The notes under the pieces are model-generated. The model searched no databases. It was not told the DNA's origin and saw only the letters and a list, made by a program, of their open reading frames with translations. A stretch of DNA of 64,000 nucleotides from Streptomyces sp. NBC_00223 (lineage in GTDB: Bacteria > Actinomycetota > Actinomycetes > Streptomycetales > Streptomycetaceae). The stretch lies in NCBI RefSeq assembly GCF_036199905.1, contig NZ_CP108109.1, positions 4,959,501 through 5,023,500 on the forward strand, in the 5' to 3' direction. Position 1 is the stretch's first letter, and each line of letters starts with the position of its first letter. Made by a program: the position numbers and the translations under genes. Positions 1-64,000 of the stretch are shown in pieces.

Positions 1-170
1 TGAGCAGCAATCCGGACGCGTACGTCTACCTCGCCGAGTCCATCCGCGCCTGGCCCGACCAGCGCGGTCTCGCCTCGCGGCTCCAGGGCGCGGGCTGGAC
101 CGCAGTCGCCTGGCGCAATCTGACCGGCGGCATCGTCGCCCTCCACCGCGGCACCAAGTCCGCGGACTGA
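1..170 (+). CDS. menG: Demethylmenaquinone methyltransferase, C-terminal end (partial)
   Basis: The window opens inside this gene. Reading from base 3 gives 55 residues, with the sequence [10 protein letters not shown], then LQGAGW, then [10 protein letters not shown], and a stop at 168-170. This is the C-terminal strand-helix block of the UbiE/MenG family, which transfers a methyl group from S-adenosylmethionine to demethylmenaquinone in the last step of menaquinone synthesis. The SAM-binding part lies outside the window. The isoprenoid-reductase gene at 2122 and the nuo operon fit a menaquinone neighbourhood. UbiE against MenG is decided by the organism type (actinomycetes use menaquinone), not by these residues. 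Confidence 0.85.
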
Positions 171-282
171 CCGCGCGGGTAAGGGATTTCGGGGGCGGGC
201 GAGGGAGCCGGGCCCGTAGGGTGCGGTGTCTGAGGGAAGGACGGCAGGTCCAGCCGTCTCCCGACCGCCCCCGGAGTCGTCC

Positions 283-1977
283 ATGCCCTACTGCCCCGCC
301 TGCGGCAATTCCGTGTCCGACGCGCCGGACACGCGCTTCTGCTCGCGGTGCGGCAGGGATCTGACCGCGCCCGCCCTCCCGGGGCAGACCCCGTCGCCAC
401 CCACCGTGCCTCCGGCCGGACACGTACCGCCGCCCACCACGCCACCGGCAGGGCCGCCGACAGCCCCACCCGCCGCGTACACCCCGCCGCCGTACGCCCC
501 CGCGCCGCCCCCGCCGTACACGCCCGCCCCGCCGCCCGTGCCCACGGGTCCCTCGCCCGCCGGGCTGTTCGCGCGGCGGGTGGTCAGCGGTGACTGGGGA
601 AGGCCGGCGGCCGTCGCCGCCGCGCCCGCGCTGAGCGTCCTCGCGCTGGCAGTGGTGGTCGGCGCCCGCCTGGGCTCCGTGCTGCCCGGGTACGTGGTCG
701 GCTGGGGCGGCCGCACCCGGCTGGCCCTCGCGCTGTTCGTGCAGGGCCTCGGCGGCACGCTGAACGTCACCTCCTCCCTCCCCGGCGACTCCGGCGACTC
801 CGGTGACTTCGGCGGCTACGACGGCAACGACGACTCGTACTTCGGCTACGACGACTCCGACTCGGGCCTCTACGACGACGGTTCGGGCCTCTCCGGTTCA
901 TCCGGTTCGTCCGACTCCTACGGGATCGCCGGCTCCACGCTGTCCGTACTGCCGCTGACGATCACCCTGTTGTGGGTCGTGGCCCTGGTCGTCGCCCTGC
1001 GGGCCATGCGCAAGCGGCAGGCGGGCCCCGAGGCGGCGGTGCGGGTCGCGCTGCTGAGCGCGGCGGCCGCCTTCGTACTCGCGCTGGTCGGGCAGCCGAC
1101 CATCGCCCGCGTCCATGTGCACTCCGGGCCCTTCCTGGTGGCACTGTGGACCTTCCTGATCAGCCTGGCGACGGCCCTGCTGGTGCTCTGCGGCCCGGCC
1201 CCGCACACCTGGCTCGCCACCCGCCCGGGTCTGGCGGCCTTCTACCGCGCGCTGCGCACGGCCTCGCTCGCCCTGCTGATCACCGTCCTCCTCGCGGGCG
1301 CGATCGTCTTCCTGGTGGTCGCCGACCACTACGACTCGGCCGGCGGCTGGGGTCTGGCCGGTACCGCGCTCCTGCTGCCCAACGCCGGGCTGTCAGGGCT
1401 GGGGCTGGCGTGGGGAGCGCCGTTCAAGCTGAACGAGATCACCATCGGGGGCCCTCCCATACGATTCTCCTTCGGTCTGTCCGAACTCGACCACGTGTGG
1501 AACGGCTGGTCGACGGCCGCGGTGGTCGCCGGGGGCGTTCTGTGCGCGCTGCTGATCGGGGTGCTGGCGGTACGGCGCTCCCGCGTCCGGAGCGAACAGT
1601 TCGCGGTGGCAGGGGTGTTCACCGCGCTGTTCACGGTGCTGGTCGCGCTGGGCGGCCTGTCGAGCAACGGCTCCGGCGGCCTGGGAATGATGGGCGGCGG
1701 CCATGTCACGCTGGGGACGAGCCTGCCCGCGGCGCTGGGCTTCTGCCTGCTGTGGGCGTTCGGCGGTGTGCTCGTCGGACCGTACGTGGCCCGGGTGCTG
1801 GGTGTTCGACCCGCCCCGGTCGGCGGCCCCCAGCCGTTCATGCCTCCGCGGCAGGCCGCGCCCGGCCCCCAGCCGTACGTACCTCCGCGGCAGGCCGCGC
1901 CCCCCGGCCCCACCGTTCACGACCTCGGCGTCGTGGAGCCGGACCGGCTCAAAAAGAAGGGCCCGCGCCACCAGTGA
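283..1977 (+). CDS. Zinc-ribbon, proline-rich multi-pass membrane protein
   Basis: 564 residues. I chose the ATG at 283 because the protein then begins directly with a zinc ribbon (C4-x2-C7 and C20-x2-C23) and a GGAG sits six bases upstream; an in-frame GTG at 226 would add 19 unlikely residues. After the ribbon comes a Pro/Tyr/Ala-rich stretch (about residues 30-105), a short Gly/Asp/Ser acidic segment (about 180-225), and at least seven hydrophobic segments between about 125 and 515. The tail has two copies of a short P(F/Y)(M/V)PPRQAAPGP-like unit. This is a common streptomycete architecture of unknown function; the ribbon may sense or scaffold at the membrane (inference). Confidence 0.75.
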   Translation: MPYCPACGNSVSDAPDTRFCSRCGRDLTAPALPGQTPSPPTVPPAGHVPPPTTPPAGPPTAPPAAYTPPPYAPAPPPPYTPAPPPVPTGPSPAGLFARRVVSGDWGRPAAVAAAPALSVLALAVVVGARLGSVLPGYVVGWGGRTRLALALFVQGLGGTLNVTSSLPGDSGDSGDFGGYDGNDDSYFGYDDSDSGLYDDGSGLSGSSGSSDSYGIAGSTLSVLPLTITLLWVVALVVALRAMRKRQAGPEAAVRVALLSAAAAFVLALVGQPTIARVHVHSGPFLVALWTFLISLATALLVLCGPAPHTWLATRPGLAAFYRALRTASLALLITVLLAGAIVFLVVADHYDSAGGWGLAGTALLLPNAGLSGLGLAWGAPFKLNEITIGGPPIRFSFGLSELDHVWNGWSTAAVVAGGVLCALLIGVLAVRRSRVRSEQFAVAGVFTALFTVLVALGGLSSNGSGGLGMMGGGHVTLGTSLPAALGFCLLWAFGGVLVGPYVARVLGVRPAPVGGPQPFMPPRQAAPGPQPYVPPRQAAPPGPTVHDLGVVEPDRLKKKGPRHQ

Positions 1978-2121
1978 CCCGCCGTCGGGTCCGGTACGAC
2001 CGCCGTTCCGTGAGAGCCGCCGCCGCGCCCGGGGCGGCGTCCTCATAGACTCGTACCCGAGCCGAATCGCGGCCCGCATCTGGCACCCCGCAGCCCCTCG
2101 CCGAAACGGGAGAGTCCCACC

Positions 2122-3408
2122 GTGACCGACACCGTCCTGTCCGAGCACAGCGCCGACGTGATCGTCGTGGGCGCCGGGCCCGCCGGTTCGACGACCGCGT
2201 ACTACCTCGCCAAGTCGGGCCTCGATGTCCTGCTGCTGGAGAAGACCGCGTTCCCGCGCGAGAAGGTGTGCGGCGACGGCCTCACCCCGCGCGCGACCAA
2301 GCAGCTGGTCTCGATGGGCATCGACATCTCCGAAGAAGCGGGCTGGCTGCGCAACAAGGGCCTGCGGATCATCAGCGGCGGCCTGCGGCTGGAGATGGAC
2401 TGGCCCGAGCTGGCCTCCTACCCGGACTACGGACTCGTCCGCAAGCGCGAGGACTTCGACGAACTGCTCGCCCAGCAGGCGGTGAAGGCCGGCGCCCGGC
2501 TGTACGAGCGCTGCAACGTCGGCGCTCCGGTCGTCGAACCCCGTACCGGCCGGATCACCGGGGTCGAGACGAAGCTCGGCGAGGAGAAGCGGCCGGTCAC
2601 CTTCTCCGCGCCCCTGGTGGTCGCCGCGGACGGCAACTCCAGCCGGCTGTCGCTGGCGATGGGTCTGCACCGCCGCGAGGACCGGCCGATGGGCGTCGCG
2701 GTCCGTACGTACTTCACCTCGCCCCGGCACGAGGACGACTATCTGGAGTCCTGGCTCGAACTGTGGGACCGGCGGGGCAGCGAGCCGCGCCAACTGCCGG
2801 GCTACGGCTGGATCTTCGGCCTCGGTGACGGTACGTCCAATGTCGGCCTCGGCATCCTCAACTCGTCCTCGGCCTTCCGCGAGCTGGACTGGCGCGAGGT
2901 GCTCAAGGCGTGGGTCGGGTCCATGCCCGAGGAGTGGGGCTACACCCCGGAGAACATGACCCAGCCGATCCGCGGCGCCGCCCTGCCGATGGCCTTCAAC
3001 CGCCAGCCGCACTACACCCGCGGGCTGCTGCTGGTCGGCGACGCGGGCGGGCTGGTCAACCCGTTCAACGGCGAGGGCATCGCCTACGCGATGGAATCCG
3101 GGCAGATCGCCGCCGATGTGATCACCCAGGCGCACGCCCGGGCGACCTCCTCCCAGCGCGAACTGGCCCTGGCCAACTACCCGCGCGTCCTCAAGGACAC
3201 CTACGGCGGCTACTACACGCTCGGCCGCGCCTTCGTGAAGCTGATCGGCAACCCGAAGGTCCTCCAGCTGTGCACACAGCGCGGCCTCACCCACCCCATG
3301 CTGATGCGGTTCATGCTGAAGCTGCTGGCCAACCTGACCGACCCCATGGGCGGCGACGCGATGGACCGGGTGATCAACGGCCTCACCAAGATCACCCCGC
3401 GCGCGTAG
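2122..3408 (+). CDS. Geranylgeranyl reductase family FAD-dependent oxidoreductase (MenJ-like)
   Basis: 428 residues. The N-terminus has the FAD Rossmann motif VGAGPAG (about residues 15-21), then the family motif EKVCGDGLTP (about 47-56) and a second FAD motif LLVGDAGGLVNPFNGEG (about 305-321). The family reduces isoprenoid double bonds. In mycobacteria the related MenJ partly saturates the menaquinone side chain. The location just after menG, with a long-chain polyprenyl synthase at 41.7 kb, supports a role on menaquinone rather than on chlorophyll or archaeal lipids. The start is the GTG at 2122, preceded by GGGAGAG. The exact substrate is inferred from context. Confidence 0.85.
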   Translation: MTDTVLSEHSADVIVVGAGPAGSTTAYYLAKSGLDVLLLEKTAFPREKVCGDGLTPRATKQLVSMGIDISEEAGWLRNKGLRIISGGLRLEMDWPELASYPDYGLVRKREDFDELLAQQAVKAGARLYERCNVGAPVVEPRTGRITGVETKLGEEKRPVTFSAPLVVAADGNSSRLSLAMGLHRREDRPMGVAVRTYFTSPRHEDDYLESWLELWDRRGSEPRQLPGYGWIFGLGDGTSNVGLGILNSSSAFRELDWREVLKAWVGSMPEEWGYTPENMTQPIRGAALPMAFNRQPHYTRGLLLVGDAGGLVNPFNGEGIAYAMESGQIAADVITQAHARATSSQRELALANYPRVLKDTYGGYYTLGRAFVKLIGNPKVLQLCTQRGLTHPMLMRFMLKLLANLTDPMGGDAMDRVINGLTKITPRA

Positions 3409-3559
3409 GGACCCGCTCGCTGCCGCGCGAACTCGCGGTCGTCCCCCCGGCCACCCCGGACGCCCTCACCGCACGTCGGCCGTCCCGCAGTCCCGCACCC
3501 GGGCGGAACCCCTGCCGTAGGCGCCGGGAGTTCCGGGGCCGGTCCGGGCGCGCGTGGAG

Positions 3560-3606
3560 CGGCGGACGGCCGTCGCGGCTCCCGGGGCCGCGGCGGCCGT
3601 CCGCCG
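3560..3606. terminator. Bidirectional hairpin terminator between convergent genes
   Basis: A perfect 13-bp inverted repeat (3560-3572 with 3594-3606) has a further GC-rich inner pairing. It lies between the stop of the reductase at 3408 and the stop of the NlpC/P60 gene at 3644, which converge. There is no T-tract, as is usual in streptomycetes. Confidence 0.6.
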
Positions 3607-3643
3607 GTGTGCGGAAATCCTCCCGCTGCCGTGCGACGCGGTC

Positions 3644-4588
3644 TCAGAGGACCCTGACTGCCCAGTCGGGCATGTAGTCGGCCAACTGGTGGATGGCGAC
3701 AGGCGTGGACGGGTTCGCCGCGTCCAGGTACTGGCCGTTACCGATGTAGACGCCCACGTGGTAGGCGCTGCCCTCGCCACCCCAGAAGATGAGGTCGCCG
3801 GCCTGGAGGGCGCTGATGGACACAGGGGTGCCGACCGTCGACTGCTCCTGCGAGGTGCGCGGGAGGTCGACGCCGACGCTCGCGAACGCGGTCTGGGTGA
3901 GACCGGAGCAGTCGTACGAGTCGGGTCCGGACGCGCCGTAGACATACGGCTTGCCCAGCTGGGCCTTGAGGAACGCGATGAGGCTCGCGGCCTTGTCGGT
4001 CGAGGCGGGCGCCGCCGTGGCGGTGTCCGTCGGTGCGGGGGCGGTGGTGGCCGCGGGGGTCACCGTGGCGGTCGGGCTCGGGGACGAGGACGCGACCGGC
4101 GTCACCGTCAGCCGGGCCCGCTGGGCGGAGCGCGAGGCGGCGGCTCGGGCGGCCGCGGCGCGCTCCTTGGCGGCCTTCTCGGCCTTGGCGGCGGCCGCGG
4201 CCTTCAGGTCGCGGGCCTTCTGCTCGGCCGCGGCCTTCCTGGCGTCGGTGGCGGCACGCTCCTTGGCGGCCACCAGGGACGCCCGTATCGAGTCGTGCTC
4301 CACGGCCTCGGCGGCCCGCTGGGCGGAGACCGCGGTGGACAGCGGGGCGATCCCGGCCTTGGCGTGGGTATGGGCGGAGGCGACGGACGAGCCGTGTGCC
4401 TTGGGGGAGCGGTGGCCGTTGTCGGCCAGTGCCGGAGCGGCCGCGCCGCACAGAGCGAGCGCGCTGACGACGCCGCCGACGAGTCCGGCCCGGCGTACCC
4501 AGTTCGGGTTGCCGGGCGCCGCGTGCCGTCGGCGGCCGGTATGGCTATGCGTGTCGGACATGGGAGTCCGTGGTGTGTTCGGGGACAT
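3644..4588 (-). CDS. Secreted NlpC/P60 peptidoglycan hydrolase
   Basis: 314 residues from the ATG at 4588; a second ATG at 4561 is also possible, and neither has a strong ribosome site. A twin-Arg-flanked hydrophobic segment (about residues 30-55) ending ALA looks like a signal peptide. An alanine-rich coiled coil with many Ala/Lys/Arg follows (about 85-150), then a Thr/Pro-rich linker, then the NlpC/P60 domain at the C-terminus with catalytic Cys in YDCSGL, His in YHVGVYIG, and a third polar residue near DAANPS. The family cleaves stem-peptide bonds in the wall. It is transcribed away from nuoA, so the two share the 569-base region between them. Confidence 0.9.
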   Translation of the reverse strand: MSPNTPRTPMSDTHSHTGRRRHAAPGNPNWVRRAGLVGGVVSALALCGAAAPALADNGHRSPKAHGSSVASAHTHAKAGIAPLSTAVSAQRAAEAVEHDSIRASLVAAKERAATDARKAAAEQKARDLKAAAAAKAEKAAKERAAAARAAASRSAQRARLTVTPVASSSPSPTATVTPAATTAPAPTDTATAAPASTDKAASLIAFLKAQLGKPYVYGASGPDSYDCSGLTQTAFASVGVDLPRTSQEQSTVGTPVSISALQAGDLIFWGGEGSAYHVGVYIGNGQYLDAANPSTPVAIHQLADYMPDWAVRVL

Positions 4589-5157
4589 GCGTCTCTGGAT
4601 AACAGGAACGAATGGTTCCGTTCAATAAAGGTGGGATGCGCCACAGTTGACGTGTTCACGGCCCAAATGACCGTTTCCTGATCATGGTTGGCGGGCGCTT
4701 TGGGAGGGTTTACCCCGACCGGTTACCTATGCGCTCGTGCACAGTTTCACGCGGGCCAATTCCGGGCCCCACGGCCCCGTTCGGCGGAGCCGGGCCGAGC
4801 TATCACGCGATTTCGTCCAGGGCCAATTTGCCTCGTCGGAAGGCCGCTTGATAATGCGCCCACCGCTCTGACCAGCGGTGACGCCCTTGCGTGTGGCATG
4901 AAGTGATCGTTTGTGACGCAACGGCACCATGATCACCGCTCATCCGACTTCATGATCATTGGCCTGGTGGTGGAGATCACAAAGACGGGGAGGTACCCCG
5001 TGTCGCAGATCACAGACCGGGAGGCATAGGATGCAGACGACTTGGGCTTGTGAACTGCCTCACATAGACGCGATCTTCGCGTTTTCGTGACGCGGGACAC
5101 CGACCGAGTCGCGGTCCGTATATGTCAGTCACTGTCGACTGGAAGGAGCGGGGGACG
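4589..5157. promoter_or_regulatory. Divergent regulatory region between the NlpC/P60 gene and nuoA
   Basis: 569 bases without a gene. It is less GC-rich than its surroundings. The nuoA-proximal half holds five GATC-centred motifs: GATCG at 4905, GATCA at 4931 and 4954, and GATCACA at 4975 and 5008. A Rex-type operator lies at 5048-5065 and a short CGCG-rich inverted repeat just after it. The AAGGAG at 5143-5148 is the nuoA ribosome site. I looked for a cyclic-di-AMP (ydaO-type) riboswitch, which precedes some streptomycete wall-hydrolase genes, and could not recognise one by eye. Confidence 0.5.
5048..5065. promoter_or_regulatory. Rex-type redox operator upstream of nuoA
   Basis: The sequence TTGTGAACTGCCTCACAT is close to the Rex operator consensus (TGTGAAC, three bases, TTCACA), with both TGTGA half-sites intact. 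Rex is an NADH/NAD+ sensing repressor that in Streptomyces controls nuo, cyd and its own operon. The site lies about 90 bases before the nuoA start, so a high NAD+ pool should repress complex I synthesis. The match is seen directly; regulation here is inferred from the family. Confidence 0.7.
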
Positions 5158-5517
5158 GTGAACGCCTACGCGCCCATCCTCGTGCTGGGAGGCCTCGCGG
5201 CCGGCTTCGCGATCTTCTCCGTTTTCATGGCCTCGATCATCGGGCCGAAACGGTACAACCGGGCCAAGTTGGAAGCGTACGAGTGCGGCATCGAGCCCAC
5301 TCCGCAACCGGCAGGCGGCGGGCGCTTCCCGATCAAGTACTACCTCACGGCGATGCTCTTCATCGTCTTCGACATCGAGATCGTCTTCCTCTATCCCTGG
5401 GCCGTCACCTTCGACCGCCTGGGGATGTTCGGGCTCGTCGAGATGCTCCTCTTCGTGCTCACCGTCTTCGTCGCCTACGCGTACGTGTGGCGGCGCGGCG
5501 GCCTGGAATGGGACTAG
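5158..5517 (+). CDS. nuoA: NADH-quinone oxidoreductase subunit A
   Basis: 119 residues. The GTG at 5158 is preferred over an ATG at 5122 because AAGGAG sits nine bases before it and the protein then starts at the usual point. There are three membrane helices (about residues 7-27, 62-82 and 91-111). The loop after helix 1 has the family motif YECG (41-44), and FDIE (71-74) opens helix 2. NuoA is a small membrane subunit near the quinone channel of complex I. It is the first gene of a 14-gene operon and lies behind a Rex site. Confidence 0.95.
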   Translation: MNAYAPILVLGGLAAGFAIFSVFMASIIGPKRYNRAKLEAYECGIEPTPQPAGGGRFPIKYYLTAMLFIVFDIEIVFLYPWAVTFDRLGMFGLVEMLLFVLTVFVAYAYVWRRGGLEWD

Positions 5518-5544
5518 GGGACCGAGGGGACCAGGAGACAACCC

Positions 5545-6099
5545 ATGGGTATCGAAGAGAAACTGCCGAGCGGATTTCTGCTCACATCGGTGGAGACCGC
5601 GGCGGGATGGGTACGTAAGGCGTCGGTGTTCCCGGCCACCTTCGGCCTCGCCTGCTGCGCCATCGAGATGATGACCACGGGAGCCGGGCGGTACGACATG
5701 GCCCGGTTCGGCATGGAGGTCTTCCGCGGTTCGCCGCGGCAGGCGGACCTGATGATCGTCGCGGGCCGGGTGAGCCAGAAGATGGCCCCGGTGCTGCGGC
5801 AGGTCTACGACCAGATGCCGAACCCCAAGTGGGTCATCTCGATGGGCGTCTGCGCCTCCAGCGGCGGGATGTTCAACAACTACGCGATCGTGCAGGGCGT
5901 CGACCATGTCGTGCCCGTCGACATCTACCTGCCCGGCTGCCCGCCGCGGCCCGAGATGCTGCTCGACGCGATCCTGAAGCTGCACGAGAAGATCCAGCAC
6001 GGCAAGCTCGGCGTGAACCGCGAAGAGGCCGCCCGCGAGGCGGAGGAAGCGGCTCGTCAGGCGCTCCCGACGATCGAGATGAAGGGGCTCCTGCGGTGA
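5545..6099 (+). CDS. nuoB: NADH-quinone oxidoreductase subunit B
   Basis: 184 residues. It carries the terminal iron-sulphur cluster N2, which hands electrons to menaquinone. The four expected cysteines are present: C37 and C38 in ACCAIEMM, C103 in GVCASSGG, and C132 in GCPPRPE. It sits at the junction of the peripheral and membrane arms together with NuoD. A GGGGACCAGGAGA ribosome site precedes the ATG, and the gene's last bases overlap the nuoC start. A second NuoB is encoded at 57904. Confidence 0.96.
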
Positions 6100-6818
6100 C
6101 TGATCCTTCTGCCACCCCTGACTCCGCCGAGAACCTGCCGACCCAGCGCGGCGGTTCCGGTGAGGTCATCGGCGTCCGCAAGGGCATGTTCGGCGCCGGC
6201 GACGGCGGCGACACCTCCGGCTACGGCGGCCTGGTCAGCACCGTCCGGCTGCCCGGCGCCTCCAGCAGGCCGTACGGCGGCTACTTCGACGAGGTCGCCG
6301 ACGAACTCGAAGGCGCGCTGGAGGAGCAGGGACTCCCCCCGGCCGACGCGATCGAGAAGACCGTCGTGGACCGCGGCGAGCTGACCTTCCACATCGCGCG
6401 CGAGCACCTGGTCCGGGTCGCCCGCACCCTGCGCGACGACCCGGCGCTCCGCTTCGAGCTGTGTACCGGCGTCAGCGGGGTGCACTACCCCGGGGACACC
6501 GGCCGCGAGCTGCACGCCGTCTACCACCTGCGGTCGATCACCCACGGCCGGCTGATCCGGATCGAGGTCGGCGCGCCCGACGCCGACCCGCACATCCCCT
6601 CGCTGGTCGCCGTCTACCCGACGAACGACTGGCACGAGCGCGAGACCTACGACTTCTTCGGCATCGTCTTCGACGGGCACCAGGCGCTCACGCGGATCAT
6701 GATGCCGGACGACTGGCCCGGTCATCCGCAGCGCAAGGACTACCCGCTCGGTGGCATCCCCGTCGAGTACAAGGGCGCCCAGATCCCGGCTCCCGACCAG
6801 CGGAGGTCGTACAGCTGA
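6096..6818 (+). CDS. nuoC: NADH-quinone oxidoreductase subunit C
   Basis: 240 residues from the GTG at 6096, which overlaps the nuoB stop as GTGA. The 30-kDa-subunit signature is present: [17 protein letters not shown], then [17 protein letters not shown] near the C-terminus. NuoC has no cofactor; it packs against NuoB and NuoD in the peripheral arm. The roughly 75-residue N-terminal extension, rich in Gly, is typical of actinomycete NuoC. Compare NuoC2 at 58521, which has a very long C-terminal tail instead. Confidence 0.94.
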
Positions 6819-8152
6819 TGTCCACACCACACGCACCCGCGCAGGCCGAGGAGCGGGAGACCACCGAGGGCCGGGTCTTCACCGTCACCGGCGGCGACTG
6901 GGACGAACTCGCCGAGTCCGTGGCCAAGGCCGACGACGAGCGGATCATCGTCAACATGGGCCCGCAGCACCCGTCCACCCACGGTGTGCTGCGGCTGATC
7001 CTGGAGATCGACGGCGAGACGGTCACCGAGGCCCGCTCCGGCATCGGCTATCTGCACACCGGCATCGAGAAGAACATGGAGTTCCGGACGTGGACCCAGG
7101 GGTCCACCTTCGTGACGCGCATGGACTATCTGACGCCGCTGTTCAACGAGACGGCGTACTGCCTGGCCGTGGAGAAGCTGCTCGACATCACCGACCGTGT
7201 CCCGGAGCGGGCCACCGTGATCCGGGTGATGATGATGGAGCTCAACCGGATCGCCTCGCACCTGGTCGCGATCGCGACCGGCGGCATGGAGCTGGGCGCC
7301 ACCACGATCATGATCTACGGCTTCCGTGACCGCGAGATGATCCTCGACATCTACGAGCTGATCACCGGCCTGCGGATGAACCACGCCTATGTCCGGCCCG
7401 GCGGCCTGGCCCAGGACCTGCCGCCCGGCGCCGTCGATCTGGTCCGCGAGTTCGTCAAGACGTTCCGCAAGAACCTGCCGGAGTACGACAAGCTCGCCAC
7501 CGGCAACCCGATCTTCAAGGCCCGGATGCAGGACGTCGGTTACCTGGACCTGGCCGGCTGCATGGCGCTCGGCGCCACCGGTCCGATCCTGCGCGCCGCG
7601 GGCCTCCCGCACGACCTGCGCAAGGCCGACCCGTACTGCGGTTACGAGAACTACGAGTTCGACGTGCCGACCACCGACACCGCCGACTCCTACGGCCGCT
7701 TCCTGGTCCGCCTGGAGGAGATGCGGCAGAGCCTGCGGATCGTCGACCAGTGCCTGGACCGGCTCGCGCCGGGCCCGGTGATGGTCGAGGACAAGAAGAT
7801 CGCCTGGCCCGCGCAGCTCGCGCTCGGCCCGGACGGCATGGGCAACTCGCTCGACCACATCAAGAACATCATGGGCACCTCGATGGAGGCCCTGATCCAC
7901 CACTTCAAGCTGGTCACCGAGGGCTTCCGGGTCCCGGCCGGCCAGGCGTACACGGCCATCGAGTCCGCCAAGGGCGAGCTGGGCGTGCACGTGGTCAGCG
8001 ACGGCGGCACCCGGCCCTACCGGGTCCACTTCCGCGACCCCTCCTTCACCAACCTGCAGACCATGGCGGCGATGTGCGAAGGCGGCCAGGTCGCCGACGT
8101 CATCGTCGCGGTGGCGTCCATCGACCCCGTGATGGGAGGTGTCGACCGATGA
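6818..8152 (+). CDS. nuoD: NADH-quinone oxidoreductase subunit D
   Basis: 444 residues, starting at the ATG that overlaps the nuoC stop (TGATG). It is the 49-kDa subunit, related to the large subunit of NiFe hydrogenases, and forms the quinone-binding pocket with Nuo[15 protein letters not shown] lies near the start, followed by the conserved [12 protein letters not shown] and the C-terminal run [17 protein letters not shown]. It is the only nuoD in the window: the second nuo set has none, so this protein is the only candidate here to serve both. Confidence 0.96.
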
Positions 8153-8898
8153 ACGAGGTCTCCCTCGGTATCCCCGCGCTGCCCGCGCCCGACTACCCGG
8201 CCGACGTCCGGGCCCGGCTGGACCGCGATGCCAAGGAGGTGATCGCCCGCTACCCCGGCGCCCGCAGCGCCCTGCTGCCGCTGCTGCATCTCGTGCAGTC
8301 CGAGGAGGGGTACGTCACCCGCACCGGCATCCGCTTCTGCGCCGAGCAACTGGACCTCACCACCGCCGAGGTCACCGCGGTCGCCACCTTCTACACCATG
8401 TACCGGCGCAAGCCGTCCGGTGACTACCAGGTCGGCGTGTGCACCAACACGCTCTGCGCGGTCATGGGCGGCGACGCGATCTTCGAGGACCTCAAGGAGC
8501 ACCTCGGCGTCGGCAACGACGAGACCACCGAGGACGGCAAGGTCACCCTCGAACACATCGAGTGCAACGCGGCCTGCGACTTCGCCCCCGTGGTGATGGT
8601 CAACTGGGAGTTCTTCGACAACCAGACCCCGCAGTCCGCCCGCCAGTTGGTGGACGACCTGATCGCCGGCCGCGAGGTCCGCCCGACCCGCGGCGCGCCC
8701 CTGTGCACGTACAAGGAGACCGCCCGCATCCTGGCCGGCTTCCCCGACGAGCGCGAGGGCGCCGTCGAGGCGAGCGGCGGCGCGGGACCCGCGTCGCTGG
8801 CGGGCCTGCGGCTGCACCGCGGCGAGGTCCCGGCCCGGGTCGTACCGCAGCGCGCCGAGTCCCCCCGGGACGACGCCAATGAGGAGGAGGGCGAGTGA
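8149..8898 (+). CDS. nuoE: NADH-quinone oxidoreductase subunit E
   Basis: 249 residues. It has a thioredoxin-like fold with one 2Fe-2S cluster (N1a); ligands C98 and C103 are in VCTNTLC, and C139 and C143 in ECNAAC. It forms the NADH-oxidising module with NuoF and NuoG. The tail beyond about residue 205 is longer than in enterobacterial NuoE, Gly/Ala/Arg-rich and probably disordered, which is usual in actinomycetes. It overlaps nuoD by four bases. Confidence 0.95.
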
Positions 8899-10232
8899 TG
8901 ACCGTCGAACCGGCCGAAAAGCTGCTCGCGCCCGTACTGTCGGCGTTCTGGGACGATCCGCGGTCATGGACCCTGGACACCTACCGCAGACACGACGGGT
9001 ACGAGGGCCTGACCAAGGCCCTCGCGATGGCCCCCGACGACGTGATCGCGTATGTGAAGGACTCCGGTCTGCGCGGTCGCGGCGGCGCGGGCTTCCCCAC
9101 CGGCATGAAGTGGCAGTTCATCCCCCAGGGGGACGGCAAGCCGCACTACCTGGTGGTCAACGCCGACGAGTCCGAGCCCGGGACGTGCAAGGACATCCCG
9201 CTGCTCTTCGCGAACCCGCACTCCCTCATCGAGGGCATGGTGATCGCCTGTTACGCGATCCGCTCCAACCACGCCTTCATCTACCTCCGCGGTGAGACCG
9301 TCCCGGTGCTGCGCCGACTGCACGAGGCGGTCCGCGAGGCGTACGAGGCCGGCTACCTCGGCCGGAACATCAAGGGCAGCGGCTTCGACCTCGAACTCAC
9401 CGTGCACGCCGGGGCCGGCGCGTACATCTGCGGTGAGGAGACCGCGCTGCTGGACTCCCTGGAGGGCCGGCGCGGCCAGCCGAGGCTCCGGCCGCCCTTC
9501 CCCGCCGTCGAGGGGCTCTACGCGTGCCCCACGGTGGTGAACAACGTGGAGTCCATCGCCTCTGTTCCCGCGATCATCCACCGGGGCAAGGACTGGTTCA
9601 AATCCCTGGGCACCGAGAAGTCCCCGGGCTTCACGCTCTATTCGCTGTCCGGCCATGTCGCCCGCCCCGGCCAGTACGAGGCCCCGCTCGGCATCACCCT
9701 GCGGCAGCTGCTCGACATGGGCGGCGGCATGCGGCCGGGCCACCGGCTGAAGTTCTGGACGCCGGGCGGTTCCTCGACCCCGATGTTCACCGACGAGCAC
9801 CTCGACGTCCCCCTGGACTACGAGGGCGTCGGCGCCGCCGGTTCCATGCTCGGCACCAAGGCACTTCAGTGCTTCGACGAGACGACCTGCGTGGTGCGGG
9901 CCGTCACCCGGTGGACCGAGTTCTACGCACACGAGTCGTGCGGCAAGTGCACGCCGTGCCGCGAGGGCACCTACTGGCTGGTCCAGTTGCTGCGGTCCAT
10001 CGAAAGCGGCGGCGGGCTCGAATCGGATCTCGACAAGCTCAACGACATCGCCGACAACATCAACGGCAAGTCCTTCTGCGCGCTCGGCGACGGCGCCGCC
10101 GCACCGATCTTCTCCTCACTGAAGTACTTCCGCGCGGAGTACGAGGAGCACATCGAGCGCAAGGGCTGCCCCTTCGACCCGGCGCGCTCCACCGCCTGGG
10201 CCGACAAGTCCCGTACGGAGGCCCACGCGTGA
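8898..10232 (+). CDS. nuoF: NADH-quinone oxidoreductase subunit F
   Basis: 444 residues from the ATG at 8898, which overlaps the nuoE stop; a GTG one codon earlier is possible. It binds FMN, NADH and the 4Fe-4S cluster N3. The glycine-rich NADH loop is [10 protein letters not shown] (60-69), the FMN region lies around [14 protein letters not shown] (171-184), and the cluster ligands are C348, C351 and C354 in [12 protein letters not shown] with C394 in SFCALGDG. This is the electron entry point for NADH. No nuoF exists in the second nuo set. Confidence 0.96.
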
Positions 10233-12712
10233 CCGTCACTACCAACGCACCCTCCGGAGGGGGGCAGGCGGTGCCGCCCCAAGACCTGGTCTCCGTGAGC
10301 ATCGACGGCATCGCGATCTCGGTGCCCAAGGGCACCCTCGTGATCCGGGCCGCGGAACTGCTCGGGATCGCGATCCCGCGGTTCTGCGACCACCCGCTGC
10401 TCGACCCCGTCGGTGCCTGCCGCCAGTGCATCGTCGAGATCGAGGGACAGCGCAAGCCCGTCGCGTCCTGCACCATCACCTGCACCGACGGCATGGTGAT
10501 CTCCACCCAGCTCACCTCGCCGGTCGCCGAGAAGGCGCAGCGCGGTGTGATGGAGCTGCTGCTGATCAACCACCCGCTGGACTGCCCGGTCTGCGACAAG
10601 GGCGGCGAGTGCCCGCTGCAGAACCAGGCGATGCAGGTCGGCGACCCGGACACCCGGTTCGAGGGCCGCAAGCGCACCTACGAGAAGCCGCTGCCGATCT
10701 CCACCCAGGTGCTGCTCGACCGTGAGCGCTGTGTGCTGTGCGCGCGCTGCACCCGGTTCAGCAACCAGGTGGCCGGCGACCCGATGATCGAGATGCTGGA
10801 ACGCGGCGCGCTCCAGCAGATCGGCATCGGCGAGGGCGACCCCTTCGAGTCGTACTTCTCCGGCAACACCATCCAGATCTGCCCGGTCGGCGCGCTCACC
10901 TCGGCCGCCTACCGCTTCCGCTCCCGCCCGTTCGACCTGGTCTCCTCGCCGTCGGTGTGCGAGCACTGCGCGGGCGGCTGCGCCACCCGTACCGACCACC
11001 GCCGCGGCAAGGTCATGCGGCGGCTGGCGGCCGACGACCCCGAGGTCAACGAGGAGTGGATGTGCGACAAGGGCCGCTTCGGCTTCCGGTACGCACAGCG
11101 GCCCGAGCGGCTGACCCACCCCCTGGTCCGTAACGCCGACGGCGAACTGGTCACCGCGAGCTGGCCCGAGGCGCTGGCCGCCGCCGCGGCCGGGCTCTCC
11201 GCCGCCCACGGCCGGGCGGCCGTGCTGGCCGGCGGCCGGCTCACCGTCGAGGACGCCTACGCCTACGCGAAGTTCGCCAGGGTCGTGCTCGGCACCAACG
11301 ACGTCGACTTCCGGGCCCGCGCCCACTCCGCCGAGGAGGCCGACTTCCTGGCCGCCACGGTGGCGGGCCGCGGCTTCGATCTCGACGGAAGTGGCGTCAC
11401 CAACCGCTCGCTGGAGCAGGCCCCCTCGGTGCTGCTTGTCGGGCTCGAAGCCGAGGAGGAGGCCCCCGGGGTCTTCCTGCGGCTGCGCAAGGCCCACCGC
11501 AAGCACAAGCAGCAGACCTACGCGCTCGCCACCCACTCCACCCGCGGCCTGGACAAGGCGAGCGGCATCCTGCTCCCCGCCGCCCCCGGCACCGAGGCGG
11601 AGTGGCTGGACGCGCTGGCCGGCGGCGTCGGTCTGGACGACACCGGACGGCAGGCCGCCGAGGCGCTGCGCGCCCCCGGCTCCGTGATCCTGGTCGGCGA
11701 ACGGCTCGCGGCCGTGCCCGGCGGGCTGACCGCCGCGCTGCGGCTGGCCACCGCCACCGGCGCGGCCCTGGCGTGGATTCCGCGCCGGGCGGGCGAGCGG
11801 GGCGCGGTCGAGGTCGGCGCGCTGCCCGGGCTGCTGCCCGGCGGCCGTCCGGTCACCGACCCGCGGGCCCGCGACGAGGTCGCCCGGGTCTGGGGGCTGC
11901 CCACGCTGCCCACCGGATTCGGCCGCGACACCGGTCAGATCGTCGAGGCCGCGGCCATCGGCGAACTGGGCGCGCTCGTGATCGGCGGAGTCGAGATCGC
12001 GGACCTGCCGGACCCGGCCAGGGCCCGGATCGCGCTCGGCGCGGTCGGCTTCCTGGTCAGCCTGGAGCAGCGGCCGAGCGAGGTCACCGAGCGCGCCGAC
12101 GTGGTGCTGCCGGTCGCCGCGGTCGCCGAGAAGCCGGGCACCTTCCTCAACTGGGAGGGCCGGGCCCGGATGTTCGAGACCGCGATCAAGCCCGACCAGG
12201 CCGTCACCCGGCACCAGCTCCCGGACGCCCGGGTGCTGACCATGCTCGCCGACGCCCTCGACGTGTCGCTCGGCCTGGCGGACGTACGGTCCGCCCGCGC
12301 CGAACTCGACCGTCTCGCCGGATGGGCCGGCCCCTACGCCGGCTCCCCGCTGGAGACGTCGGTGCCGCTGCCGCGCCCCGAGGCCGGTCAGGCCGTACTC
12401 GCCGGGCACCGGCTGCTGCTCGACCAGGGCCGGCTCCAGGACGGCGACGAAGCGCTGGCCGGCACCCGGCACGCGGCCGTCGCCCGGCTCTCCGCGGCCA
12501 CCGCCGCCGAGGCCGGGGTCGCGGACGGCGACCCGCTCACCGTCACCGGACCGGAGGGGACGACGACGCTGCCGCTGGCCATCACTCCCATGCCGGACCG
12601 GGTGGTGTGGCTGCCGCTCAACTCGACCGGCGGCGGCGTCACCTCCGACACCGGGGCCCGCCCGGGCCAGGTCGTCGGCATCGGCGCGGCACTTGCGGAG
12701 GCCCGGTCATGA
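10229..12712 (+). CDS. nuoG: NADH-quinone oxidoreductase subunit G
   Basis: 827 residues from the GTG overlapping the nuoF stop. The N-terminal ferredoxin-like part binds several clusters: CRQCIVE, then [14 protein letters not shown], then [10 protein letters not shown]. These are followed by the molybdopterin-oxidoreductase-like body, which carries an extra cluster motif C-x2-C-x3-C (CEHCAGGC) with a later Cys in WMCDKGRF; this corresponds to the off-pathway N7 cluster present in some bacteria. The C-terminal half is the catalytically silent formate-dehydrogenase-like domain. An N-terminal stretch of about 25 residues before the ferredoxin domain is probably flexible. Confidence 0.95.
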
Positions 12713-14082
12713 CCACTCAACTCGCCGCGGCGAGCACCCTGTCCTACTTCGGCCACGACGTGTGGTGGCTGATCGTCATCAAGGCCGTGTTCTGCTTCGC
12801 CTTCGCGATGCTGACCGTGCTGTTCTCCATTGTGTGGGAGCGCAAGGTCGTCGCCTGGATGCAGCTGCGCATCGGCCCCAACCGGCACGGCCCCTGGGGC
12901 ATGCTCCAGTCGCTCGCCGACGGCATCAAGCTGATGCTCAAGGAGGACATCACCGTCAAGCGCGCGGACAAGGTGGTGTTCGTCCTCGCGCCGATCGTGG
13001 CCGCGATCCCCGCCTTCATGGCCTTCGCGGTGATCCCCTTCGGCCCGGCCGACAACGAGGTGTCGATCTTCGGCCGGCGCACCGCGCTCCAGCTCACCGA
13101 CCTGCCGATCGGCATGCTCTACATCCTGGCCACGGCCTCGGTCGGCATCTACGGCATCGTGCTGGCCGGCTGGTCGTCGGGCTCCACGTATCCGCTGCTC
13201 GGCGGTCTGCGCGCGTCCGCGCAGATGATCTCGTACGAGATCGCGATGGGCCTGTCCTTCGCGGCGGTCTTCCTCTACTCCGGCTCGATGTCGACCTCGC
13301 AGATCGTCGAGGCGCAGCACGACCGCTGGTACGCGATCCTGCTGCCGGTCTCGCTGCTGGTGTACATCGCGACGATGGTCGGCGAGACCAACCGCGCGCC
13401 CTTCGACATGCCCGAGTCCGAGGGCGACCTGGTCGGCGGCTTCAACACCGAGTACAGCTCGATCAAGTTCGCGCTCTTCATGCTCGCCGAGTACGTGAAC
13501 ATGGTGACGGTCTCCGCGGTCGCCACCACGCTCTTCCTCGGCGGCTGGCGGGCCCCCTGGCCGATCTCCACCTTCTGGGAGGGCGCGAACCACGGCTGGT
13601 GGCCGATGCTCTGGTTCGTCATCAAGGTCCAGCTGCTGCTGTTCTTCTTCATCTGGCTGCGCGGCACCCTGCCCCGGGTCCGCTACGACCAGCTGATGAA
13701 GCTCGGCTGGAAGGTGCTCATCCCGGTCTCGATGGTCTGGCTGATGCTGGTCGCCGCGGTCCGCGCGATGCGCAACGAGAACTACGACTTCACCAAGATC
13801 GTGCTGTACATCGGCGGTGTGGTGGTCGCTCTGCTGCTGATTTCGCTGATCGTGGACGTCTTCCGGGACCGCGAGGAGAAGCGGAAGGCATCGGGCGCGG
13901 GCGGGCCGCTGGCACCGCCCGACAGGTTCGACCCGATGGCGGGCGGCTATCCCGTGCCGCCGCTGCCGGGACAGCAGGCGGAGCGGGTGCCGAGGCGCCC
14001 CAGCCGGGCGCAGCCCCAACTCGTCGGCGCATCCGGCCCGGACGCTCCGGAGCAGGAGAACAAGGAGGACGGCGATGCCTGA
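12709..14082 (+). CDS. nuoH: NADH-quinone oxidoreductase subunit H
   Basis: 457 residues, with about eight membrane helices. Family signatures are [20 protein letters not shown] near residue 40 and [20 protein letters not shown] in the middle. NuoH forms the quinone-entry chamber at the membrane interface. The last 75 or so residues are a hydrophilic Pro/Gly/Glu-rich tail not found in enterobacteria. It overlaps the nuoG stop by four bases and ends inside the nuoI start. Confidence 0.96.
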
Positions 14083-14725
14083 GTTCCTGGACCCGGTCGC
14101 AGGCTTCGGCGTGACCTTCAAGGCCATGTTCAAGAAGCGGCTGACCGAGCAGTACCCCGAGTACAAGAAGCCGACCGCACCGCGCTTCCACGGCCGCCAC
14201 CAGCTCAACCGGCACCCCGACGGCCTGGAGAAGTGCGTCGGCTGCGAGCTGTGCGCCTGGGCGTGTCCCGCCGACGCGATCTACGTGGAGGGCGCGGACA
14301 ACACCGAGGAGGAGCGCTACTCCCCGGGCGAGCGCTACGGCCGCGTCTACCAGATCAACTACGCCCGCTGCATTCTGTGCGGGCTGTGCATCGAGGCGTG
14401 CCCGACCCGGGCGCTGACGATGACCAACGAGTACGAACTCGCCGACCGGACCCGCGAGTCGCTGATCTTCACCAAGGAACAGCTGCTGTCCGGTCTTGAG
14501 GAGGGCATGGTCGAGTCGCCGCACTCGATCTTCCCCGGCATGGACGAGGGCGACTACTACCGCGGCGCGGTCACCGAGGCCGCGCCCGGCACTGTACGGC
14601 AGGTCGCCGTCTCCAAGGGCGAGAAGCTGGACGAGACGCTGCCCGCCGAGGACGCCGCCGCGCAGGACGCCGAGACGGTGGCCCCCGGTGGTTCCACGCC
14701 CGCGGGAACGGGGGCGGAGGCATGA
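14075..14725 (+). CDS. nuoI: NADH-quinone oxidoreductase subunit I
   Basis: 216 residues. Two 4Fe-4S ferredoxin motifs are complete: C54-x2-C57-x2-C60-x3-C64 ([12 protein letters not shown]) and C99-x2-C102-x2-C105-x3-C109 ([12 protein letters not shown]), giving clusters N6a and N6b. It relays electrons from NuoG to NuoB. An AAGGAGGA ribosome site lies before the ATG within the end of nuoH. The tail after about residue 165 is acidic and Ala-rich. Confidence 0.96.
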
Positions 14726-15621
14726 TGTCGCTCGCCGCCGCCGCGTCGCAGACCTCCACCGGCGAGGCCGTGCAGTTCTGGGTCCTGGGCACGGTCGCCG
14801 TGATCGGCGCGCTCGGCACCGTACTGATGAAGAAGTCGGTGCACAGCGCGCTGTCGCTGGCCGGGACCATGATCGTCCTGGCGGTCTTCTACCTGGCCCA
14901 GGGCGCGTACTTCCTGGGCGTGGTGCAGATCATCGTCTACACCGGCGCGATCATGATGCTCTTCCTCTTCGTGGTCATGCTGGTCGGCATCACCGCCGCC
15001 GACACGGTCAAGGAGACCATCAAGGGGCAGCGCTGGCTGGCCGCCCTGAGCGGGCTCGGCTTCGGCATCCTGCTGATCGCCGGGATCGCCAACGCCTCGC
15101 TGCACACCTTCACCGGAGTCGGCGGCGCCAACTCCGCGGGCAATGTGCAGGGCCTGGCCAAGCTGGTCTTCACCAACTACGTCTGGGCGTTCGAGATCAC
15201 CGGCGCCCTGCTGATCACCGCCGCGATCGGCGCGATGGTGCTCACCCACCGCGAGCGCACCGAGGAACGCCGCACCCAGCGGCAGCTGTCCGAGGACCGC
15301 GTGCGCGAGGGCAAGCAGGTCACTCCGCTGCCGGCCCCCGGCACGTACGCCCGGCACAACGCGGTGGACGTCCCGGCGCTGCTGCCCGACGGTTCGATCG
15401 CGGAGCTGTCGGTCAGCACCACGCTGCGCGAGCGCGGCCAGATCCGCGACGTGTCCCAGGACGCGATGCGCCGGCTGGCCGAACTCGACCAGCGTTCCGG
15501 GGAGTGGCTGGAGCGCGAGCCGGAGCGCAAGGCGCTCGGCTCCACGCGTGCCACCGCCCCGGGCTCCACGGGCTCCACGCGTGACACCGGCCGGTCCGCC
15601 GCCGAGGAGGGTGCCAAGTGA
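14722..15621 (+). CDS. nuoJ: NADH-quinone oxidoreductase subunit J
   Basis: 299 residues. Five membrane helices lie in the first 180 residues, with the family segment [20 protein letters not shown] hydrophilic tail of about 120 residues follows, much longer than the roughly 185-residue E. coli protein; long tails are typical in actinomycetes. The start is the ATG overlapping the nuoI stop (ATGATG). NuoJ lies between NuoH and NuoK in the membrane arm. Confidence 0.94.
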
Positions 15622-15917
15622 ATCCGGCGAACTACCTTTACCTGGCGGCACTGCTGTTCACCATCGGTGCGACCGGGGTGCTGATCCGGCGCAACGCGAT
15701 CGTCGTCTTCATGTGCGTCGAGCTGATGCTGAACGCCTGCAACCTGGCGTTCGTCACCTTTTCCCGGCTGCACGGCAACCTCGACGGCCAGGTCATCGCC
15801 TTCTTCACGATGGTCGTGGCCGCCGCCGAGGTCGTGGTCGGACTCGCGATCATCGTGTCGATGTACCGTTCCCGCCACTCGGCCTCGGTCGACGACGCCA
15901 ATCTCATGAAGCTGTAG
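15618..15917 (+). CDS. nuoK: NADH-quinone oxidoreductase subunit K
   Basis: 99 residues and three membrane helices, the usual length for the family. The conserved segments are [20 protein letters not shown], with the membrane glutamate in VELMLN, and [15 protein letters not shown] with a second buried glutamate. Both are part of the proton path. It starts at a GTG overlapping the nuoJ stop, with a GAGGAGGG ribosome site. Confidence 0.95.
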
Positions 15918-15930
15918 AGGGGCTGCGCCA

Positions 15931-17835
15931 GTGGAAACCCTGATCGGACTGCTCGTCGCGGCGCCGCTGCTGGGCGCGGGCATCCTGCTGACCGGAGGCC
16001 GGCGGCTCGACCGCTTCGGCCATCTGCTCGGCACGCTGCTCGCCCTGGTGTCGTTCGCGCTGGGCGTGGCCCTGTTCACGAACATGCTGGGCAAGGCCGC
16101 CGACAGCCGCGCCCTGCACTCGCATCTGTTCACCTGGGTGCCGGTCGGCGGTTTCCGCGCCGACGTCGGCTTCCAGCTCGACCAGTTGTCGATGACCTTC
16201 GTGCTGCTGATCACCGGTGTGGGCACGCTGATCCACATCTACTCGATCGGCTACATGGAGCACGACGAGAACCGTCGCCGCTTCTTCGGCTTTCTCAATC
16301 TGTTCCTCGCGGCGATGCTGCTGCTGGTGCTGGCCGACAACTACTTCCTGCTCTACGCGGGCTGGGAAGGCGTCGGTCTGGCCTCGTACCTGCTGATCGG
16401 CTTCTGGCAGCACAAGCCGAGCGCGGCGACCGCGGCCAAGAAGGCGTTCCTGGTCAACCGGGTCGGCGACATTGGGCTGTCGGTGGCCATCATGCTGATG
16501 TTCACCACCTTCGGCTCCTTCGCCTTCTCCGACGTCCTGCCCGGGGCGGCGCAGGCCGGGTCCGCGCAGCACGCCACCATGACCGGCATCGGCTTCATGC
16601 TGCTGCTGGCCGCGTGCGGCAAGTCGGCCCAGGTACCGCTCCAGTCGTGGCTCGGCGACGCGATGGAGGGCCCGACCCCGGTCTCGGCCCTGATCCACGC
16701 CGCCACCATGGTGACCGCGGGCGTCTATCTGATCACCCGCTCGGGCGCGATCTTCAACGCCGCCCCGGACGCGCAGACCGCCGTCGTCACCGTCGGCGCG
16801 GTCACGCTCCTCTACGGTGCGATCGTCGGTTGCGCCAAGGACGACATCAAGAAGGCGCTGGCCGGCTCCACGATGTCGCAGATCGGCTACATGATCATGG
16901 CGGCCGGGCTCGGCCCGATCGGCTATGTCTTCGCGATCATGCACCTGGTCACGCACGGCTTCTTCAAGGCCGGGCTCTTCCTCGGCGCCGGTTCGGTGAT
17001 GCACGGCATGAACGACGAGGTCGACATGCGGCGTTACGGCGGCCTGCGCAAGTACATGCCGGTCACCTTCGTCACCTTCGGCCTCGGCTACCTGGCGATC
17101 ATCGGCTTCCCCGGGCTGTCCGGCTTCTTCTCCAAGGACAAGATCATCGAGGCGGCCTTCGCCAAGGGCGGCACCGAGGGCTGGATCCTCGGCAGCGCGG
17201 CCCTGCTGGGCGCCGCGATCACCGCGTTCTACATGACGCGCGTGATGCTGATGACGTTCTTCGGCGAGAAGCGCTGGGTGCCGGACGCGGACGGCCACCA
17301 GCCGCACCCGCACGAGTCCCCGAAGTCCATGACCATCCCGATGATCATCCTGGCCGTCGGCTCGGTCTTCGCGGGCGCCGCCTTCAGCATCAACTCCCGC
17401 TTCCTGAAGTGGCTCGAACCCGTCACCGGCCACAGCGAGGGCAACTCGCCGGTCGGCGCCGGTACGGTCACGGCCGCCACCATGGTCGTGCTGGTCGTCG
17501 GCGTGGGCATCGCCTGGCTGATGTACGGGCGCAGGCCCGTCCCGGCCGTCGCCCCGCGCGGCTCGCTGCTGACCAAGGCGGCCCGGCGCGACCTGCTCCA
17601 GGACGACTTCAACCACGTGGTCCTGGTCCGCGGCGGCGAACACCTCACCCGCGCCCTGGTCTACCTGGACCACTCCCTGGTCGACGGTGTCGTCAACGGC
17701 ACCGCCGCCTCGGTCGGCGGCCTGTCCGGCCGCCTCCGCAAGGTGCAGAACGGCTACGTCAGGTCCTACGCCGTCTCCATGCTCGGTGGCGCCGCGGTCG
17801 TGGTCGCCGCGACCCTTCTCATGAGGGCGGTCTGA
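15931..17835 (+). CDS. nuoL: NADH-quinone oxidoreductase subunit L
   Basis: 634 residues, an antiporter-like proton-pumping subunit at the far end of the membrane arm. Family signatures are [37 protein letters not shown], and [20 protein letters not shown]. These are followed by [19 protein letters not shown] and by [20 protein letters not shown]. The long amphipathic C-terminal helix region is present. The start is a GTG at 15931, thirteen bases after nuoK. A second NuoL is encoded at 62686 and diverges clearly in sequence. Confidence 0.96.
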
Positions 17836-17841
17836 TAACTG

Positions 17842-19440
17842 ATGTCCTTTCCTCTCCTTACTGTCACCGCCGCCCTCCCGGCCGTCGGCGCGGTCGTCAC
17901 GGCGGCCGTGCCCGCGGGGCGCAAGACCGCCGCCAAGTACTCGGCGCTGCTCTTCTCGCTGGGCACGCTGGCGCTGGCCGCGATCGCGCTGGTCCGGTTC
18001 GACCCGGGCGGTGACCGCTACCAGCTGACCGAGTCGCACGCCTGGGTCAAGAGCTTCGGCCTGCGCTACGACCTGGGCGTGGACGGCATCGGGGTCGTCC
18101 TCGTCGCGCTCACCGCGCTGCTGATCCCGTTCGTGATGCTGGCCGGCTGGCACGACGCCGACTCGTTGGAGGACTCCACGGCCCCCAACCGGCGCTGGCG
18201 GCCCACCCAGGGCTTCTTCGCGCTGGTCCTCATGGTCGAGGCCATGGTGGTGCTCTCCTTCGAGGCCACCGACGTCTTCCTCTTCTACATCCTTTTCGAA
18301 GCCATGCTCATCCCGATGTACTTCCTCATCGGCGGCTTCGGCGACCGCGCGCACGCGGCGGGCGAGGAGGAGGCGGCCCGGCAGCGTTCGTACGCCGCGG
18401 TCAAGTTCCTGCTCTACAACCTGGTCGGCGGACTGATCATGCTGGCCGCCGTCATCGGGCTGTACGCGGTCACCGCCGACCAGCTCGGCGCGGGCACCTT
18501 CTCGCTCCAGGACATCCTGGCCGCGCGCGCCTCCGGGAAGCTGCACCTGGCCAACGACACCGAGCGCTGGCTGTTCCTCGGCTTCTTCTTCGCCTTCGCG
18601 GTGAAGGCCCCGCTGTGGCCGCTGCACACCTGGCTGCCCAACGCGATGGGCGAGTCCACCGCGCCGGTCGCCGTCCTGATCACCGCGGTCGTCGACAAGG
18701 TCGGCACCTTCGCGATGCTGCGCTACTGCCTCCAGCTCTTCCCGGAGGCGTCCAAGTGGGCCACGCCGGTGATCCTGGTGCTCGCGGTGATCAGCATCAT
18801 CTACGGCGCCCTGCTCGCCGTCGGCCAGCGGGACATCAAGCGGCTGATCGCGTACGCGTCCGTGTCGCACTTCGGCTTCATCATCCTCGGCATCTTCGCG
18901 ATGACGAGCCAGGGCCAGAGCGGCGCGACCCTCTACATGGTCAACCACGGCATCTCGACGGCCGCGCTGATGCTGGTCGCGGGCTTCCTGATCACCCGGC
19001 GGGGCTCGCGGCTCATCGCGGACTTCGGCGGCGTGCAGAAGGTCGCCCCGGTGCTCGCGGGCACCTTCCTGATCGGCGGCCTCGCCACCCTCTCGCTGCC
19101 GGGGCTCGCGCCCTTCGTCAGCGAATTCCTGGTGCTGGTCGGCACGTTCAGCAACTACCCGGTGCTCGGGATCATCGCGACCCTGGGCATCGTGCTGGCC
19201 GCGCTGTACGTGCTGGTGCTCTACCAGCGGACCATGACCGGTCCCGTCAAGGCCGGGATCGAGGGCATGGGCGACCTCAAGGTACGTGAACTGGTCGTGG
19301 TGGCCCCGCTGATCGCGCTTCTCCTCTTCCTCGGCGTGTACCCGAAGCCGGTGACGGACATCGTCAACCCGTCGGTCAAGCACACGCTCTCCGACGTGCA
19401 CAAGACCGACCCCAAGCCCGCGCTGGAGGCGAAGAAGTGA
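17842..19440 (+). CDS. nuoM: NADH-quinone oxidoreductase subunit M
   Basis: 532 residues, the second antiporter-like subunit. Characteristic segments are FYILFEAMLIPMYFLIG, with the key membrane glutamate, KAPLWPLHTWLPNAMGESTA, and GQRDIKRLIAYASVSHFGF. There are fourteen or so membrane helices. The last 30 residues are hydrophilic and Lys-rich. It is separated from nuoL by six bases and overlaps nuoN. Confidence 0.96.
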   Translation: MSFPLLTVTAALPAVGAVVTAAVPAGRKTAAKYSALLFSLGTLALAAIALVRFDPGGDRYQLTESHAWVKSFGLRYDLGVDGIGVVLVALTALLIPFVMLAGWHDADSLEDSTAPNRRWRPTQGFFALVLMVEAMVVLSFEATDVFLFYILFEAMLIPMYFLIGGFGDRAHAAGEEEAARQRSYAAVKFLLYNLVGGLIMLAAVIGLYAVTADQLGAGTFSLQDILAARASGKLHLANDTERWLFLGFFFAFAVKAPLWPLHTWLPNAMGESTAPVAVLITAVVDKVGTFAMLRYCLQLFPEASKWATPVILVLAVISIIYGALLAVGQRDIKRLIAYASVSHFGFIILGIFAMTSQGQSGATLYMVNHGISTAALMLVAGFLITRRGSRLIADFGGVQKVAPVLAGTFLIGGLATLSLPGLAPFVSEFLVLVGTFSNYPVLGIIATLGIVLAALYVLVLYQRTMTGPVKAGIEGMGDLKVRELVVVAPLIALLLFLGVYPKPVTDIVNPSVKHTLSDVHKTDPKPALEAKK

Positions 19441-21107
19441 GCGCATCCGCATCCGTCGACGTGAGCACCGCCTCCGTCCACAGCCTGTGGACGACAGCGG
19501 CGCCCGTGGTCGACAAGATCCCCACCCCGCACATCGAGTACGCCCAGCTCTCGCCGGTCCTGATCGTCTTCGGCGCGGCGATGCTCGGCATCCTCTTCGA
19601 GGCGTTCCTGCCGCGGCGCTCCCGCTACACCGCGCAGGTCACCCTCTCCGTGATCGGCCTGGCCGCCGCCTTCGCGGCCGTCGTCGCTCTCGCGGAGAAG
19701 GGGTACGGCACGACCAAGGCGCACATCGCGGCCATGGGGGCCGTCGCGGTCGACGGCCCGGCGCTGTTCCTCCAGGGCACGATCCTGCTGGTCTCGATCG
19801 TGGCGGTCTTCACCTTCGCCGAACGGCGGCTCGACCCCAAGGCCCACGGCCGGCACGTCGACTCCTTCGCCGCGCAGGGCTCGGCCGTCCCCGGCGGCGA
19901 CCAGGAGAAGGCCGCGGTCAAGGCCGGGTTCACCTCCACCGAGGTCTTCCCGCTGCTGCTCTTCGCGGTCGGCGGCATGCTGGTCTTCCCGGCCGCGAAC
20001 GACCTGCTGACGCTCTTCGTCGCCCTTGAGGTCTTCTCGCTGCCGCTGTACATCCTGTGCGCGCTGGCCCGCCGCAACCGGCTGATGTCGCAGGAAGCCG
20101 CCATGAAGTACTTTCTGCTGGGCGCCTTCTCCTCGGCGGTCCTGCTCTTCGGCATCGCGCTGCTCTACGGCTACTCGGGCACGGTCTCGTACTCGGGGAT
20201 CTCCTCGGTGATCGACGGCACGGCGAAGATCACCCCGGCCCTGGCGAACACCACAGGGAACGACGCGCTGCTGCTGATCGGCCTCGCCATGGTCGCGGCC
20301 GGACTGCTCTTCAAGGTCGGCGCGGTGCCCTTCCACATGTGGAAGCCCGACGTCTACCAGGGCGCGCCCACGCCGGTGACCGGCTTCATGGCCACCAGCA
20401 CGATGGTGGCGGCCTTCGGGGCGCTGCTGCGGCTGCTGTACGTGGTGCTGCCCGGCATGCGCTGGGACTGGCGGCCCGTCATGTGGGGTGTGGCCATCGC
20501 CACGATGCTGCTCGGCGCGATCATCGCCGTCACGCAGACCGATGTGAAGCGGCTGCTGGCGTACTCGTCCATCGCCCACGCGGGGTTCATCCTCGCGGGC
20601 GTCATCGCGACGAACAAGCAGGGCATCTCGTCGGTCCTCTTCTACCTCGCGGCCTACTCCTTCACCACGCTGGGCGCGTTCGCCGTGGTCACGCTGGTGC
20701 GCGACGCCGGCGGCGAGGCGACGCACCTGTCGCGGTGGGCCGGGCTCGGGCGGCGCTCGCCGCTGGTCGCGGCGGTCTTCGCGGTCTTCCTGCTGGCCTT
20801 CGCCGGTATCCCGCTGACCTCCGGCTTCGCCGGGAAGTTCGCGGTCTTCAAGGCGGCCGCGCAGGGCGGCGCGATGCCGCTGGTCATCGTCGGTGTGATC
20901 TCGTCGGCCATCGCGGCGTTCTTCTACATCCGGGTGATCGTGCTGATGTTCTTCAGCGAGCCGAAGGCGGACGGTCCGTCGGTGGCCGTCCCGTCCCCGC
21001 TGACGTCGACGGCGATCGCGCTGGGCGTGGCCGTCACCGTCGTCCTGGGTCTGGCGCCGCAGTACTTCCTCGACCTGGCGGACAAGGCGAGCATCTTCGT
21101 CCGCTGA
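19437..21107 (+). CDS. nuoN: NADH-quinone oxidoreductase subunit N
   Basis: 556 residues, the third antiporter-like subunit and the last gene of the operon. Recognised by FPAANDLLTLFVALEVFSLP, then FKVGAVPFHMWKPDVYQGAP, then TQTDVKRLLAYSSIAHAGF. The start is a GTG overlapping the nuoM stop; this gives a roughly 30-residue extension before the first helix. A strong hairpin follows 33 bases after the stop, closing the operon. Confidence 0.96.
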   Translation: MSASASVDVSTASVHSLWTTAAPVVDKIPTPHIEYAQLSPVLIVFGAAMLGILFEAFLPRRSRYTAQVTLSVIGLAAAFAAVVALAEKGYGTTKAHIAAMGAVAVDGPALFLQGTILLVSIVAVFTFAERRLDPKAHGRHVDSFAAQGSAVPGGDQEKAAVKAGFTSTEVFPLLLFAVGGMLVFPAANDLLTLFVALEVFSLPLYILCALARRNRLMSQEAAMKYFLLGAFSSAVLLFGIALLYGYSGTVSYSGISSVIDGTAKITPALANTTGNDALLLIGLAMVAAGLLFKVGAVPFHMWKPDVYQGAPTPVTGFMATSTMVAAFGALLRLLYVVLPGMRWDWRPVMWGVAIATMLLGAIIAVTQTDVKRLLAYSSIAHAGFILAGVIATNKQGISSVLFYLAAYSFTTLGAFAVVTLVRDAGGEATHLSRWAGLGRRSPLVAAVFAVFLLAFAGIPLTSGFAGKFAVFKAAAQGGAMPLVIVGVISSAIAAFFYIRVIVLMFFSEPKADGPSVAVPSPLTSTAIALGVAVTVVLGLAPQYFLDLADKASIFVR

Positions 21108-21140
21108 GGCCGCGGCGGTACGCCCGCTCCCGCTCCTCCC

Positions 21141-21180
21141 GCTGCCCGGGTGCCCTCTTCCGAGAGGGCACCCGGGCAGC
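21141..21180 (+). terminator. Terminator of the nuoA-N operon
   Basis: A perfect 18-bp inverted repeat (21141-21158 with 21163-21180) closed by the tetraloop TCCG. It is the strongest hairpin I see in the window and lies 33 bases past the nuoN stop. There is no T-run after it, as is normal for these GC-rich genomes. Confidence 0.85.
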
Positions 21181-21275
21181 GGTGTGTCCGGGCCGTTCCA
21201 CGTGCCGCACGGGCCCTCCTGGAGCCCCGCCCCGGCCCGCCGGTACGGGGGCGCCGGGCCTCTCGTACGGTCCCT

Positions 21276-21344
21276 CCGGCACCTCCGCGTACGGTCCCTC
21301 CGGTCCGTCTGTACGGCCGCCCCGGCACCTCCGCGTACGGTCCC
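21276..21344. repeat. Exact 23-bp direct repeat downstream of nuoN
   Basis: The unit beginning CCGGCACCTCCGCGTACGG occurs at 21276-21298 and again, identical, at 21322-21344, 46 bases apart. Partial copies of TACGGTCCCTCCGG lie between and before. The stretch 21181-21360 is otherwise featureless; no gene is supported there. Confidence 0.6.
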
Positions 21345-21373
21345 GACGCAGCCGCCGTGATGATCCGAAATCC

Positions 21374-21391
21374 TTTCGAAACTTTCGGAAA
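21374..21391. promoter_or_regulatory. Xylanase-type operator-like palindromes (CGAAACTTTCG)
   Basis: CGAAA-C-TTTCG at 21377-21387 is a perfect palindrome around one base. It overlaps TTTCGAAA on its left and TTTCGGAAA on its right. The same motif is known in promoters of actinomycete xylanase genes, where a DNA-binding protein recognises it. It lies about 400 bases before the xylanase start, which is further than usual. The motif is seen; the regulator is inferred. Confidence 0.5.
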
Positions 21392-21533
21392 CGCTGTCCC
21401 GGATTCCGGTCTCGGAACCCGGGTATTTCCATGCCCGTCCTTGGCCCGGTCGACCACGAAGGCCAACTGACCTGGTAAGAAGCCGACTTGGCGGAATCTT
21501 GACGCATGCGATGCTTTCGAAGTTCTTGCCGAA

Positions 21534-21566
21534 AGTGTTGACAGTCCGACGGGTCGGACCAACACT
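21534..21566. promoter_or_regulatory. Nested inverted repeat upstream of the xylanase gene
   Basis: AGTGTTG (21534-21540) pairs with CAACACT (21560-21566), and inside it GTCCGA (21544-21549) pairs with TCGGAC (21554-21559) around CGGG. The only mismatch is a three-base bulge on the left arm. TTGACA is embedded at 21538-21543 and could be a -35 box, so the structure could be an operator or a hairpin. No gene is supported between 21181 and 21791. Confidence 0.4.
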
Positions 21567-21737
21567 GTTCGCCGTCGGTAGCCCGCAAAAGGCTGCCGAT
21601 CCGGGCCGCCACTTCGACCCGGCTCCACCGGTTCCCCGGTCGTCGTGCACACGACGACCGGTCACGTTCCGCCCGCGTCGCACGACACCGTTGCGCGGTC
21701 GCCGCCGCCCCACGCTCACCGACGAGCGCCCGCGTAG

Positions 21738-23003
<1,266 letters not shown>

Positions 23004-23034
23004 CGGCTCGTCATTTCCGAACAGCACTTCCCCC

Positions 23035-23068
23035 GGGCGGCCGAGGAACCACCGTTCCTCGGCCGCCC
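23035..23068 (+). terminator. Terminator after the xylanase gene
   Basis: A perfect 15-bp stem (23035-23049 with 23054-23068) around CACC, 31 bases after the stop. It separates the xylanase transcript from the CE4 gene, though partial read-through may keep them linked. Confidence 0.75.
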
Positions 23069-23115
23069 GACTTTCCCCCCACCGCGGTCTGCCGCCGCCA
23101 GGAGTAGGAACCCCT

Positions 23116-24351
23116 ATGCCCATCACAGCTCATCTGTCGCTACGTTCCCTGGTCACGGGACTGGCCGCCGCCGCCTTGGCGGTAGCCGGCACCGTCGCCG
23201 TCAACGTCAACGCCACCGAGTCGCACGCCGCGACCTGCAACGGCTACGTCGGCCTCACCTTCGACGACGGCCCGTCCAACGACCACACCCCGGCCATCCT
23301 CAACGCCCTCAAGCAGAACGGGCTGCGGGCCACGGTGTTCAACGAGGGCCAGTACGCGGCCCAGTTCCCGGCCCAGGTCAAGGCGGAGCTCAACGCCGGG
23401 ATGTGGATCGGCAACCACAGCTACACCCACCCGCACCTGATCCAGGAGAGCCAGGCCCAGATCGACTCCGAGGTCGGCTCCACGCAGCAGGCCATCGCCA
23501 ACGCGGGCGGCGGCACGCCGAAGCTGTTCCGTCCGCCGTACGGCGAGACCAACTCCACGCTGAAATCGGTCGAGTCCAAGTACGGGCTGACCGAGATCAT
23601 CTGGGACGTCGACTCGCAGGACTGGAACGGCGCGAGCGTCGACGCCATCGTGCAGGCCAACGCGCAGTTGCAGAACGGCCAGATCATCCTCATGCACGAG
23701 TGGCCGGCCAACACGCTGACCGCGATCCCGCGCATCGCCCAGGGGCTCGCCAACCGCGGCCTGTGCGCGGGCATGATCTCCCCGCAGACCGGCCGCGCCG
23801 TGGCCCCCGACGGTGGCAGCACCACCACGGGCGGTACGACGACCGGCGGTACGACCACGGGTGGCACCACGACGGGCGGTACGACCACGGGTGGCACCAC
23901 GACGGGCGGTACGACGACCGGCGGGACCACGACGGGTGGTACGACCACCGGCGGGACCACGACGGGCGGTTCCACGACCGGCGGGACGACCACGGGTGGT
24001 TCGACCACTGGTGGCAGTGGCACTCCGGGCGGGTGCAAGGTGACGTACAACCCGAACTCGTGGCCGGGTGGCTTCACAGCCGATGTGACGATCACCAACA
24101 CCGGTTCGACGGCGGTCAATGGCTGGACCCTCGGCTACACGCTGCCCAGCGGCCAGACGATCTCCAACGTCTGGAACGCGAACATCTCGCCCAGCAGTGG
24201 AGCGGTGAAGGCGACCAACGTCTCCTTCAACGGCCAGATCCCGGCCAACGGCGGCACAGCCAACTTCGGCTACCAGGGCACCTGGACAGGCTCGACCTTC
24301 AGCAAGCCGACCTCGTTCACCCTGAACGGCGCCACCTGCACCGCGAGCTGA
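23116..24351 (+). CDS. Secreted CE4 polysaccharide deacetylase (acetylxylan-esterase-like) with CBM2
   Basis: 411 residues. The signal peptide ends near ESHA-A (about 38/39). The NodB domain (about 42-230) has all CE4 motifs: TFDDGP (48-53, catalytic and metal Asp), HSYTHP (H101 and H105, metal ligands), RPPYG (139-143), DVDSQDW (164-170) and LMHEW (192-196, catalytic His). A GGTTT linker and a C-terminal CBM2 follow. The family removes O- or N-acetyl groups with a metal ion; next to a GH11 xylanase the likely substrate is acetylated xylan, as for S. lividans AxeA. Chitin or peptidoglycan deacetylation is the alternative. AGGAG lies before the ATG at 23116. Confidence 0.93.
   Translation: MPITAHLSLRSLVTGLAAAALAVAGTVAVNVNATESHAATCNGYVGLTFDDGPSNDHTPAILNALKQNGLRATVFNEGQYAAQFPAQVKAELNAGMWIGNHSYTHPHLIQESQAQIDSEVGSTQQAIANAGGGTPKLFRPPYGETNSTLKSVESKYGLTEIIWDVDSQDWNGASVDAIVQANAQLQNGQIILMHEWPANTLTAIPRIAQGLANRGLCAGMISPQTGRAVAPDGGSTTTGGTTTGGTTTGGTTTGGTTTGGTTTGGTTTGGTTTGGTTTGGTTTGGSTTGGTTTGGSTTGGSGTPGGCKVTYNPNSWPGGFTADVTITNTGSTAVNGWTLGYTLPSGQTISNVWNANISPSSGAVKATNVSFNGQIPANGGTANFGYQGTWTGSTFSKPTSFTLNGATCTAS
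23818..24014 (+). repeat. GGTTT-type linker repeat of the CE4 gene
   Basis: About twelve 15-bp units encoding Gly-Gly-Thr-Thr-Thr, with two Ser substitutions near the end. Same unit as in the xylanase gene, and followed by a CBM2 that is nearly identical at the DNA level. Confidence 0.85.
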
Positions 24352-24366
24352 CCTCCCCTGCACCAC

Positions 24367-24401
24367 CTGTGGCGCGACGGCCCCCAGCCGCCGCGCCACA
24401 G
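24367..24401 (+). terminator. Terminator after the CE4 gene
   Basis: CTGTGGCGCG (24367-24376) pairs perfectly with CGCGCCACAG (24392-24401), with extra pairing inside the loop. It lies 15 bases past the stop. Confidence 0.7.
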
Positions 24402-24589
24402 CGCTTTCCCCGTCCGGGCCCGTTGTTCCCGAAGCCGCGGGACAGCGTCGAGGGCGGCGACCGGGGGTGCGAGGTAAAGTAGCGCGTGTGTTCCTCATCC
24501 GTGCGTAGGCCGTGGACGGCCCCTGTGGCCCTCTCCCACGCCTGCTCACCCCGGCGCCCGCAACGGGCCCTTTCGATGAGGGAATCCGC

Positions 24590-25822
24590 ATGTCCTCTCC
24601 TTCGGGGAAACCTTCCTATTCCGCTGTGCTCCGGCAGCCGCATGTGCCGCGCACCTTCGGCGCGGCGCTGGTCGGCCGCTTCTCGTACGGCCTGATCTTC
24701 CTGTCCCTGGTGGTCGCGCTCAGCCGGGCGACCGGCTCCTACGCCTGGGCGGGCACCGCGCTGGCCTGCTTCGGCCTCAGCACCTCCTTCCTGGCCCCGC
24801 TGCGCGCCCGCCTGATCGACCGGCGGGGGCCGCGGCGCGTACTGCCCGTGATGGCCGTGGCGTACGCGGTGCTGCTCGCCGCGCTGACCGTCGCGACCTG
24901 GGGTCCGGGCACCCCTGTGTGGGCGCTCGTGGCGCTCACGCTCTCGGCGGGGGCCTGCGCGCCGCCGCTCGGACCCGTGATGCGAGCTCTGTGGAGCGAC
25001 CTGATGCCCGACCGGGAGATGCGGCAGCGTGCCTTCTCCCTGGACACCGTCGCCGAGGAACTGCTCTACGTCGTCGGCCCCTTGGTAGCGGGGCTGTTCA
25101 TCGCGTTCGGCAACCCGGCGCTCGGGGTCGGCGTCAGCGCGCTGCTGGCGCTGGCCGGTTCCCTGGCCCTGGCGTACGCGCCGATCACGCGACGCGACCG
25201 GTCCGACCGCGAAGCCGCCGGACCGGCTGAGCCGGGTCCGGGGGCACCGGTCGGCGCCACGGGGCCGTTCGCGCCCGCCGTGGTGGCAGGCGGGGTCGGC
25301 GTGTCCCTGGGCGCGCTGGATCTGCTGGTGGTGGCCTTCGCCGAACGCCACCACCACATCGCGGCGGTGGCCTGGATCCAGGCCGCGCTCTCCGTCGGCA
25401 GCGCGGTCGGCGGCCTGGCCTACGGCGCCCGCGCCTGGCGGCTGACGAGCCGGCAGCGCCTGCCGCTCCTGGCGGTCGCCCTGTCCGTGTCCCTGGGCGC
25501 CGCGGGGCTCGCCCCCGGCATCTTCCCGCTGGCCGTCGCGGTGGGGTGCGCCGGCCTCTTCGTCGCCCCCACGCTGTCCACCGCCTACATGGCCGCGGAC
25601 GAGTGCGCCACGCCGGAGACCCGGGTCCGGGCGGGCACATGGGTCAACAGCGCCTTCAACGCGGGCAGTTCCGGCGGTACGACAGCCGCGGGCCTGGCCC
25701 TGGGCCGCTTTCCGCTCTGGCTGTGCTTCGTCGCGGCGGCCCTCCCCACACTGGCCTCGTCCCTCCCGGCCACCACCACGCTCCCCCGCTTCGGCCGGAC
25801 CAACCCCGACGCCGCCCGGTAA
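24590..25822 (+). CDS. Major facilitator superfamily transporter
   Basis: 410 residues, about twelve hydrophobic helices in two six-helix halves. The ATG at 24590 has GAGGGAA upstream; in-frame codons further up would add an uncharged non-membrane leader. The loop RLIDRRGPRRVLP between helices 2 and 3 is the MFS signature region. A central loop rich in Pro/Gly/Ala (about residues 205-225) separates the halves. The substrate is unknown. A strong hairpin follows. Confidence 0.85.
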   Translation: MSSPSGKPSYSAVLRQPHVPRTFGAALVGRFSYGLIFLSLVVALSRATGSYAWAGTALACFGLSTSFLAPLRARLIDRRGPRRVLPVMAVAYAVLLAALTVATWGPGTPVWALVALTLSAGACAPPLGPVMRALWSDLMPDREMRQRAFSLDTVAEELLYVVGPLVAGLFIAFGNPALGVGVSALLALAGSLALAYAPITRRDRSDREAAGPAEPGPGAPVGATGPFAPAVVAGGVGVSLGALDLLVVAFAERHHHIAAVAWIQAALSVGSAVGGLAYGARAWRLTSRQRLPLLAVALSVSLGAAGLAPGIFPLAVAVGCAGLFVAPTLSTAYMAADECATPETRVRAGTWVNSAFNAGSSGGTTAAGLALGRFPLWLCFVAAALPTLASSLPATTTLPRFGRTNPDAAR

Positions 25823-25854
25823 AGGCACCCACGACAGCGCCGGGCCCATCGCTG

Positions 25855-25887
25855 ACGGCCCGCTTCCGTGCTGCGGAAGCGGGCCGT
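25855..25887. terminator. Terminator between the MFS gene and the DUF397 gene
   Basis: A perfect 14-bp stem (25855-25868 with 25874-25887) around TGCTG, followed by TTTC. It lies between two convergent genes and can serve both. Confidence 0.8.
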
Positions 25888-25920
25888 TTCGGTGCGCGGG
25901 TGCGGGTGCTGGCGTGCGTC

Positions 25921-26160
25921 TCAGAGGTCGTAGCGGCCCGCGCGCGTGTCCGCGACGAAAGCGGCGAACGCGTCGGCCGGGAAGAGCAGCGCCGGGCCCT
26001 CGGGGTCCTTGGAGTCGCGGATCGCGACGGCGCGGTACGCGGTACGGGTCAGGTCCGCCGCCTCAACGCAGTTGTTGCCCGCGCTGCTGTAGGAGGACCT
26101 GAACCAGTCGGCGACACCGGCGAGCGCCGGAGCCGCAACAGTACGGAGGTGAGTCGTCAT
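25921..26160 (-). CDS. DUF397 small protein
   Basis: 79 residues. The DUF397 core is clear: WFRSSYSSAGNNCVEAA, then VAIRDSKDPEGPALLFP, and AFAAFVADTRAGRYDL at the end. These small proteins pair with XRE/DUF5753 regulators of the Scr1 and WhiJ type in actinomycetes and appear to modulate them; the mechanism is not settled. Its start overlaps the regulator stop by four bases, so the two are translated together. Confidence 0.9.
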   Translation of the reverse strand: MTTHLRTVAAPALAGVADWFRSSYSSAGNNCVEAADLTRTAYRAVAIRDSKDPEGPALLFPADAFAAFVADTRAGRYDL

Positions 26161-27035
26161 TCCGTGATCTCTCGCGCTAGGTGATGCAGGAACTTCGGGG
26201 TGTCCTCCGGCGGCAGAGCAGACCTGGACATTGACTCGAAGTGCCGGGAGAACCGCCCGACTTCACGGGGCTTGTCGGCGATCGACACGGTTCCGAGCGC
26301 CGTGTCCAGCTGGATCGTGGTCGGCAGCCTGCCACCAAGCAACAGAATACTGAAGTCGTGGTCGAACAGGTACCCGCGCATGCTGAGCGGGAGCACCTGG
26401 ACGGTCACGTTGTCGAGGCTCGCGAGCCTGGCGATCTCGTCGTACTGCTCGCGCATGATGTCGGTGCTGCCCATGATGTGCCGCAGCGCGGGCTCGTAGA
26501 GGATCGCCCACAGCCGTAGCGGCTCTTCCTCACGGGTCAACGCCTCCTTCCGCCTCATCCGGATCTGTACGCCGTCGTCGACGAACTCGGTCGTCGTCTC
26601 GTCCAGGGGCTTGGCGGCCAGATACCGCGCCCGGGCGTACGCCTCGGTCTGGAGCAGGCCCAGGACGATGGTCGGGTGGTACGCCCGGATCTCCTGCGCC
26701 GCCGACTCGATGCCGAGGAAGCGCGGCATCCCCGGGCTCATGTTGGCCACGTGCGGCGTCCACCACTCCTGGCTGGACGCCTCCCGTTGGGTCGCGACGA
26801 GCCGTTCGACGTCCTCCTCGTCGGTGACGCCGTAGCGGGACAGTAGTTTGCGCAAGTCCGCAGCGCTGCGCAGGTCTTGCAGACCGGTCTCGACCCGCTG
26901 CAACTTGGTGTCGCTGAACGCCATTCCGTTCGACGCTTCCTGGATGCTGAGCCCGGCTCGCCTACGCATTTCGCGCAGCTCGTGGCCGAGTGCGATCCGA
27001 CGCGCGGTTGGTCTGTGCTGTGCGGCCATGTGCAT
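26157..27035 (-). CDS. XRE-family regulator with DUF5753 (Scr1/WhiJ type)
   Basis: 292 residues. The N-terminal helix-turn-helix covers about residues 15-75 (LREMRRRAGLSIQEAS, then TKLQRVETG). The DUF5753 domain fills the rest, including WWTPHVANMSPGMPRFLGIE and YHPTIVLGLLQTEAYARA. Regulators of this family influence development and antibiotic production in Streptomyces. It is divergent from an ATPase gene of the AbaA-OrfA type across a roughly 235-base region, and is followed by DUF397: the usual three-part set. The target and signal are unknown. Confidence 0.9.
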   Translation of the reverse strand: MHMAAQHRPTARRIALGHELREMRRRAGLSIQEASNGMAFSDTKLQRVETGLQDLRSAADLRKLLSRYGVTDEEDVERLVATQREASSQEWWTPHVANMSPGMPRFLGIESAAQEIRAYHPTIVLGLLQTEAYARARYLAAKPLDETTTEFVDDGVQIRMRRKEALTREEEPLRLWAILYEPALRHIMGSTDIMREQYDEIARLASLDNVTVQVLPLSMRGYLFDHDFSILLLGGRLPTTIQLDTALGTVSIADKPREVGRFSRHFESMSRSALPPEDTPKFLHHLAREITE

Positions 27036-27269
27036 GCCCTTCCGGCTGAACTGCCCGTATTTCGTGGCGATATGAGAAGCATGGCATAGATCTCGGACAC
27101 CGTGCCAGTCAATGTGTGAGCGCTGAATAGTGTGACTTTTCTATTGGTGGGTGATTCAGAGCTGATTCTCTTGTGTGCTCGATAAAGGGCAGTCACCGTG
27201 GTGGAACACAGGAATTCGGCAGGCCCCCAGGGGTCGGCCTCCGTGCCTCCGAGAGCAGAGGTGAGGGCA
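27036..27269. promoter_or_regulatory. Divergent promoter region of the WhiJ-like cluster
   Basis: 234 bases between the XRE regulator and the ATPase start. It is notably AT-richer than the flanks around 27100-27185, as expected for a divergent promoter. I see no clear palindromic operator. Reading from GTG 27198 would extend the ATPase upstream, but the ribosome site favours 27270. Confidence 0.4.
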
Positions 27270-27683
27270 ATGGCCATGGTGATCGACTCGACCAGACTAC
27301 TGACGTACTCCGCGACACTGCGACGCACGGCGTCGTGCGTCGCGGAGGCCCGGGGGATCGTACGGGTGGCGCTGGCGGCGTGGGGGCTGGACGAACTCGC
27401 CGAGGACGGCGCCCTGGTGGTCTCGGAGTTGGCCGGCAACGCCGTACGGCACACGCGCTGCCGGAATGTCGGGGTGGCCGTCGTCCGCACCGGGCCCGGC
27501 GCCGTACGGATCTGCGTGACGGACCGCTCTCACGCCCGGCCCGTTCCCCGACGCGCGGGGGACGGGGAGGTGTGCGGACGCGGACTGCTGGTCGTGGAGG
27601 CGCTGACCGCCCGGTGGGGAACGGACGCGCTGCCCCGGGGCAAACGGGTCTGGGGAGAGCTGTCCCGTCCGGACACGGGCTGA
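27270..27683 (+). CDS. HATPase_c regulatory protein (anti-sigma/AbaA-like)
   Basis: 137 residues from the ATG at 27270, with GAGGTGAGGG upstream; a GTG at 27198 would add 24 residues without a ribosome site. The GHKL ATP-binding domain shows the N box in SELAGNAVRHTRC and the G box near GRGLLVVEALTARWG. Single-domain ATPases of this type are either anti-sigma-factor kinases or partners of XRE/DUF397 pairs, as in the abaA and whiJ loci. The divergent regulator next door favours the second. No sigma or anti-anti-sigma gene is in the window. Confidence 0.8.
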   Translation: MAMVIDSTRLLTYSATLRRTASCVAEARGIVRVALAAWGLDELAEDGALVVSELAGNAVRHTRCRNVGVAVVRTGPGAVRICVTDRSHARPVPRRAGDGEVCGRGLLVVEALTARWGTDALPRGKRVWGELSRPDTG

Positions 27684-27741
27684 ACTGCCGCCGCTCGCCT
27701 CCCTGTTGTCCGCTCCCGTAGATAGGAAGGAACCCGATCCG

Positions 27742-28404
27742 ATGCACCACGCCCAGACCGTCACCGCCCCGCCGCCCGGGCCGCTGTCCTGGGGACCGAA
27801 GAACCTGCCGGTCCCGTACGCCGCCGCGTGGAGCGGCGAAAAGGCCACCGTCGGGGGCGCGTTGACCGTACGTCCCGACGGCTCGGGGCTGGCGTACCGC
27901 GACGAGACCCCGGCCGACCGCGACCGCAACGGCGTGCTCTGGGCGCGCCTTCGCCACGCACCCGGCCAGGGCCGCCCCAACTACCCCGCGATGCACTCCC
28001 ATCGGCAGCGGCACGCGATGCTGAACCTGCTGTGCCAGGTCTGTGGCGGACCGGCCGACCGTACGTCCCGGGGCTGGCTCTTCCTGTTCCCCCGCCCGGC
28101 CGGTCCGGCCGACCCCGCGCCGGACGCGCACGAGGACGCCCTCACCACCAAGCCCCCGGTCTGCCGCCCCTGCGCCGCTCTCGCCTTACGCCACTGCCCG
28201 CATCTGACCGACGCGCTCTTCGTCCGGTCCCGCAAGCCCCGGGTCTGGGGCGTCTTCGGCGGCTATCTCACCCCGGCGCCGGACGGCGGCCTCACCCCCT
28301 CCGCCGACGACTACCTCCCCTACGGCCACCCCACCGCCCCCTGGTTCCTCGCCTCCCAAGCCGTCCTCCACCTCACCCGCTGCACCACCTCACCTCCGCA
28401 GTAG
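27742..28404 (+). CDS. Hypothetical protein with two CxxC pairs
   Basis: 220 residues from the ATG at 27742, with GGAAGGAA at a good distance. It has no signal peptide or membrane helix. Two pairs, CQVC (about residue 98) and CRPC (about 143), could bind zinc. The sequence is Pro-rich, with conserved-looking patches PVPYAAAWSGE and RHAMLNLLCQVCGGPA. I do not recognise a named domain. Its position just after the ATPase suggests it belongs to the same WhiJ-like cluster, but no function can be given. Confidence 0.6.
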   Translation: MHHAQTVTAPPPGPLSWGPKNLPVPYAAAWSGEKATVGGALTVRPDGSGLAYRDETPADRDRNGVLWARLRHAPGQGRPNYPAMHSHRQRHAMLNLLCQVCGGPADRTSRGWLFLFPRPAGPADPAPDAHEDALTTKPPVCRPCAALALRHCPHLTDALFVRSRKPRVWGVFGGYLTPAPDGGLTPSADDYLPYGHPTAPWFLASQAVLHLTRCTTSPPQ

Positions 28405-28453
28405 CCCCTGGGCCTGACTTGGGACCGGGGCGCGCGGCTCGGGGCGGGCGGTC

Positions 28454-29260
28454 TCAGGCGGTGGCGTGGGCGAGGAGGGCGGTGTGGGGGAGGGCGAGGG
28501 GGCCGGCCGGGGTGCGGAAGGGCGCGCAGAGCGCGTCGTAGTGCGCGCGGATGGACGCGATGACCGCCGGGGGCTGGGCCGTGACGATCTGACCGATGGT
28601 GGCGATCCCGGCGGCCGGCCCCGACCACCACGCCTCGGCGTCGACGTGGTGTGTCCAGGCCAGCGTCTCGCACGCGGGAGCGGCCAGCCCCGCGTCGACC
28701 AGCAGCGCCGCGAAGCCCGTCTCCGTACGGGGGAAGTCGTCCTGGGCGGCGAGCCTGGGCGCGTCGGCGGGCCGGGTGACGCCTGCCGCCTGGACGGCCC
28801 GGCCGAGGAGGGCCTGACCGGAAGCGGGCGGCGAGGCCCAGACGGTCAGGGCGATCCGGCCGCCGGGCCGGGTGACGCGGCGCAGCTCGGCGAGGGCGGC
28901 GGCGGGCCGGCCCACGTGGTTGAGCACGAAGTTGCCCACGACAGCGTCGAACTCGTCGTCGGCGAAGGGGAGTTCGGGCAGTACGGCGAGCCGCACCTCG
29001 GCGGAGGGGGCGGCCCGGCCCGCCGCCACCACCATGGAAGGCTCCGCGTCCACCGCCGTGACCTTCGCCCCGCGCGCGCCCGCCGCGGCCGCGACCGTCC
29101 CCGTACCGGTGCCGACATCCAGCACCCGCACCCCCACGCCGACCCCCGCCACGTCCAGCAACCTCGGCACGGTGTGCGCGCACAGCAGCCCGAAGCTCCG
29201 CCCGTACGCCTCGGCCCGCCCACCCCACGCCCGCCGCTCGAACTCGTCAAAACCCGCCAC
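28454..29260 (-). CDS. Class I SAM-dependent methyltransferase
   Basis: 268 residues if started at the GTG at 29260, which has GGGAG ten bases upstream and gives the N-terminus (V/M)AGFDEFERRAWGG. The SAM-binding motif is VLDVGTGTGTVAAAA; later come DAEPSM and the post-II LPFADDEFDAVVGNFVLNHV. It resembles the UbiE/COQ5-type small-molecule methyltransferases. The reading frame is open further upstream, through a PIN-toxin remnant to 29482, so an in-frame fusion protein of 342 residues is formally possible. The substrate is unknown. Confidence 0.75.
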   Translation of the reverse strand: MAGFDEFERRAWGGRAEAYGRSFGLLCAHTVPRLLDVAGVGVGVRVLDVGTGTGTVAAAAGARGAKVTAVDAEPSMVVAAGRAAPSAEVRLAVLPELPFADDEFDAVVGNFVLNHVGRPAAALAELRRVTRPGGRIALTVWASPPASGQALLGRAVQAAGVTRPADAPRLAAQDDFPRTETGFAALLVDAGLAAPACETLAWTHHVDAEAWWSGPAAGIATIGQIVTAQPPAVIASIRAHYDALCAPFRTPAGPLALPHTALLAHATA

Positions 29261-29362
29261 CCCCACCCAACTCCCACCCACCCCACCGCCGTTCCCGGCG
29301 CCCACCCGGCCCCGTCGGGCGGGCCGGGCGGTCAGAGGGAGATGATCCGGACCTTTGACGGG

Positions 29363-29482
29363 TTGCGCCGCCGTCACGCGGATGTCGCGCTTACGGGCGA
29401 CGGCGAGCCGTACGACCATGGCCCGGTCGGACCGCAGCACCTGGGAGAGCGCTTCGCTGTCGAGGACCCAACTGCCGCTCAC
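29363..29482 (-). pseudogene. Truncated PIN-domain (VapC-like) toxin remnant
   Basis: The first 40 codons from the ATG at 29482 read like the beginning of a PIN toxin: GSWVLDSEALSQVLRSD, with the first catalytic Asp (D8), then VRLAVARKRDIRVTAAQ. The remaining roughly 90 residues with the other acidic residues are missing. The frame continues through unrelated Gly/Pro/Arg-rich codons into the methyltransferase. The start overlaps the antitoxin stop by four bases, the usual toxin-antitoxin arrangement. A deletion that joined the toxin start to the methyltransferase upstream region is the simplest reading. Confidence 0.65.
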
Positions 29483-29748
29483 GCGGCATCTCGGGACGAG
29501 GTGCCGTGCCCGAACAGGTCGGCCTCCGCGGCCAGGATCTCCTCCTCGGTGATCCCACCGTGCTGCTCCTCGTGATCGCGGATGAGCGCGTCGAGCGCGT
29601 CACCCTCGATCTGGCGCCGCGCCGCGTTCTCGACGTACGCGGACAGACCGCGCTCGCCCACACGGTCGCGGACGGCGGCGAGCGTCTCCTCGTGGAAGGA
29701 GACGGAGACGGACTGTGTGAGCCTGCCGCCGGGGTCGAAGCTGTTCAC
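29479..29748 (-). CDS. Ribbon-helix-helix antitoxin of a VapBC-like pair (orphaned)
   Basis: 89 residues. QSVSVSFHEETLAAVRDRVG followed by GLSAYVENAARRQIE is a ribbon-helix-helix DNA-binding fold. The acidic C-terminal part (DALDALIRDHEEQHGGITEEE) is the toxin-binding tail seen in actinomycete antitoxins paired with PIN toxins. Since the adjacent toxin is truncated, this antitoxin probably has no local target left. It starts at 29748. The 121 bases between it and the methyltransferase at 29870 hold nothing I recognise. Confidence 0.75.
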   Translation of the reverse strand: MNSFDPGGRLTQSVSVSFHEETLAAVRDRVGERGLSAYVENAARRQIEGDALDALIRDHEEQHGGITEEEILAAEADLFGHGTSSRDAA

Positions 29749-29869
29749 GGAACCACTTCAAGAAGAGTTCCAACAACAGGTTCCGGGGTTTGGGGCCGCC
29801 TGGGGCCCAGGACTGGCTGACCTGGGCCCCAGTTGCCGGAATGGAGCCGCTGTGCGGCATCGCGCTCGG

Positions 29870-31093
29870 TCACCAGTTGATGGTCAGGCGGGTCTCAGGC
29901 CGGGTAACGCGGGCGCCAAGGGCGAGTTGGTCGTCGGGTGTTACGGCGGGGTGGGCCGTGACAACGGGTTGTGCGGGCCGTTCCCGGCTCCAGCGGTGCA
30001 GGAGGTCGGACACCTGGCCGATGAGCTTGCCGCTGTCCGGGCCGTGCGCGGTGAGGCCCAGTTCGTTGGCCTCGGCGCTGACGGGGCGGGCGGTGATGTA
30101 GACGAGGGTGCCGCCCTCGTACAGGCCCGCCCCGGCCCATCGCATGGCAGGGTCGGCCAGACCGAGGGCACGGGCGGAGGAGCTGACGGACAGGCGACCG
30201 AAACACAGGCCGCTGGGGACGGTGGCGAGCCACAGGTCGAGGTGGGCGGCAGGTTCATCGTGGCGGACTTCGATCCCGGTCCACCGATCACGGGCGGGGT
30301 GGGTCAGGGCCTGGGCGAGGGCGGCCTCGTCGGGCAGGTCGTCAGCGTCGATCTTGAGGATGACCTCGTCGGCCAGGCGGACATGGCGTTCGCTCATCTC
30401 CGAGGCGCCGCGCAGGGGCACGAATCCGCAGACTTCGGCGTTCTGGCTGAGCATTCGGGCGTCTTCGGTGCGGTCGAAGGCGAGCGAGCGGGTCAGACCG
30501 CTGCCGTGCAGGCGAAGCGGCACGACCAGACGTCCGCCGATCGCGAGCTGCTGCCACCAGGCGGTGGAGATGTCCCAGGCTCCCGCGGTGACGATGATTC
30601 CGTCGAACATCCCGCCGCTGGGATCGCCGAGGGCACCGTCACCGCAGATCACTTCGACCTGGTCGTATCCGGCAGAGGCCAGGCCGATGCGGGCGCCGGC
30701 GGCGAGGTCGTCGTCGAGTTCGATGGTCACCACCGAGCCGGTCGGGCCGACCAGCTCCGCCAGGAGGGCGGCGTTGATACCGGTGGCCGTGCCGATCTCC
30801 AGGACGCGGTGGCCCCGCTGGACGTCGAGCTGTTCGAGCATGGTGGCCACCATGCTGGGGCTGGAGGCCGAGGAGATCGCGCTGCCGTCCTCGGCGCGCT
30901 TGGTCACCACGGGCTTGGGCGCGTAGGCGGTTGCCAGGTCCACGCCGGGCAGGAAGACATGCCGGGGTACGGCGCGGAAGGCGTCCCTGACCCGGGGAGT
31001 GCGGAAGCTCCCGAGGCGGTCGATCCTGGTGATGAGGGCTTCGATCAGTTCATGCGGATCGAGGGCCGCGCCGTCGGTGGGGTGCGTCGTCAC
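29870..31093 (-). CDS. PIMT-like methyltransferase, FxLD lanthipeptide system type
   Basis: 407 residues from the GTG at 31093. The N-terminus DPHELIEALI...IDRLGSFRTPRV, then FRAVPRHVFLPG, is shared by protein-L-isoaspartate methyltransferase relatives. SSASSPSMVATML (about 74-86) and the SAM motif VLEIGTATG (97-105) follow. The roughly 180-residue C-terminal extension fits the FxLD-system methyltransferases of class I lanthipeptide clusters, which methylate Asp in the peptide and lead to aspartimide or isoaspartate. The frame is open upstream to 31492 through a remnant of a thiopeptide-type biosynthesis protein. The rest of the lanthipeptide locus is broken, so this enzyme is orphaned or could act on the graspetide nearby. 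Confidence 0.75.
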   Translation of the reverse strand: MTTHPTDGAALDPHELIEALITRIDRLGSFRTPRVRDAFRAVPRHVFLPGVDLATAYAPKPVVTKRAEDGSAISSASSPSMVATMLEQLDVQRGHRVLEIGTATGINAALLAELVGPTGSVVTIELDDDLAAGARIGLASAGYDQVEVICGDGALGDPSGGMFDGIIVTAGAWDISTAWWQQLAIGGRLVVPLRLHGSGLTRSLAFDRTEDARMLSQNAEVCGFVPLRGASEMSERHVRLADEVILKIDADDLPDEAALAQALTHPARDRWTGIEVRHDEPAAHLDLWLATVPSGLCFGRLSVSSSARALGLADPAMRWAGAGLYEGGTLVYITARPVSAEANELGLTAHGPDSGKLIGQVSDLLHRWSRERPAQPVVTAHPAVTPDDQLALGARVTRPETRLTINW

Positions 31094-31346
31094 GGGCCCG
31101 ACTGTAGCGGTGCGTACAGGGTGGTTGTGGCCGCTCCGCAGCTGAGGTCCGGGTAGCGGTGCCCGGTGGAGGATCACGTGGCTCGCCGCGGCGGCCAGGG
31201 TGCCCTGGTGGGTTGCGGAGACGCCGTGCCGGTTGAAGGTGAACAGCAGATGATCGGTGAGCACGGCCCGCAGTCCTCGGGTGAGGTGCCCGTGTCTGGC
31301 CAGATCGGCGAGCGCGGCTCCAGCGCCCTCGAATGCGGCGGGCCAG
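31094..31346 (-). pseudogene. Remnant of a thiopeptide-type (split LanB C-terminal) biosynthesis protein
   Basis: Reading directly upstream of the methyltransferase gives AFEGAGAALADLARHGHL, then TRGLRAVLTDHLLFTFNR, then HGVSATHQGTLAAAAS. That matches my memory of the C-terminal end of thiopeptide-type bacteriocin biosynthesis proteins, which eliminate glutamyl-tRNA-activated Ser/Thr in split lanthipeptide dehydratases. The rest of that gene (about 250 residues) is absent. The reading continues in frame into the methyltransferase without a stop. The family call is from pattern memory. Confidence 0.55.
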
Positions 31347-31510
31347 GCCCGGGGTGCCGTAGCACCACGAGGGCCGCAGCGGCCCGTCCTGACGGGGTCG
31401 GACGGCGTGAAGTTCGGGCAGGCTGATCCGCTCGGGCCACCAGGGGCCACCAGGGGTCCGCCGGTGCCTGTTGGCGCCAGTCCTCCAGCCACCGGCCCAG
31501 GAGCTTGTCC
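31339..31510 (-). pseudogene. LanC lanthionine cyclase fragment (middle part), frameshifted
   Basis: On the minus strand the frames give WLEDWRQQAPADPWWP and then SLPELHAVRPRQ, DGPLRPSWCYGTPGLAR. PSWCYGTPG is the LanC motif containing a zinc-ligand Cys, and the PWWP segment upstream also fits streptomycete LanC proteins. The two parts lie in different frames because CCACCAGGGG is tandemly duplicated (31437-31446 and 31447-31456); removing one copy restores one frame. After LAR the homology stops and the thiopeptide-type remnant begins in a third frame. This is clear decay. Confidence 0.7.
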
Positions 31511-31663
31511 ACAAGCTGACCCTCGCCGAGGGGGACCGGGACCGCCTGCAAGCCGCGCTCACCGAGGCCCAGGACGACCTGATCTCGGCCCGGCAGGCCC
31601 TGCGGAACATGATGCGCGACCAGAATCATGACGCCAAATGACGTGAACCTCTCAGAGCGTCCT

Positions 31664-31957
31664 CTACTCCTCGCCGTCCACAGTGCCGAATTCCAGCGCA
31701 TGCACCCATGCCTGGGCCGTCGCGAGGTCGGGCGCCGTCCCGGCAGGGGTGTAGGTGAAGCCATCCCACTCCTCCAGGGCCCTGGGCTCGTCGGGCCGGA
31801 GGTGGCCGGCACCGCCGTGCAGCGGTCGGTCGCGGCGATATTGATCCAAGGGCGGGCGGCGCCGTTTCTCGTACGGCGTGAAGGGATCGGCGGGGTCGAC
31901 GTGCGGGGTGGCGCGAGACGGCTGGTTCGGTGGCCCGGGTCGGCGGTGCTTGCCCAT
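31664..31957 (-). CDS. Small hypothetical protein downstream of the graspetide regulator
   Basis: 97 residues. Pro/Arg-rich first half (GKHRRPGPP, then DPADPFTPYEKRRRP) and a more ordered end (LEEWDGFTYTP, then DLATAQAWVHALEF). It starts 13 bases after the regulator stop and is probably co-transcribed with it. The ribosome site is poor (GGAAG one base before the ATG), so translation may be coupled. I do not recognise the family. Confidence 0.55.
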   Translation of the reverse strand: MGKHRRPGPPNQPSRATPHVDPADPFTPYEKRRRPPLDQYRRDRPLHGGAGHLRPDEPRALEEWDGFTYTPAGTAPDLATAQAWVHALEFGTVDGEE

Positions 31958-31970
31958 GCTTCCGATGGTC

Positions 31971-33338
31971 TCAGGCCGCGACTGTCGTCGGCCTGGCGGC
32001 GGTGAGGTCCCTCGCCCGTCCCCGGACCTCCTCGACCAAGGGACTGCGGTAAGGACGGATGGCGTCGAGCAGGGTGTTGAGCCGGGAGGCCACGAGCGCC
32101 GAGTCGATACGGGCAGCGTCGTCCAGCGTCCGCTGGGCAGCAGTTGCGGCCTGCTCGACCTCGCCCTCGTCGAACAGCGCGGCGGCCAGCCCGACGCGGT
32201 CCATGACACGGACCCGGTCGAAGCCAGGGGCCCGCAGCTCCAGCGCGTCGTGGAAGTAGACGCTCGCGGGACTGTGGGGACGGCCGAGTGCGGCGAGGTC
32301 GCGGGCGGAGACAGCACGGGCGCCGGCGTGTTCGGCGGCGTCGAAGTACGCCACCCATGGGGGCACCTCGCCCAGGCCGTCTGCCAAAAGATCGTCGGCA
32401 GTGCCCAGATGCGTCTCGGCCTGGTGCTCATCACCGAGGGCCGCATGCACCCGGCCGGTCTGCGAGGCGAGCAGGGCCTTCACCGCAGGTCGGTCAGCCT
32501 TCGCAGCGGCCACTTCGAGGAGGCCGAGGGCATCGCGCGGGCGACCGAGGTAGATCATCTGGTGCGACATGCGGGTGACGATCTCCACCCCTCGGTCGCG
32601 CTGCCCGGCCTCGCCCGCCGCGTAGATGCCGTAGCTCCAGTAGCGCTGTGCCGTCGCATACCGGCCGCAATCGTGGCTGACCCATCCGGCGAGCGCGGCC
32701 AGGTCGGCGGTCGCGGCGAAGACCCGGGCCCGCAGGCCGGCCGGAACGCCGTCCTGAATGCGGCGGGCGACTTCGGCGAGCTGGGCGACGATCGCGGAGC
32801 GGTACAGTCCGCCGCCCTTCGTGGCGTCGGCTCGGGTGAAGAACGCGGTGACCTCTTCGAGCGCGGTGACGGTGTCGGTGCCGAATCCCTGCTGGGCCCG
32901 GTTCAAGGGCCGGGCTATGCCACCCAACATCCGCTCGGCGGCGAGGATCAGCGGGGCTCCAACAGCGAGCTTGAGGGTTTCTCGGCGGTCCATGAACAGG
33001 TCCATCTGCGTCCATCCGGCCAGAGTCTGGGCGGCTGCTTCGGTCAGCAGCGGGACTTGGATCGTATCCAGAACGGCTCCGGCCGCCGTGAGGCCGAGAT
33101 CACCGGGAGTGAGCGGCTGGCCGACCGTCTCGGAGAGCACGGCGGCGAGCAAAGCGGACACCGGAGGGCGGGGGCGTTCGCCGTCGATCCAGCGGCGGAC
33201 GCGGGTGGCGTCCGGGGTGATCTGGCGGTGACCTTGGCGAACCGCTTCGGCGGCGACCCGACGGGCGATCTCGCCGTGGGACAGGCCGGTCGCGGCGATC
33301 CACAGGGCGAGGTGCGGGTTGCTGGTCCTACTGGCCAC
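31971..33338 (-). CDS. Helix-turn-helix regulator with TPR-like body, divergent from the graspetide genes
   Basis: 455 residues from the GTG at 33338, chosen because GGGAGGG lies nine bases upstream; the open frame extends to 33509 but would invade the precursor promoter. The N-terminus (ALWIAATGLSHGEIARRV, then TRVRRWIDGERPRPP) is an XRE-like DNA-binding fold. MDRRETLKLAVG follows near residue 143. The rest is a run of alpha-helical repeats resembling TPRs (for example GRYATAQRYWSYGIYAAGEA and EVEQAATAAQRTLDDAARI). Such proteins often sit beside actinomycete RiPP genes as local regulators; the signal is unknown. Confidence 0.8.
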   Translation of the reverse strand: MASRTSNPHLALWIAATGLSHGEIARRVAAEAVRQGHRQITPDATRVRRWIDGERPRPPVSALLAAVLSETVGQPLTPGDLGLTAAGAVLDTIQVPLLTEAAAQTLAGWTQMDLFMDRRETLKLAVGAPLILAAERMLGGIARPLNRAQQGFGTDTVTALEEVTAFFTRADATKGGGLYRSAIVAQLAEVARRIQDGVPAGLRARVFAATADLAALAGWVSHDCGRYATAQRYWSYGIYAAGEAGQRDRGVEIVTRMSHQMIYLGRPRDALGLLEVAAAKADRPAVKALLASQTGRVHAALGDEHQAETHLGTADDLLADGLGEVPPWVAYFDAAEHAGARAVSARDLAALGRPHSPASVYFHDALELRAPGFDRVRVMDRVGLAAALFDEGEVEQAATAAQRTLDDAARIDSALVASRLNTLLDAIRPYRSPLVEEVRGRARDLTAARPTTVAA

Positions 33339-33493
33339 AGGTACTCGCCCTCCCGACGTGATGTCACGGAGCGTGTCTTTTCCGCGACGGTTCGCGACAC
33401 CTACGCTACTGGTCAGAGTGCGTGCGGTGGGCAGATTCTGTTCAGGCGGGAGCCGTCCGGATACCCGCCTGATGTGAAGGAAGGGGATTTCGT
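33339..33493. promoter_or_regulatory. Divergent promoter region with a hairpin at the precursor ribosome site
   Basis: 155 bases. A perfect 9-bp inverted repeat TCAGGCGGG (33442-33450) with CCCGCCTGA (33464-33472) ends a few bases before the GAAGGAAGGGG ribosome site of the precursor gene, so it could control translation or act as an operator. A shorter CGCGA-type dyad lies around 33385-33400. Base composition is less GC-rich around 33380-33445. Confidence 0.45.
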
Positions 33494-33760
33494 ATGGCGA
33501 CGCTTGCACCCGAGGCTCCGTGGGCGATGCGGCTGGTCACCGACCGGCTGCCCGTGGGCCCACCGCCGTACGCGGCAGTGACCCTGGACGGAGCCACGCA
33601 GACCGCCCGCTATACCGACGCCGCCGACCAGGTGGTGGAGATGGGTAGGCATGGCACCAACAAGACCAAGGGCACTGCCTCGGTGTCCGGCGGCGGCGAC
33701 GGGCAGAATCCGCAGCCGCAGAGCCAGGACGACAACACCACCGACTACGAGTCGGACTGA
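33494..33760 (+). CDS. tgmA: Graspetide precursor peptide (TgmA-like, ATP-grasp-modified RiPP)
   Basis: 88 residues, starting at an ATG with a GAAGGAAGGGG ribosome site. The leader has the hallmarks of the ATP-grasp-modified RiPP precursor family: PWAMRL near residues 9-14, YAAVTLDGATQTARY (26-40), and the HGTNKTKG turn (53-60). The core then offers hydroxyl and amine acceptors (T55, K57, T58, K59, T61, S63, S65), a glycine-rich loop with an Asp-Gly at 69-70, and a donor-rich tail (D79, D80, D84, E86, D88). Family members receive side-chain ester or amide links between such residues. Followed after three bases by the ATP-grasp gene. Confidence 0.85.
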   Translation: MATLAPEAPWAMRLVTDRLPVGPPPYAAVTLDGATQTARYTDAADQVVEMGRHGTNKTKGTASVSGGGDGQNPQPQSQDDNTTDYESD

Positions 33761-33763
33761 CCA

Positions 33764-34762
33764 GTGGCTCCCCTCGTTCTGGTCGTCACGTCCCTGGAGG
33801 ACGTCACCGCAGACCTGGTCATCGCCGCACTCAACAAGCGCGACGTGCCCGTTGCCCGGGTCGACCCGGCCGATATCGGGCCCGGACTGAGCTTCGGCGC
33901 CCGAATCGGCGCCGGGGTACGGGCATGGGGCGGGCGGCTGCGTACGACAAGCCGCGAGGTGGAACTGGGGGAGGTGGCGGCGGTGTACTACCGCCGCCCC
34001 ACTCCGTACTCCGCCCGGTTCGCACACCTGCCCGCCCAGCAGCGCGACTTCGCTACCACCGAGGCGCGACACGGCCTCAGCGGCATCCTGCACAGCCTGC
34101 GCGGCGCGCGGCACGTGAACCACCCGGCCGCCGTCAGCCGCGCGGACTTCAAGCCCGCCCAACTGCGACGCTTCGCCGAACTCGGTCTCATCATCCCGGC
34201 GACGCTGGTCACCAACGACGCCGAGCAGGCGCGGAAGTTCGCCGCTGAGCACGGCCGCATCATCTACAAACCGTTCCGCGGCCTGCCCGCAGGTGAGGAC
34301 GGGCACGCCGGAGCGATCTGGGCCCAGCGCGTCGATCCGGACACCTTCGACGACTCGCTCACCGTGATGCCGCACTTGTTCCAGGCCGAGGTCCCCAAGA
34401 CCGGCGACGCACGGGTCACCGTGGTCGGGCGGCAGGCGTTCGCCAGCCGGATTGAGGCGCCGGACAGCGCCCTGGACTGGCGCCGAGGCGACTGGAACAA
34501 CCTCATCCACACACCGGTCGGCGTCCCGGCGCCGATCGAGGCCGCGCTGCACAGCTACCTGGCCTCGTTCGGCCTGGCCTTCGGCTGTTTCGACTTCGCC
34601 CTCACCGGAGACGAACGGCTGCCCGAATCCTGGACGGCCATCGAATGCAATCCGAACGGGCAATGGGGCTGGCTGCCCGAAGCCCCGGCCATCACCGAGG
34701 CGTTCGCCGACATCCTGAGCAAAAAGGAAGCGACGGCCCATGACCATGCCCGCCGACCTTGA
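33764..34762 (+). CDS. tgmB: ATP-grasp ribosomal peptide maturase (TgmB-like graspetide synthetase)
   Basis: 332 residues. The N-terminal pre-ATP-grasp fold begins VLVVTSLEDVTADLVI. YYRRPTPYSARF (75-86) is typical of MvdD-like maturases. ATP-binding K169 sits in IIYKPFRG, FQAEVPKTGDARV (206-218) matches the substrate-loop and adenine region, and the metal ligands lie in FDFAL (276-280) and IECNPNGQW (293-301). The enzyme activates Asp/Glu side chains of the precursor as acyl phosphates and closes ester or amide macrocycles. The GTG start is three bases past the precursor stop, so translation is probably coupled. Confidence 0.88.
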   Translation: MAPLVLVVTSLEDVTADLVIAALNKRDVPVARVDPADIGPGLSFGARIGAGVRAWGGRLRTTSREVELGEVAAVYYRRPTPYSARFAHLPAQQRDFATTEARHGLSGILHSLRGARHVNHPAAVSRADFKPAQLRRFAELGLIIPATLVTNDAEQARKFAAEHGRIIYKPFRGLPAGEDGHAGAIWAQRVDPDTFDDSLTVMPHLFQAEVPKTGDARVTVVGRQAFASRIEAPDSALDWRRGDWNNLIHTPVGVPAPIEAALHSYLASFGLAFGCFDFALTGDERLPESWTAIECNPNGQWGWLPEAPAITEAFADILSKKEATAHDHARRP

Positions 34763-35939
34763 GACCGACGCGGCCCGCCTGCGCGAGGCCATGACGAAGT
34801 CCCTCGCCACGGATGGCGTTCTCGCCGATCCGGCTTGGCACCAGGCGGTCGAGACGGTGCCCCGGCACCGGTTCGTGCCGGGCTTCTACCTGCCCGCCAA
34901 CGAGCGTGACGGGCAGGGGATGACCGTGTGGGAGCCGGTCACCGCCGAGCTCGACTACGGCCGGTGGCTGGCTGCCGCATACTCCGACACCACGCTGATC
35001 ACCCAGTTCGACGGCGCCGAAGTGGACTGGAAGCAGCCGACCGTCCGACACGGCGGGGCCCCGACCTCGTCGTCCACCCTGCCGTCGCTCGTGCTGCGGA
35101 TGTGGGCGGACGCGGATATCACCGAGGGGAACACGGTGCTGGAGATCGGCACCGGGACCGGCTACTCCACCGCGCTCGCGTGCGAACGCCTCGGTTCCGC
35201 CAACCTCACGAGCATCGAGGTGGACCCGCACCGCCTGGGGACGGCGGCGAACGCACTGTTCGGCCTGGGCTATACCCCCACGCTCGCTGTCGCCGACGGG
35301 CTGTACGGGTACTGGCCCGAGACACCCTTTGACCGGATCGTGGCCGCGTGCTCCTTCCGCGCCGTCCCTCCGGCCCTCATCTCCCAGACCCGGCCCGGAG
35401 GGAAGATCTTGCTGACCCTCAGCGGCTGGCTCTACGGATTCGCCCGAGTCCTGCTGACCGTCGGGGGCGACGGCACTGCTGAAGGACCACTGCTGAGCGG
35501 CACCGTCTCCTTCATGTCCGCGCGCACGCATGCCGCCCCGGCGTTCGGGAACCCCGCCCACTGGGCCGCCGGCCTCCCCGAGACCGGTCGCAAGTCGAAG
35601 CACAGCCCGGAGCGGATCACCGCCGCCACAGAGGAAGCCTTCCATCTGCGGTTCCTCGCCCAAAGCGCGTCACCGAACGCACAGATGACCACGGTCGGCG
35701 AGGTGGTGCACCTCGTCGACGTCATCACCGGATCCGCCGCCACCCTCACCCCAAGCGACGGCACCTGGCAGGTACGACAAGGCGGCCCGGTCAAGCTGTG
35801 GGACCGCATCGAAACGGTCTTGAGTGCCTACGACGCGGCGGGGCGACCGGGCCCGGAGACGTTTCGGCTGCACCTCGACGACGGCGGGCAGCACCTGCGC
35901 CACCCACAGATGCCCGACCTCCCTCTGCCGAGGCCCTGA
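34740..35939 (+). CDS. tgmC: PIMT-like methyltransferase of the ATP-grasp peptide system (TgmC-like)
   Basis: 399 residues, overlapping the maturase by 23 bases, with AAGGAAG before the ATG. Related to protein-L-isoaspartate methyltransferase: VPRHRFVPGFYLP (about 40-52), TSSSTLPS (109-116), SAM motif VLEIGTGTGYST (133-144). The roughly 170-residue C-terminal extension, which ends in the trailing HLDDGGQHLRHP, marks it as the peptide-system type. In fuscimiditide-type graspetides the homologous enzyme methylates an Asp that then closes to an aspartimide. The Asp-Gly of the precursor core is the obvious candidate target (inference). Confidence 0.87.
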   Translation: MTMPADLETDAARLREAMTKSLATDGVLADPAWHQAVETVPRHRFVPGFYLPANERDGQGMTVWEPVTAELDYGRWLAAAYSDTTLITQFDGAEVDWKQPTVRHGGAPTSSSTLPSLVLRMWADADITEGNTVLEIGTGTGYSTALACERLGSANLTSIEVDPHRLGTAANALFGLGYTPTLAVADGLYGYWPETPFDRIVAACSFRAVPPALISQTRPGGKILLTLSGWLYGFARVLLTVGGDGTAEGPLLSGTVSFMSARTHAAPAFGNPAHWAAGLPETGRKSKHSPERITAATEEAFHLRFLAQSASPNAQMTTVGEVVHLVDVITGSAATLTPSDGTWQVRQGGPVKLWDRIETVLSAYDAAGRPGPETFRLHLDDGGQHLRHPQMPDLPLPRP

Positions 35940-35945
35940 GCAGGG

Positions 35946-36139
35946 CCGCACACTTCAGAGGCCAACCACTCGGCGGCCGCCACCGGATCGGTCAGCCGTA
36001 CGAGATAGGCCAGGACGGCGGCGCCCGCGGCGCCCCTGGACAGTGACTGGTCGCGCCGGCGGGAGCTGCCCGAGCTGTAGTCGTCGCCATGCTCCGACGG
36101 TGGTGGCACGGTCAGGGCGTCGGCGATCCGGTCGGCCAT
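35946..36139 (-). pseudogene. LanC lanthionine cyclase N-terminal fragment
   Basis: From an ATG at 36139 the minus strand reads MADRIADALTVPPPS, then DQSLSRGAAGAAVLAYL, then VAAAEWLASEV, before running into the antisense of the methyltransferase end. SLxxGAAG is the typical opening motif of LanC-family cyclases. Only about 60 of about 400 residues remain. It has the same orientation as the lanC middle fragment at 31.4 kb, so the graspetide block lies between two parts of a former lanC gene or locus. Confidence 0.55.
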
Positions 36140-36300
36140 GCCTGCGGCCGGCAGTCTGCTGCACGGCATTCAGTACCGTCATCGGTCGATCGCCTCCTGC
36201 GCCGTCGTGTGGCGTGCGGACCAGGCGAGGGCGCTGGTCACCGGAGCCGACCGCGATGCTGCAAGGAAGGCGCCGTCGTTCGCGCATTGTGTCCAGGGCC

Positions 36301-36420
36301 CTACCCCCAGTCGCCCGGTGGCGCCGTGGAACCAGGCAGGTCAGCCGGGTGCGGGCGCCAGTGGGCGGGGGCCAGGATGCTGCGGCCGTAGCGCAAGGAG
36401 GGCAGGAACGGCAGGCCGGA
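36301..36420 (-). pseudogene. Possible LanB (lantibiotic dehydratase) fragment
   Basis: A short minus-strand stretch reads SGLPFLPSLRYGRSILAP and then AHWRPHPADLPGS, ending in a stop at 36301. It resembles the LPRxRYGRxVLxPARWRL segment of streptomycete lantibiotic dehydratases. Only about 35 residues are recognisable. It is upstream (in minus-strand order) of the lanC fragment, as expected for a lanthipeptide operon. The family call is tentative. Confidence 0.4.
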
Positions 36421-36659
36421 GGCGGCGCCCCAGTCGGAGGACATCACCTGGGGTGGGCGGAGCGGGGGATCTCCGGCAGCAGACGCGCCAGGGGAGGCAT
36501 CGTGTGCCGAGCGCCGGGATGGGGCAGCGTCGGCTCCTGACCCGCCCGCTGCCTGGCGGCTGGGTAGTGGACAGAGGTGGCGGCCGGCCCCATATGTGGT
36601 GGGGCCGACCGCCGCTGCCAGTGCCCCAGACCTTGGGGGCGAGCCGCCCGGCTGGGGCG
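36421..36659. other. Non-coding stretch between the lanthipeptide remnants and egtD
   Basis: No supported gene. Open frames on both strands here are Arg/Gly/Pro-rich readings without homology that I can recognise or a ribosome site. Probably eroded DNA from the lanthipeptide locus. Confidence 0.4.
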
Positions 36660-36691
36660 GGGAACCGCCTCGCCTGCGGCGAACGGTTCCC
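36660..36691 (-). terminator. Hairpin downstream of egtD
   Basis: GGGAACCG (36660-36667) pairs with CGGTTCCC (36684-36691), and CGCC pairs with GGCG inside. It lies 25 bases past the egtD stop in its direction of transcription. Confidence 0.6.
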
Positions 36692-36716
36692 GTATCCCCA
36701 GGCCGAAGGGCCCCCG

Positions 36717-37694
36717 CTAGTTGGGGACCGCCAGGAGCAGGGCGAAGCGTGAGGCGGAGTCGGTCCACCAGTGGCGGACCGTGAAGCCCCCCTCCTTCAG
36801 CTCCGCCGTCAGCGCGTCCCGCCGGAACTTGCAGGACAGCTCCGTGCGCAGATCCTCGCCCGCCGCGATGTCGAGCGACAGATCGAGATCGGGGATCTTG
36901 ACGGTCTGCGGGGCGCGGGCGCGCAGCCGCATCTCGATGCGCTCCTCGTCCGCGTTCCACAGGGCGACGTGCTCGTAGGCGTCGGGTGCGAAGTCCGCGC
37001 CGAGTTCGTGGTTGAGGACATGCAGGACGTTTCTGTTGAACTCGGCCGTGATCCCCTCCGCGTCGTCGTAGGCGCGGACCAGGACGTCCGGGTCCTTGAC
37101 CAGGTCCGCGCCGAGCAGCAGCACGTCGTCGCTGCTCAGGGTGAGTGACAGGGTGCGGTAGAAGACCTGCCGCTGAACGGTGTCGAAGTTGCCGATGGTG
37201 CTGCCGAGGAAGGCGAGCACCCGCGGCCCGGGCTCGTCGGACAGCTCGATGCCGGACTCGAAGTCGGCGACGGTCGCGGTCACCCGCAGCTCGGGGTAGT
37301 CGCGGCAGATCGCCCGGCCCGCCTCCTCCAGCGCGGACGCGCTCACGTCCAGCGGCGCGTACCGCCGGAGCGAGCCGCCCGCCGTCAGCGCGTCCAGCAG
37401 CAGCCGCGTCTTGCGGGAGGACCCCGAGCCCAGCTCGATCAGGGTGCTCGCCCGGGTCAGCGCGGCGATCTCGGGCGCCCGGCGGGTCAGGATCTCGTGC
37501 TCGGCCCGCGTCGGGTAGTACTCGGGCAGTTCGGTGATCCGCTCGAACAGCTCGCTGCCGCGCTTGTCGTAGAACCACTTCGGCGGCAGCGTGCGCGGAG
37601 CCGAGCCGAGGCCGCCGCGGACATCGGCGTGGAGGGTGTCGGTGAAGTAACCGGCGGGCAGCCGGTCGTCGAGGGTGAAGCGGCTCTCGGACAT
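36717..37694 (-). CDS. egtD: L-histidine N-alpha-methyltransferase of ergothioneine synthesis
   Basis: 325 residues from an ATG at 37694 with AAGGAG nine bases upstream. It adds three methyl groups from SAM to the histidine amino group, giving hercynine. Family marks: LPPKWFYDKRGSELFERIT, then YYPTRAEHEIL (about residues 55-65), IELGSGSSRKTRLLLDAL for SAM binding (about 83-100), and the C-terminal EERIEMRL with the family's acidic substrate-binding residue. The open frame of egtC runs into this gene without a stop, so EgtD can also be made as the C-terminal half of a fusion. Confidence 0.94.
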   Translation of the reverse strand: MSESRFTLDDRLPAGYFTDTLHADVRGGLGSAPRTLPPKWFYDKRGSELFERITELPEYYPTRAEHEILTRRAPEIAALTRASTLIELGSGSSRKTRLLLDALTAGGSLRRYAPLDVSASALEEAGRAICRDYPELRVTATVADFESGIELSDEPGPRVLAFLGSTIGNFDTVQRQVFYRTLSLTLSSDDVLLLGADLVKDPDVLVRAYDDAEGITAEFNRNVLHVLNHELGADFAPDAYEHVALWNADEERIEMRLRARAPQTVKIPDLDLSLDIAAGEDLRTELSCKFRRDALTAELKEGGFTVRHWWTDSASRFALLLAVPN

Positions 37695-38630
37695 GGGAAG
37701 CGGCTCCTTGCCTGGGGTGCGGGGGGATCGCGGCGGTACCGGCGGGCGCAGCGGCACGAGCCGTACGCCCCCGGTGGTGGCCAGCAGCAGCGAGTGGTCG
37801 GGCACCTCGCGCCACTGCCCGTACGTTCCCCCCAGCCGGTCGTACGCGCCCTCCGGCGCCTCGCCCGGCCGGTCGTACGGGAACGGCAGTGCCGCCGCGT
37901 CGTCCGGCTCGGAGGCGACCAGTACGGCCCCGGGCCCGGCCCGGTACCAGAGCGTGTCCCCCCAGGCCGTGGCGGCGACCGTACGGCCGTCGGTGAGAAG
38001 GAAGTTGAGCCGGGCGGTGGGGCGGGCCGCGGCGACCTCCCGGACCACCGCGGCCAGCGCCCCGCCCGGCGCCTCGCCCCGCCGCAGCCGGCCCGCGACC
38101 ATCGCCCACAGCAGCGCCGAGTCGCTGCGCGCCTCGGCCGCGAGCACTTCGGCCGAGGACAGCCCCGGGGTGGGCAGCCGGGTCCAGTCGGCGACGGCGC
38201 CGTTGTGACTGAACAGCCAGCGCCCGTCCCGGAAGGGCGCCGCCGCGCTCTCGTCCTGCGTGGTGCCCTCGGTGGCCGAGCGCACGGCGGCGAGTACGGC
38301 GCCGCTGCGGATCGTACGGACCAGATCCGGGACGTTCGCGTCCGCCCAGAAGGGGACGGCCCGCCGGTAGCGGGCGGGCTGCGGAAAGCCGACGTCGTCC
38401 CCGGCGGGACCCCCTACGCCGGCCGGAGACCCGGCGCCGACCGGACCCCCGGCATCGGCCGGAGCCCCGGCGCCGACCGGGTACCAGCCGAAGCCGAACC
38501 CGTCCGCGTTCACCGTCCCGTACCGCTGCCGCCGCGGCCGCCACGACTGCTCGTACAGCCCGCGCTCGGGCTCGGTGAGCAGCCGCGCCAGCGGGACCGG
38601 CGGCCCCACGTAAGCGAGATGACGGCACAT
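36717..38630 (-). CDS. egtC: EgtC glutamine-amidotransferase domain, in one frame with EgtD
   Basis: The ATG at 38630 opens an EgtC domain: MCRHLAYVGPP with catalytic Cys2, NADGFGFGWYP, and FSHNGAVADW, as in class II glutamine amidotransferases. EgtC removes the gamma-glutamyl group from the sulphoxide intermediate. A Pro/Ala/Gly insertion is present around residues 50-75. No stop follows: after about 312 residues (to 37695) the frame continues straight into egtD, giving a 637-residue EgtC-EgtD protein if read through. In other streptomycetes I recall these as separate proteins. The start overlaps the egtB stop (TGATG). Confidence 0.85.
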   Translation of the reverse strand: MCRHLAYVGPPVPLARLLTEPERGLYEQSWRPRRQRYGTVNADGFGFGWYPVGAGAPADAGGPVGAGSPAGVGGPAGDDVGFPQPARYRRAVPFWADANVPDLVRTIRSGAVLAAVRSATEGTTQDESAAAPFRDGRWLFSHNGAVADWTRLPTPGLSSAEVLAAEARSDSALLWAMVAGRLRRGEAPGGALAAVVREVAAARPTARLNFLLTDGRTVAATAWGDTLWYRAGPGAVLVASEPDDAAALPFPYDRPGEAPEGAYDRLGGTYGQWREVPDHSLLLATTGGVRLVPLRPPVPPRSPRTPGKEPLPMSESRFTLDDRLPAGYFTDTLHADVRGGLGSAPRTLPPKWFYDKRGSELFERITELPEYYPTRAEHEILTRRAPEIAALTRASTLIELGSGSSRKTRLLLDALTAGGSLRRYAPLDVSASALEEAGRAICRDYPELRVTATVADFESGIELSDEPGPRVLAFLGSTIGNFDTVQRQVFYRTLSLTLSSDDVLLLGADLVKDPDVLVRAYDDAEGITAEFNRNVLHVLNHELGADFAPDAYEHVALWNADEERIEMRLRARAPQTVKIPDLDLSLDIAAGEDLRTELSCKFRRDALTAELKEGGFTVRHWWTDSASRFALLLAVPN

Positions 38631-40042
38631 CAGCCGGCCTCCCCTGGGGCCGTGTCGCGCGCGGTGCGGAAGCCGGAGAAGATCTGCCGCCTGATGGGGT
38701 AGTCCCAGTTGCGGAACGTACCGCGCGCGGCGACCGGGTCCACTCCGAAGGCGCCGCCGCGCAGCACCTTGTAGTCGGGCCCGAAGAAGACCTCCGAGTA
38801 CTCCTTGTAGGGGAAGACGGCGAAGCCCGGGTAGGGGGAGAAGTCCGAGGACGTCCACTCCCAGACGTCGCCGACGAGCTGCCGGGCGCCGCTGGGGGCC
38901 GCGCCTGCCGGATAGGCGCCCGCGGGCGCGGGCCGCAGATGGCGCTGGCCGAGATTGGCGTGCTCGGGTCCCGGGTCGGCGTCGCCCCACGGGTAGCGGC
39001 GGGAACGGCCGGTCGCGGGGTCGTGGCGGGCGGCCTTCTCCCACTCGGCCTCGGTCGGCAGCCGCCGGCCGGCCCAGCGGGCGTAGGCGTCGGCCTCGTA
39101 CCAGCACACGTGGACCACGGGCTCGTCGCCGGGGACGGGCTCGACGTGGCCGAACCGCCGCCGGACCCAGTCGCCGCTGCCGCCGCCGTCCCGGGACCAG
39201 AACAGCGGCGCCTCAAGGCCCGCCTCCTGGACGTGGCGCCAGCCCTCGGGCGTCCACCACTTCGGGTCGCGGTAGCCGCCCGCGGCGATGAACTCCTGGT
39301 AGGCGGCGTTGGTGACCGGCACGGTGTCCAGCCAGAAGGCGGGTACGTCGACGGTGTGCGCGGGCAGTTCGTTGTCCAGCGCCCACGGATCGGTGCTGGT
39401 GCCCATGGTGAACGGACCGCCGGGGACGAGGACTTCACGCGGCAGCGCGGCGGCGCCCTCGGCCCGTGGTGGGGCGGGCGCGTCCAGTACGGGAGGGCCC
39501 TGGCGCAGCTGGTGGGTGGCGAGCATCGTCTCGTCGTGCTGCTGCTCGTGCTGGGCGAGCATCCCGAAGACGAAGGCCCCGGCGAGCAGCCGCTCGGGGT
39601 TGTCCTGGCCGGTGTCGGCCGTCGCGAGCACGTCGAGCGTCTCGGCCCGGACGGCGGCGACGTACGCGCGGGCGTCGGCGGGGCCGAGCAGCGGCAGCGC
39701 GGGACGGTCGGCGCGCGGGTGCTGGAAGGCGTCGTAGAGGTGGTCGAGGTCGGGGCGCAGTCCGGGGCGGCCGCCGGCCTCCCGGACCAGCCACAGCTCC
39801 TCCTGGTTGCCGATGTGGGCCAGGTCCCAGACCAGGGGGGACATCAGCGGGGAGTGCTGCGCGGTGAGATCGGCGTCGGTCACGGCGTCGGTGAGCGCGA
39901 GGGTCCGGCGCCGGGCGGTCTCCAGAGCGGCGAGGGCGCGCGCGGACGGGTCCGAAGGTGAACGAGGGGTGGAAGTTGCGGATGGGTCAGGGGTGATGCT
40001 GCTTCGGGCAGTGCTGTCGTACGTGGTGCGGGGGTCTGTCAC
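38630..40042 (-). CDS. egtB: Hercynine oxygenase (sulphoxide synthase)
   Basis: 470 residues from a GTG at 40042 with GGAAGG upstream. It joins hercynine with gamma-glutamylcysteine using iron and oxygen. The N-terminal DinB-like domain has the iron triad H76 (LAHIGNQEE), H165 and H169 (HEQQHDE). The C-terminal formylglycine-generating-enzyme-like domain starts near GGPFTMGTS and includes GRRLPTEAEWEKAAR and a final RGGAFGVDP...GFRTARD. A roughly 35-residue Ser/Thr/Pro-rich leader precedes the fold. It lies between egtA and egtC in the usual order. Confidence 0.95.
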   Translation of the reverse strand: MTDPRTTYDSTARSSITPDPSATSTPRSPSDPSARALAALETARRRTLALTDAVTDADLTAQHSPLMSPLVWDLAHIGNQEELWLVREAGGRPGLRPDLDHLYDAFQHPRADRPALPLLGPADARAYVAAVRAETLDVLATADTGQDNPERLLAGAFVFGMLAQHEQQHDETMLATHQLRQGPPVLDAPAPPRAEGAAALPREVLVPGGPFTMGTSTDPWALDNELPAHTVDVPAFWLDTVPVTNAAYQEFIAAGGYRDPKWWTPEGWRHVQEAGLEAPLFWSRDGGGSGDWVRRRFGHVEPVPGDEPVVHVCWYEADAYARWAGRRLPTEAEWEKAARHDPATGRSRRYPWGDADPGPEHANLGQRHLRPAPAGAYPAGAAPSGARQLVGDVWEWTSSDFSPYPGFAVFPYKEYSEVFFGPDYKVLRGGAFGVDPVAARGTFRNWDYPIRRQIFSGFRTARDTAPGEAG

Positions 40043-40060
40043 GACAAGCCTTCCGGAAGG

Positions 40061-41356
40061 TCAGGCGCGGCTGAGCGCGTCGGACTGGTCGTGGGCGGGA
40101 CATCGGCCTCGCTCTGGATAGTGCTCGGCGAAGTCGGAGACGGCCCTGCGCAGGGCCTCGGGCGCGCCGGAGCGCGCCAGCGCGTTCTCGGCCGCGGCGA
40201 AGCAGATGCGGGCCGCCTTGGCCAGCTCGGGGGCGGCAGGGCCGAGCCTGGCCGCGCGGCGCCACATCTGCGGGGAGGGCAGCGGATGCCCGCCCTGGCA
40301 GAGGGGCGCGGTCGCGGCGTAGGCCGTGCGGGCGGCCACCGGGTCGTCCAGCAGGGTGGCCGCCAGGACGGTCGGGACGATCCAGCCGTCGCCGTCCTGG
40401 GCGTCGATCATCCGCAGCTCCAGCCAGCCGCGCGGGCGGACCGGCGGGAAGAGCGTACTGAGGTGGTAGTCCAGGTCGCCGAGGGTCGGCGGCCGCAGCC
40501 CCTGGACCCCGCGCAGCCAGCCGCGGAAGGTCAGCCCCGGCGGCGCGGACCAGTCGGCCGCGGGGTCGCCCGGCGGGCCGGCCGCGTCACCGCCGTCGGG
40601 CCGTACGCACAGCACCCGGGCGTCCAGCGCGTAGCGGGCCCATGCCGTACGGGGGTCGGCGGAGTGCGGCGGCGGGGAGGTGCGGCCGGGGTCCATCAGG
40701 GACCAGTTGGCCTGCCGGGTGGAGACCCAACCGGTCGGACGGCCGCTCTGGAAGGGGGAGTTGGCGAAGGCCGCGACGAGTACGGGGCCGAGCCGGTGGG
40801 CCAGCTCCCAGCGGCGGCGGTAGCCGGACACGTCGTCCGAGTCGTCGCCGGAGTCCAGATTGATCTGGAGGGACGCCGTACGGCGCATCATCGTACGGCC
40901 CCAGGGGCCCTCGCGGTCGAAGTAGTCCTCCATCGCCCGGTAGCGGGGATGGTCGAGCACGCGGGGCGGTTCACGGTAGGGATCGAGCCCTCGGCCGACG
41001 AGAACGAGTCCGGCGCTGTCCAGGGCCTGCCGCAGTACGGCCAGATCGGCGGCCATCGCCTCGACGCAAGCGGCGAGGGTGGGCGCGGGCGGGGAGCTCA
41101 GCTCCACCTGGCCACCCGGTTCACGGGTGAGTCTGCTGCCCCGGGGGAGCGCCCCGGGGGCCTCGACCGGCGCGAGTGCCGCGTCCAGCCGGTCGACTGA
41201 TATCAGTGTTCGCGCGTCGGAGCGGTCTTCGACCAGCCACTCCAGCTCCACCCCGGTGCGTGCGGGCGGACCGGTCTTGAAGCACACCCCGCGCACGTGG
41301 GCTTCCGCTTCGTCTTCCTTGAGGTCCTTTGTGAGGTCTCCAAGGTCGGTTGCCAT
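40061..41356 (-). CDS. egtA: Ergothioneine-pathway glutamate-cysteine ligase
   Basis: 431 residues with an AGGAGG ribosome site. It makes gamma-glutamylcysteine, the sulphur donor for EgtB. Recognised by TGVELEWLVED near residue 35, EPGGQVELSSPP (about 103-114), and RTASLQINLDSGDD (about 184-197), as in GCS2/EgtA proteins. The start codon at 41356 and a following charged leader (DLGDLTKDLKEDEAEAHVRG) fit the family. First gene of the egtABCD operon; no egtE is present, as is usual in Streptomyces. Confidence 0.94.
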   Translation of the reverse strand: MATDLGDLTKDLKEDEAEAHVRGVCFKTGPPARTGVELEWLVEDRSDARTLISVDRLDAALAPVEAPGALPRGSRLTREPGGQVELSSPPAPTLAACVEAMAADLAVLRQALDSAGLVLVGRGLDPYREPPRVLDHPRYRAMEDYFDREGPWGRTMMRRTASLQINLDSGDDSDDVSGYRRRWELAHRLGPVLVAAFANSPFQSGRPTGWVSTRQANWSLMDPGRTSPPPHSADPRTAWARYALDARVLCVRPDGGDAAGPPGDPAADWSAPPGLTFRGWLRGVQGLRPPTLGDLDYHLSTLFPPVRPRGWLELRMIDAQDGDGWIVPTVLAATLLDDPVAARTAYAATAPLCQGGHPLPSPQMWRRAARLGPAAPELAKAARICFAAAENALARSGAPEALRRAVSDFAEHYPERGRCPAHDQSDALSRA

Positions 41357-41729
41357 CGATCCACCTCCTCTCTCTTCATGTCGGGAATCACCCGAAGCGA
41401 GGACATGTCACATGCTGCTGTCGCGAGTGTAGTTGGACGAGGGGCCGGACGGGCGTGCGTAGCGGTGAACGCATCTCGGTCAAGCATTCGAAATCAGCCG
41501 TTCATTCCCTTCCTCCTCCGCATCATCCTTTTGGGTGGGGCATATGGCATCAATTCAGTCATTACGGATTATATGTGCGGTGATCGCCTACGGCCCGGTA
41601 CAGGGCCATGCCCCGGCGGTGATCCAGACCCGACCGGCTACTCTGCCGGTGTAAGCAGTAAGGGAAAAGCCGCGGACCCCGCCGAAGCTCAGACCGCCAG
41701 ATGTCAGATCAGCGACAGGAGTACCCCTC
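41357..41729. promoter_or_regulatory. Divergent region between egtA and the polyprenyl synthase gene
   Basis: 373 bases without a gene. It contains the least GC-rich stretch of the neighbourhood (about 41500-41590, including GGCATATGGCATCAATTC and ATTACGGATTATATG), as expected for divergent promoters. AGGAG just before 41730 is the synthase ribosome site. I see no clear operator. Confidence 0.4.
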
Positions 41730-42749
41730 GTGACCGTCGTCGGGCCCTTCGGGCTGAGCGTGTGGGACGAGACCCTTGATGCGGACGTCCAGGCCGGTCT
41801 CGCGGCCGTCGAGGAGGGCCTGCTGGAGGCCACCAAGAGCGACGTCCCCTTCATCACGGACACCGCCAGACACCTCCTCCAGGCAGGGGGCAAGCGCTTC
41901 CGGCCCATGCTCGTGATGCTCGGGGCACAGTTCGGCGACCCGCACGCGCCCGGCGTGGTGCCGGCCGCCGTCGTCGTGGAGCTGACCCACCTGGCCACGC
42001 TCTACCACGACGACGTCATGGACGAGGCCGATGTCCGCCGCGGAGTGCCGAGCGCCAACTCCCGCTGGGGCAACTCGGTGGCCGTCCTCACCGGCGACTT
42101 CCTCTTCTCCCGCGCCTCGCACATCCTGGCCGACCTGGGACCCGAGGCCGTACGCGTCCAGGCCGAGGCCTTCGAACGCCTGGTCACCGGTCAGATCATG
42201 GAGACCGTCGGCCCGCGCGACGGCCGCGACCCCCTCGACCACTACCTGGAGGTCATCGCGGGCAAGACCAGCTCGCTGATGGCCGTGTCCGGGCGGTTCG
42301 GCGCGATGATGTCCGGCGCCGAGGAGTCCGTGGTGGACGTCCTCACCCAGTACGGGGAGCGGATCGGCGCCGCCTTCCAGCTCGCCGACGACGTCCTGGA
42401 CATCGCCAGCGACAGCCACGAGTCCGGCAAGACCCCCGGCACCGACCTGCGCGAGGGCATCCCGACCCTGCCGGTCCTGCACGTACGGCGCTGGTACGCG
42501 CAGGCCGGTGGCATGGTCTCGGCCGTCGACCGGCGGCTCGTCGAACTGCTCGACGGCGACCTCACCGACGACCGGCTGCACGCCGAGGCGCTGGAGCTGC
42601 TGCGCTCCCACCCGGCCCTTGAGCAGGCCCGCCGCGACACCGTGCGCTACGCCGACGAGGCCAGGACCGCGCTCGCCCCGCTGCCGGACAACCCGGCCAA
42701 GCACGCGCTGGCCGCGCTGTGCGACGCGGTGGTCCACCGGGCGGGCTGA
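41730..42749 (+). CDS. Long-chain polyprenyl diphosphate synthase (menaquinone side chain)
   Basis: 339 residues. The first aspartate-rich motif is DDVMDE (94-99), the second DDVLD (220-224), and GKRFRP (54-59) binds diphosphate. The residues at the fourth and fifth positions before the first motif are small (A89, T90), which allows a long chain. Beside menG, a MenJ-like reductase and nuo genes, it probably makes the C40-C45 chain of menaquinone. The GTG start has AGGAG upstream. Confidence 0.88.
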   Translation: MTVVGPFGLSVWDETLDADVQAGLAAVEEGLLEATKSDVPFITDTARHLLQAGGKRFRPMLVMLGAQFGDPHAPGVVPAAVVVELTHLATLYHDDVMDEADVRRGVPSANSRWGNSVAVLTGDFLFSRASHILADLGPEAVRVQAEAFERLVTGQIMETVGPRDGRDPLDHYLEVIAGKTSSLMAVSGRFGAMMSGAEESVVDVLTQYGERIGAAFQLADDVLDIASDSHESGKTPGTDLREGIPTLPVLHVRRWYAQAGGMVSAVDRRLVELLDGDLTDDRLHAEALELLRSHPALEQARRDTVRYADEARTALAPLPDNPAKHALAALCDAVVHRAG

Positions 42750-43060
42750 GCCGTTCGGGGGCCGGTCCCGTACGGCCTCCGCGCGCGCTGCTCCTCGCGC
42801 GGTCGCTCCGCGCGCGGCTGTTCGGGGCGCGGCTGTTCGGGGTGCGGGTTCCCGCTCGGCCCCTGATCCTTCCCGGGTGACGCCTCGGGGTACGTCATCC
42901 CCCGGGAGTACACGAGGTTGCGTCCGTCGGCTGATGTGTCCGGTTGGCCGGTTTGATGGGATGGGGAACACCACTTCACGGCGGACCGGGCGACAATGGC
43001 CTGGGAAGTGGGGCGAGTGCGAGGCAACCGACCGCCGCTCTCAACGGAGGTGGACATCCC
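42750..43060. promoter_or_regulatory. Intergenic region before the LolA-like gene
   Basis: 311 bases. It holds a 16-bp tandem duplication (GCGCGGCTGTTCGGGG twice, near 42816-42847) and a TGACG/CGTCA inverted repeat near 42878-42900. The last 20 bases carry the GGAGG ribosome site. No gene is supported. Confidence 0.35.
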
Positions 43061-44416
43061 ATGGCACGGATCGAACCGGCACAGTACGACGAGCCCGGGC
43101 TCGACGGGGGAGAGGCGCCGGGTCCCGGCGCGGGAGGGCCGCGCGGCCGCCGGCTCGCGCGCTATGCCGTGCCCGTCGCCGTGGCGGGCGTGGCCGCCGC
43201 GACCATCAGCCTCGTCCCCGCGCTCGCCGACGCGGGCGACCCCTCGCTGCCCTCGATCACGGCGGAGCAGCTGCTGACGAAGATCGCCGCGTCCGACAGT
43301 CAAACGGTGGACGGCTCGGTGCGGATCACCACGGACCTCGGGCTGCCGGCGGGGCTGTCTAGCGGCGCGGCGAGCGGCCTGTTCGGGGGCGCGGGGGCCT
43401 CCGACGGCGGCGGTCCTGGCGGCGGGAAGACCTCGCCCGCGGCGCCGCAGGCACAGCTCACCCAACTGCTCGCGGGCAGCCACCAGCTCCATGTCGCGGC
43501 CGACGGACCCGACCGGCAGAAGGTCTCGATCATCGAGCCCGCCGCCGAGTACAGCCTGATCCACAACGGCACACAGCTGTGGGCGTACGACAGCGCGTCC
43601 GACCAGGCGTACCACGAGACCCTGCCCGCGGCGGAAAGCGCCGACCGGCAGCGCGAGCTGCCCGAGGACTTCCCGACCACCCCGGCCGCCGCGGCCCGGC
43701 AGGTACTCAAGGCGGCCGACGGCACGGCCTCGATCACCGTGGACGGCACCGCCCGGGTGGCCGGCCACAGCGCGTATCAGCTGCTGATCCGCCCGCAGCA
43801 CGCCGACGCGACCACGGTCGGGGCGATCCGGATCGCGGTGGACGCGAAGACGGGCGTGCCGCTGAAGTTCACCCTGACCCCGAGGGACGGCGGCAAGGCG
43901 GTCTTCGACATCGGCTTCACCCGGGTCAGCTTCGCCAAGCCGTCCGCGAGCACCTTCACCTTCACCCCGCCGAAGGGCGTCAAGGTGACGGAGGGCGTCG
44001 TCACCAAGGGTCAGAAGGGCGTGGACAGCGATGTCGTCACCAAGGGTCCGAAGGGTTTCGACAGTGACGTGGTGACCAAGGGTCAGAAGGGCCTGGACAG
44101 CGACGTCGTCACCAAGGGGCCGAAGGGCCTCGCGGGCGACGCGGCCGCCCAGCCGCGGGTCATCGGCCAGGGCTGGGACTCGATCGTCGTCGTCAAGGCT
44201 CCGGGCGGGCTGCCGTCCGGCGCGGAGAAGAACGGCAAGGGCGGCGGCGCCGACTCCCTGCTCAACAGCTTCGGCAAGCAGGTCAGCGGCTCCTTCGGCA
44301 CCGGCACGCTCTTCCACACCCGGTTGGTGAACGCGCTGCTGACCGACAAGGGCACGCTCTACGTCGGCGCGGTCACCCAGTCCGCGCTGACGGACGCGGC
44401 CGACGCGGGACGGTAG
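43061..44416 (+). CDS. Membrane-anchored LolA-like protein with internal repeats
   Basis: 451 residues from the ATG at 43061 (GGAGG upstream). One membrane segment or signal anchor lies at about 28-50 (YAVPVAVAGVAAATISLVPA). The body, with LLTKIAASDSQTVDGSVRI and later QLLIRPQHADATTVGAIRIA, resembles LolA/DUF2092-type beta-sheet carriers in actinomycetes. Residues about 313-358 contain four tandem copies of VVTKGxKGxDSD, not typical of the family. It is followed directly by an ABC pair, which suggests a shared role in envelope transport or stress (inference). Confidence 0.75.
   Translation: MARIEPAQYDEPGLDGGEAPGPGAGGPRGRRLARYAVPVAVAGVAAATISLVPALADAGDPSLPSITAEQLLTKIAASDSQTVDGSVRITTDLGLPAGLSSGAASGLFGGAGASDGGGPGGGKTSPAAPQAQLTQLLAGSHQLHVAADGPDRQKVSIIEPAAEYSLIHNGTQLWAYDSASDQAYHETLPAAESADRQRELPEDFPTTPAAAARQVLKAADGTASITVDGTARVAGHSAYQLLIRPQHADATTVGAIRIAVDAKTGVPLKFTLTPRDGGKAVFDIGFTRVSFAKPSASTFTFTPPKGVKVTEGVVTKGQKGVDSDVVTKGPKGFDSDVVTKGQKGLDSDVVTKGPKGLAGDAAAQPRVIGQGWDSIVVVKAPGGLPSGAEKNGKGGGADSLLNSFGKQVSGSFGTGTLFHTRLVNALLTDKGTLYVGAVTQSALTDAADAGR
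43997..44135 (+). repeat. Tandem repeat coding VVTKG(Q/P)KG(V/F/L)DSD
   Basis: Four units of about 36 bases within the LolA-like gene, alternating GGTCAGAAGGGC and GGTCCGAAGGG(T/C) variants. The units keep the frame and encode a charged, flexible segment. Variation between units is low, so the array is probably recent. Confidence 0.75.
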
Positions 44417-44470
44417 CGCGGCGCGGCGGGGAGCCGTGCGCGAGGCAGGGGAGAGTTGCGAGGGAGTGCG

Positions 44471-45436
44471 ATGGGACAGTCACCCGCCGCGGCACCGCGG
44501 GGCGACGTGGTGATCGAGACCCGCGGGCTCGCCAAGCAGTACCGGGGCACGCTCGCCGTGGCCGGCATCGATCTGCGGGTGCCGCGCGGCAGCGTGTTCG
44601 GCTTCCTGGGGCCCAACGGTTCGGGGAAGACCACCACCATCCGGATGCTGATGGGCCTGATCGAGCCCACCGCGGGCACCGCCCGGGTGCTGGACCGCCC
44701 GATGCCCCGCGCCGCCAGGACCGTACTGCCCAAGGTGGGCGCCCTGATCGAGGGCCCCGCGCTGTACGGCTTCCTGTCCGGCCGGGACAACCTGCTGCGG
44801 TACGACGCGGCCGACCCGACCGCTGACCCCCGTACCCGCAAGGCCAGGGTCGGCGCGGCCCTCGACCGGGTCGGGCTGACGGCGGCGGCCGGGAAGAAGG
44901 CCAAGGCGTACTCGCTGGGCATGAAGCAGCGGCTCGGGCTGGCCTCGGCGCTGCTCCAGCCGCGTGAGCTGCTGGTGCTCGACGAGCCGACCAACGGCCT
45001 CGACCCGCAGGGCATGCGGGAGATCCGTTCGCTGGTCAGGGAGCTGGCCGGGGACGGCATCACGGTCTTTCTGTCCTCGCACCTGCTGGACGAGATCGAG
45101 CAGGTCTGCACCCACGCCGCCGTGATGGCCCGCGGCCGGCTGATCACGCAGGGGCCGGTCGCGGAGCTGTCCGCGGGCGCCCGGGGGCGGCTCGCGGTGA
45201 CCACCCCCGACCTGTCCGAAGCGGCCCGGGTGCTCGGGGAACACGGCGTCGCGGACCTCGTCACCGACGAGCGGCGGGTCACGGGCGAACTGCCCGCCGA
45301 CCCGCCGGACCTCGCCGAACTGAACGCGGCCCTGGTCGCGGCCGGCGTGCGGGTACGCGGCTTCGGCCTCGAACGGGCCTCGCTGGAGGACGCGTTCGTG
45401 GCCCTGACCGGAGAGGGTTTCGATGTCGCGGGCTGA
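44471..45436 (+). CDS. ABC transporter ATP-binding protein
   Basis: 321 residues from the ATG at 44471 (GAGGGAG upstream). Walker A GPNGSGKTT (47-55), signature LGMKQRLGLASAL, Walker B LLVLDEPTNGLDP, and the H-loop SSHLLDEIEQ are all intact. The C-terminal extension with AARVLGEHGVADLV resembles the ABC-2 drug/lipid exporter type. It overlaps the permease gene by 14 bases; the pair works as an exporter of unknown substrate. Confidence 0.92.
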   Translation: MGQSPAAAPRGDVVIETRGLAKQYRGTLAVAGIDLRVPRGSVFGFLGPNGSGKTTTIRMLMGLIEPTAGTARVLDRPMPRAARTVLPKVGALIEGPALYGFLSGRDNLLRYDAADPTADPRTRKARVGAALDRVGLTAAAGKKAKAYSLGMKQRLGLASALLQPRELLVLDEPTNGLDPQGMREIRSLVRELAGDGITVFLSSHLLDEIEQVCTHAAVMARGRLITQGPVAELSAGARGRLAVTTPDLSEAARVLGEHGVADLVTDERRVTGELPADPPDLAELNAALVAAGVRVRGFGLERASLEDAFVALTGEGFDVAG

Positions 45437-46424
45437 GACGGCGGGTACGAAGGCGGGTACGACGGGGGGTACGACGGCGGAGGAGCCCGGCGCCCGGGCC
45501 GTGCCCGAGGACGGCGGCGACCAGGACCACGCTGACCAGGACCGCGGCGGCCCGAACCCGCCCGTCGCCGTACGCGCCCCCCGGCTGCTGTGGTCGCTGG
45601 GGCTGTTCCGCTCCGAACTGGTGACCGTCTTCCGGCGGTGGCGGACCCTCGCGCTGTTCGCCGTGCTCGCCGGGGTGCCGCTGCTGGTCGGGATCGCGGT
45701 GCGGATCGAGACCCGCGGCGGCGGCTCGGCCGGCCGGGGCGGCAACGGGGACGGGCCCGCGTTCATCGAACAGGTCAGCAACAACGGCCTGTTCCTGACC
45801 TTCGCCGCGCTCGCCGCGACCTTGCCGTTCTTCCTGCCGATGGCGATCGGCGTGGTGGCGGGGGACTCGGTGGCCGGCGAGGCAGGCGGCGGCACCCTGC
45901 GCTATCTGCTGGTCGCCCCGGCAGGCCGCACCCGGCTGCTGCTCGCCAAGTACGCCTCCGTACTGGTCTTCTGTCTGGCCGCCACGCTGGTGGTGGCCGT
46001 CTCCGCGCTGGTCGTCGGCGCCGCGCTCTTCCCGGTCGGCCGGGTCACCACCTTGTCGGGGACCACGATCCCGCTCTCCGCCGGCCTGCTGCGGGCGCTG
46101 CTGATCGCGGTGCTCGTCGCGGCCTCGCTGATCGGCGTCGGTGCCCTCGGACTGTTCGTCTCCACGCTGACCGACAGCGGGATCGGCGCCATGGCCACCA
46201 CGGTCGGGCTGCTGATCACCGTGCAGATCGTGGACACCATCCCGCAGTTGCACGTCGTCCAGCCGTATCTCTTCCCGCACTACTGGCTGAGCTTCGCCGA
46301 CATCCTGCGTGACCCCGTGCAGTGGGGCGGTATCGGCAGGAACCTGGGCCTTCAGGCGGTGTACGCGGCGGTGTTCGGTTCCGCGGCGTGGGCGCGGTTC
46401 ACCTCCCGGGACATCACCGCGTGA
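45423..46424 (+). CDS. ABC-2 type transporter permease
   Basis: 333 residues. A Pro/Gly/Glu-rich N-terminal tail of about 50 residues is followed by about six membrane helices (for example TLALFAVLAGVPLLVGIAV and ALIAVLVAASLIGVGALGLF). The segment GDSVAGEAGGGTLRYLLVAP is a hallmark of ABC-2 permeases (NatB-like). It partners with the ATPase upstream, with which it overlaps. Confidence 0.88.
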   Translation: MSRAETAGTKAGTTGGTTAEEPGARAVPEDGGDQDHADQDRGGPNPPVAVRAPRLLWSLGLFRSELVTVFRRWRTLALFAVLAGVPLLVGIAVRIETRGGGSAGRGGNGDGPAFIEQVSNNGLFLTFAALAATLPFFLPMAIGVVAGDSVAGEAGGGTLRYLLVAPAGRTRLLLAKYASVLVFCLAATLVVAVSALVVGAALFPVGRVTTLSGTTIPLSAGLLRALLIAVLVAASLIGVGALGLFVSTLTDSGIGAMATTVGLLITVQIVDTIPQLHVVQPYLFPHYWLSFADILRDPVQWGGIGRNLGLQAVYAAVFGSAAWARFTSRDITA

Positions 46425-46547
46425 TACCCCAGGGGGGTGGGGTCCGCCGTCGGCCGCGGCGGCGTTGTCAGTGGTGGGTCCCATGATGGAGGGACATGAC
46501 GGGTGATCCCCGTCACCGCCCGTGGCACCGAGTGAAGGGAGCGAGTC

Positions 46548-46961
46548 ATGGCACCGACCGGGCTGACCCGAGACGCGGGCTGGGAAATCGGCGTGTCCAG
46601 GATTCTGCCGCTGTCGCCCGCCGAGGTCTGGGACTTCCTCGTCGGCCCCGAGGGGCTGGCCCTGTGGCTGGGGAAGGTCGCCCTCCCCACCGAGAAGGGC
46701 GAGGAGTACGAGACGGCCGACGGCACCCGCGGCGAGATCCGCGGTTACCAGACGCAGGACCGGATACGCCTCACCTGGCGCCCGGCCGGCTGGACCCACG
46801 ACACGACCGTCCAGGTCGCGATGGCCCCCTCCGGCTCGGGCACGGTGCTGCGCTTCCACCAGGAGCGGCTGGCCGACGCGGAGGAGCGCGCCCGGCAGCG
46901 CGAGCACTGGAAGTCCGCGCTGGACGCGATCACCCGCCGGCTGACCGCGGGCCGCGCCTAG
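46548..46961 (+). CDS. SRPBCC / AHSA1-domain protein
   Basis: 137 residues with GAAGGGAG before the ATG. The hydrophobic-cavity fold is suggested by ISRILPLSPAEVWDFL-like spacing (VSRILPLSPAEVWDFLVGPE), then IRLTWRPAGW and VLRFHQERLADAEER. Family members bind small hydrophobic ligands or help chaperones; no specific role can be named. It converges on rarD with a four-base overlap of the stops. Confidence 0.8.
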   Translation: MAPTGLTRDAGWEIGVSRILPLSPAEVWDFLVGPEGLALWLGKVALPTEKGEEYETADGTRGEIRGYQTQDRIRLTWRPAGWTHDTTVQVAMAPSGSGTVLRFHQERLADAEERARQREHWKSALDAITRRLTAGRA

Positions 46962-47980
46962 AGTTCGGCCGGACGCGCGGTCCCGCCGACCGGCGGCTCG
47001 GCGGGCTCGACGGCCCCCTCGGACCGCCCGGCCGCCTCGGCAGGCCCTGCCCCCTCGGACCGCGTGTCCGGCGGGGCGGCCGCCGTGCGGGTCAGGGCGC
47101 TCCGGGAGCGCTGGGCGGACCGCAGCGCGTCCCAGGCCAGTATGACGAGCGCGGCCCACACCAGCAGAAAGCCCGCCCAGCGTTCCGCCGGCATTGCCTC
47201 GTGGAAGTGCAGTACGCCGATCAGGAACTGGAAGACCGGCGTCAGATACTGCATCAGCCCGATCGTGGACAGCGGCAGCCGGGTCGCCGACATGCCGAAG
47301 AAGATCAGCGGCACCGCGGTGACCAGCCCGCACGCGGCCAGCAGCGAGGCATGCCCGGGCCCGTGGTGGGTGAAGGTCGAATTCCCGCGCAGCCCCAGCA
47401 CCAGCAGAAAGGCCAGCGCGGGGAAGAACTGCACCGAGGTCTCCGCCGCCAGCGACTCCAGACCGCCCATGGCGACCTTCTTCTTCACCAGCCCGTAGAG
47501 ACCGAAGGAGAAGGCGAGGCTCAGCGCGATCCACGGCAGCCGCCCGTAACCGATGGCCAGCACGACCACGGCCATGGCGCCGATGCCGACCGCCGCCCAC
47601 TGCACCGGCCGCAGCCGCTCGTGCAGGACGAGGACACCCAGCGCGATGGTGACCAGCGGATTGATGAAGTAGCCGAGCGCGCACTCCACCACATGGCCGG
47701 AGTTGACGCCCCAGATGTACATGCCCCAGTTCGCCGAGACCAGGGCGGCCGCCACCGCCAGCAGTCCGAACCGCCGGGGCCGGCGTATCAGTTCCCTGAT
47801 CCACGCCCAGCGCCGCAGCACCAGCAGGATCACGGTGACCACCACCAGCGACCACACCATCCGATGGGCCAGGATCTCCAGCGCGCCGGCGGGTTCGAGC
47901 AACGGCCAGAAGAGCGGGAAGAGACCCCACAGGCCATAGGCCACGAAGCCGTAGACCAGTCCCGCGCGCTGCTCGCCCAT
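46958..47980 (-). CDS. rarD: EamA-family permease RarD
   Basis: 340 residues from the ATG at 47980 (GGGGAGG upstream); the frame is open higher but lacks a ribosome site. About ten membrane helices. Family marks are YGLWGLFPLFWPLLEPA, then EILAHRMVWS, and NPLVTIALGVLVLHERL. RarD proteins are predicted drug/metabolite permeases. A Pro/Glu-rich cytoplasmic tail of about 45 residues follows the last helix. Confidence 0.88.
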   Translation of the reverse strand: MGEQRAGLVYGFVAYGLWGLFPLFWPLLEPAGALEILAHRMVWSLVVVTVILLVLRRWAWIRELIRRPRRFGLLAVAAALVSANWGMYIWGVNSGHVVECALGYFINPLVTIALGVLVLHERLRPVQWAAVGIGAMAVVVLAIGYGRLPWIALSLAFSFGLYGLVKKKVAMGGLESLAAETSVQFFPALAFLLVLGLRGNSTFTHHGPGHASLLAACGLVTAVPLIFFGMSATRLPLSTIGLMQYLTPVFQFLIGVLHFHEAMPAERWAGFLLVWAALVILAWDALRSAQRSRSALTRTAAAPPDTRSEGAGPAEAAGRSEGAVEPAEPPVGGTARPAEL

Positions 47981-48094
47981 GCCGACCTCCCCGCCGTGCG
48001 TCCGCGCGCGGCTCTCAGACGGTACCGGGGAGACGCCTGGGCTGTCATGCCCGTTCCACACAACGGTCATGACAGCCCGTGGGAGAGCGCCGGA

Positions 48095-48955
48095 TCAGGC
48101 CTGGAGCGCGGCGGCCACGGTCTCGCGCAGCGGCGTGGTCGGCCGGCCGATCAGCCGGGCCAGGTCGCCGCTGGTGGCGGCCAGCAGCCCGCGCTCGATC
48201 GCCCGGTCCACGTCCACCAGGACCGCGGCGAAGTCCTCCGGCACCCCCACGCTGACCAGGATCTCCTTGCGCTGCTCGGCGGAGACGTTCTGGTACGTGA
48301 TCTCGCGGCCGCTCAGCTCCGCGATCACCGCCGCGTAGTCGGCCAGGCTCCAGGCCGTGTCGCCGCTCAGCTCGTACACCGTGTTCTCGTGGCCCTCGCC
48401 CGCCAGGACGACGGCCGCGGCGGCCGCGTAGTCGGCGCGGGCGGCCGAGGCGATCCGGCCGTCCCCCGCGTTGCCGATCACGGCGCCGTGCTCCAGGACC
48501 GCGGTGATGTTGGCGGTGTAGACCTCGGTGTACCAGCCGTTGCGCAGGAAGACGTACGGCAGCTTCGAGTCGAGGATGTACGCCTCGGTGGCCTTGTGCT
48601 CGTCGGCCAGCGCGAAGTCGGCCTCCGGGCCGCCGAGCACCCCGGTGTACGCGAGCAGTGCCACGCCCGCCTCGGCCGCCGCGTCCACCACCGCGGTGTG
48701 CTGCGGGATGCGCCGGCCGACCTCGTTGCCCGAGATCAGCAGCACCCGGTCGCCGGCCCGGAAGGCGTCCTTGACGGTCTCCGGCAGGTCGTAGTCGGCG
48801 ACCCGCACCTGGACGCCCTGCGCGGCGAGGTCGGCGGCCTTGTCCGCGTCCCGTACGACGGCGGCGATCTCCCCGGCCGCGACCCCGCGGGCGAGCAGGT
48901 CCGCGACGACGAGGCGGCCCAGGTGCCCGGTGGCTCCGGTGACGACGATGCTCAT
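48095..48955 (-). CDS. NAD(P)H-dependent quinone oxidoreductase (QorB-like SDR)
   Basis: 286 residues from the ATG at 48955, with GGGAG at good spacing. It has the N-terminal Rossmann motif VTGATGHLGRLVV, then LLISGNEVGRR and RNGWYTEVY, as in the QorB/NmrA-like branch of atypical SDR proteins. The active-site Tyr-x-x-x-Lys is replaced, as is normal in this branch. Likely reduces quinones to protect against redox cycling. Divergent from an HxlR regulator that probably controls it. Confidence 0.85.
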   Translation of the reverse strand: MSIVVTGATGHLGRLVVADLLARGVAAGEIAAVVRDADKAADLAAQGVQVRVADYDLPETVKDAFRAGDRVLLISGNEVGRRIPQHTAVVDAAAEAGVALLAYTGVLGGPEADFALADEHKATEAYILDSKLPYVFLRNGWYTEVYTANITAVLEHGAVIGNAGDGRIASAARADYAAAAAVVLAGEGHENTVYELSGDTAWSLADYAAVIAELSGREITYQNVSAEQRKEILVSVGVPEDFAAVLVDVDRAIERGLLAATSGDLARLIGRPTTPLRETVAAALQA

Positions 48956-49039
48956 GGTGTTCACTCCCGTGACGAGGATCATCGCGCCGTTGTCCGGCGC
49001 GCGCATGATCACCGTAACCCTGGCGCTAACTTCTGGAAA

Positions 49040-49062
49040 GTACCCACTTTGAAGTAGGGTAC
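49040..49062. promoter_or_regulatory. Palindromic operator-like site between qorB-like and hxlR-like genes
   Basis: GTACCC (49040-49045) and GGGTAC (49057-49062) flank ACTT-TG-AAGT, a 23-base near-palindrome with one extra A. It ends four bases before the HxlR start and lies about 85 bases from the qorB-like start. This is the position expected for autoregulation by a QorR/YodB-like redox sensor. Confidence 0.6.
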
Positions 49063-49066
49063 ATAC

Positions 49067-49420
49067 ATGAAGGTAATCTGCCCTGAGCGGGCCGTTCTTG
49101 AGCATGTCACCAGCACCTGGGGTGTCCTGGTGCTGTGCGAACTGCTCGACGGCACCCTGCGGTTCGGCGAACTGCGGCGGCGGATCGGCGGGGTGAGCGA
49201 GAAGATGCTCACCCAGACGCTGCGCACCCTGGAACGGGACGGTTTCGTACGGCGCCGGGCGCGCCCGGTCATCCCGCCGCACGTGGACTACGACCTGACC
49301 CCGCTCGGCGAACAGGCCGCGGGCCGGGTACAGGCGCTCGCCCGGTGGACCGAGGCCCACGTCACGGAGATAGCGGCGGCCCAGCGGGAGTACGACGAGG
49401 GGCGCGCCCGTACGGCCTGA
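49067..49420 (+). CDS. HxlR-family redox-sensing transcriptional regulator
   Basis: 117 residues. The winged helix-turn-helix includes LRFGELRRRIGGVSEKMLTQ and TLRTLERDGFVRRRA. A cysteine at position 5 (MKVICPERAVLEH) is placed as in the thiol-sensing QorR/YodB group. The divergent quinone reductase is the likely target. The ribosome site is weak and overlaps the palindrome. Confidence 0.88.
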   Translation: MKVICPERAVLEHVTSTWGVLVLCELLDGTLRFGELRRRIGGVSEKMLTQTLRTLERDGFVRRRARPVIPPHVDYDLTPLGEQAAGRVQALARWTEAHVTEIAAAQREYDEGRARTA

Positions 49421-49483
49421 GCGTGGCTGCCGCCCGAGGCCGTACGGCCTGAGCGCGTACGGGCGGCCGGTCGCCGCACACGA

Positions 49484-49519
49484 CGACGCCCGGCCGGGGC
49501 TGACCCGGGCCGGGCGTCG
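49484..49519. terminator. Bidirectional terminator between hxlR-like gene and korB
   Basis: CGACGCCCGGCC (49484-49495) pairs perfectly with GGCCGGGCGTCG (49508-49519), and the loop can add GGG/CCC pairs. It separates two convergent genes. Confidence 0.8.
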
Positions 49520-49548
49520 GTCGTCGTACGGCACCCACGGAGACGCGG

Positions 49549-50610
49549 TCAGACGACCGTCCAGGTGTCGCTGCCGGCGAGCATCGTCGACAGGTCGCCC
49601 TTGCCCTGCCGGACCACGGCCTGCTCCAACTGCTCGGCCATGTCCGTGTCGTAGACCGGCCGGTCGACGTCCCGCAGCACCCCGATCGGCGTGTGGTGCA
49701 GGGTGTCCGGGTCGGCCAGCCGGGACAGCGCGAACGCGGCCGTCGGCGAGGAGGCGTGCGCGTCGTGCACCAGCACCCCGGCCGTGCCCTCGACCGTCAC
49801 ATCGATCACCCGCAGGTCACCGGTGGCCGGGTCGCGTACCACGCCCTTGCTGCCCAGACCGTCCTCGGCGGGCGCGCCGAAGCGGATCGGCTGCCCGTGC
49901 TCAAGGCGGATCAGGGCCTCCTGCGCGGTCTCCTTCTCCTTCAGCGCGTCGAAGGCGCCGTCGTTGAAGATGTTGCAGTTCTGGTAGATCTCCACCAGTG
50001 CCGTGCCCTGGTGGGCGGCGGCCGCGCGCAGCACGGACTGGAGGTGCTTGCGGTCCGAGTCCAGCGTGCGGGCCACGAAGGACGCCTCCGCGCCGATCGC
50101 CAGCGACACCGGGTTGAAGGGTGCGTCCAGTGAGCCCATCGGTGTCGATTTGGTGATTTTGCCGATTTCGGAGGTGGGGCTGTACTGGCCTTTGGTCAGT
50201 CCGTAGATCCGGTTGTTGAAGAGCAGGATCTTGAGGTTGACGTTCCGCCGCAGGGCGTGGATCAGATGATTGCCGCCGATGGACAGGGCGTCGCCGTCTC
50301 CCGTCACGACCCACACACTCAGATCGCGGCGTGAGGTGGCGAGGCCGGTGGCGATGGCGGGGGCGCGGCCGTGGATGGAGTGCATGCCGTAGGTGTTCAT
50401 GTAGTAGGGAAAACGGGACGAGCACCCGATCCCCGAGATGAACACGACGTTTTCCTTGGCCAGTCCCAGTTCGGGCATGAAGGACTGGACGGCCGCGAGG
50501 ATGGCGTAGTCGCCGCATCCGGGGCACCAGCGGACTTCCTGGTCGGACTTGAAGTCCTTCATGCTCTGTTTGGCCTCGGCTTTGGGCACGAGTGCCAGTG
50601 CCTCAGACAT
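49549..50610 (-). CDS. korB: 2-oxoacid:ferredoxin oxidoreductase, beta subunit
   Basis: 353 residues from the ATG at 50610. It binds thiamine diphosphate and part of a 4Fe-4S cluster: RWCPGCGDYAIL (C29 and C32), then GIGCSSRFPYYMNTYG, then VTGDGDALSIGGNHLIHALR for the Mg-diphosphate. With the alpha subunit it converts 2-oxoglutarate and CoA to succinyl-CoA with reduced ferredoxin. The start overlaps the alpha stop by eight bases. Confidence 0.93.
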   Translation of the reverse strand: MSEALALVPKAEAKQSMKDFKSDQEVRWCPGCGDYAILAAVQSFMPELGLAKENVVFISGIGCSSRFPYYMNTYGMHSIHGRAPAIATGLATSRRDLSVWVVTGDGDALSIGGNHLIHALRRNVNLKILLFNNRIYGLTKGQYSPTSEIGKITKSTPMGSLDAPFNPVSLAIGAEASFVARTLDSDRKHLQSVLRAAAAHQGTALVEIYQNCNIFNDGAFDALKEKETAQEALIRLEHGQPIRFGAPAEDGLGSKGVVRDPATGDLRVIDVTVEGTAGVLVHDAHASSPTAAFALSRLADPDTLHHTPIGVLRDVDRPVYDTDMAEQLEQAVVRQGKGDLSTMLAGSDTWTVV

Positions 50611-52552
50611 GCGCACTCCCCTCGGGGCTCAGTTCCGTGATGGCCCGGGCCAGTTGTTCGGCTTTGAAGGGCAGTCCGGTGACTTGTGTGTATGAGTGGG
50701 CGTCGATCAGGTATCTGGCCCGGATGAGGTGGGCGAGCTGGCCGAGGTTCATTTCGGGGACGAGGACGCGGTCGTAGGCGGCCAGGATGTTGCCGAGGTT
50801 GGCGGGGAAGGGGTTGAGGTGGCGCAGGTGTGCCTGGGCGACGTGGCCGCCTTCTGCGCGGATACGGCGGACGGCTGCGGTGATCGGCCCGTAGGTCGAG
50901 CCCCACCCGAGCACCAGCGTGCGGGCCTCCCCACCGGGATCGTCGACTTCAAGGTCGGGGACTTTGATGTTGTCGATTTTGGCCTGGCGGGTGCGGACCA
51001 TGAGGTCGTGGTTGGCGGGGTCGTAGCTGATGTTGCCGGTGCCGTCCTGTTTCTCGATCCCGCCGATGCGGTGTTCCAGGCCGGGGGTGCCGGGCACGGC
51101 CCAGGGCCGGGCGAGGGTCTCGGGGTCGCGGAGGTAGGGCCAGAAGGTTTCGCTGCCGTCCGCCTCGGTGTGGTTCAGCGTCGTGGCGAACTGCACCCGC
51201 AGGTCGGGGAGTTCGGCTACTTCGGGGATGCGCCAGGGTTCGGAGCCGTTGGCGAGGTAGCCGTCGGAGAGCAGGAAGACCGGCGTGCGGTAGGCCAGGG
51301 CGATGCGGGCGGCCTCCAGCGCTGCGGTGAAGCAGTCGGCGGGGGTTGCGGGGGCGATGATGGGGACGGGGGCTTCGCCGTTGCGTCCGTACATGGCCTG
51401 GAGGAGGTCGGCCTGTTCGGTTTTGGTGGGCAGGCCGGTGGAGGGGCCGCCGCGCTGGATGTCGATGATCAGCAGCGGCAGCTCCAGGGACACGGCCAGG
51501 CCGATGGTCTCGGATTTGAGTGCGACGCCGGGGCCGGAGGTGGTGGTGACGGCCAGGGCGCCGCCGAAGGCGGCTCCGAGGGCTGCGCCGATGGCGGCGA
51601 TCTCGTCCTCGGCCTGGAACGTTCTGACGCCGAAGTTCTTGTGGCGGCTGAGTTCGTGGAGGATGTCGGAGGCCGGGGTGATCGGGTACGAGCCGAGATA
51701 CAGCGGCAGTTCGCTCTGGGTGGAGGCGGCGATGAGGCCGTAGGACAGGGCGAGGTTCCCGGAGATGTTGCGGTACGTGCCGGCGGGGAAGGCGCTGGTG
51801 GCGGGCTGGACTTCGTAGGAGACGGCGAAGTCCTCGGTGGTCTCGCCGAAGTTCCACCCGGCGCGGTAGGCGAGGATGTTCGCTTCGGCGATGTCGGGTT
51901 TCTTCGCGAATTTTTTGCGGAGGAAGGCTTCGGTGCCGTCGGTGGGGCGGTGGTACATCCAGGAGAGCAGGCCGAGGGCGAACATGTTCTTGGCGCGTTC
52001 GGCGTCTTTTCGGGCCAGTCCGCTGTCCTTGAGGGCTTCCAGTGTCAGTGTCGTCAGCGGCACGGGGTGGACGGAGTACGCCTCCAGGGACCCGTCGTCC
52101 AGGGGGCTGGCGGTGTAGCCGACTTTGGTCATGGCGCGTTTGGTGAACTCGTCGGTGTTGACGATGATCTCGGCGCCGCGGGGGAGGTCGTGGAGGTTGG
52201 CTTTGAGGGCGGCGGGGTTCATCGCGACGAGGACGTTGGGTGCGTCGCCGGGGGTGAGGATGTCGTGGTCGGCGAAGTGGAGCTGGAAGGAGGACACGCC
52301 GGGGAGGGTGCCTGCGGGGGCGCGGATCTCGGCGGGGAAGTTCGGCAGGGTCGACAGGTCGTTGCCGAACGACGCGGTCTCCGAGGTGAAGCGGTCACCG
52401 GTGAGCTGCATCCCGTCACCGGAATCCCCGGCAAACCGGATGATCACCCGATCGAGACGCTTGGTCTCCTTGGCCGGTTTGCGCTGTTCGCCGAGCACCT
52501 GTGCGGCGACGGGCGGTTGTCCCTCGGTGAGGGGACTGACCTGGCTGGTCAC
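50603..52552 (-). CDS. korA: 2-oxoacid:ferredoxin oxidoreductase, fused gamma-alpha subunit
   Basis: 649 residues from the GTG at 52552 with a strong AAGGAGG upstream; the open frame continues to 52591. The gamma domain comes first (IIRFAGDSGDGMQLTG), then the alpha pyrimidine-binding domain (SYPITPASDILHELSR, QAEDEIAAIGAALGA, TTSGPGVALKSE). The C-terminal domain ends with GWGSTYGPITAAVRRIRAEG. Gene fusion and order are typical of actinomycete KorAB. A nearby second nuo locus without NADH module may use the reduced ferredoxin (inference). Confidence 0.93.
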   Translation of the reverse strand: MTSQVSPLTEGQPPVAAQVLGEQRKPAKETKRLDRVIIRFAGDSGDGMQLTGDRFTSETASFGNDLSTLPNFPAEIRAPAGTLPGVSSFQLHFADHDILTPGDAPNVLVAMNPAALKANLHDLPRGAEIIVNTDEFTKRAMTKVGYTASPLDDGSLEAYSVHPVPLTTLTLEALKDSGLARKDAERAKNMFALGLLSWMYHRPTDGTEAFLRKKFAKKPDIAEANILAYRAGWNFGETTEDFAVSYEVQPATSAFPAGTYRNISGNLALSYGLIAASTQSELPLYLGSYPITPASDILHELSRHKNFGVRTFQAEDEIAAIGAALGAAFGGALAVTTTSGPGVALKSETIGLAVSLELPLLIIDIQRGGPSTGLPTKTEQADLLQAMYGRNGEAPVPIIAPATPADCFTAALEAARIALAYRTPVFLLSDGYLANGSEPWRIPEVAELPDLRVQFATTLNHTEADGSETFWPYLRDPETLARPWAVPGTPGLEHRIGGIEKQDGTGNISYDPANHDLMVRTRQAKIDNIKVPDLEVDDPGGEARTLVLGWGSTYGPITAAVRRIRAEGGHVAQAHLRHLNPFPANLGNILAAYDRVLVPEMNLGQLAHLIRARYLIDAHSYTQVTGLPFKAEQLARAITELSPEGSAHV

Positions 52553-52700
52553 TGAAACGGACCTCCTTCGAGGCGGCGGCTCACCCTGCATCGTACGTCG
52601 GTAAGGGTCACCTTCCCCGTACGTCCCGCTATCTGGAAGGAAAGGGGGACGACGGCGTGCCGACGATCGGCCCCGCCGCGGCGCGACAGGCTGAAAACAG

Positions 52701-53372
52701 TTACGAGTTCAGGTACGTGAGCACCGCGAGCACCCGGCGGTGATCTCCGTCACTCGGCGCCAGGCCCAGCTTCAGGAAGATGTTGCTGACGTGCTTCTCG
52801 ACGGCGCCGTCGCTGACCACGAGCTGCTTGGCGACCGCGGAGTTCGTCCGGCCCTCGGCCATCAGGCCCAGCACCTCCCGCTCGCGCGGGGTCAGCCCGG
52901 CCAGCACGTCCTGCTTTCGGCTGCGGCCCAGTAGCTGCGCGACCACCTCGGGGTCCAGCGCGGTGCCGCCCTCGGCGACCCGGACCACCGCGTCCACGAA
53001 CTCGCGGACGTCGGCCACCCGGTCCTTGAGGAGGTAGCCCACCCCGCGGGTGCTGCCTGCCAGCAGCTCGGTCGCGTACTGCTCCTCCACGTACTGCGAC
53101 AGTACGAGCACCCCCACGCCCGGGTGGTCGCGGCGCAGCTGGACGGCCGCGCGGACCCCTTCGTCGGTGTGCGTCGGGGGCATCCGGACATCGGCGACCA
53201 CGACATCGGGCGGCGCGCCCTGGTCGGCGAGGTCGCGTACCGCCTTGATCAGCCCCACGGCGTCGCCCACACCCGCCACCACGTCATGGCCGCGGTCGGT
53301 GAGCAACCGGGTCAGGCCCTCCCGAAGCAGTACCGAGTCCTCGGCGATGACCACCCGCACCCTGTCCTCCAC
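52701..53372 (-). CDS. NarL/LuxR-type response regulator
   Basis: 223 residues. The receiver domain has the acidic pair in VVIAEDSVLLREGL, the phosphorylated Asp in VVVADVRMPP, and a conserved Lys in YLLKDRVAD. The LuxR helix-turn-helix ends the protein (LTPREREVLGLMAEGRTNSA, then VEKHVSNIFLKLGL). Two histidine kinases of the matching HisKA_3 type are encoded at 54593 and 56102, so one or both are probable partners. Confidence 0.93.
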   Translation of the reverse strand: MEDRVRVVIAEDSVLLREGLTRLLTDRGHDVVAGVGDAVGLIKAVRDLADQGAPPDVVVADVRMPPTHTDEGVRAAVQLRRDHPGVGVLVLSQYVEEQYATELLAGSTRGVGYLLKDRVADVREFVDAVVRVAEGGTALDPEVVAQLLGRSRKQDVLAGLTPREREVLGLMAEGRTNSAVAKQLVVSDGAVEKHVSNIFLKLGLAPSDGDHRRVLAVLTYLNS

Positions 53373-53515
53373 CCTTTTCCGCCCCCATTTCCGACTGACT
53401 CCTCCAGCATCCCAGCATCAGCGGGGGAATGGGGAATACGGTTTCGGTGGGCAAGGTTGCGCCCGGCAAAATGCGGAGGCCGCGATCCGGCGGTCCGCAG
53501 GGGAGAGGAGTGCGT

Positions 53516-54472
53516 GTGCGCGCGGTCGGTTTCGACATCAACGGTGGCCCTGAAGTGCTCAGGACCGTGGAGCTTCCGGTACCCGAGCCCGGCCCAGGTC
53601 AGGTGCTGATCCGCGTCGCCTACGCGGGGGTGAACTACGGCGAGGTGCAGCACCGCCTCGGCGACTTCGGGGCTCCGCGCGGGACCGCCGTACCGGGCCA
53701 TGAGGTCTCCGGCGAGATCGCCGCGCTCGGGCCCGGCGTCACCGGGCTGGCCGTCGGCGACCCGGTCGCCGCCTATCTCCCCGACGGCGGCGGTTACGCG
53801 GAGTACGCGGTCGCGCCCGCCGACTTCTCCTTCCCGCTGGACGGGATCTCGCTGCGCGACGGCGGCGGCGCGGCGCTGGTGCTGACCACGGCGTACGGCG
53901 TCCTCGCGGGCGCGGCGCGGCTGGTCGCGGGGGACTCGGTGCTGATCCACGCGGCGGCCGGCGGGGTCGGCTCGGTGGCCGCCCAGATCGCCCGGGCGCT
54001 GGGCGCGGCCGCGGTGTACGGCACGGTGGGCTCGTCGACGAAGGCCACGTACGCCAAGCGCTTCGGCTACGACGCGGTGCATCTGCGGGACGCCTTCGTG
54101 GACCACGTGCCCGAGGTGGACGTGGTGCTCGACCCGATCGGCGGCCCCACCCGGCTGGCCAGCCTGGAGGTCCTGGCGCCCTTCGGCCGTCTGACGGTCT
54201 ACGGCGAAGCGGCCCGGCACCCCGACCTGACGCTGCCTGTGCTCCCGTTCTGGAGGCAGAACCGCTCCCTGACCGGCTACAACATCGGCGACCTGGGCCG
54301 CCGCAGCCCCGCGACCGTCCGGGCCCACGCGCTGGCCGCCCTCTCGCTGCTCGCGTCCGGCACGATCTCCCTCGACATCACCGCCGAACTCCCGCTCACC
54401 TCCGCCCGCGAGGCCCACGAGTCCCTTCAGGCGGGCCGCAATGTGGGCAAGACGCTCCTGGCGGTGGGGTGA
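53516..54472 (+). CDS. Zinc-free medium-chain NADPH:quinone oxidoreductase
   Basis: 318 residues from the GTG at 53516, close behind GGGGAGAGGAG; the frame is open to 53429 but without signals. The GroES-like fold begins VGFDINGGPEVLRTVELP; the NADPH Rossmann motif is AAAGGVGSVAAQIARALGA. The zinc-ligand cysteines of alcohol dehydrogenases are missing, which places it with quinone oxidoreductases (QOR). The gene stands alone on the plus strand between the response regulator and the kinases. Confidence 0.88.
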   Translation: MRAVGFDINGGPEVLRTVELPVPEPGPGQVLIRVAYAGVNYGEVQHRLGDFGAPRGTAVPGHEVSGEIAALGPGVTGLAVGDPVAAYLPDGGGYAEYAVAPADFSFPLDGISLRDGGGAALVLTTAYGVLAGAARLVAGDSVLIHAAAGGVGSVAAQIARALGAAAVYGTVGSSTKATYAKRFGYDAVHLRDAFVDHVPEVDVVLDPIGGPTRLASLEVLAPFGRLTVYGEAARHPDLTLPVLPFWRQNRSLTGYNIGDLGRRSPATVRAHALAALSLLASGTISLDITAELPLTSAREAHESLQAGRNVGKTLLAVG

Positions 54473-54549
54473 GGACGGGGGTGAGGACGCCGCCCGAGGC
54501 GCGCGCGTCCGGTCCGGGCGGCCGCGAGGATTTGACGCCCGACCCCGCA

Positions 54550-54597
54550 CCCGTCCGTACGCCCGTCCGTACGCCCGTCCGTACACCCGTCCTTAGG
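54550..54597. repeat. 12-bp tandem repeat overlapping a kinase stop codon
   Basis: Four units of CCCGTCCGTACG-type sequence from 54550, the first two identical, the third with one change and the fourth with several. The last unit contains the stop codon of the first histidine kinase (54593-54595, minus strand). It lies between convergent genes and may be a polymorphic spacer. Confidence 0.7.
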
Positions 54598-55909
54598 CCC
54601 GCCACGGCAGCTCGGCCGTGATCCGGGTGGGCCCGCCCACCGGCGAGTCCACGACGAGCACCCCGTCGACGGAGTCGAGCCGTTCGGCCAGCCCGGCCAG
54701 CCCCGATCCCGCCGCCACCGACGCGCCGCCGCGCCCGTTGTCCGTGACATGAAGGAGCAGCCGGTCCTCCACCTGCCACACATCGACCCCCGCCCGTGAG
54801 GCGCCGCTGTGCTTGCTGATGTTCTGCAGCAGCTCGGAGACCGTGAAGTACGCGATCCCCTCGATAGCCGGCACCGGCCGGGCCAGCAGCTCCACCGACA
54901 CGGTCACCGGCACCGTGCACCGCGCGGCCACCGCCGAGAGCGCCGGGCCGAGCCCGCGGTCGGTGAGGATCGCCGGGTGGATGCCGCGGGCCAGGTCGCG
55001 CAGCTCCTGGAGCGCGATCTTCACCTCGCCGTGCGCCTCCTCGACCATCGCCGCGCCCACTGTGGGGTCCTCCAGCAGCTTCTCCTTGGCCAGGCCGAGG
55101 TCCATGGCGAGCGCGACCAGCCGGGCCTGGGCGCCGTCGTGCAGGTCCCGTTCGATCCGCCGCAGGTCCGCCGCCGCCGTGTCGACCACGACCCCGCGGT
55201 CCGACTCCAGCTCGGTGACCCGGCTGTCCAGCCGCGACGGCCCGAGCAGCCCGGACACCAGCAGCCGGTCCACATGGGCCATGCCCCGCACCAGCCACGG
55301 GGTGAGCAGCACCAGCACCAGCCCGATGGCAGCGCACATCGCCAGGTCCAGCGGGCTGTCCAGATACCAGTCGTGCCGGTGGTCGGAGCTGCCGTACACC
55401 TGAATGCCGTCATGGCTGGTGTAGGCGGGGAACACCCACTTCCACAGCGGGTAGGTGAGGAAGACCCAGCCGTTGACGAAGAAGCTGATCGCCACCGAGA
55501 AGGTGAACACGCCCCACGGGAAGTGGATCAGGCAGTAGATCGTGTGCCGCCAGTTGACGCCGCTGCCGAGCTGGCCGCCGACCTTCGACAGGAAGCCGCG
55601 GCGCTTGGTCCGTACGGGACCCGGCTCGTCGATCTCCATCCACAGCAGTGAGCGCGCCCGGGCCCGCTCCACGCGGCCGACCACCCGGCAGCCGCCCAGC
55701 GCGAGCACCAGCACCGGCAGTCCGATGAAGGTGATCAGCAGCCCGGCGCCGAGCGACAGCATGGTGACGGTCCAGGTGAAGCCGATGATCCCCATCGGCA
55801 GGTTCAGCAGCAGGTAGCACAGCTCCCGCCAGGTACGCGCCTCGAAGGGTGCCCGCAGCGCCAGGGGAAGCCGGTGCTCGCGCTCCTCGGGCGGGAAGCC
55901 GTACGCCAT
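54593..55909 (-). CDS. Sensor histidine kinase (HisKA_3 type), paralogue 1
   Basis: 438 residues if started at the ATG at 55909; an ATG at 55942 has its GGAGG too close. The N-terminal sensor-like membrane region has five or so helices. It is followed by the dimerisation box RRIERDLHDGAQARLVALAM with the phosphorylated His, and the ATPase with N box LLQNISKHSGASRAGV and G box AGSGLAGLAERLDSVDGV. It has an extra membrane segment compared with its neighbour (VFLTYPLWKWVFP and the following loop). Probably pairs with the response regulator at 52701. Confidence 0.9.
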   Translation of the reverse strand: MAYGFPPEEREHRLPLALRAPFEARTWRELCYLLLNLPMGIIGFTWTVTMLSLGAGLLITFIGLPVLVLALGGCRVVGRVERARARSLLWMEIDEPGPVRTKRRGFLSKVGGQLGSGVNWRHTIYCLIHFPWGVFTFSVAISFFVNGWVFLTYPLWKWVFPAYTSHDGIQVYGSSDHRHDWYLDSPLDLAMCAAIGLVLVLLTPWLVRGMAHVDRLLVSGLLGPSRLDSRVTELESDRGVVVDTAAADLRRIERDLHDGAQARLVALAMDLGLAKEKLLEDPTVGAAMVEEAHGEVKIALQELRDLARGIHPAILTDRGLGPALSAVAARCTVPVTVSVELLARPVPAIEGIAYFTVSELLQNISKHSGASRAGVDVWQVEDRLLLHVTDNGRGGASVAAGSGLAGLAERLDSVDGVLVVDSPVGGPTRITAELPWRA

Positions 55910-56101
55910 GGTGGGGACCGTCCTTTCCGCTCTGCTCGTCATACCTCCACACTGGCCGTACGGCGGCCCCGAACCCATGGTGCGGATCGGCGTCTTGGGG
56001 GTGGGGATACCCCTACCTCCTGGGCCCGGCCCCTCGGCAAGCCGCGACGGCCGGCCCCCGCCGGGACCGGCCGTCAGCGCTTGGCCGTCGTCAACGGCCC
56101 C

Positions 56102-57304
56102 TCAGCGGCCGGGCGCACCGGACTTGCGGAACTCCCGGTCCCGCCACGGCAGTTCCGCCGTCACCACGGTCGGGCCGCCGACCGGGGAGCCGACCACGAA
56201 GAGCCCGTCCACCGAGCCCAGCCGTTCCGCGAGACCCGCGAGCCCCGAACCGGCCGAGACATCGGCCCCGCCGCGCCCGTCGTCCCGTACCTGGATCATC
56301 AGCCGGTCGTCCGCCCGCCAGACGTCCACGGACGCCTTACGGGCCCCGCTGTGCTTGCTGACGTTCTGCAGCAGCTCGGAGACCGTGAAGTACGCGATGC
56401 CCTCGATCGCCTCCGCCGGCCGGGCCCCCAGATCGACGGTGACCGCGACCGGGACCGTGCAGCGCGTGGCGACCGACGACAGGGCCGCGTCTAGACCCCG
56501 GTCGGTGAGGATCGCCGGGTGGATGCCGCGGGCCAGGTCGCGCAGCTCCTGGAGAGCGACCTTCACCTCGCCGTGCGCCTCGTCGACCATCTTCGCCGCG
56601 GCCTCCGGGTCTTCGAGCAGTTTCTCCTTGGCCAGGCCGAGGTCCATGGCGAGCGCGACCAGCCGGGCCTGGGCGCCGTCGTGCAGATCGCGCTCGATCC
56701 GCCGCAGATCGGCCGCCGCGTGGTCGACCACGACCCCGCGGTCCGACTCCAGCTCCGCGATCCGCCGCTCCAGCTCGTCCGACGGCTGGAGCAGCCCGCG
56801 GACCAGTCCCCGGTCCACGGTCGTCAGGCCCCGGGTCAGGAACGGCAGCACCGGCCACGCCACGAACAGCGCGACCAGGGTGATGGTGAAGGTCACGATG
56901 CCCCACGGCAGGCGGATCGCGAAGTACAGCGCGTGCCGCCACGCCACCGGGTCCTTCAAAGTCGTCCACAGCCACGGCAGGAAGCCCAGCGTGCTCCGCC
57001 GCAGCGGGCGCGGCTCGTCCACGTGCACATGCAGCAGATCACGGGCCCGCGCCCGCTCCAGCCTGCCGAGCAGCCGGCAGCCGATCAGCCCCATGGCCAG
57101 CAGCGGCAGCCCGATCACCGTGACGGACAGTCCCAGGCCGATCGAGATCATCGTCACGACATAGACGAATCCGATGATCGACAGCGGGAGATTGAGCAGC
57201 AGATACCCGATCTCCTTCCACGTCACACGGTCGAGCGCGAAGCGCGGCGGCGGCAGCGGCTCGGGCGACACGGTGGAGGCCCGGGGCTGGGGCGAGGTGT
57301 TCAT
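56102..57304 (-). CDS. Sensor histidine kinase (HisKA_3 type), paralogue 2
   Basis: 400 residues from an ATG at 57304. It is a clear tandem paralogue of the kinase at 54593: nearly the same membrane leader (WKEIGYLLLNLPLSIIGFVY), dimerisation box, N box and G box, with a shorter second membrane block. The phospho-acceptor His lies in ERDLHDGAQARLVALAMDLG. Two sensors with one local regulator may integrate different signals. Confidence 0.9.
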   Translation of the reverse strand: MNTSPQPRASTVSPEPLPPPRFALDRVTWKEIGYLLLNLPLSIIGFVYVVTMISIGLGLSVTVIGLPLLAMGLIGCRLLGRLERARARDLLHVHVDEPRPLRRSTLGFLPWLWTTLKDPVAWRHALYFAIRLPWGIVTFTITLVALFVAWPVLPFLTRGLTTVDRGLVRGLLQPSDELERRIAELESDRGVVVDHAAADLRRIERDLHDGAQARLVALAMDLGLAKEKLLEDPEAAAKMVDEAHGEVKVALQELRDLARGIHPAILTDRGLDAALSSVATRCTVPVAVTVDLGARPAEAIEGIAYFTVSELLQNVSKHSGARKASVDVWRADDRLMIQVRDDGRGGADVSAGSGLAGLAERLGSVDGLFVVGSPVGGPTVVTAELPWRDREFRKSGAPGR

Positions 57305-57523
57305 GACCCCAGCCTGCCGGGCGGAGGGCGGACGGCGCCATGGGGTGCGTGGGCGGGTCGGGGTGGGGTTATCCCCCGCTCAGGGCTCTCCGGCCGCCCG
57401 CCGTACGCCCCCGCCGGGACCAACGGTGGACGCCTGCGTCCGCTCGTGAGGCCAGGGCCTAGACTCCCTCCGTATAAATCGTCTAAAGATCCACCCGGAT
57501 CGCTGGACACCACCGGTACACGA
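57305..57523 (+). promoter_or_regulatory. Upstream region of the second nuo locus
   Basis: 219 bases. A TATAAAT near 57472 within CTCCGTATAAATCGTCTAA could serve as a -10 element. No Rex-type TGTGA dyad is visible, in contrast with the first nuo operon, so the two sets are probably controlled differently. Confidence 0.4.
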
Positions 57524-57913
57524 GTGAACGAGGTGCGGACGGACGTGGACTACTTCCACGGCTACTCGGTCGTCGGGCTGGTCGCGGTCGTCGGTGTGCT
57601 CTTCGTGACGGTCGCGTTCGCGGCCGGCCGACTGCTGCGGCCCGTCGTGCCGACGCGCGAGAAAATGCTCACGTACGAGTGCGGGGTCGACCCGGTCGGC
57701 GAGGGCTGGGCGCACACCCAGATCCGCTACTACGTGTACTCGTTCCTCTATGTGATCTTCGCGGTGGACGCGATCTTCCTCTTCCCGTGGGCGACGGTCT
57801 TCGCCGCGCCGGGCTTCGGCGCCACCACGCTGGTCGAGATGTTCGTCTTCATCGGCTTCCTCGCGGTCGGGCTGCTCTACGCCTGGAAGAAGGGCGTACT
57901 CGAATGGACCTGA
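57524..57913 (+). CDS. nuoA2: NADH-quinone oxidoreductase subunit A, second copy
   Basis: 129 residues from the GTG at 57524 (GTG codons at 57533 and 57545 are alternatives). It has three membrane helices and the motifs [19 protein letters not shown] and [11 protein letters not shown] at the end. It differs throughout from NuoA at 5158, so the duplication is old. First gene of an eight-gene run (A-B-C-H-I-J-K-L) within the window. Confidence 0.93.
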
Positions 57914-58524
57914 ACTCCGTGGACCTCACAGCCGCCGCCGGCCCCGAGCCGTTGCCGGAGCCGCGCCGCCTCGGGCCGCTCGCCCGGCTGGCGCCCGAGC
58001 CGATGAAGGTGGTCCTCAACTGGGGCCGCCGCTACAGCCTGTGGGTCTTCAACTTCGGCCTGGCCTGCTGCGCGATCGAGTTCATCGCCGCGTCCATGTC
58101 CCGGCACGACTTCATCCGGCTCGGCGTCATCCCGTTCGCGCCCGGCCCGCGCCAGGCCGACCTGATGGTCGTCTCCGGCACGGTCACCGACAAGATGGCC
58201 CCGGCCGTCAAGCGGCTGTACGAGCAGATGCCCGAACCGAAGTACGTCATCTCCTTCGGCGCCTGCTCCAACTGCGGCGGCCCGTACTGGGACTCGTACT
58301 CCGTCACCAAGGGCGTCGACCAGATCATCCCGGTCGACGTCTATGTGCCCGGCTGCCCGCCGCGGCCCGAGGCTCTGCTCCAGGGCATCCTCAAGCTCCA
58401 GGAGAAGATCGCCCGGGAGTCGCTGGGCGAGCGTTACGCCACGGGCGGCTCGCGGCCCTCGGCCGCCGCGCTGACCAGCGGTCTCGTCACGCCGCCGGCC
58501 GGGCCGGAAGCGGGTGGGCGGTGA
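57904..58524 (+). CDS. nuoB2: NADH-quinone oxidoreductase subunit B, second copy
   Basis: 206 residues, overlapping nuoA2 by ten bases. All cluster N2 ligands remain: the adjacent pair in LACCAIEF, the third in [12 protein letters not shown] and the fourth in [10 protein letters not shown] Pro/Leu-rich N-terminal extension (about 35 residues) and a Gly/Ala-rich tail distinguish it from the first copy. Intact ligands argue that this complex still does electron transfer to a quinone. Confidence 0.94.
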
Positions 58525-60119
58525 GCGGGTTCGATCAGCTGCCCGAGGGCGCTGACGCGGTGTTCGGCGAGGGCGCGAGCGCTCAGCAGGCGTACGACCT
58601 GCTGACCGTCGACGTGCCCGCCGCCTCCTGGACCGCCGCCCTGGAGACCGCCAGGACCGTTCTGGGCTGCACGTTCTTCGACTGGCTCAGCGCGGTCGAC
58701 GAACCCGGCACGGGCTTCCGGGTCTGCGCCCATGTCGTCCGGCTGACCGGCGGCGTACGGCGGCTGCTGATCCGTACCACCGTGCCGTACGAGGCCGCCG
58801 CGCTGCCCACCGCGACCGGGATCTACCCGGGCGCGAGCTGGCACGAGCGCGAGACGTACGAGATGTTCGGCGTCGACTTCACCGGGCACCCCGGGCTTGT
58901 ACCGCTGCTGCTGCCCGAGGAGTTCGAGGGGCATCCGCTGCGGAAGGACTTCGTGCTGGCCGCCCGGGTCGCGAAGGCGTGGCCCGGCGCGAAGGAGCCG
59001 GGCGAGTCGCACGACGGCGGGCCGAAGCGGCGGCAGATGCAGCCGCCGGGCGTCCCCGACCCGAACGAGTGGGGGCCGCTCAAGGGGCAGTTGCCCCCGG
59101 CCCCCGCCCGCCCGGCCCGCACCCCGCGGGCCGCGGGTGCGGGTGCGGCTGGCGCCGCAGGTCGTGCGGGTGCGGGTGCGGCTGGCGCCGCGGGGGAGCG
59201 GCCGGCGCGCCGCAGCCGGAGCGTGGCCGACGGCTCGGCGAGCCAGGCCGCCGGTACGGAAGCCGGTACGGAAGCGGCGCCCGGCGCTTCGGCGCCGTCC
59301 CGGGAGCCGCGCAGGCGGGCCCCGGACGCGCCGTGGGAGCAGCCCCGCGAGACGCCTCCGGCGCGGGAAGCCGACGAGCCGTTCGGCGGACGGCGCTCCG
59401 AGCCGGGCGACGCCCCGGCGCCGGAGCGGCCTGCGGCCGCGCAGCCCGCGCGGACACCGGAAGCGTCCGGCGCCCAGGCCGCCGAGGAGTCCGTGGCCCC
59501 GGAGAGCCCGGCCGTCCGCGAGGAGCCCGCGCCCCCGGAATCTGCGGTCGGTTCGGAGGAGCCGGCAGCCCCGGCGACCCCCGAACCTGCGGAGGTCCCG
59601 GAGGAGTCCGCGGCCCCGGAACCCGTGGAGGTCCCGGAGAAGTCCGCGGCCCCCGAACCTGCGGAGGTTCCGGAGGAGACGGCGGCCTCCGAGCCCCCGG
59701 CGGGCGCCGGGAGCCCGGCTGTCCCCGAGGAGTCTGCGACCCCGGCGGTCCCGGAACCCGTGGAGGTTCCGGAGGAGTCCGCGACCTCCGAGCCCCCGGC
59801 GGGCGCCGGGAGCCCGGCCGTCCGCGAGGAGTCCGCGACCTCGGAATCTGCGGCCGGTTCGGAGGAGCCGGCGGCCCCGGCGGCCCCCGAACCTGTGGAG
59901 GTCCCGGGGAAGTCCGCGGCCTCCGAACCTCCGGCGGGCGCCGGGAGCCCGGCTGTCCCCGAGGAGCCCGCGACCCCGACGGTCCCGGAACCCGCAGAGG
60001 TCTCGGAGGAGTCCGCGGCTCCGGAACCCCCAGCGCGGCCCGAGTCGTCCGGTGGGGGCGAGGCCGGTAGCGGTACGTCCGCCGATGAGGAGCCCCTTGA
60101 AGGAGGCGAGGACAAGTGA
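58521..60119 (+). CDS. nuoC2: NADH-quinone oxidoreductase subunit C, second copy, with giant Pro/Glu/Ala tail
   Basis: 532 residues, against about 200-240 normally. Only the first 180 or so form the 30-kDa fold: [19 protein letters not shown] and [17 protein letters not shown] are recognisable. From about residue 190 there is an Ala/Gly/Arg-rich part with two copies of [14 protein letters not shown] sequence. From about 330 to the end comes an acidic array of units like [14 protein letters not shown] and [14 protein letters not shown]. The tail looks disordered. It occupies the place where nuoD would be. The start overlaps the nuoB2 stop. Confidence 0.85.
59500..60070 (+). repeat. Imperfect Pro/Glu/Ala coding repeats in nuoC2
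   Basis: Repeated blocks coding for (E/V)PEESAAPEP(V/A)EV and [11 protein letters not shown](P/R)EE, with long identical DNA stretches such as TCCGAGCCCCCGGCGGGCGC at more than one place. The array keeps the reading frame for about 190 codons. Confidence 0.8.
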
Positions 60120-61078
60120 ACGACACGCTCGACGTGCTGCTGCGGCTCGTCGCCCTCCTTGTCGTCTTCCTGGTCTTCCCGCTGCTGGTCGGGCAGGCCG
60201 AGCACAAGGTCATGGCCCATATGCAGGGCCGGCTCGGCCCGATGTACGCGGGCGGTTTCCACGGCTGGGCCCAACTCGTCGCGGACGGGGTGAAGTTCGC
60301 CCAGAAGGAGGACATCGTCCCGGCCGACGCGGACCGCCGGGTCTTCCAGATCGCGCCCGCCGTGGCCCTGCTGCCGTACCTCCTCGTGCTGATCGCGATC
60401 CCGGTCGGACCCCATGGCTTCGTGGGCCAGACCATCGACGCCGGGCTGATCTTCGTACTGGCCGTCATGGGCGTCGGCGTCCTCGGCTCGCTCATGGCCG
60501 GCTGGGCGTCGGCCAACAAGTACTCGCTGCTCGGCGGCCTGCGCACGGCAGCCCAGCTGTTGGCCTACGAGCTGCCGCTGCTGCTGGCCGCCGCCTCCGT
60601 GGCGATGGCGGCCGGCACCCTCTCGCTGCCCGGCATCGTGGCGTCGTACCACTGGTGGTGGACGCTGTGGCAGCTGATCGGCGGCCTGGTCTTCTTCACC
60701 GCGGGGCTCGCCGAGCTGCAACGGCCGCCGTTCGACATGCCGGTCGCCGACTCGGAGATCATCTTCGGCGCCTACACCGAGTACACCGGGCTGCGCTTCG
60801 CGCTCTTCCTGCTCGCCGAGTACGCCGGGATCGTCGTGCTCTGCGCGCTGACCACCGTGCTCTTCCTCGGCGGCTGGCACGGGCCGTGGTCGGGCAGCGT
60901 CGGCTGGCTGTGGACGCTGGTGAAGACCGGGCTGCTGGCCTTCGTGGTGATCTGGCTGCGGGTGACCTACCCGCGGCTGCGCGAGGACCAGTTGCAGAAA
61001 CTCGCCTGGACCGTGCTCATCCCGCTCGCCCTCGTCCAGATCGCCTTGACCGGCGTCGTCAAGGTGGTGATCTCGTAG
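60116..61078 (+). CDS. nuoH2: NADH-quinone oxidoreductase subunit H, second copy
   Basis: 320 residues, eight membrane helices, without the long tail of the first copy. Motifs: [18 protein letters not shown] in place of [38 protein letters not shown], and [20 protein letters not shown]. It starts at a GTG overlapping the nuoC2 stop, directly after nuoC2; nuoD, E, F and G are missing between them. Confidence 0.94.
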
Positions 61079-61080
61079 CC

Positions 61081-61698
61081 ATGGGTATCCCCGGATCCGG
61101 TCTGGCCAAGGGCCTGGCCCTCACCCTGCGGACGATGACCAAGCGCACGGTCACCGCCCAGTACCCCGACGCGCTGCCCGAACTCCCGCCGCGCAGCCGG
61201 GGGGTGATCGCGCTCTTCGAGGAGAACTGCACGGTCTGCATGCTGTGCGCCCGTGAGTGCCCCGACTGGTGCATCTACATCGACTCCCACAAGGAGACGG
61301 TGCCGGCCGCCGCGCCCGGCGGGCGCGAGCGCAGCCGCAATGTCCTCGACCGGTTCGCCATCGACTTCTCGCTGTGCATGTACTGCGGCATCTGCATCGA
61401 GGTGTGCCCCTTCGACGCGCTGTTCTGGTCGCCGGAGTTCGAGTACGCCGAGACGGACATCCTCGACCTCACCCATGAGCGCGACAAGCTGCGCGAGTGG
61501 ATGTGGACGGTACCCGCGCCGCCCGCGCTCGACCCGGCGGCCGAGGAGCCGAAGGAGATCGCGGCGGCACGCAAGGCCGCCGAGAAGGCGGCGAAGGCCG
61601 CGGAGTCCGAGCGGGCAGCGCGGTCCGAGACGGCCGAGACGGCCGAGCAGACGCAGCCCGAGTCGGCGCCGCGCGAGAACGGGGAGGGGGAGGCGTGA
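61081..61698 (+). CDS. nuoI2: NADH-quinone oxidoreductase subunit I, second copy
   Basis: 205 residues. Both 4Fe-4S motifs are intact: [12 protein letters not shown] and [12 protein letters not shown]. The start is the ATG two bases after the nuoH2 stop. The Ala/Glu/Lys-rich tail (about 150-205) is probably a helix or coil. With no NuoG here, its electron donor would have to be another protein such as ferredoxin or the NuoEFG of the first operon (inference). Confidence 0.94.
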
Positions 61699-62303
61699 AC
61701 CTCAGTGCCGCCGCCCACCACCCGGGCTTCCTCTCGCCGACCGGCGTGGAGATCACCTTCGTACTGGTCGGCCTCGCCGCCCTCGGCGCCGCCGTCCTCA
61801 CCGTCACCACCCGTCAGCTGGTGCACGCCGCCCTGTGGCTGGTCGTCGCCCTCGGCGGGCTGGCCGTCGAATACCTGCTGCTCACCGCGGAGTTCATCGC
61901 GTGGGTGCAGGTGCTGATCTACGTCGGTTCCGTTGTCGTCCTCCTGCTGTTCGGCCTGATGCTGACCCGGGCGCCCATCGGCCGCTCCCCGGACGCCGAT
62001 TCGGAGAACCGCTGGGTCGCCCTGGCGGTGGCCGTCGCCGCCGCGGGCACCCTGGTGTGGGTGGTCGTGGACGCCTTCCGGTCGACCTGGATCGATCTGC
62101 ACGGGGTGGCCCAGGGGTCCTCCCGGGCCACCGGCGAGAGCCTGTTCCGGCACTGGGTGCTGCCGTTCGAGGCGCTGTCGGTGCTGCTGCTGGCCGCGCT
62201 GGTCGGCGCGATCGTGCTGTCCCGGCGCGACGGCACGACCGCCCAGGCCCAGGCTCAGGCCCAGCCCCCGGCCTCGGCCTCGGCCGACGGCAAGGAGAAC
62301 TGA
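61695..62303 (+). CDS. nuoJ2: NADH-quinone oxidoreductase subunit J, second copy
   Basis: 202 residues, five membrane helices, with [20 protein letters not shown] as the family segment. It is shorter than the first copy, lacking the long tail. The GTG start overlaps the nuoI2 stop by four bases. Confidence 0.92.
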
Positions 62304-62689
62304 TGCACCTCGCCTATCCCGCCGTCCTCGCCGTCCTGCTCTTCTCCATCGGCGTCTACGGCGTGCTCGCCCGCCGCAACGCGATCCTGGTCCTGATGTC
62401 CGTCGAGCTGATGCTCAACGCCGTCAACCTCAACCTGGTCGCCTTCGACATCTGGCTGCGCGACACCCTCCACGCCGGCCAGGCGCTCACCCTATTCACC
62501 ATCACCATCGCCGCCGCGGAGATCGGGCTCGGCCTGGCGATCGTGCTGCTCGTCTACCGCAACCGCGGCAGCTCCGACATCGACCGCCTCACCGCCCTCG
62601 CCGACCACGGGCAGCCCGAGGACCCCGGCCCCGGACCGGCCGGGCCCGCGGCGGCAGCGGACGACGAGAAGGCAGAGGCCGCCGCGTGA
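62303..62689 (+). CDS. nuoK2: NADH-quinone oxidoreductase subunit K, second copy
   Basis: 128 residues. The buried glutamates are kept in [14 protein letters not shown] and [17 protein letters not shown] 30-residue Pro/Ala/Glu-rich tail is added beyond the usual end. TGATG overlap with nuoJ2, with AAGGAG upstream. Confidence 0.93.
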
Positions 62690-64000
62690 CCCTGATCGCC
62701 CTTGCCGCGCTCGTCCCCCTCCTGCCCTTCCTCGGCGCGGCCGCCGGACTCCTGCTCGGCCGGCGCGCGCCCGGCTTCGTACGGCCGCTGGCCGTCCTGC
62801 CGACCGCCACGGCCTTCGTGCTCGCCGCGATCGTCGCCGCCCGGCAGGGCACCGGCACGCCGACCGACGCCGCCCACCGGCTGGCCACCACCGGTTCCGT
62901 GCCGATCGACCTCGCCCTGCACCTGGACGGCTTCGCCGTCCTGATCGCCGTGCTGGTCGGCCTGGTCGCCACCTGTGTGCAGCTCTACTCCGTCTCCTAT
63001 CTGCGCGACGACCCGCGCTATCCGTCGTATGCCGCGCTGGTCTCGCTGTTCACCGCGGCGATGTTCCTGGTCGTCTACTCCGGCGACCTGATGGTGCTGC
63101 TGGTCGGCTGGGAGGTCATGGGCATCAGCTCGTACTTCCTGGTCGGGCACTACTGGGAGACCGAGACCGCGCGCGCGGCCTCGATCAAGGCGTTCCTGGT
63201 CACCAAGCTCGGTGACGTCCCCTTCCTGATCGGCGTGTTCGCGCTCGCCTCCGACGCGGGCACCTTCCGGATCAGCGGCATCGTCGGCGCCGCCGCGCAG
63301 GGGCGGCTCCACCACCCGACCGTGATCGCGCTGCTGCTGCTCGCCGGGGTCGCCGGCAAGTCCGCGCAGTTCCCGCTGCACACCTGGCTGCCCGACGCGA
63401 TGGCCGGTCCCACCCCGGTGTCCGCGCTGATCCACGCCGCGACCATGGTCGCGGCCGGCATCTACCTGGTGGCCAGGCTGCTGCCGGTGTTCACCGCGTC
63501 CGCCGCCGCGCTGGCCGTGCTCGCCGCGATGGCCGCCGTCACCATGGTCGGCTCGGGTCTGGCCGCCCTCGCGCAGGACGACATCAAACGGGTGCTCGCG
63601 TACTCCACGATCGGCCAACTCGGCTACATGGCGGGCGCCCTGGCCGTCGGCAACCGCGACGCCGCCGTCTTCCACCTCCTCTCGCACGGCGCCTTCAAGG
63701 CGCTGCTCTTCCTCGGCGCGGGCGTCGTCATCCACGCCGCCGGCACCAACTCGCTCACCGCCATGTCCCGTATGGGGTCGCTGAACAAGCGCGTCCCCGA
63801 CGCGATGTGGACGATGGGCATCGCCCTCGCCGCCCTCGCGGCCCTCCCTCCGCTGTCCGGCTTCTTCTCCAAGGAGTCCGTGCTGCGCGCCGCCGAGCAC
63901 GCCTCCGCCGGCGACACCGCCCATGTGCCGTCGGCGGTCGGCTGGACCGTACTCGTCGCGGGCCTGGTCGCCGCCGTGCTCACCGCCGGCTACGCCGCCC
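62686..64000 (+). CDS. nuoL2: NADH-quinone oxidoreductase subunit L, second copy (cut by the window end)
   Basis: 438 residues are visible from the GTG at 62686; the gene runs off the right edge. Markers of the antiporter-like fold: [20 protein letters not shown], then [20 protein letters not shown], then [19 protein letters not shown], and [20 protein letters not shown]. The family lysines and the membrane glutamate (GWEVMG) are present, so proton pumping is possible. nuoM2 and nuoN2 are expected beyond the window. Confidence 0.93.

Follow-up and report, generated by a model that had tools for sequence, protein, structure and literature searches.

A five-gene locus in the window, a stretch of 64,000 nucleotides of Streptomyces sp. 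NBC_00223 DNA, is very probably a group 13 graspetide gene cluster, whose product is predicted to be a peptide with four nested esters and an aspartimide at Asp69-Gly70. Three of the genes lie on the forward strand: the precursor peptide (88 aa, 33494–33760, ATG at 33494) matches TIGR04186 and PF14408, the ATP-grasp maturase of TgmB type (332 aa, 33764–34762) matches TIGR04187, and the PIMT-like aspartyl O-methyltransferase of TgmC type (399 aa, 34740–35939) matches TIGR04188 and PF01135. On the reverse strand are an NsdA-family TPR-like regulator (455 aa, 31971–33338, likely GTG start at 33338; NF053720) and a DUF6087 protein (97 aa, 31664–31957, ATG at 31957; PF19565), whose gene begins 13 bases downstream of the regulator gene. 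This is the arrangement that the original prediction had drawn. The precursor, maturase, methyltransferase, regulator, and small gene are all present, and reading of the frames at the locus showed that all five are open and without internal stops. As claimed, the GTG start of the maturase at 33764 lies three bases past the end of the precursor gene at 33760, the methyltransferase, with its ATG at 34740, overlaps the maturase by 23 bases, and the trio is divergent from a TPR-type regulator. A G-rich AAGGAAGGGG stretch precedes the precursor ATG. No transporter or protease genes are found within the five-gene unit, and Rfam and tRNA scans of the window gave 0 matches each.

The assignment to the aspartimidylated graspetide class, also part of the original prediction, is well supported by the family cut-offs and by the conservation of the trio in relatives. 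In a profile search, the precursor, maturase, and methyltransferase all exceed the curated NCBIfam cut-offs. The precursor scores 63.7 bits against TIGR04186 and 64.3 bits against PF14408 (cut-off 25 for each), the maturase 385.5 bits against TIGR04187 (cut-off 350), and the methyltransferase, which carries the SAM motif VLEIGTGTGYST, 425.5 bits against TIGR04188 (cut-off 380). These three NCBIfam families describe a system with a SAV_5884-type maturase and were made for such a trio, and no differences from it were found here. None of the open-licence papers searched mentioned an ATP-grasp-modified RiPP, an ATP-grasp target RiPP, or SAV_5884. Sequence relatives of the maturase with solved structures include 5ig8 (ATP grasp ligase), 7m4s (AMdnB), and 7mgv (CdnC), and the enzyme is predicted to make omega-ester cross-links. 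Group 13 graspetides, or graspimiditides, are described with the same gene architecture by Zhu and Link (PMC13001092) and Lee et al. (PMC10787088). According to these papers, the ATP-grasp enzyme first closes a stem-loop with Thr-Asp esters; a loop Asp is next methylated by the PIMT homologue and turns into an aspartimide, which later becomes mostly isoAsp. PMC13001092 cites 1326 group 13 clusters, 99% of them in Actinomycetota. The trio in the window looks like an ordinary cluster of this well-known type.

The neighborhood of the locus was followed by a genome scan with the maturase alone, and the best 80 of 421 relatives, from Streptomyces and other actinomycetes, were compared. Of these 80, 79 have a methyltransferase match after the maturase, and in 58 a precursor match ends at most 60 bases upstream of the maturase; contig ends and divergent precursors account for some of the misses. 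The regulator (at least 70% identity) stands divergently upstream in 15/80 and the DUF6087 gene beside the trio in 18/80. The trio is a unit; since so few relatives keep the regulator and the DUF6087 gene, these two are not core parts but local companions in nearer relatives. Both proteins were scanned with one extra N-terminal codon. The regulator matches NF053720 at 292.7 bits (cut-off 75), and we infer a role for it in the cluster. The small gene beside it is present as predicted, although it had been called unknown and in fact matches DUF6087 (PF19565, 38 bits, cut-off 27.1), a family for which no mention was found in the open-licence papers searched. In three of its 18 relatives, DUF6087 occurs without a regulator match that passes the cut-off.

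The precursor consists of a leader with APWAMRLVTDRLP and a core, HGTNKTKGTASVSGGGDGQNPQPQSQDDNTTDYESD, that carries five Thr/Ser residues and five acids. A protein cluster search returned 292 clusters that match it at E ≤ 0.001, and the conservation and difference counts given here were taken from the best 120 of these 292. In all 120, Thr61, Ser65, Asp69, Gly70, Asp80, Asp84, and Asp88 are identical. The remaining predicted donors are Thr55 (119/120, one Ser) and Ser63 (118/120, two Thr), and the remaining predicted acceptor is Asp79 (119/120, one Glu); Thr58 is kept in 117/120 and Glu86 in 116/120. The Asp followed by a small residue in the loop between the donor and acceptor strands is Asp69-Gly70 throughout. 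It had been considered that homologues might be conserved only by chance in the leader region; among these best 120 matches, conservation spans the core. In the leader, residues 8–11 read APWA, with Trp10 in 120/120 and Ala11 in 118/120 of the same set. The recognition motif is given as RPFG and stated to be highly conserved in PMC13003496; fuscimiditide has RPFG, whereas the leader in the window has APWA. Because PWG stands at the matching position in more distant relatives, APWA looks like a variant of the RPFG-type motif.

In the mechanism that we propose, the maturase would bind the precursor leader and link Asp side chains in the core to those of Thr/Ser by omega-esters. Four nested esters, Ser65-Asp79, Ser63-Asp80, Thr61-Asp84, and Thr55-Asp88, would form a hairpin whose stem encloses a 13-residue loop (residues 66–78). 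The methyltransferase would then recognize the cross-linked stem-loop and methylate Asp69, and the methyl ester would collapse to an aspartimide with Gly70, later to be hydrolyzed mainly to isoAsp. The protease for leader removal must come from a gene elsewhere.

From 157 distinct cores, we infer the four nested esters as the simplest model. These cores come from a count of 235 sequences, of which 230 were parsed (P0102, L108, L109, L111, and L112 were not). The last Thr/Ser-x-Thr/Ser(-x-Thr/Ser) before the loop served as donor anchor and the Asp pair as acceptor anchor. Among the 80 maturase loci, 56 entered the count; 12 gave no picked precursor ORF, and 12 with mis-picked or unrecovered precursors were dropped by hand. 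The count left out the own-genome row L001 as well as genus loci L002–L032. The places of Thr55 and Asp88 are both present in 145 of the 157 cores, both absent in nine, and mismatched in three; inspection by eye showed all three mismatches to be anchoring slips (P0067, P0159, and P0177 are mis-anchored, yet were entered as mismatches). In 28 representatives whose stem positions are under 80% alike, both places are present in 18, neither in seven, and three are mismatched (Fisher p 2e-4), counts that, like all the covariation counts here, are not independent because the sequences are related.

The outer donors and acceptors are lost jointly in shorter natural cores (L079, L081, L082, L087, P0169, and P0174), and the first four of these are short cores with three donors and three acceptors. 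Such joint natural losses yield a ring ladder that can be tested for this core type. In a short precursor from Nonomuraea cavernae (L080), no donors are left but the innermost two, the Asp pair is preceded by a Glu to give three acids, and Asp-Gly is missing; a TgmC match was looked for in the 8 kb downstream and none was seen. This locus is apparently a natural graspetide without the aspartimide step. The innermost pairings, Ser65 and Ser63 with Asp79 and Asp80, lack support from covariation because these positions are nearly invariant. P0159 has a Pro at the place of Ser63 with all acceptors retained, which speaks against the indispensability of Ser63.

A fifth ester, either Thr58-Glu86 or from Thr58 to the C-terminal carboxylate, might be added to the four-ring ladder, a possibility that we consider real but doubtful. 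An earlier count of 248 sequences, 235 of them parsed, had a less strict anchor and contained some mis-picked ORFs; among its 162 distinct cores, 118 have all five Thr/Ser and all five acids, or 119 if one core with a longer tail is added. For SsfA, PMC10787088 reports five esters, of which one probably goes to the C-terminus. The places of Thr58 and Glu86 also show some association, with a Fisher p of 3e-4 on the 157 cores and of 0.24 on the 28 representatives. However, these places are both filled in 120 of the 157 cores and both empty in ten, while 16 keep only the donor and 11 only the acceptor. Thr58-Glu86 was rejected as an obligatory ring on these counts. Thr58 and Glu86 are probably spare and not needed for the rings.

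Two general descriptions of the group speak against the four-ester model. The four solved members use Thr-Asp links according to PMC13001092, and another paper gives the loop length as 10–12 residues, whereas the prediction for the window calls for a loop of 13 residues and for Ser at two of the donor places. It seems unlikely on balance that this core type makes a ring system unlike those of the solved members as generally described, with two Ser donors beside a loop of 13 residues, Asp acceptors next to each other, Thr58 and Glu86 either unlinked or joined as an optional fifth ring, and a clade of methyltransferases that recognizes the core without the Trp of WXXXGXP.

The original prediction held that the core is unlike known examples and that both its ring pattern and its product may be new. 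The two Ser donors and the longer loop, which depart from what is generally described for the solved members, speak for it, but cores of this type are widespread in Streptomyces, and with 292 matching precursor clusters the claim is unsupported as stated; we regard a new ring pattern and product as improbable. Among the best 120 of the 292 matches, the last 36 residues differ from those of the window at one to nine positions, most commonly at four (45/120) or five (30/120). The top match among those listed is 95% identical across the full length. Matches that are 93% identical, in Streptomyces hygroscopicus and S. endocoffeicus, are annotated 'putative ATP-grasp-modified RiPP', as are many other Streptomyces matches among those listed. 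Judged by sequence comparison, the core is of a very common Streptomyces type with close copies in many Streptomyces. Albusimiditide, whose precursor is from Streptomyces albidoflavus J1074, may share the core type; its study reportedly concerned a large Streptomyces cluster and four esters. In PMC12262139 the compound is named nowhere but among the references. A search of PDB chain sequences with the precursor gave one chance-level match, to a ribosomal protein (E 1.3), and with the core no match. Because the class is well described and the core is common, the locus serves mainly as a correction and is not by itself a lead to a new product.

Within the genus of the window, the maturase is above cut-off in 22 of 35 genomes. 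Among 24 genus and own-genome loci with a script-picked upstream ORF, the core motif occurs only at the locus in the window, most other picks being other graspetide cores and some picked ORFs not being precursors. The genome that contains the window holds a second complete graspetide maturase and methyltransferase (L002, C1:2137531–2141475) with a different precursor, which has RPFG in the leader, WVTHGRP in the methyltransferase, and no Asp-Gly in the core. A third maturase is a fragment that covers the last 33 model positions beside a methyltransferase of the same type (L003, C1:4323865–4326963) and is apparently a decayed cluster.

The methyltransferase departs at one residue from a motif reported for its group. 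Graspimiditide PIMTs harbor a WXXXGXP motif near the C-terminus, as stated in PMC13001092. The corresponding place in the window is YDAAGRP (364–370), where Tyr364 stands instead of the Trp. In an alignment of 101 rows, in which the window and L001, its own copy, each count as a row, the 55 rows of at least 66% identity have Tyr (40), Phe (11), His (2), Val (1), or a gap (1) at this position and never Trp, whereas the more distant rows have Trp in 41/46. The Trp is retained in L100 and L106, whose core motif is nearly the same, so the residue at this place does not follow the core type. The locus is still filed as group 13, since WXXXGXP is a reported common feature and not the definition of the group. 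Methyltransferases of this large Streptomyces clade do not conform to the WXXXGXP statement, which bears on the role of the Trp. One might suppose that this clade no longer forms the aspartimide and that its product is a plain graspetide, because the Trp is replaced in 54 of the 55 closer rows, the other row having the gap, and because, according to PMC13001092, a Trp-to-Ala change abolished aspartimide formation in TceM. In the same paper, however, this was not the case for LihM, and the methyltransferase in the window is of full length with an intact SAM motif, while Asp69-Gly70 is invariant in the best 120 of the 292 precursor matches; loss of the aspartimide is very improbable.

An FxLD-type methyltransferase is encoded at 29870–31093 on the reverse strand (TIGR04364, 439 bits, cut-off 320). 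That it is a second tailoring enzyme of the graspetide pathway can hardly be credited. It shares the regulator's strand and sits some 570 bases past the DUF6087 gene, but it was rejected as a pathway member because 0/80 (best 80 of 421 relatives) have an FxLD match of at least 40% identity over at least 150 aa, and a lanthipeptide-type domain remnant in the same frame points to a lanthipeptide origin. The remnant matches TIGR03891 (thiopeptide-type bacteriocin, SpaB_C-like) over the last 61 of 263 positions with 34.1 bits, below the cut-off of 48.45, and shares the frame 29870–31492 on the reverse strand with the methyltransferase. Because the open frame around a TIGR04364 match in the genus is in many cases some 700 aa long or longer, this frame is probably a truncated lanthipeptide-type tailoring fusion. 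Weaker matches to the FxLD query occur in 79 of the best 80 loci, mostly on the cluster's own methyltransferase. FxLD lanthipeptide methyltransferases (TIGR04364; LanSA) have a PIMT fold with a C-terminal extension, as does the cluster methyltransferase, which scores 84.8 against TIGR04364 versus 425.5 against TIGR04188. On the other side of the cluster, egtC and egtD (ergothioneine) appear to lie in one open frame without an internal stop (36717–39107, reverse strand), and the translation holds a partial EgtC match and a full EgtD match in one stretch, a possible egtC-egtD gene fusion.

The APWA leader and the missing Trp are two small departures from general statements in the 2026 papers. 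In gene content, the cluster in the window is like those of fuscimiditide, amycolimiditide, albusimiditide, and SsfA, which likewise combine a precursor, a single ATP-grasp enzyme, and a PIMT homologue in one operon. These four also share with the window a donor- and acceptor-rich core, an Asp-Gly in the loop, and an actinomycete host.
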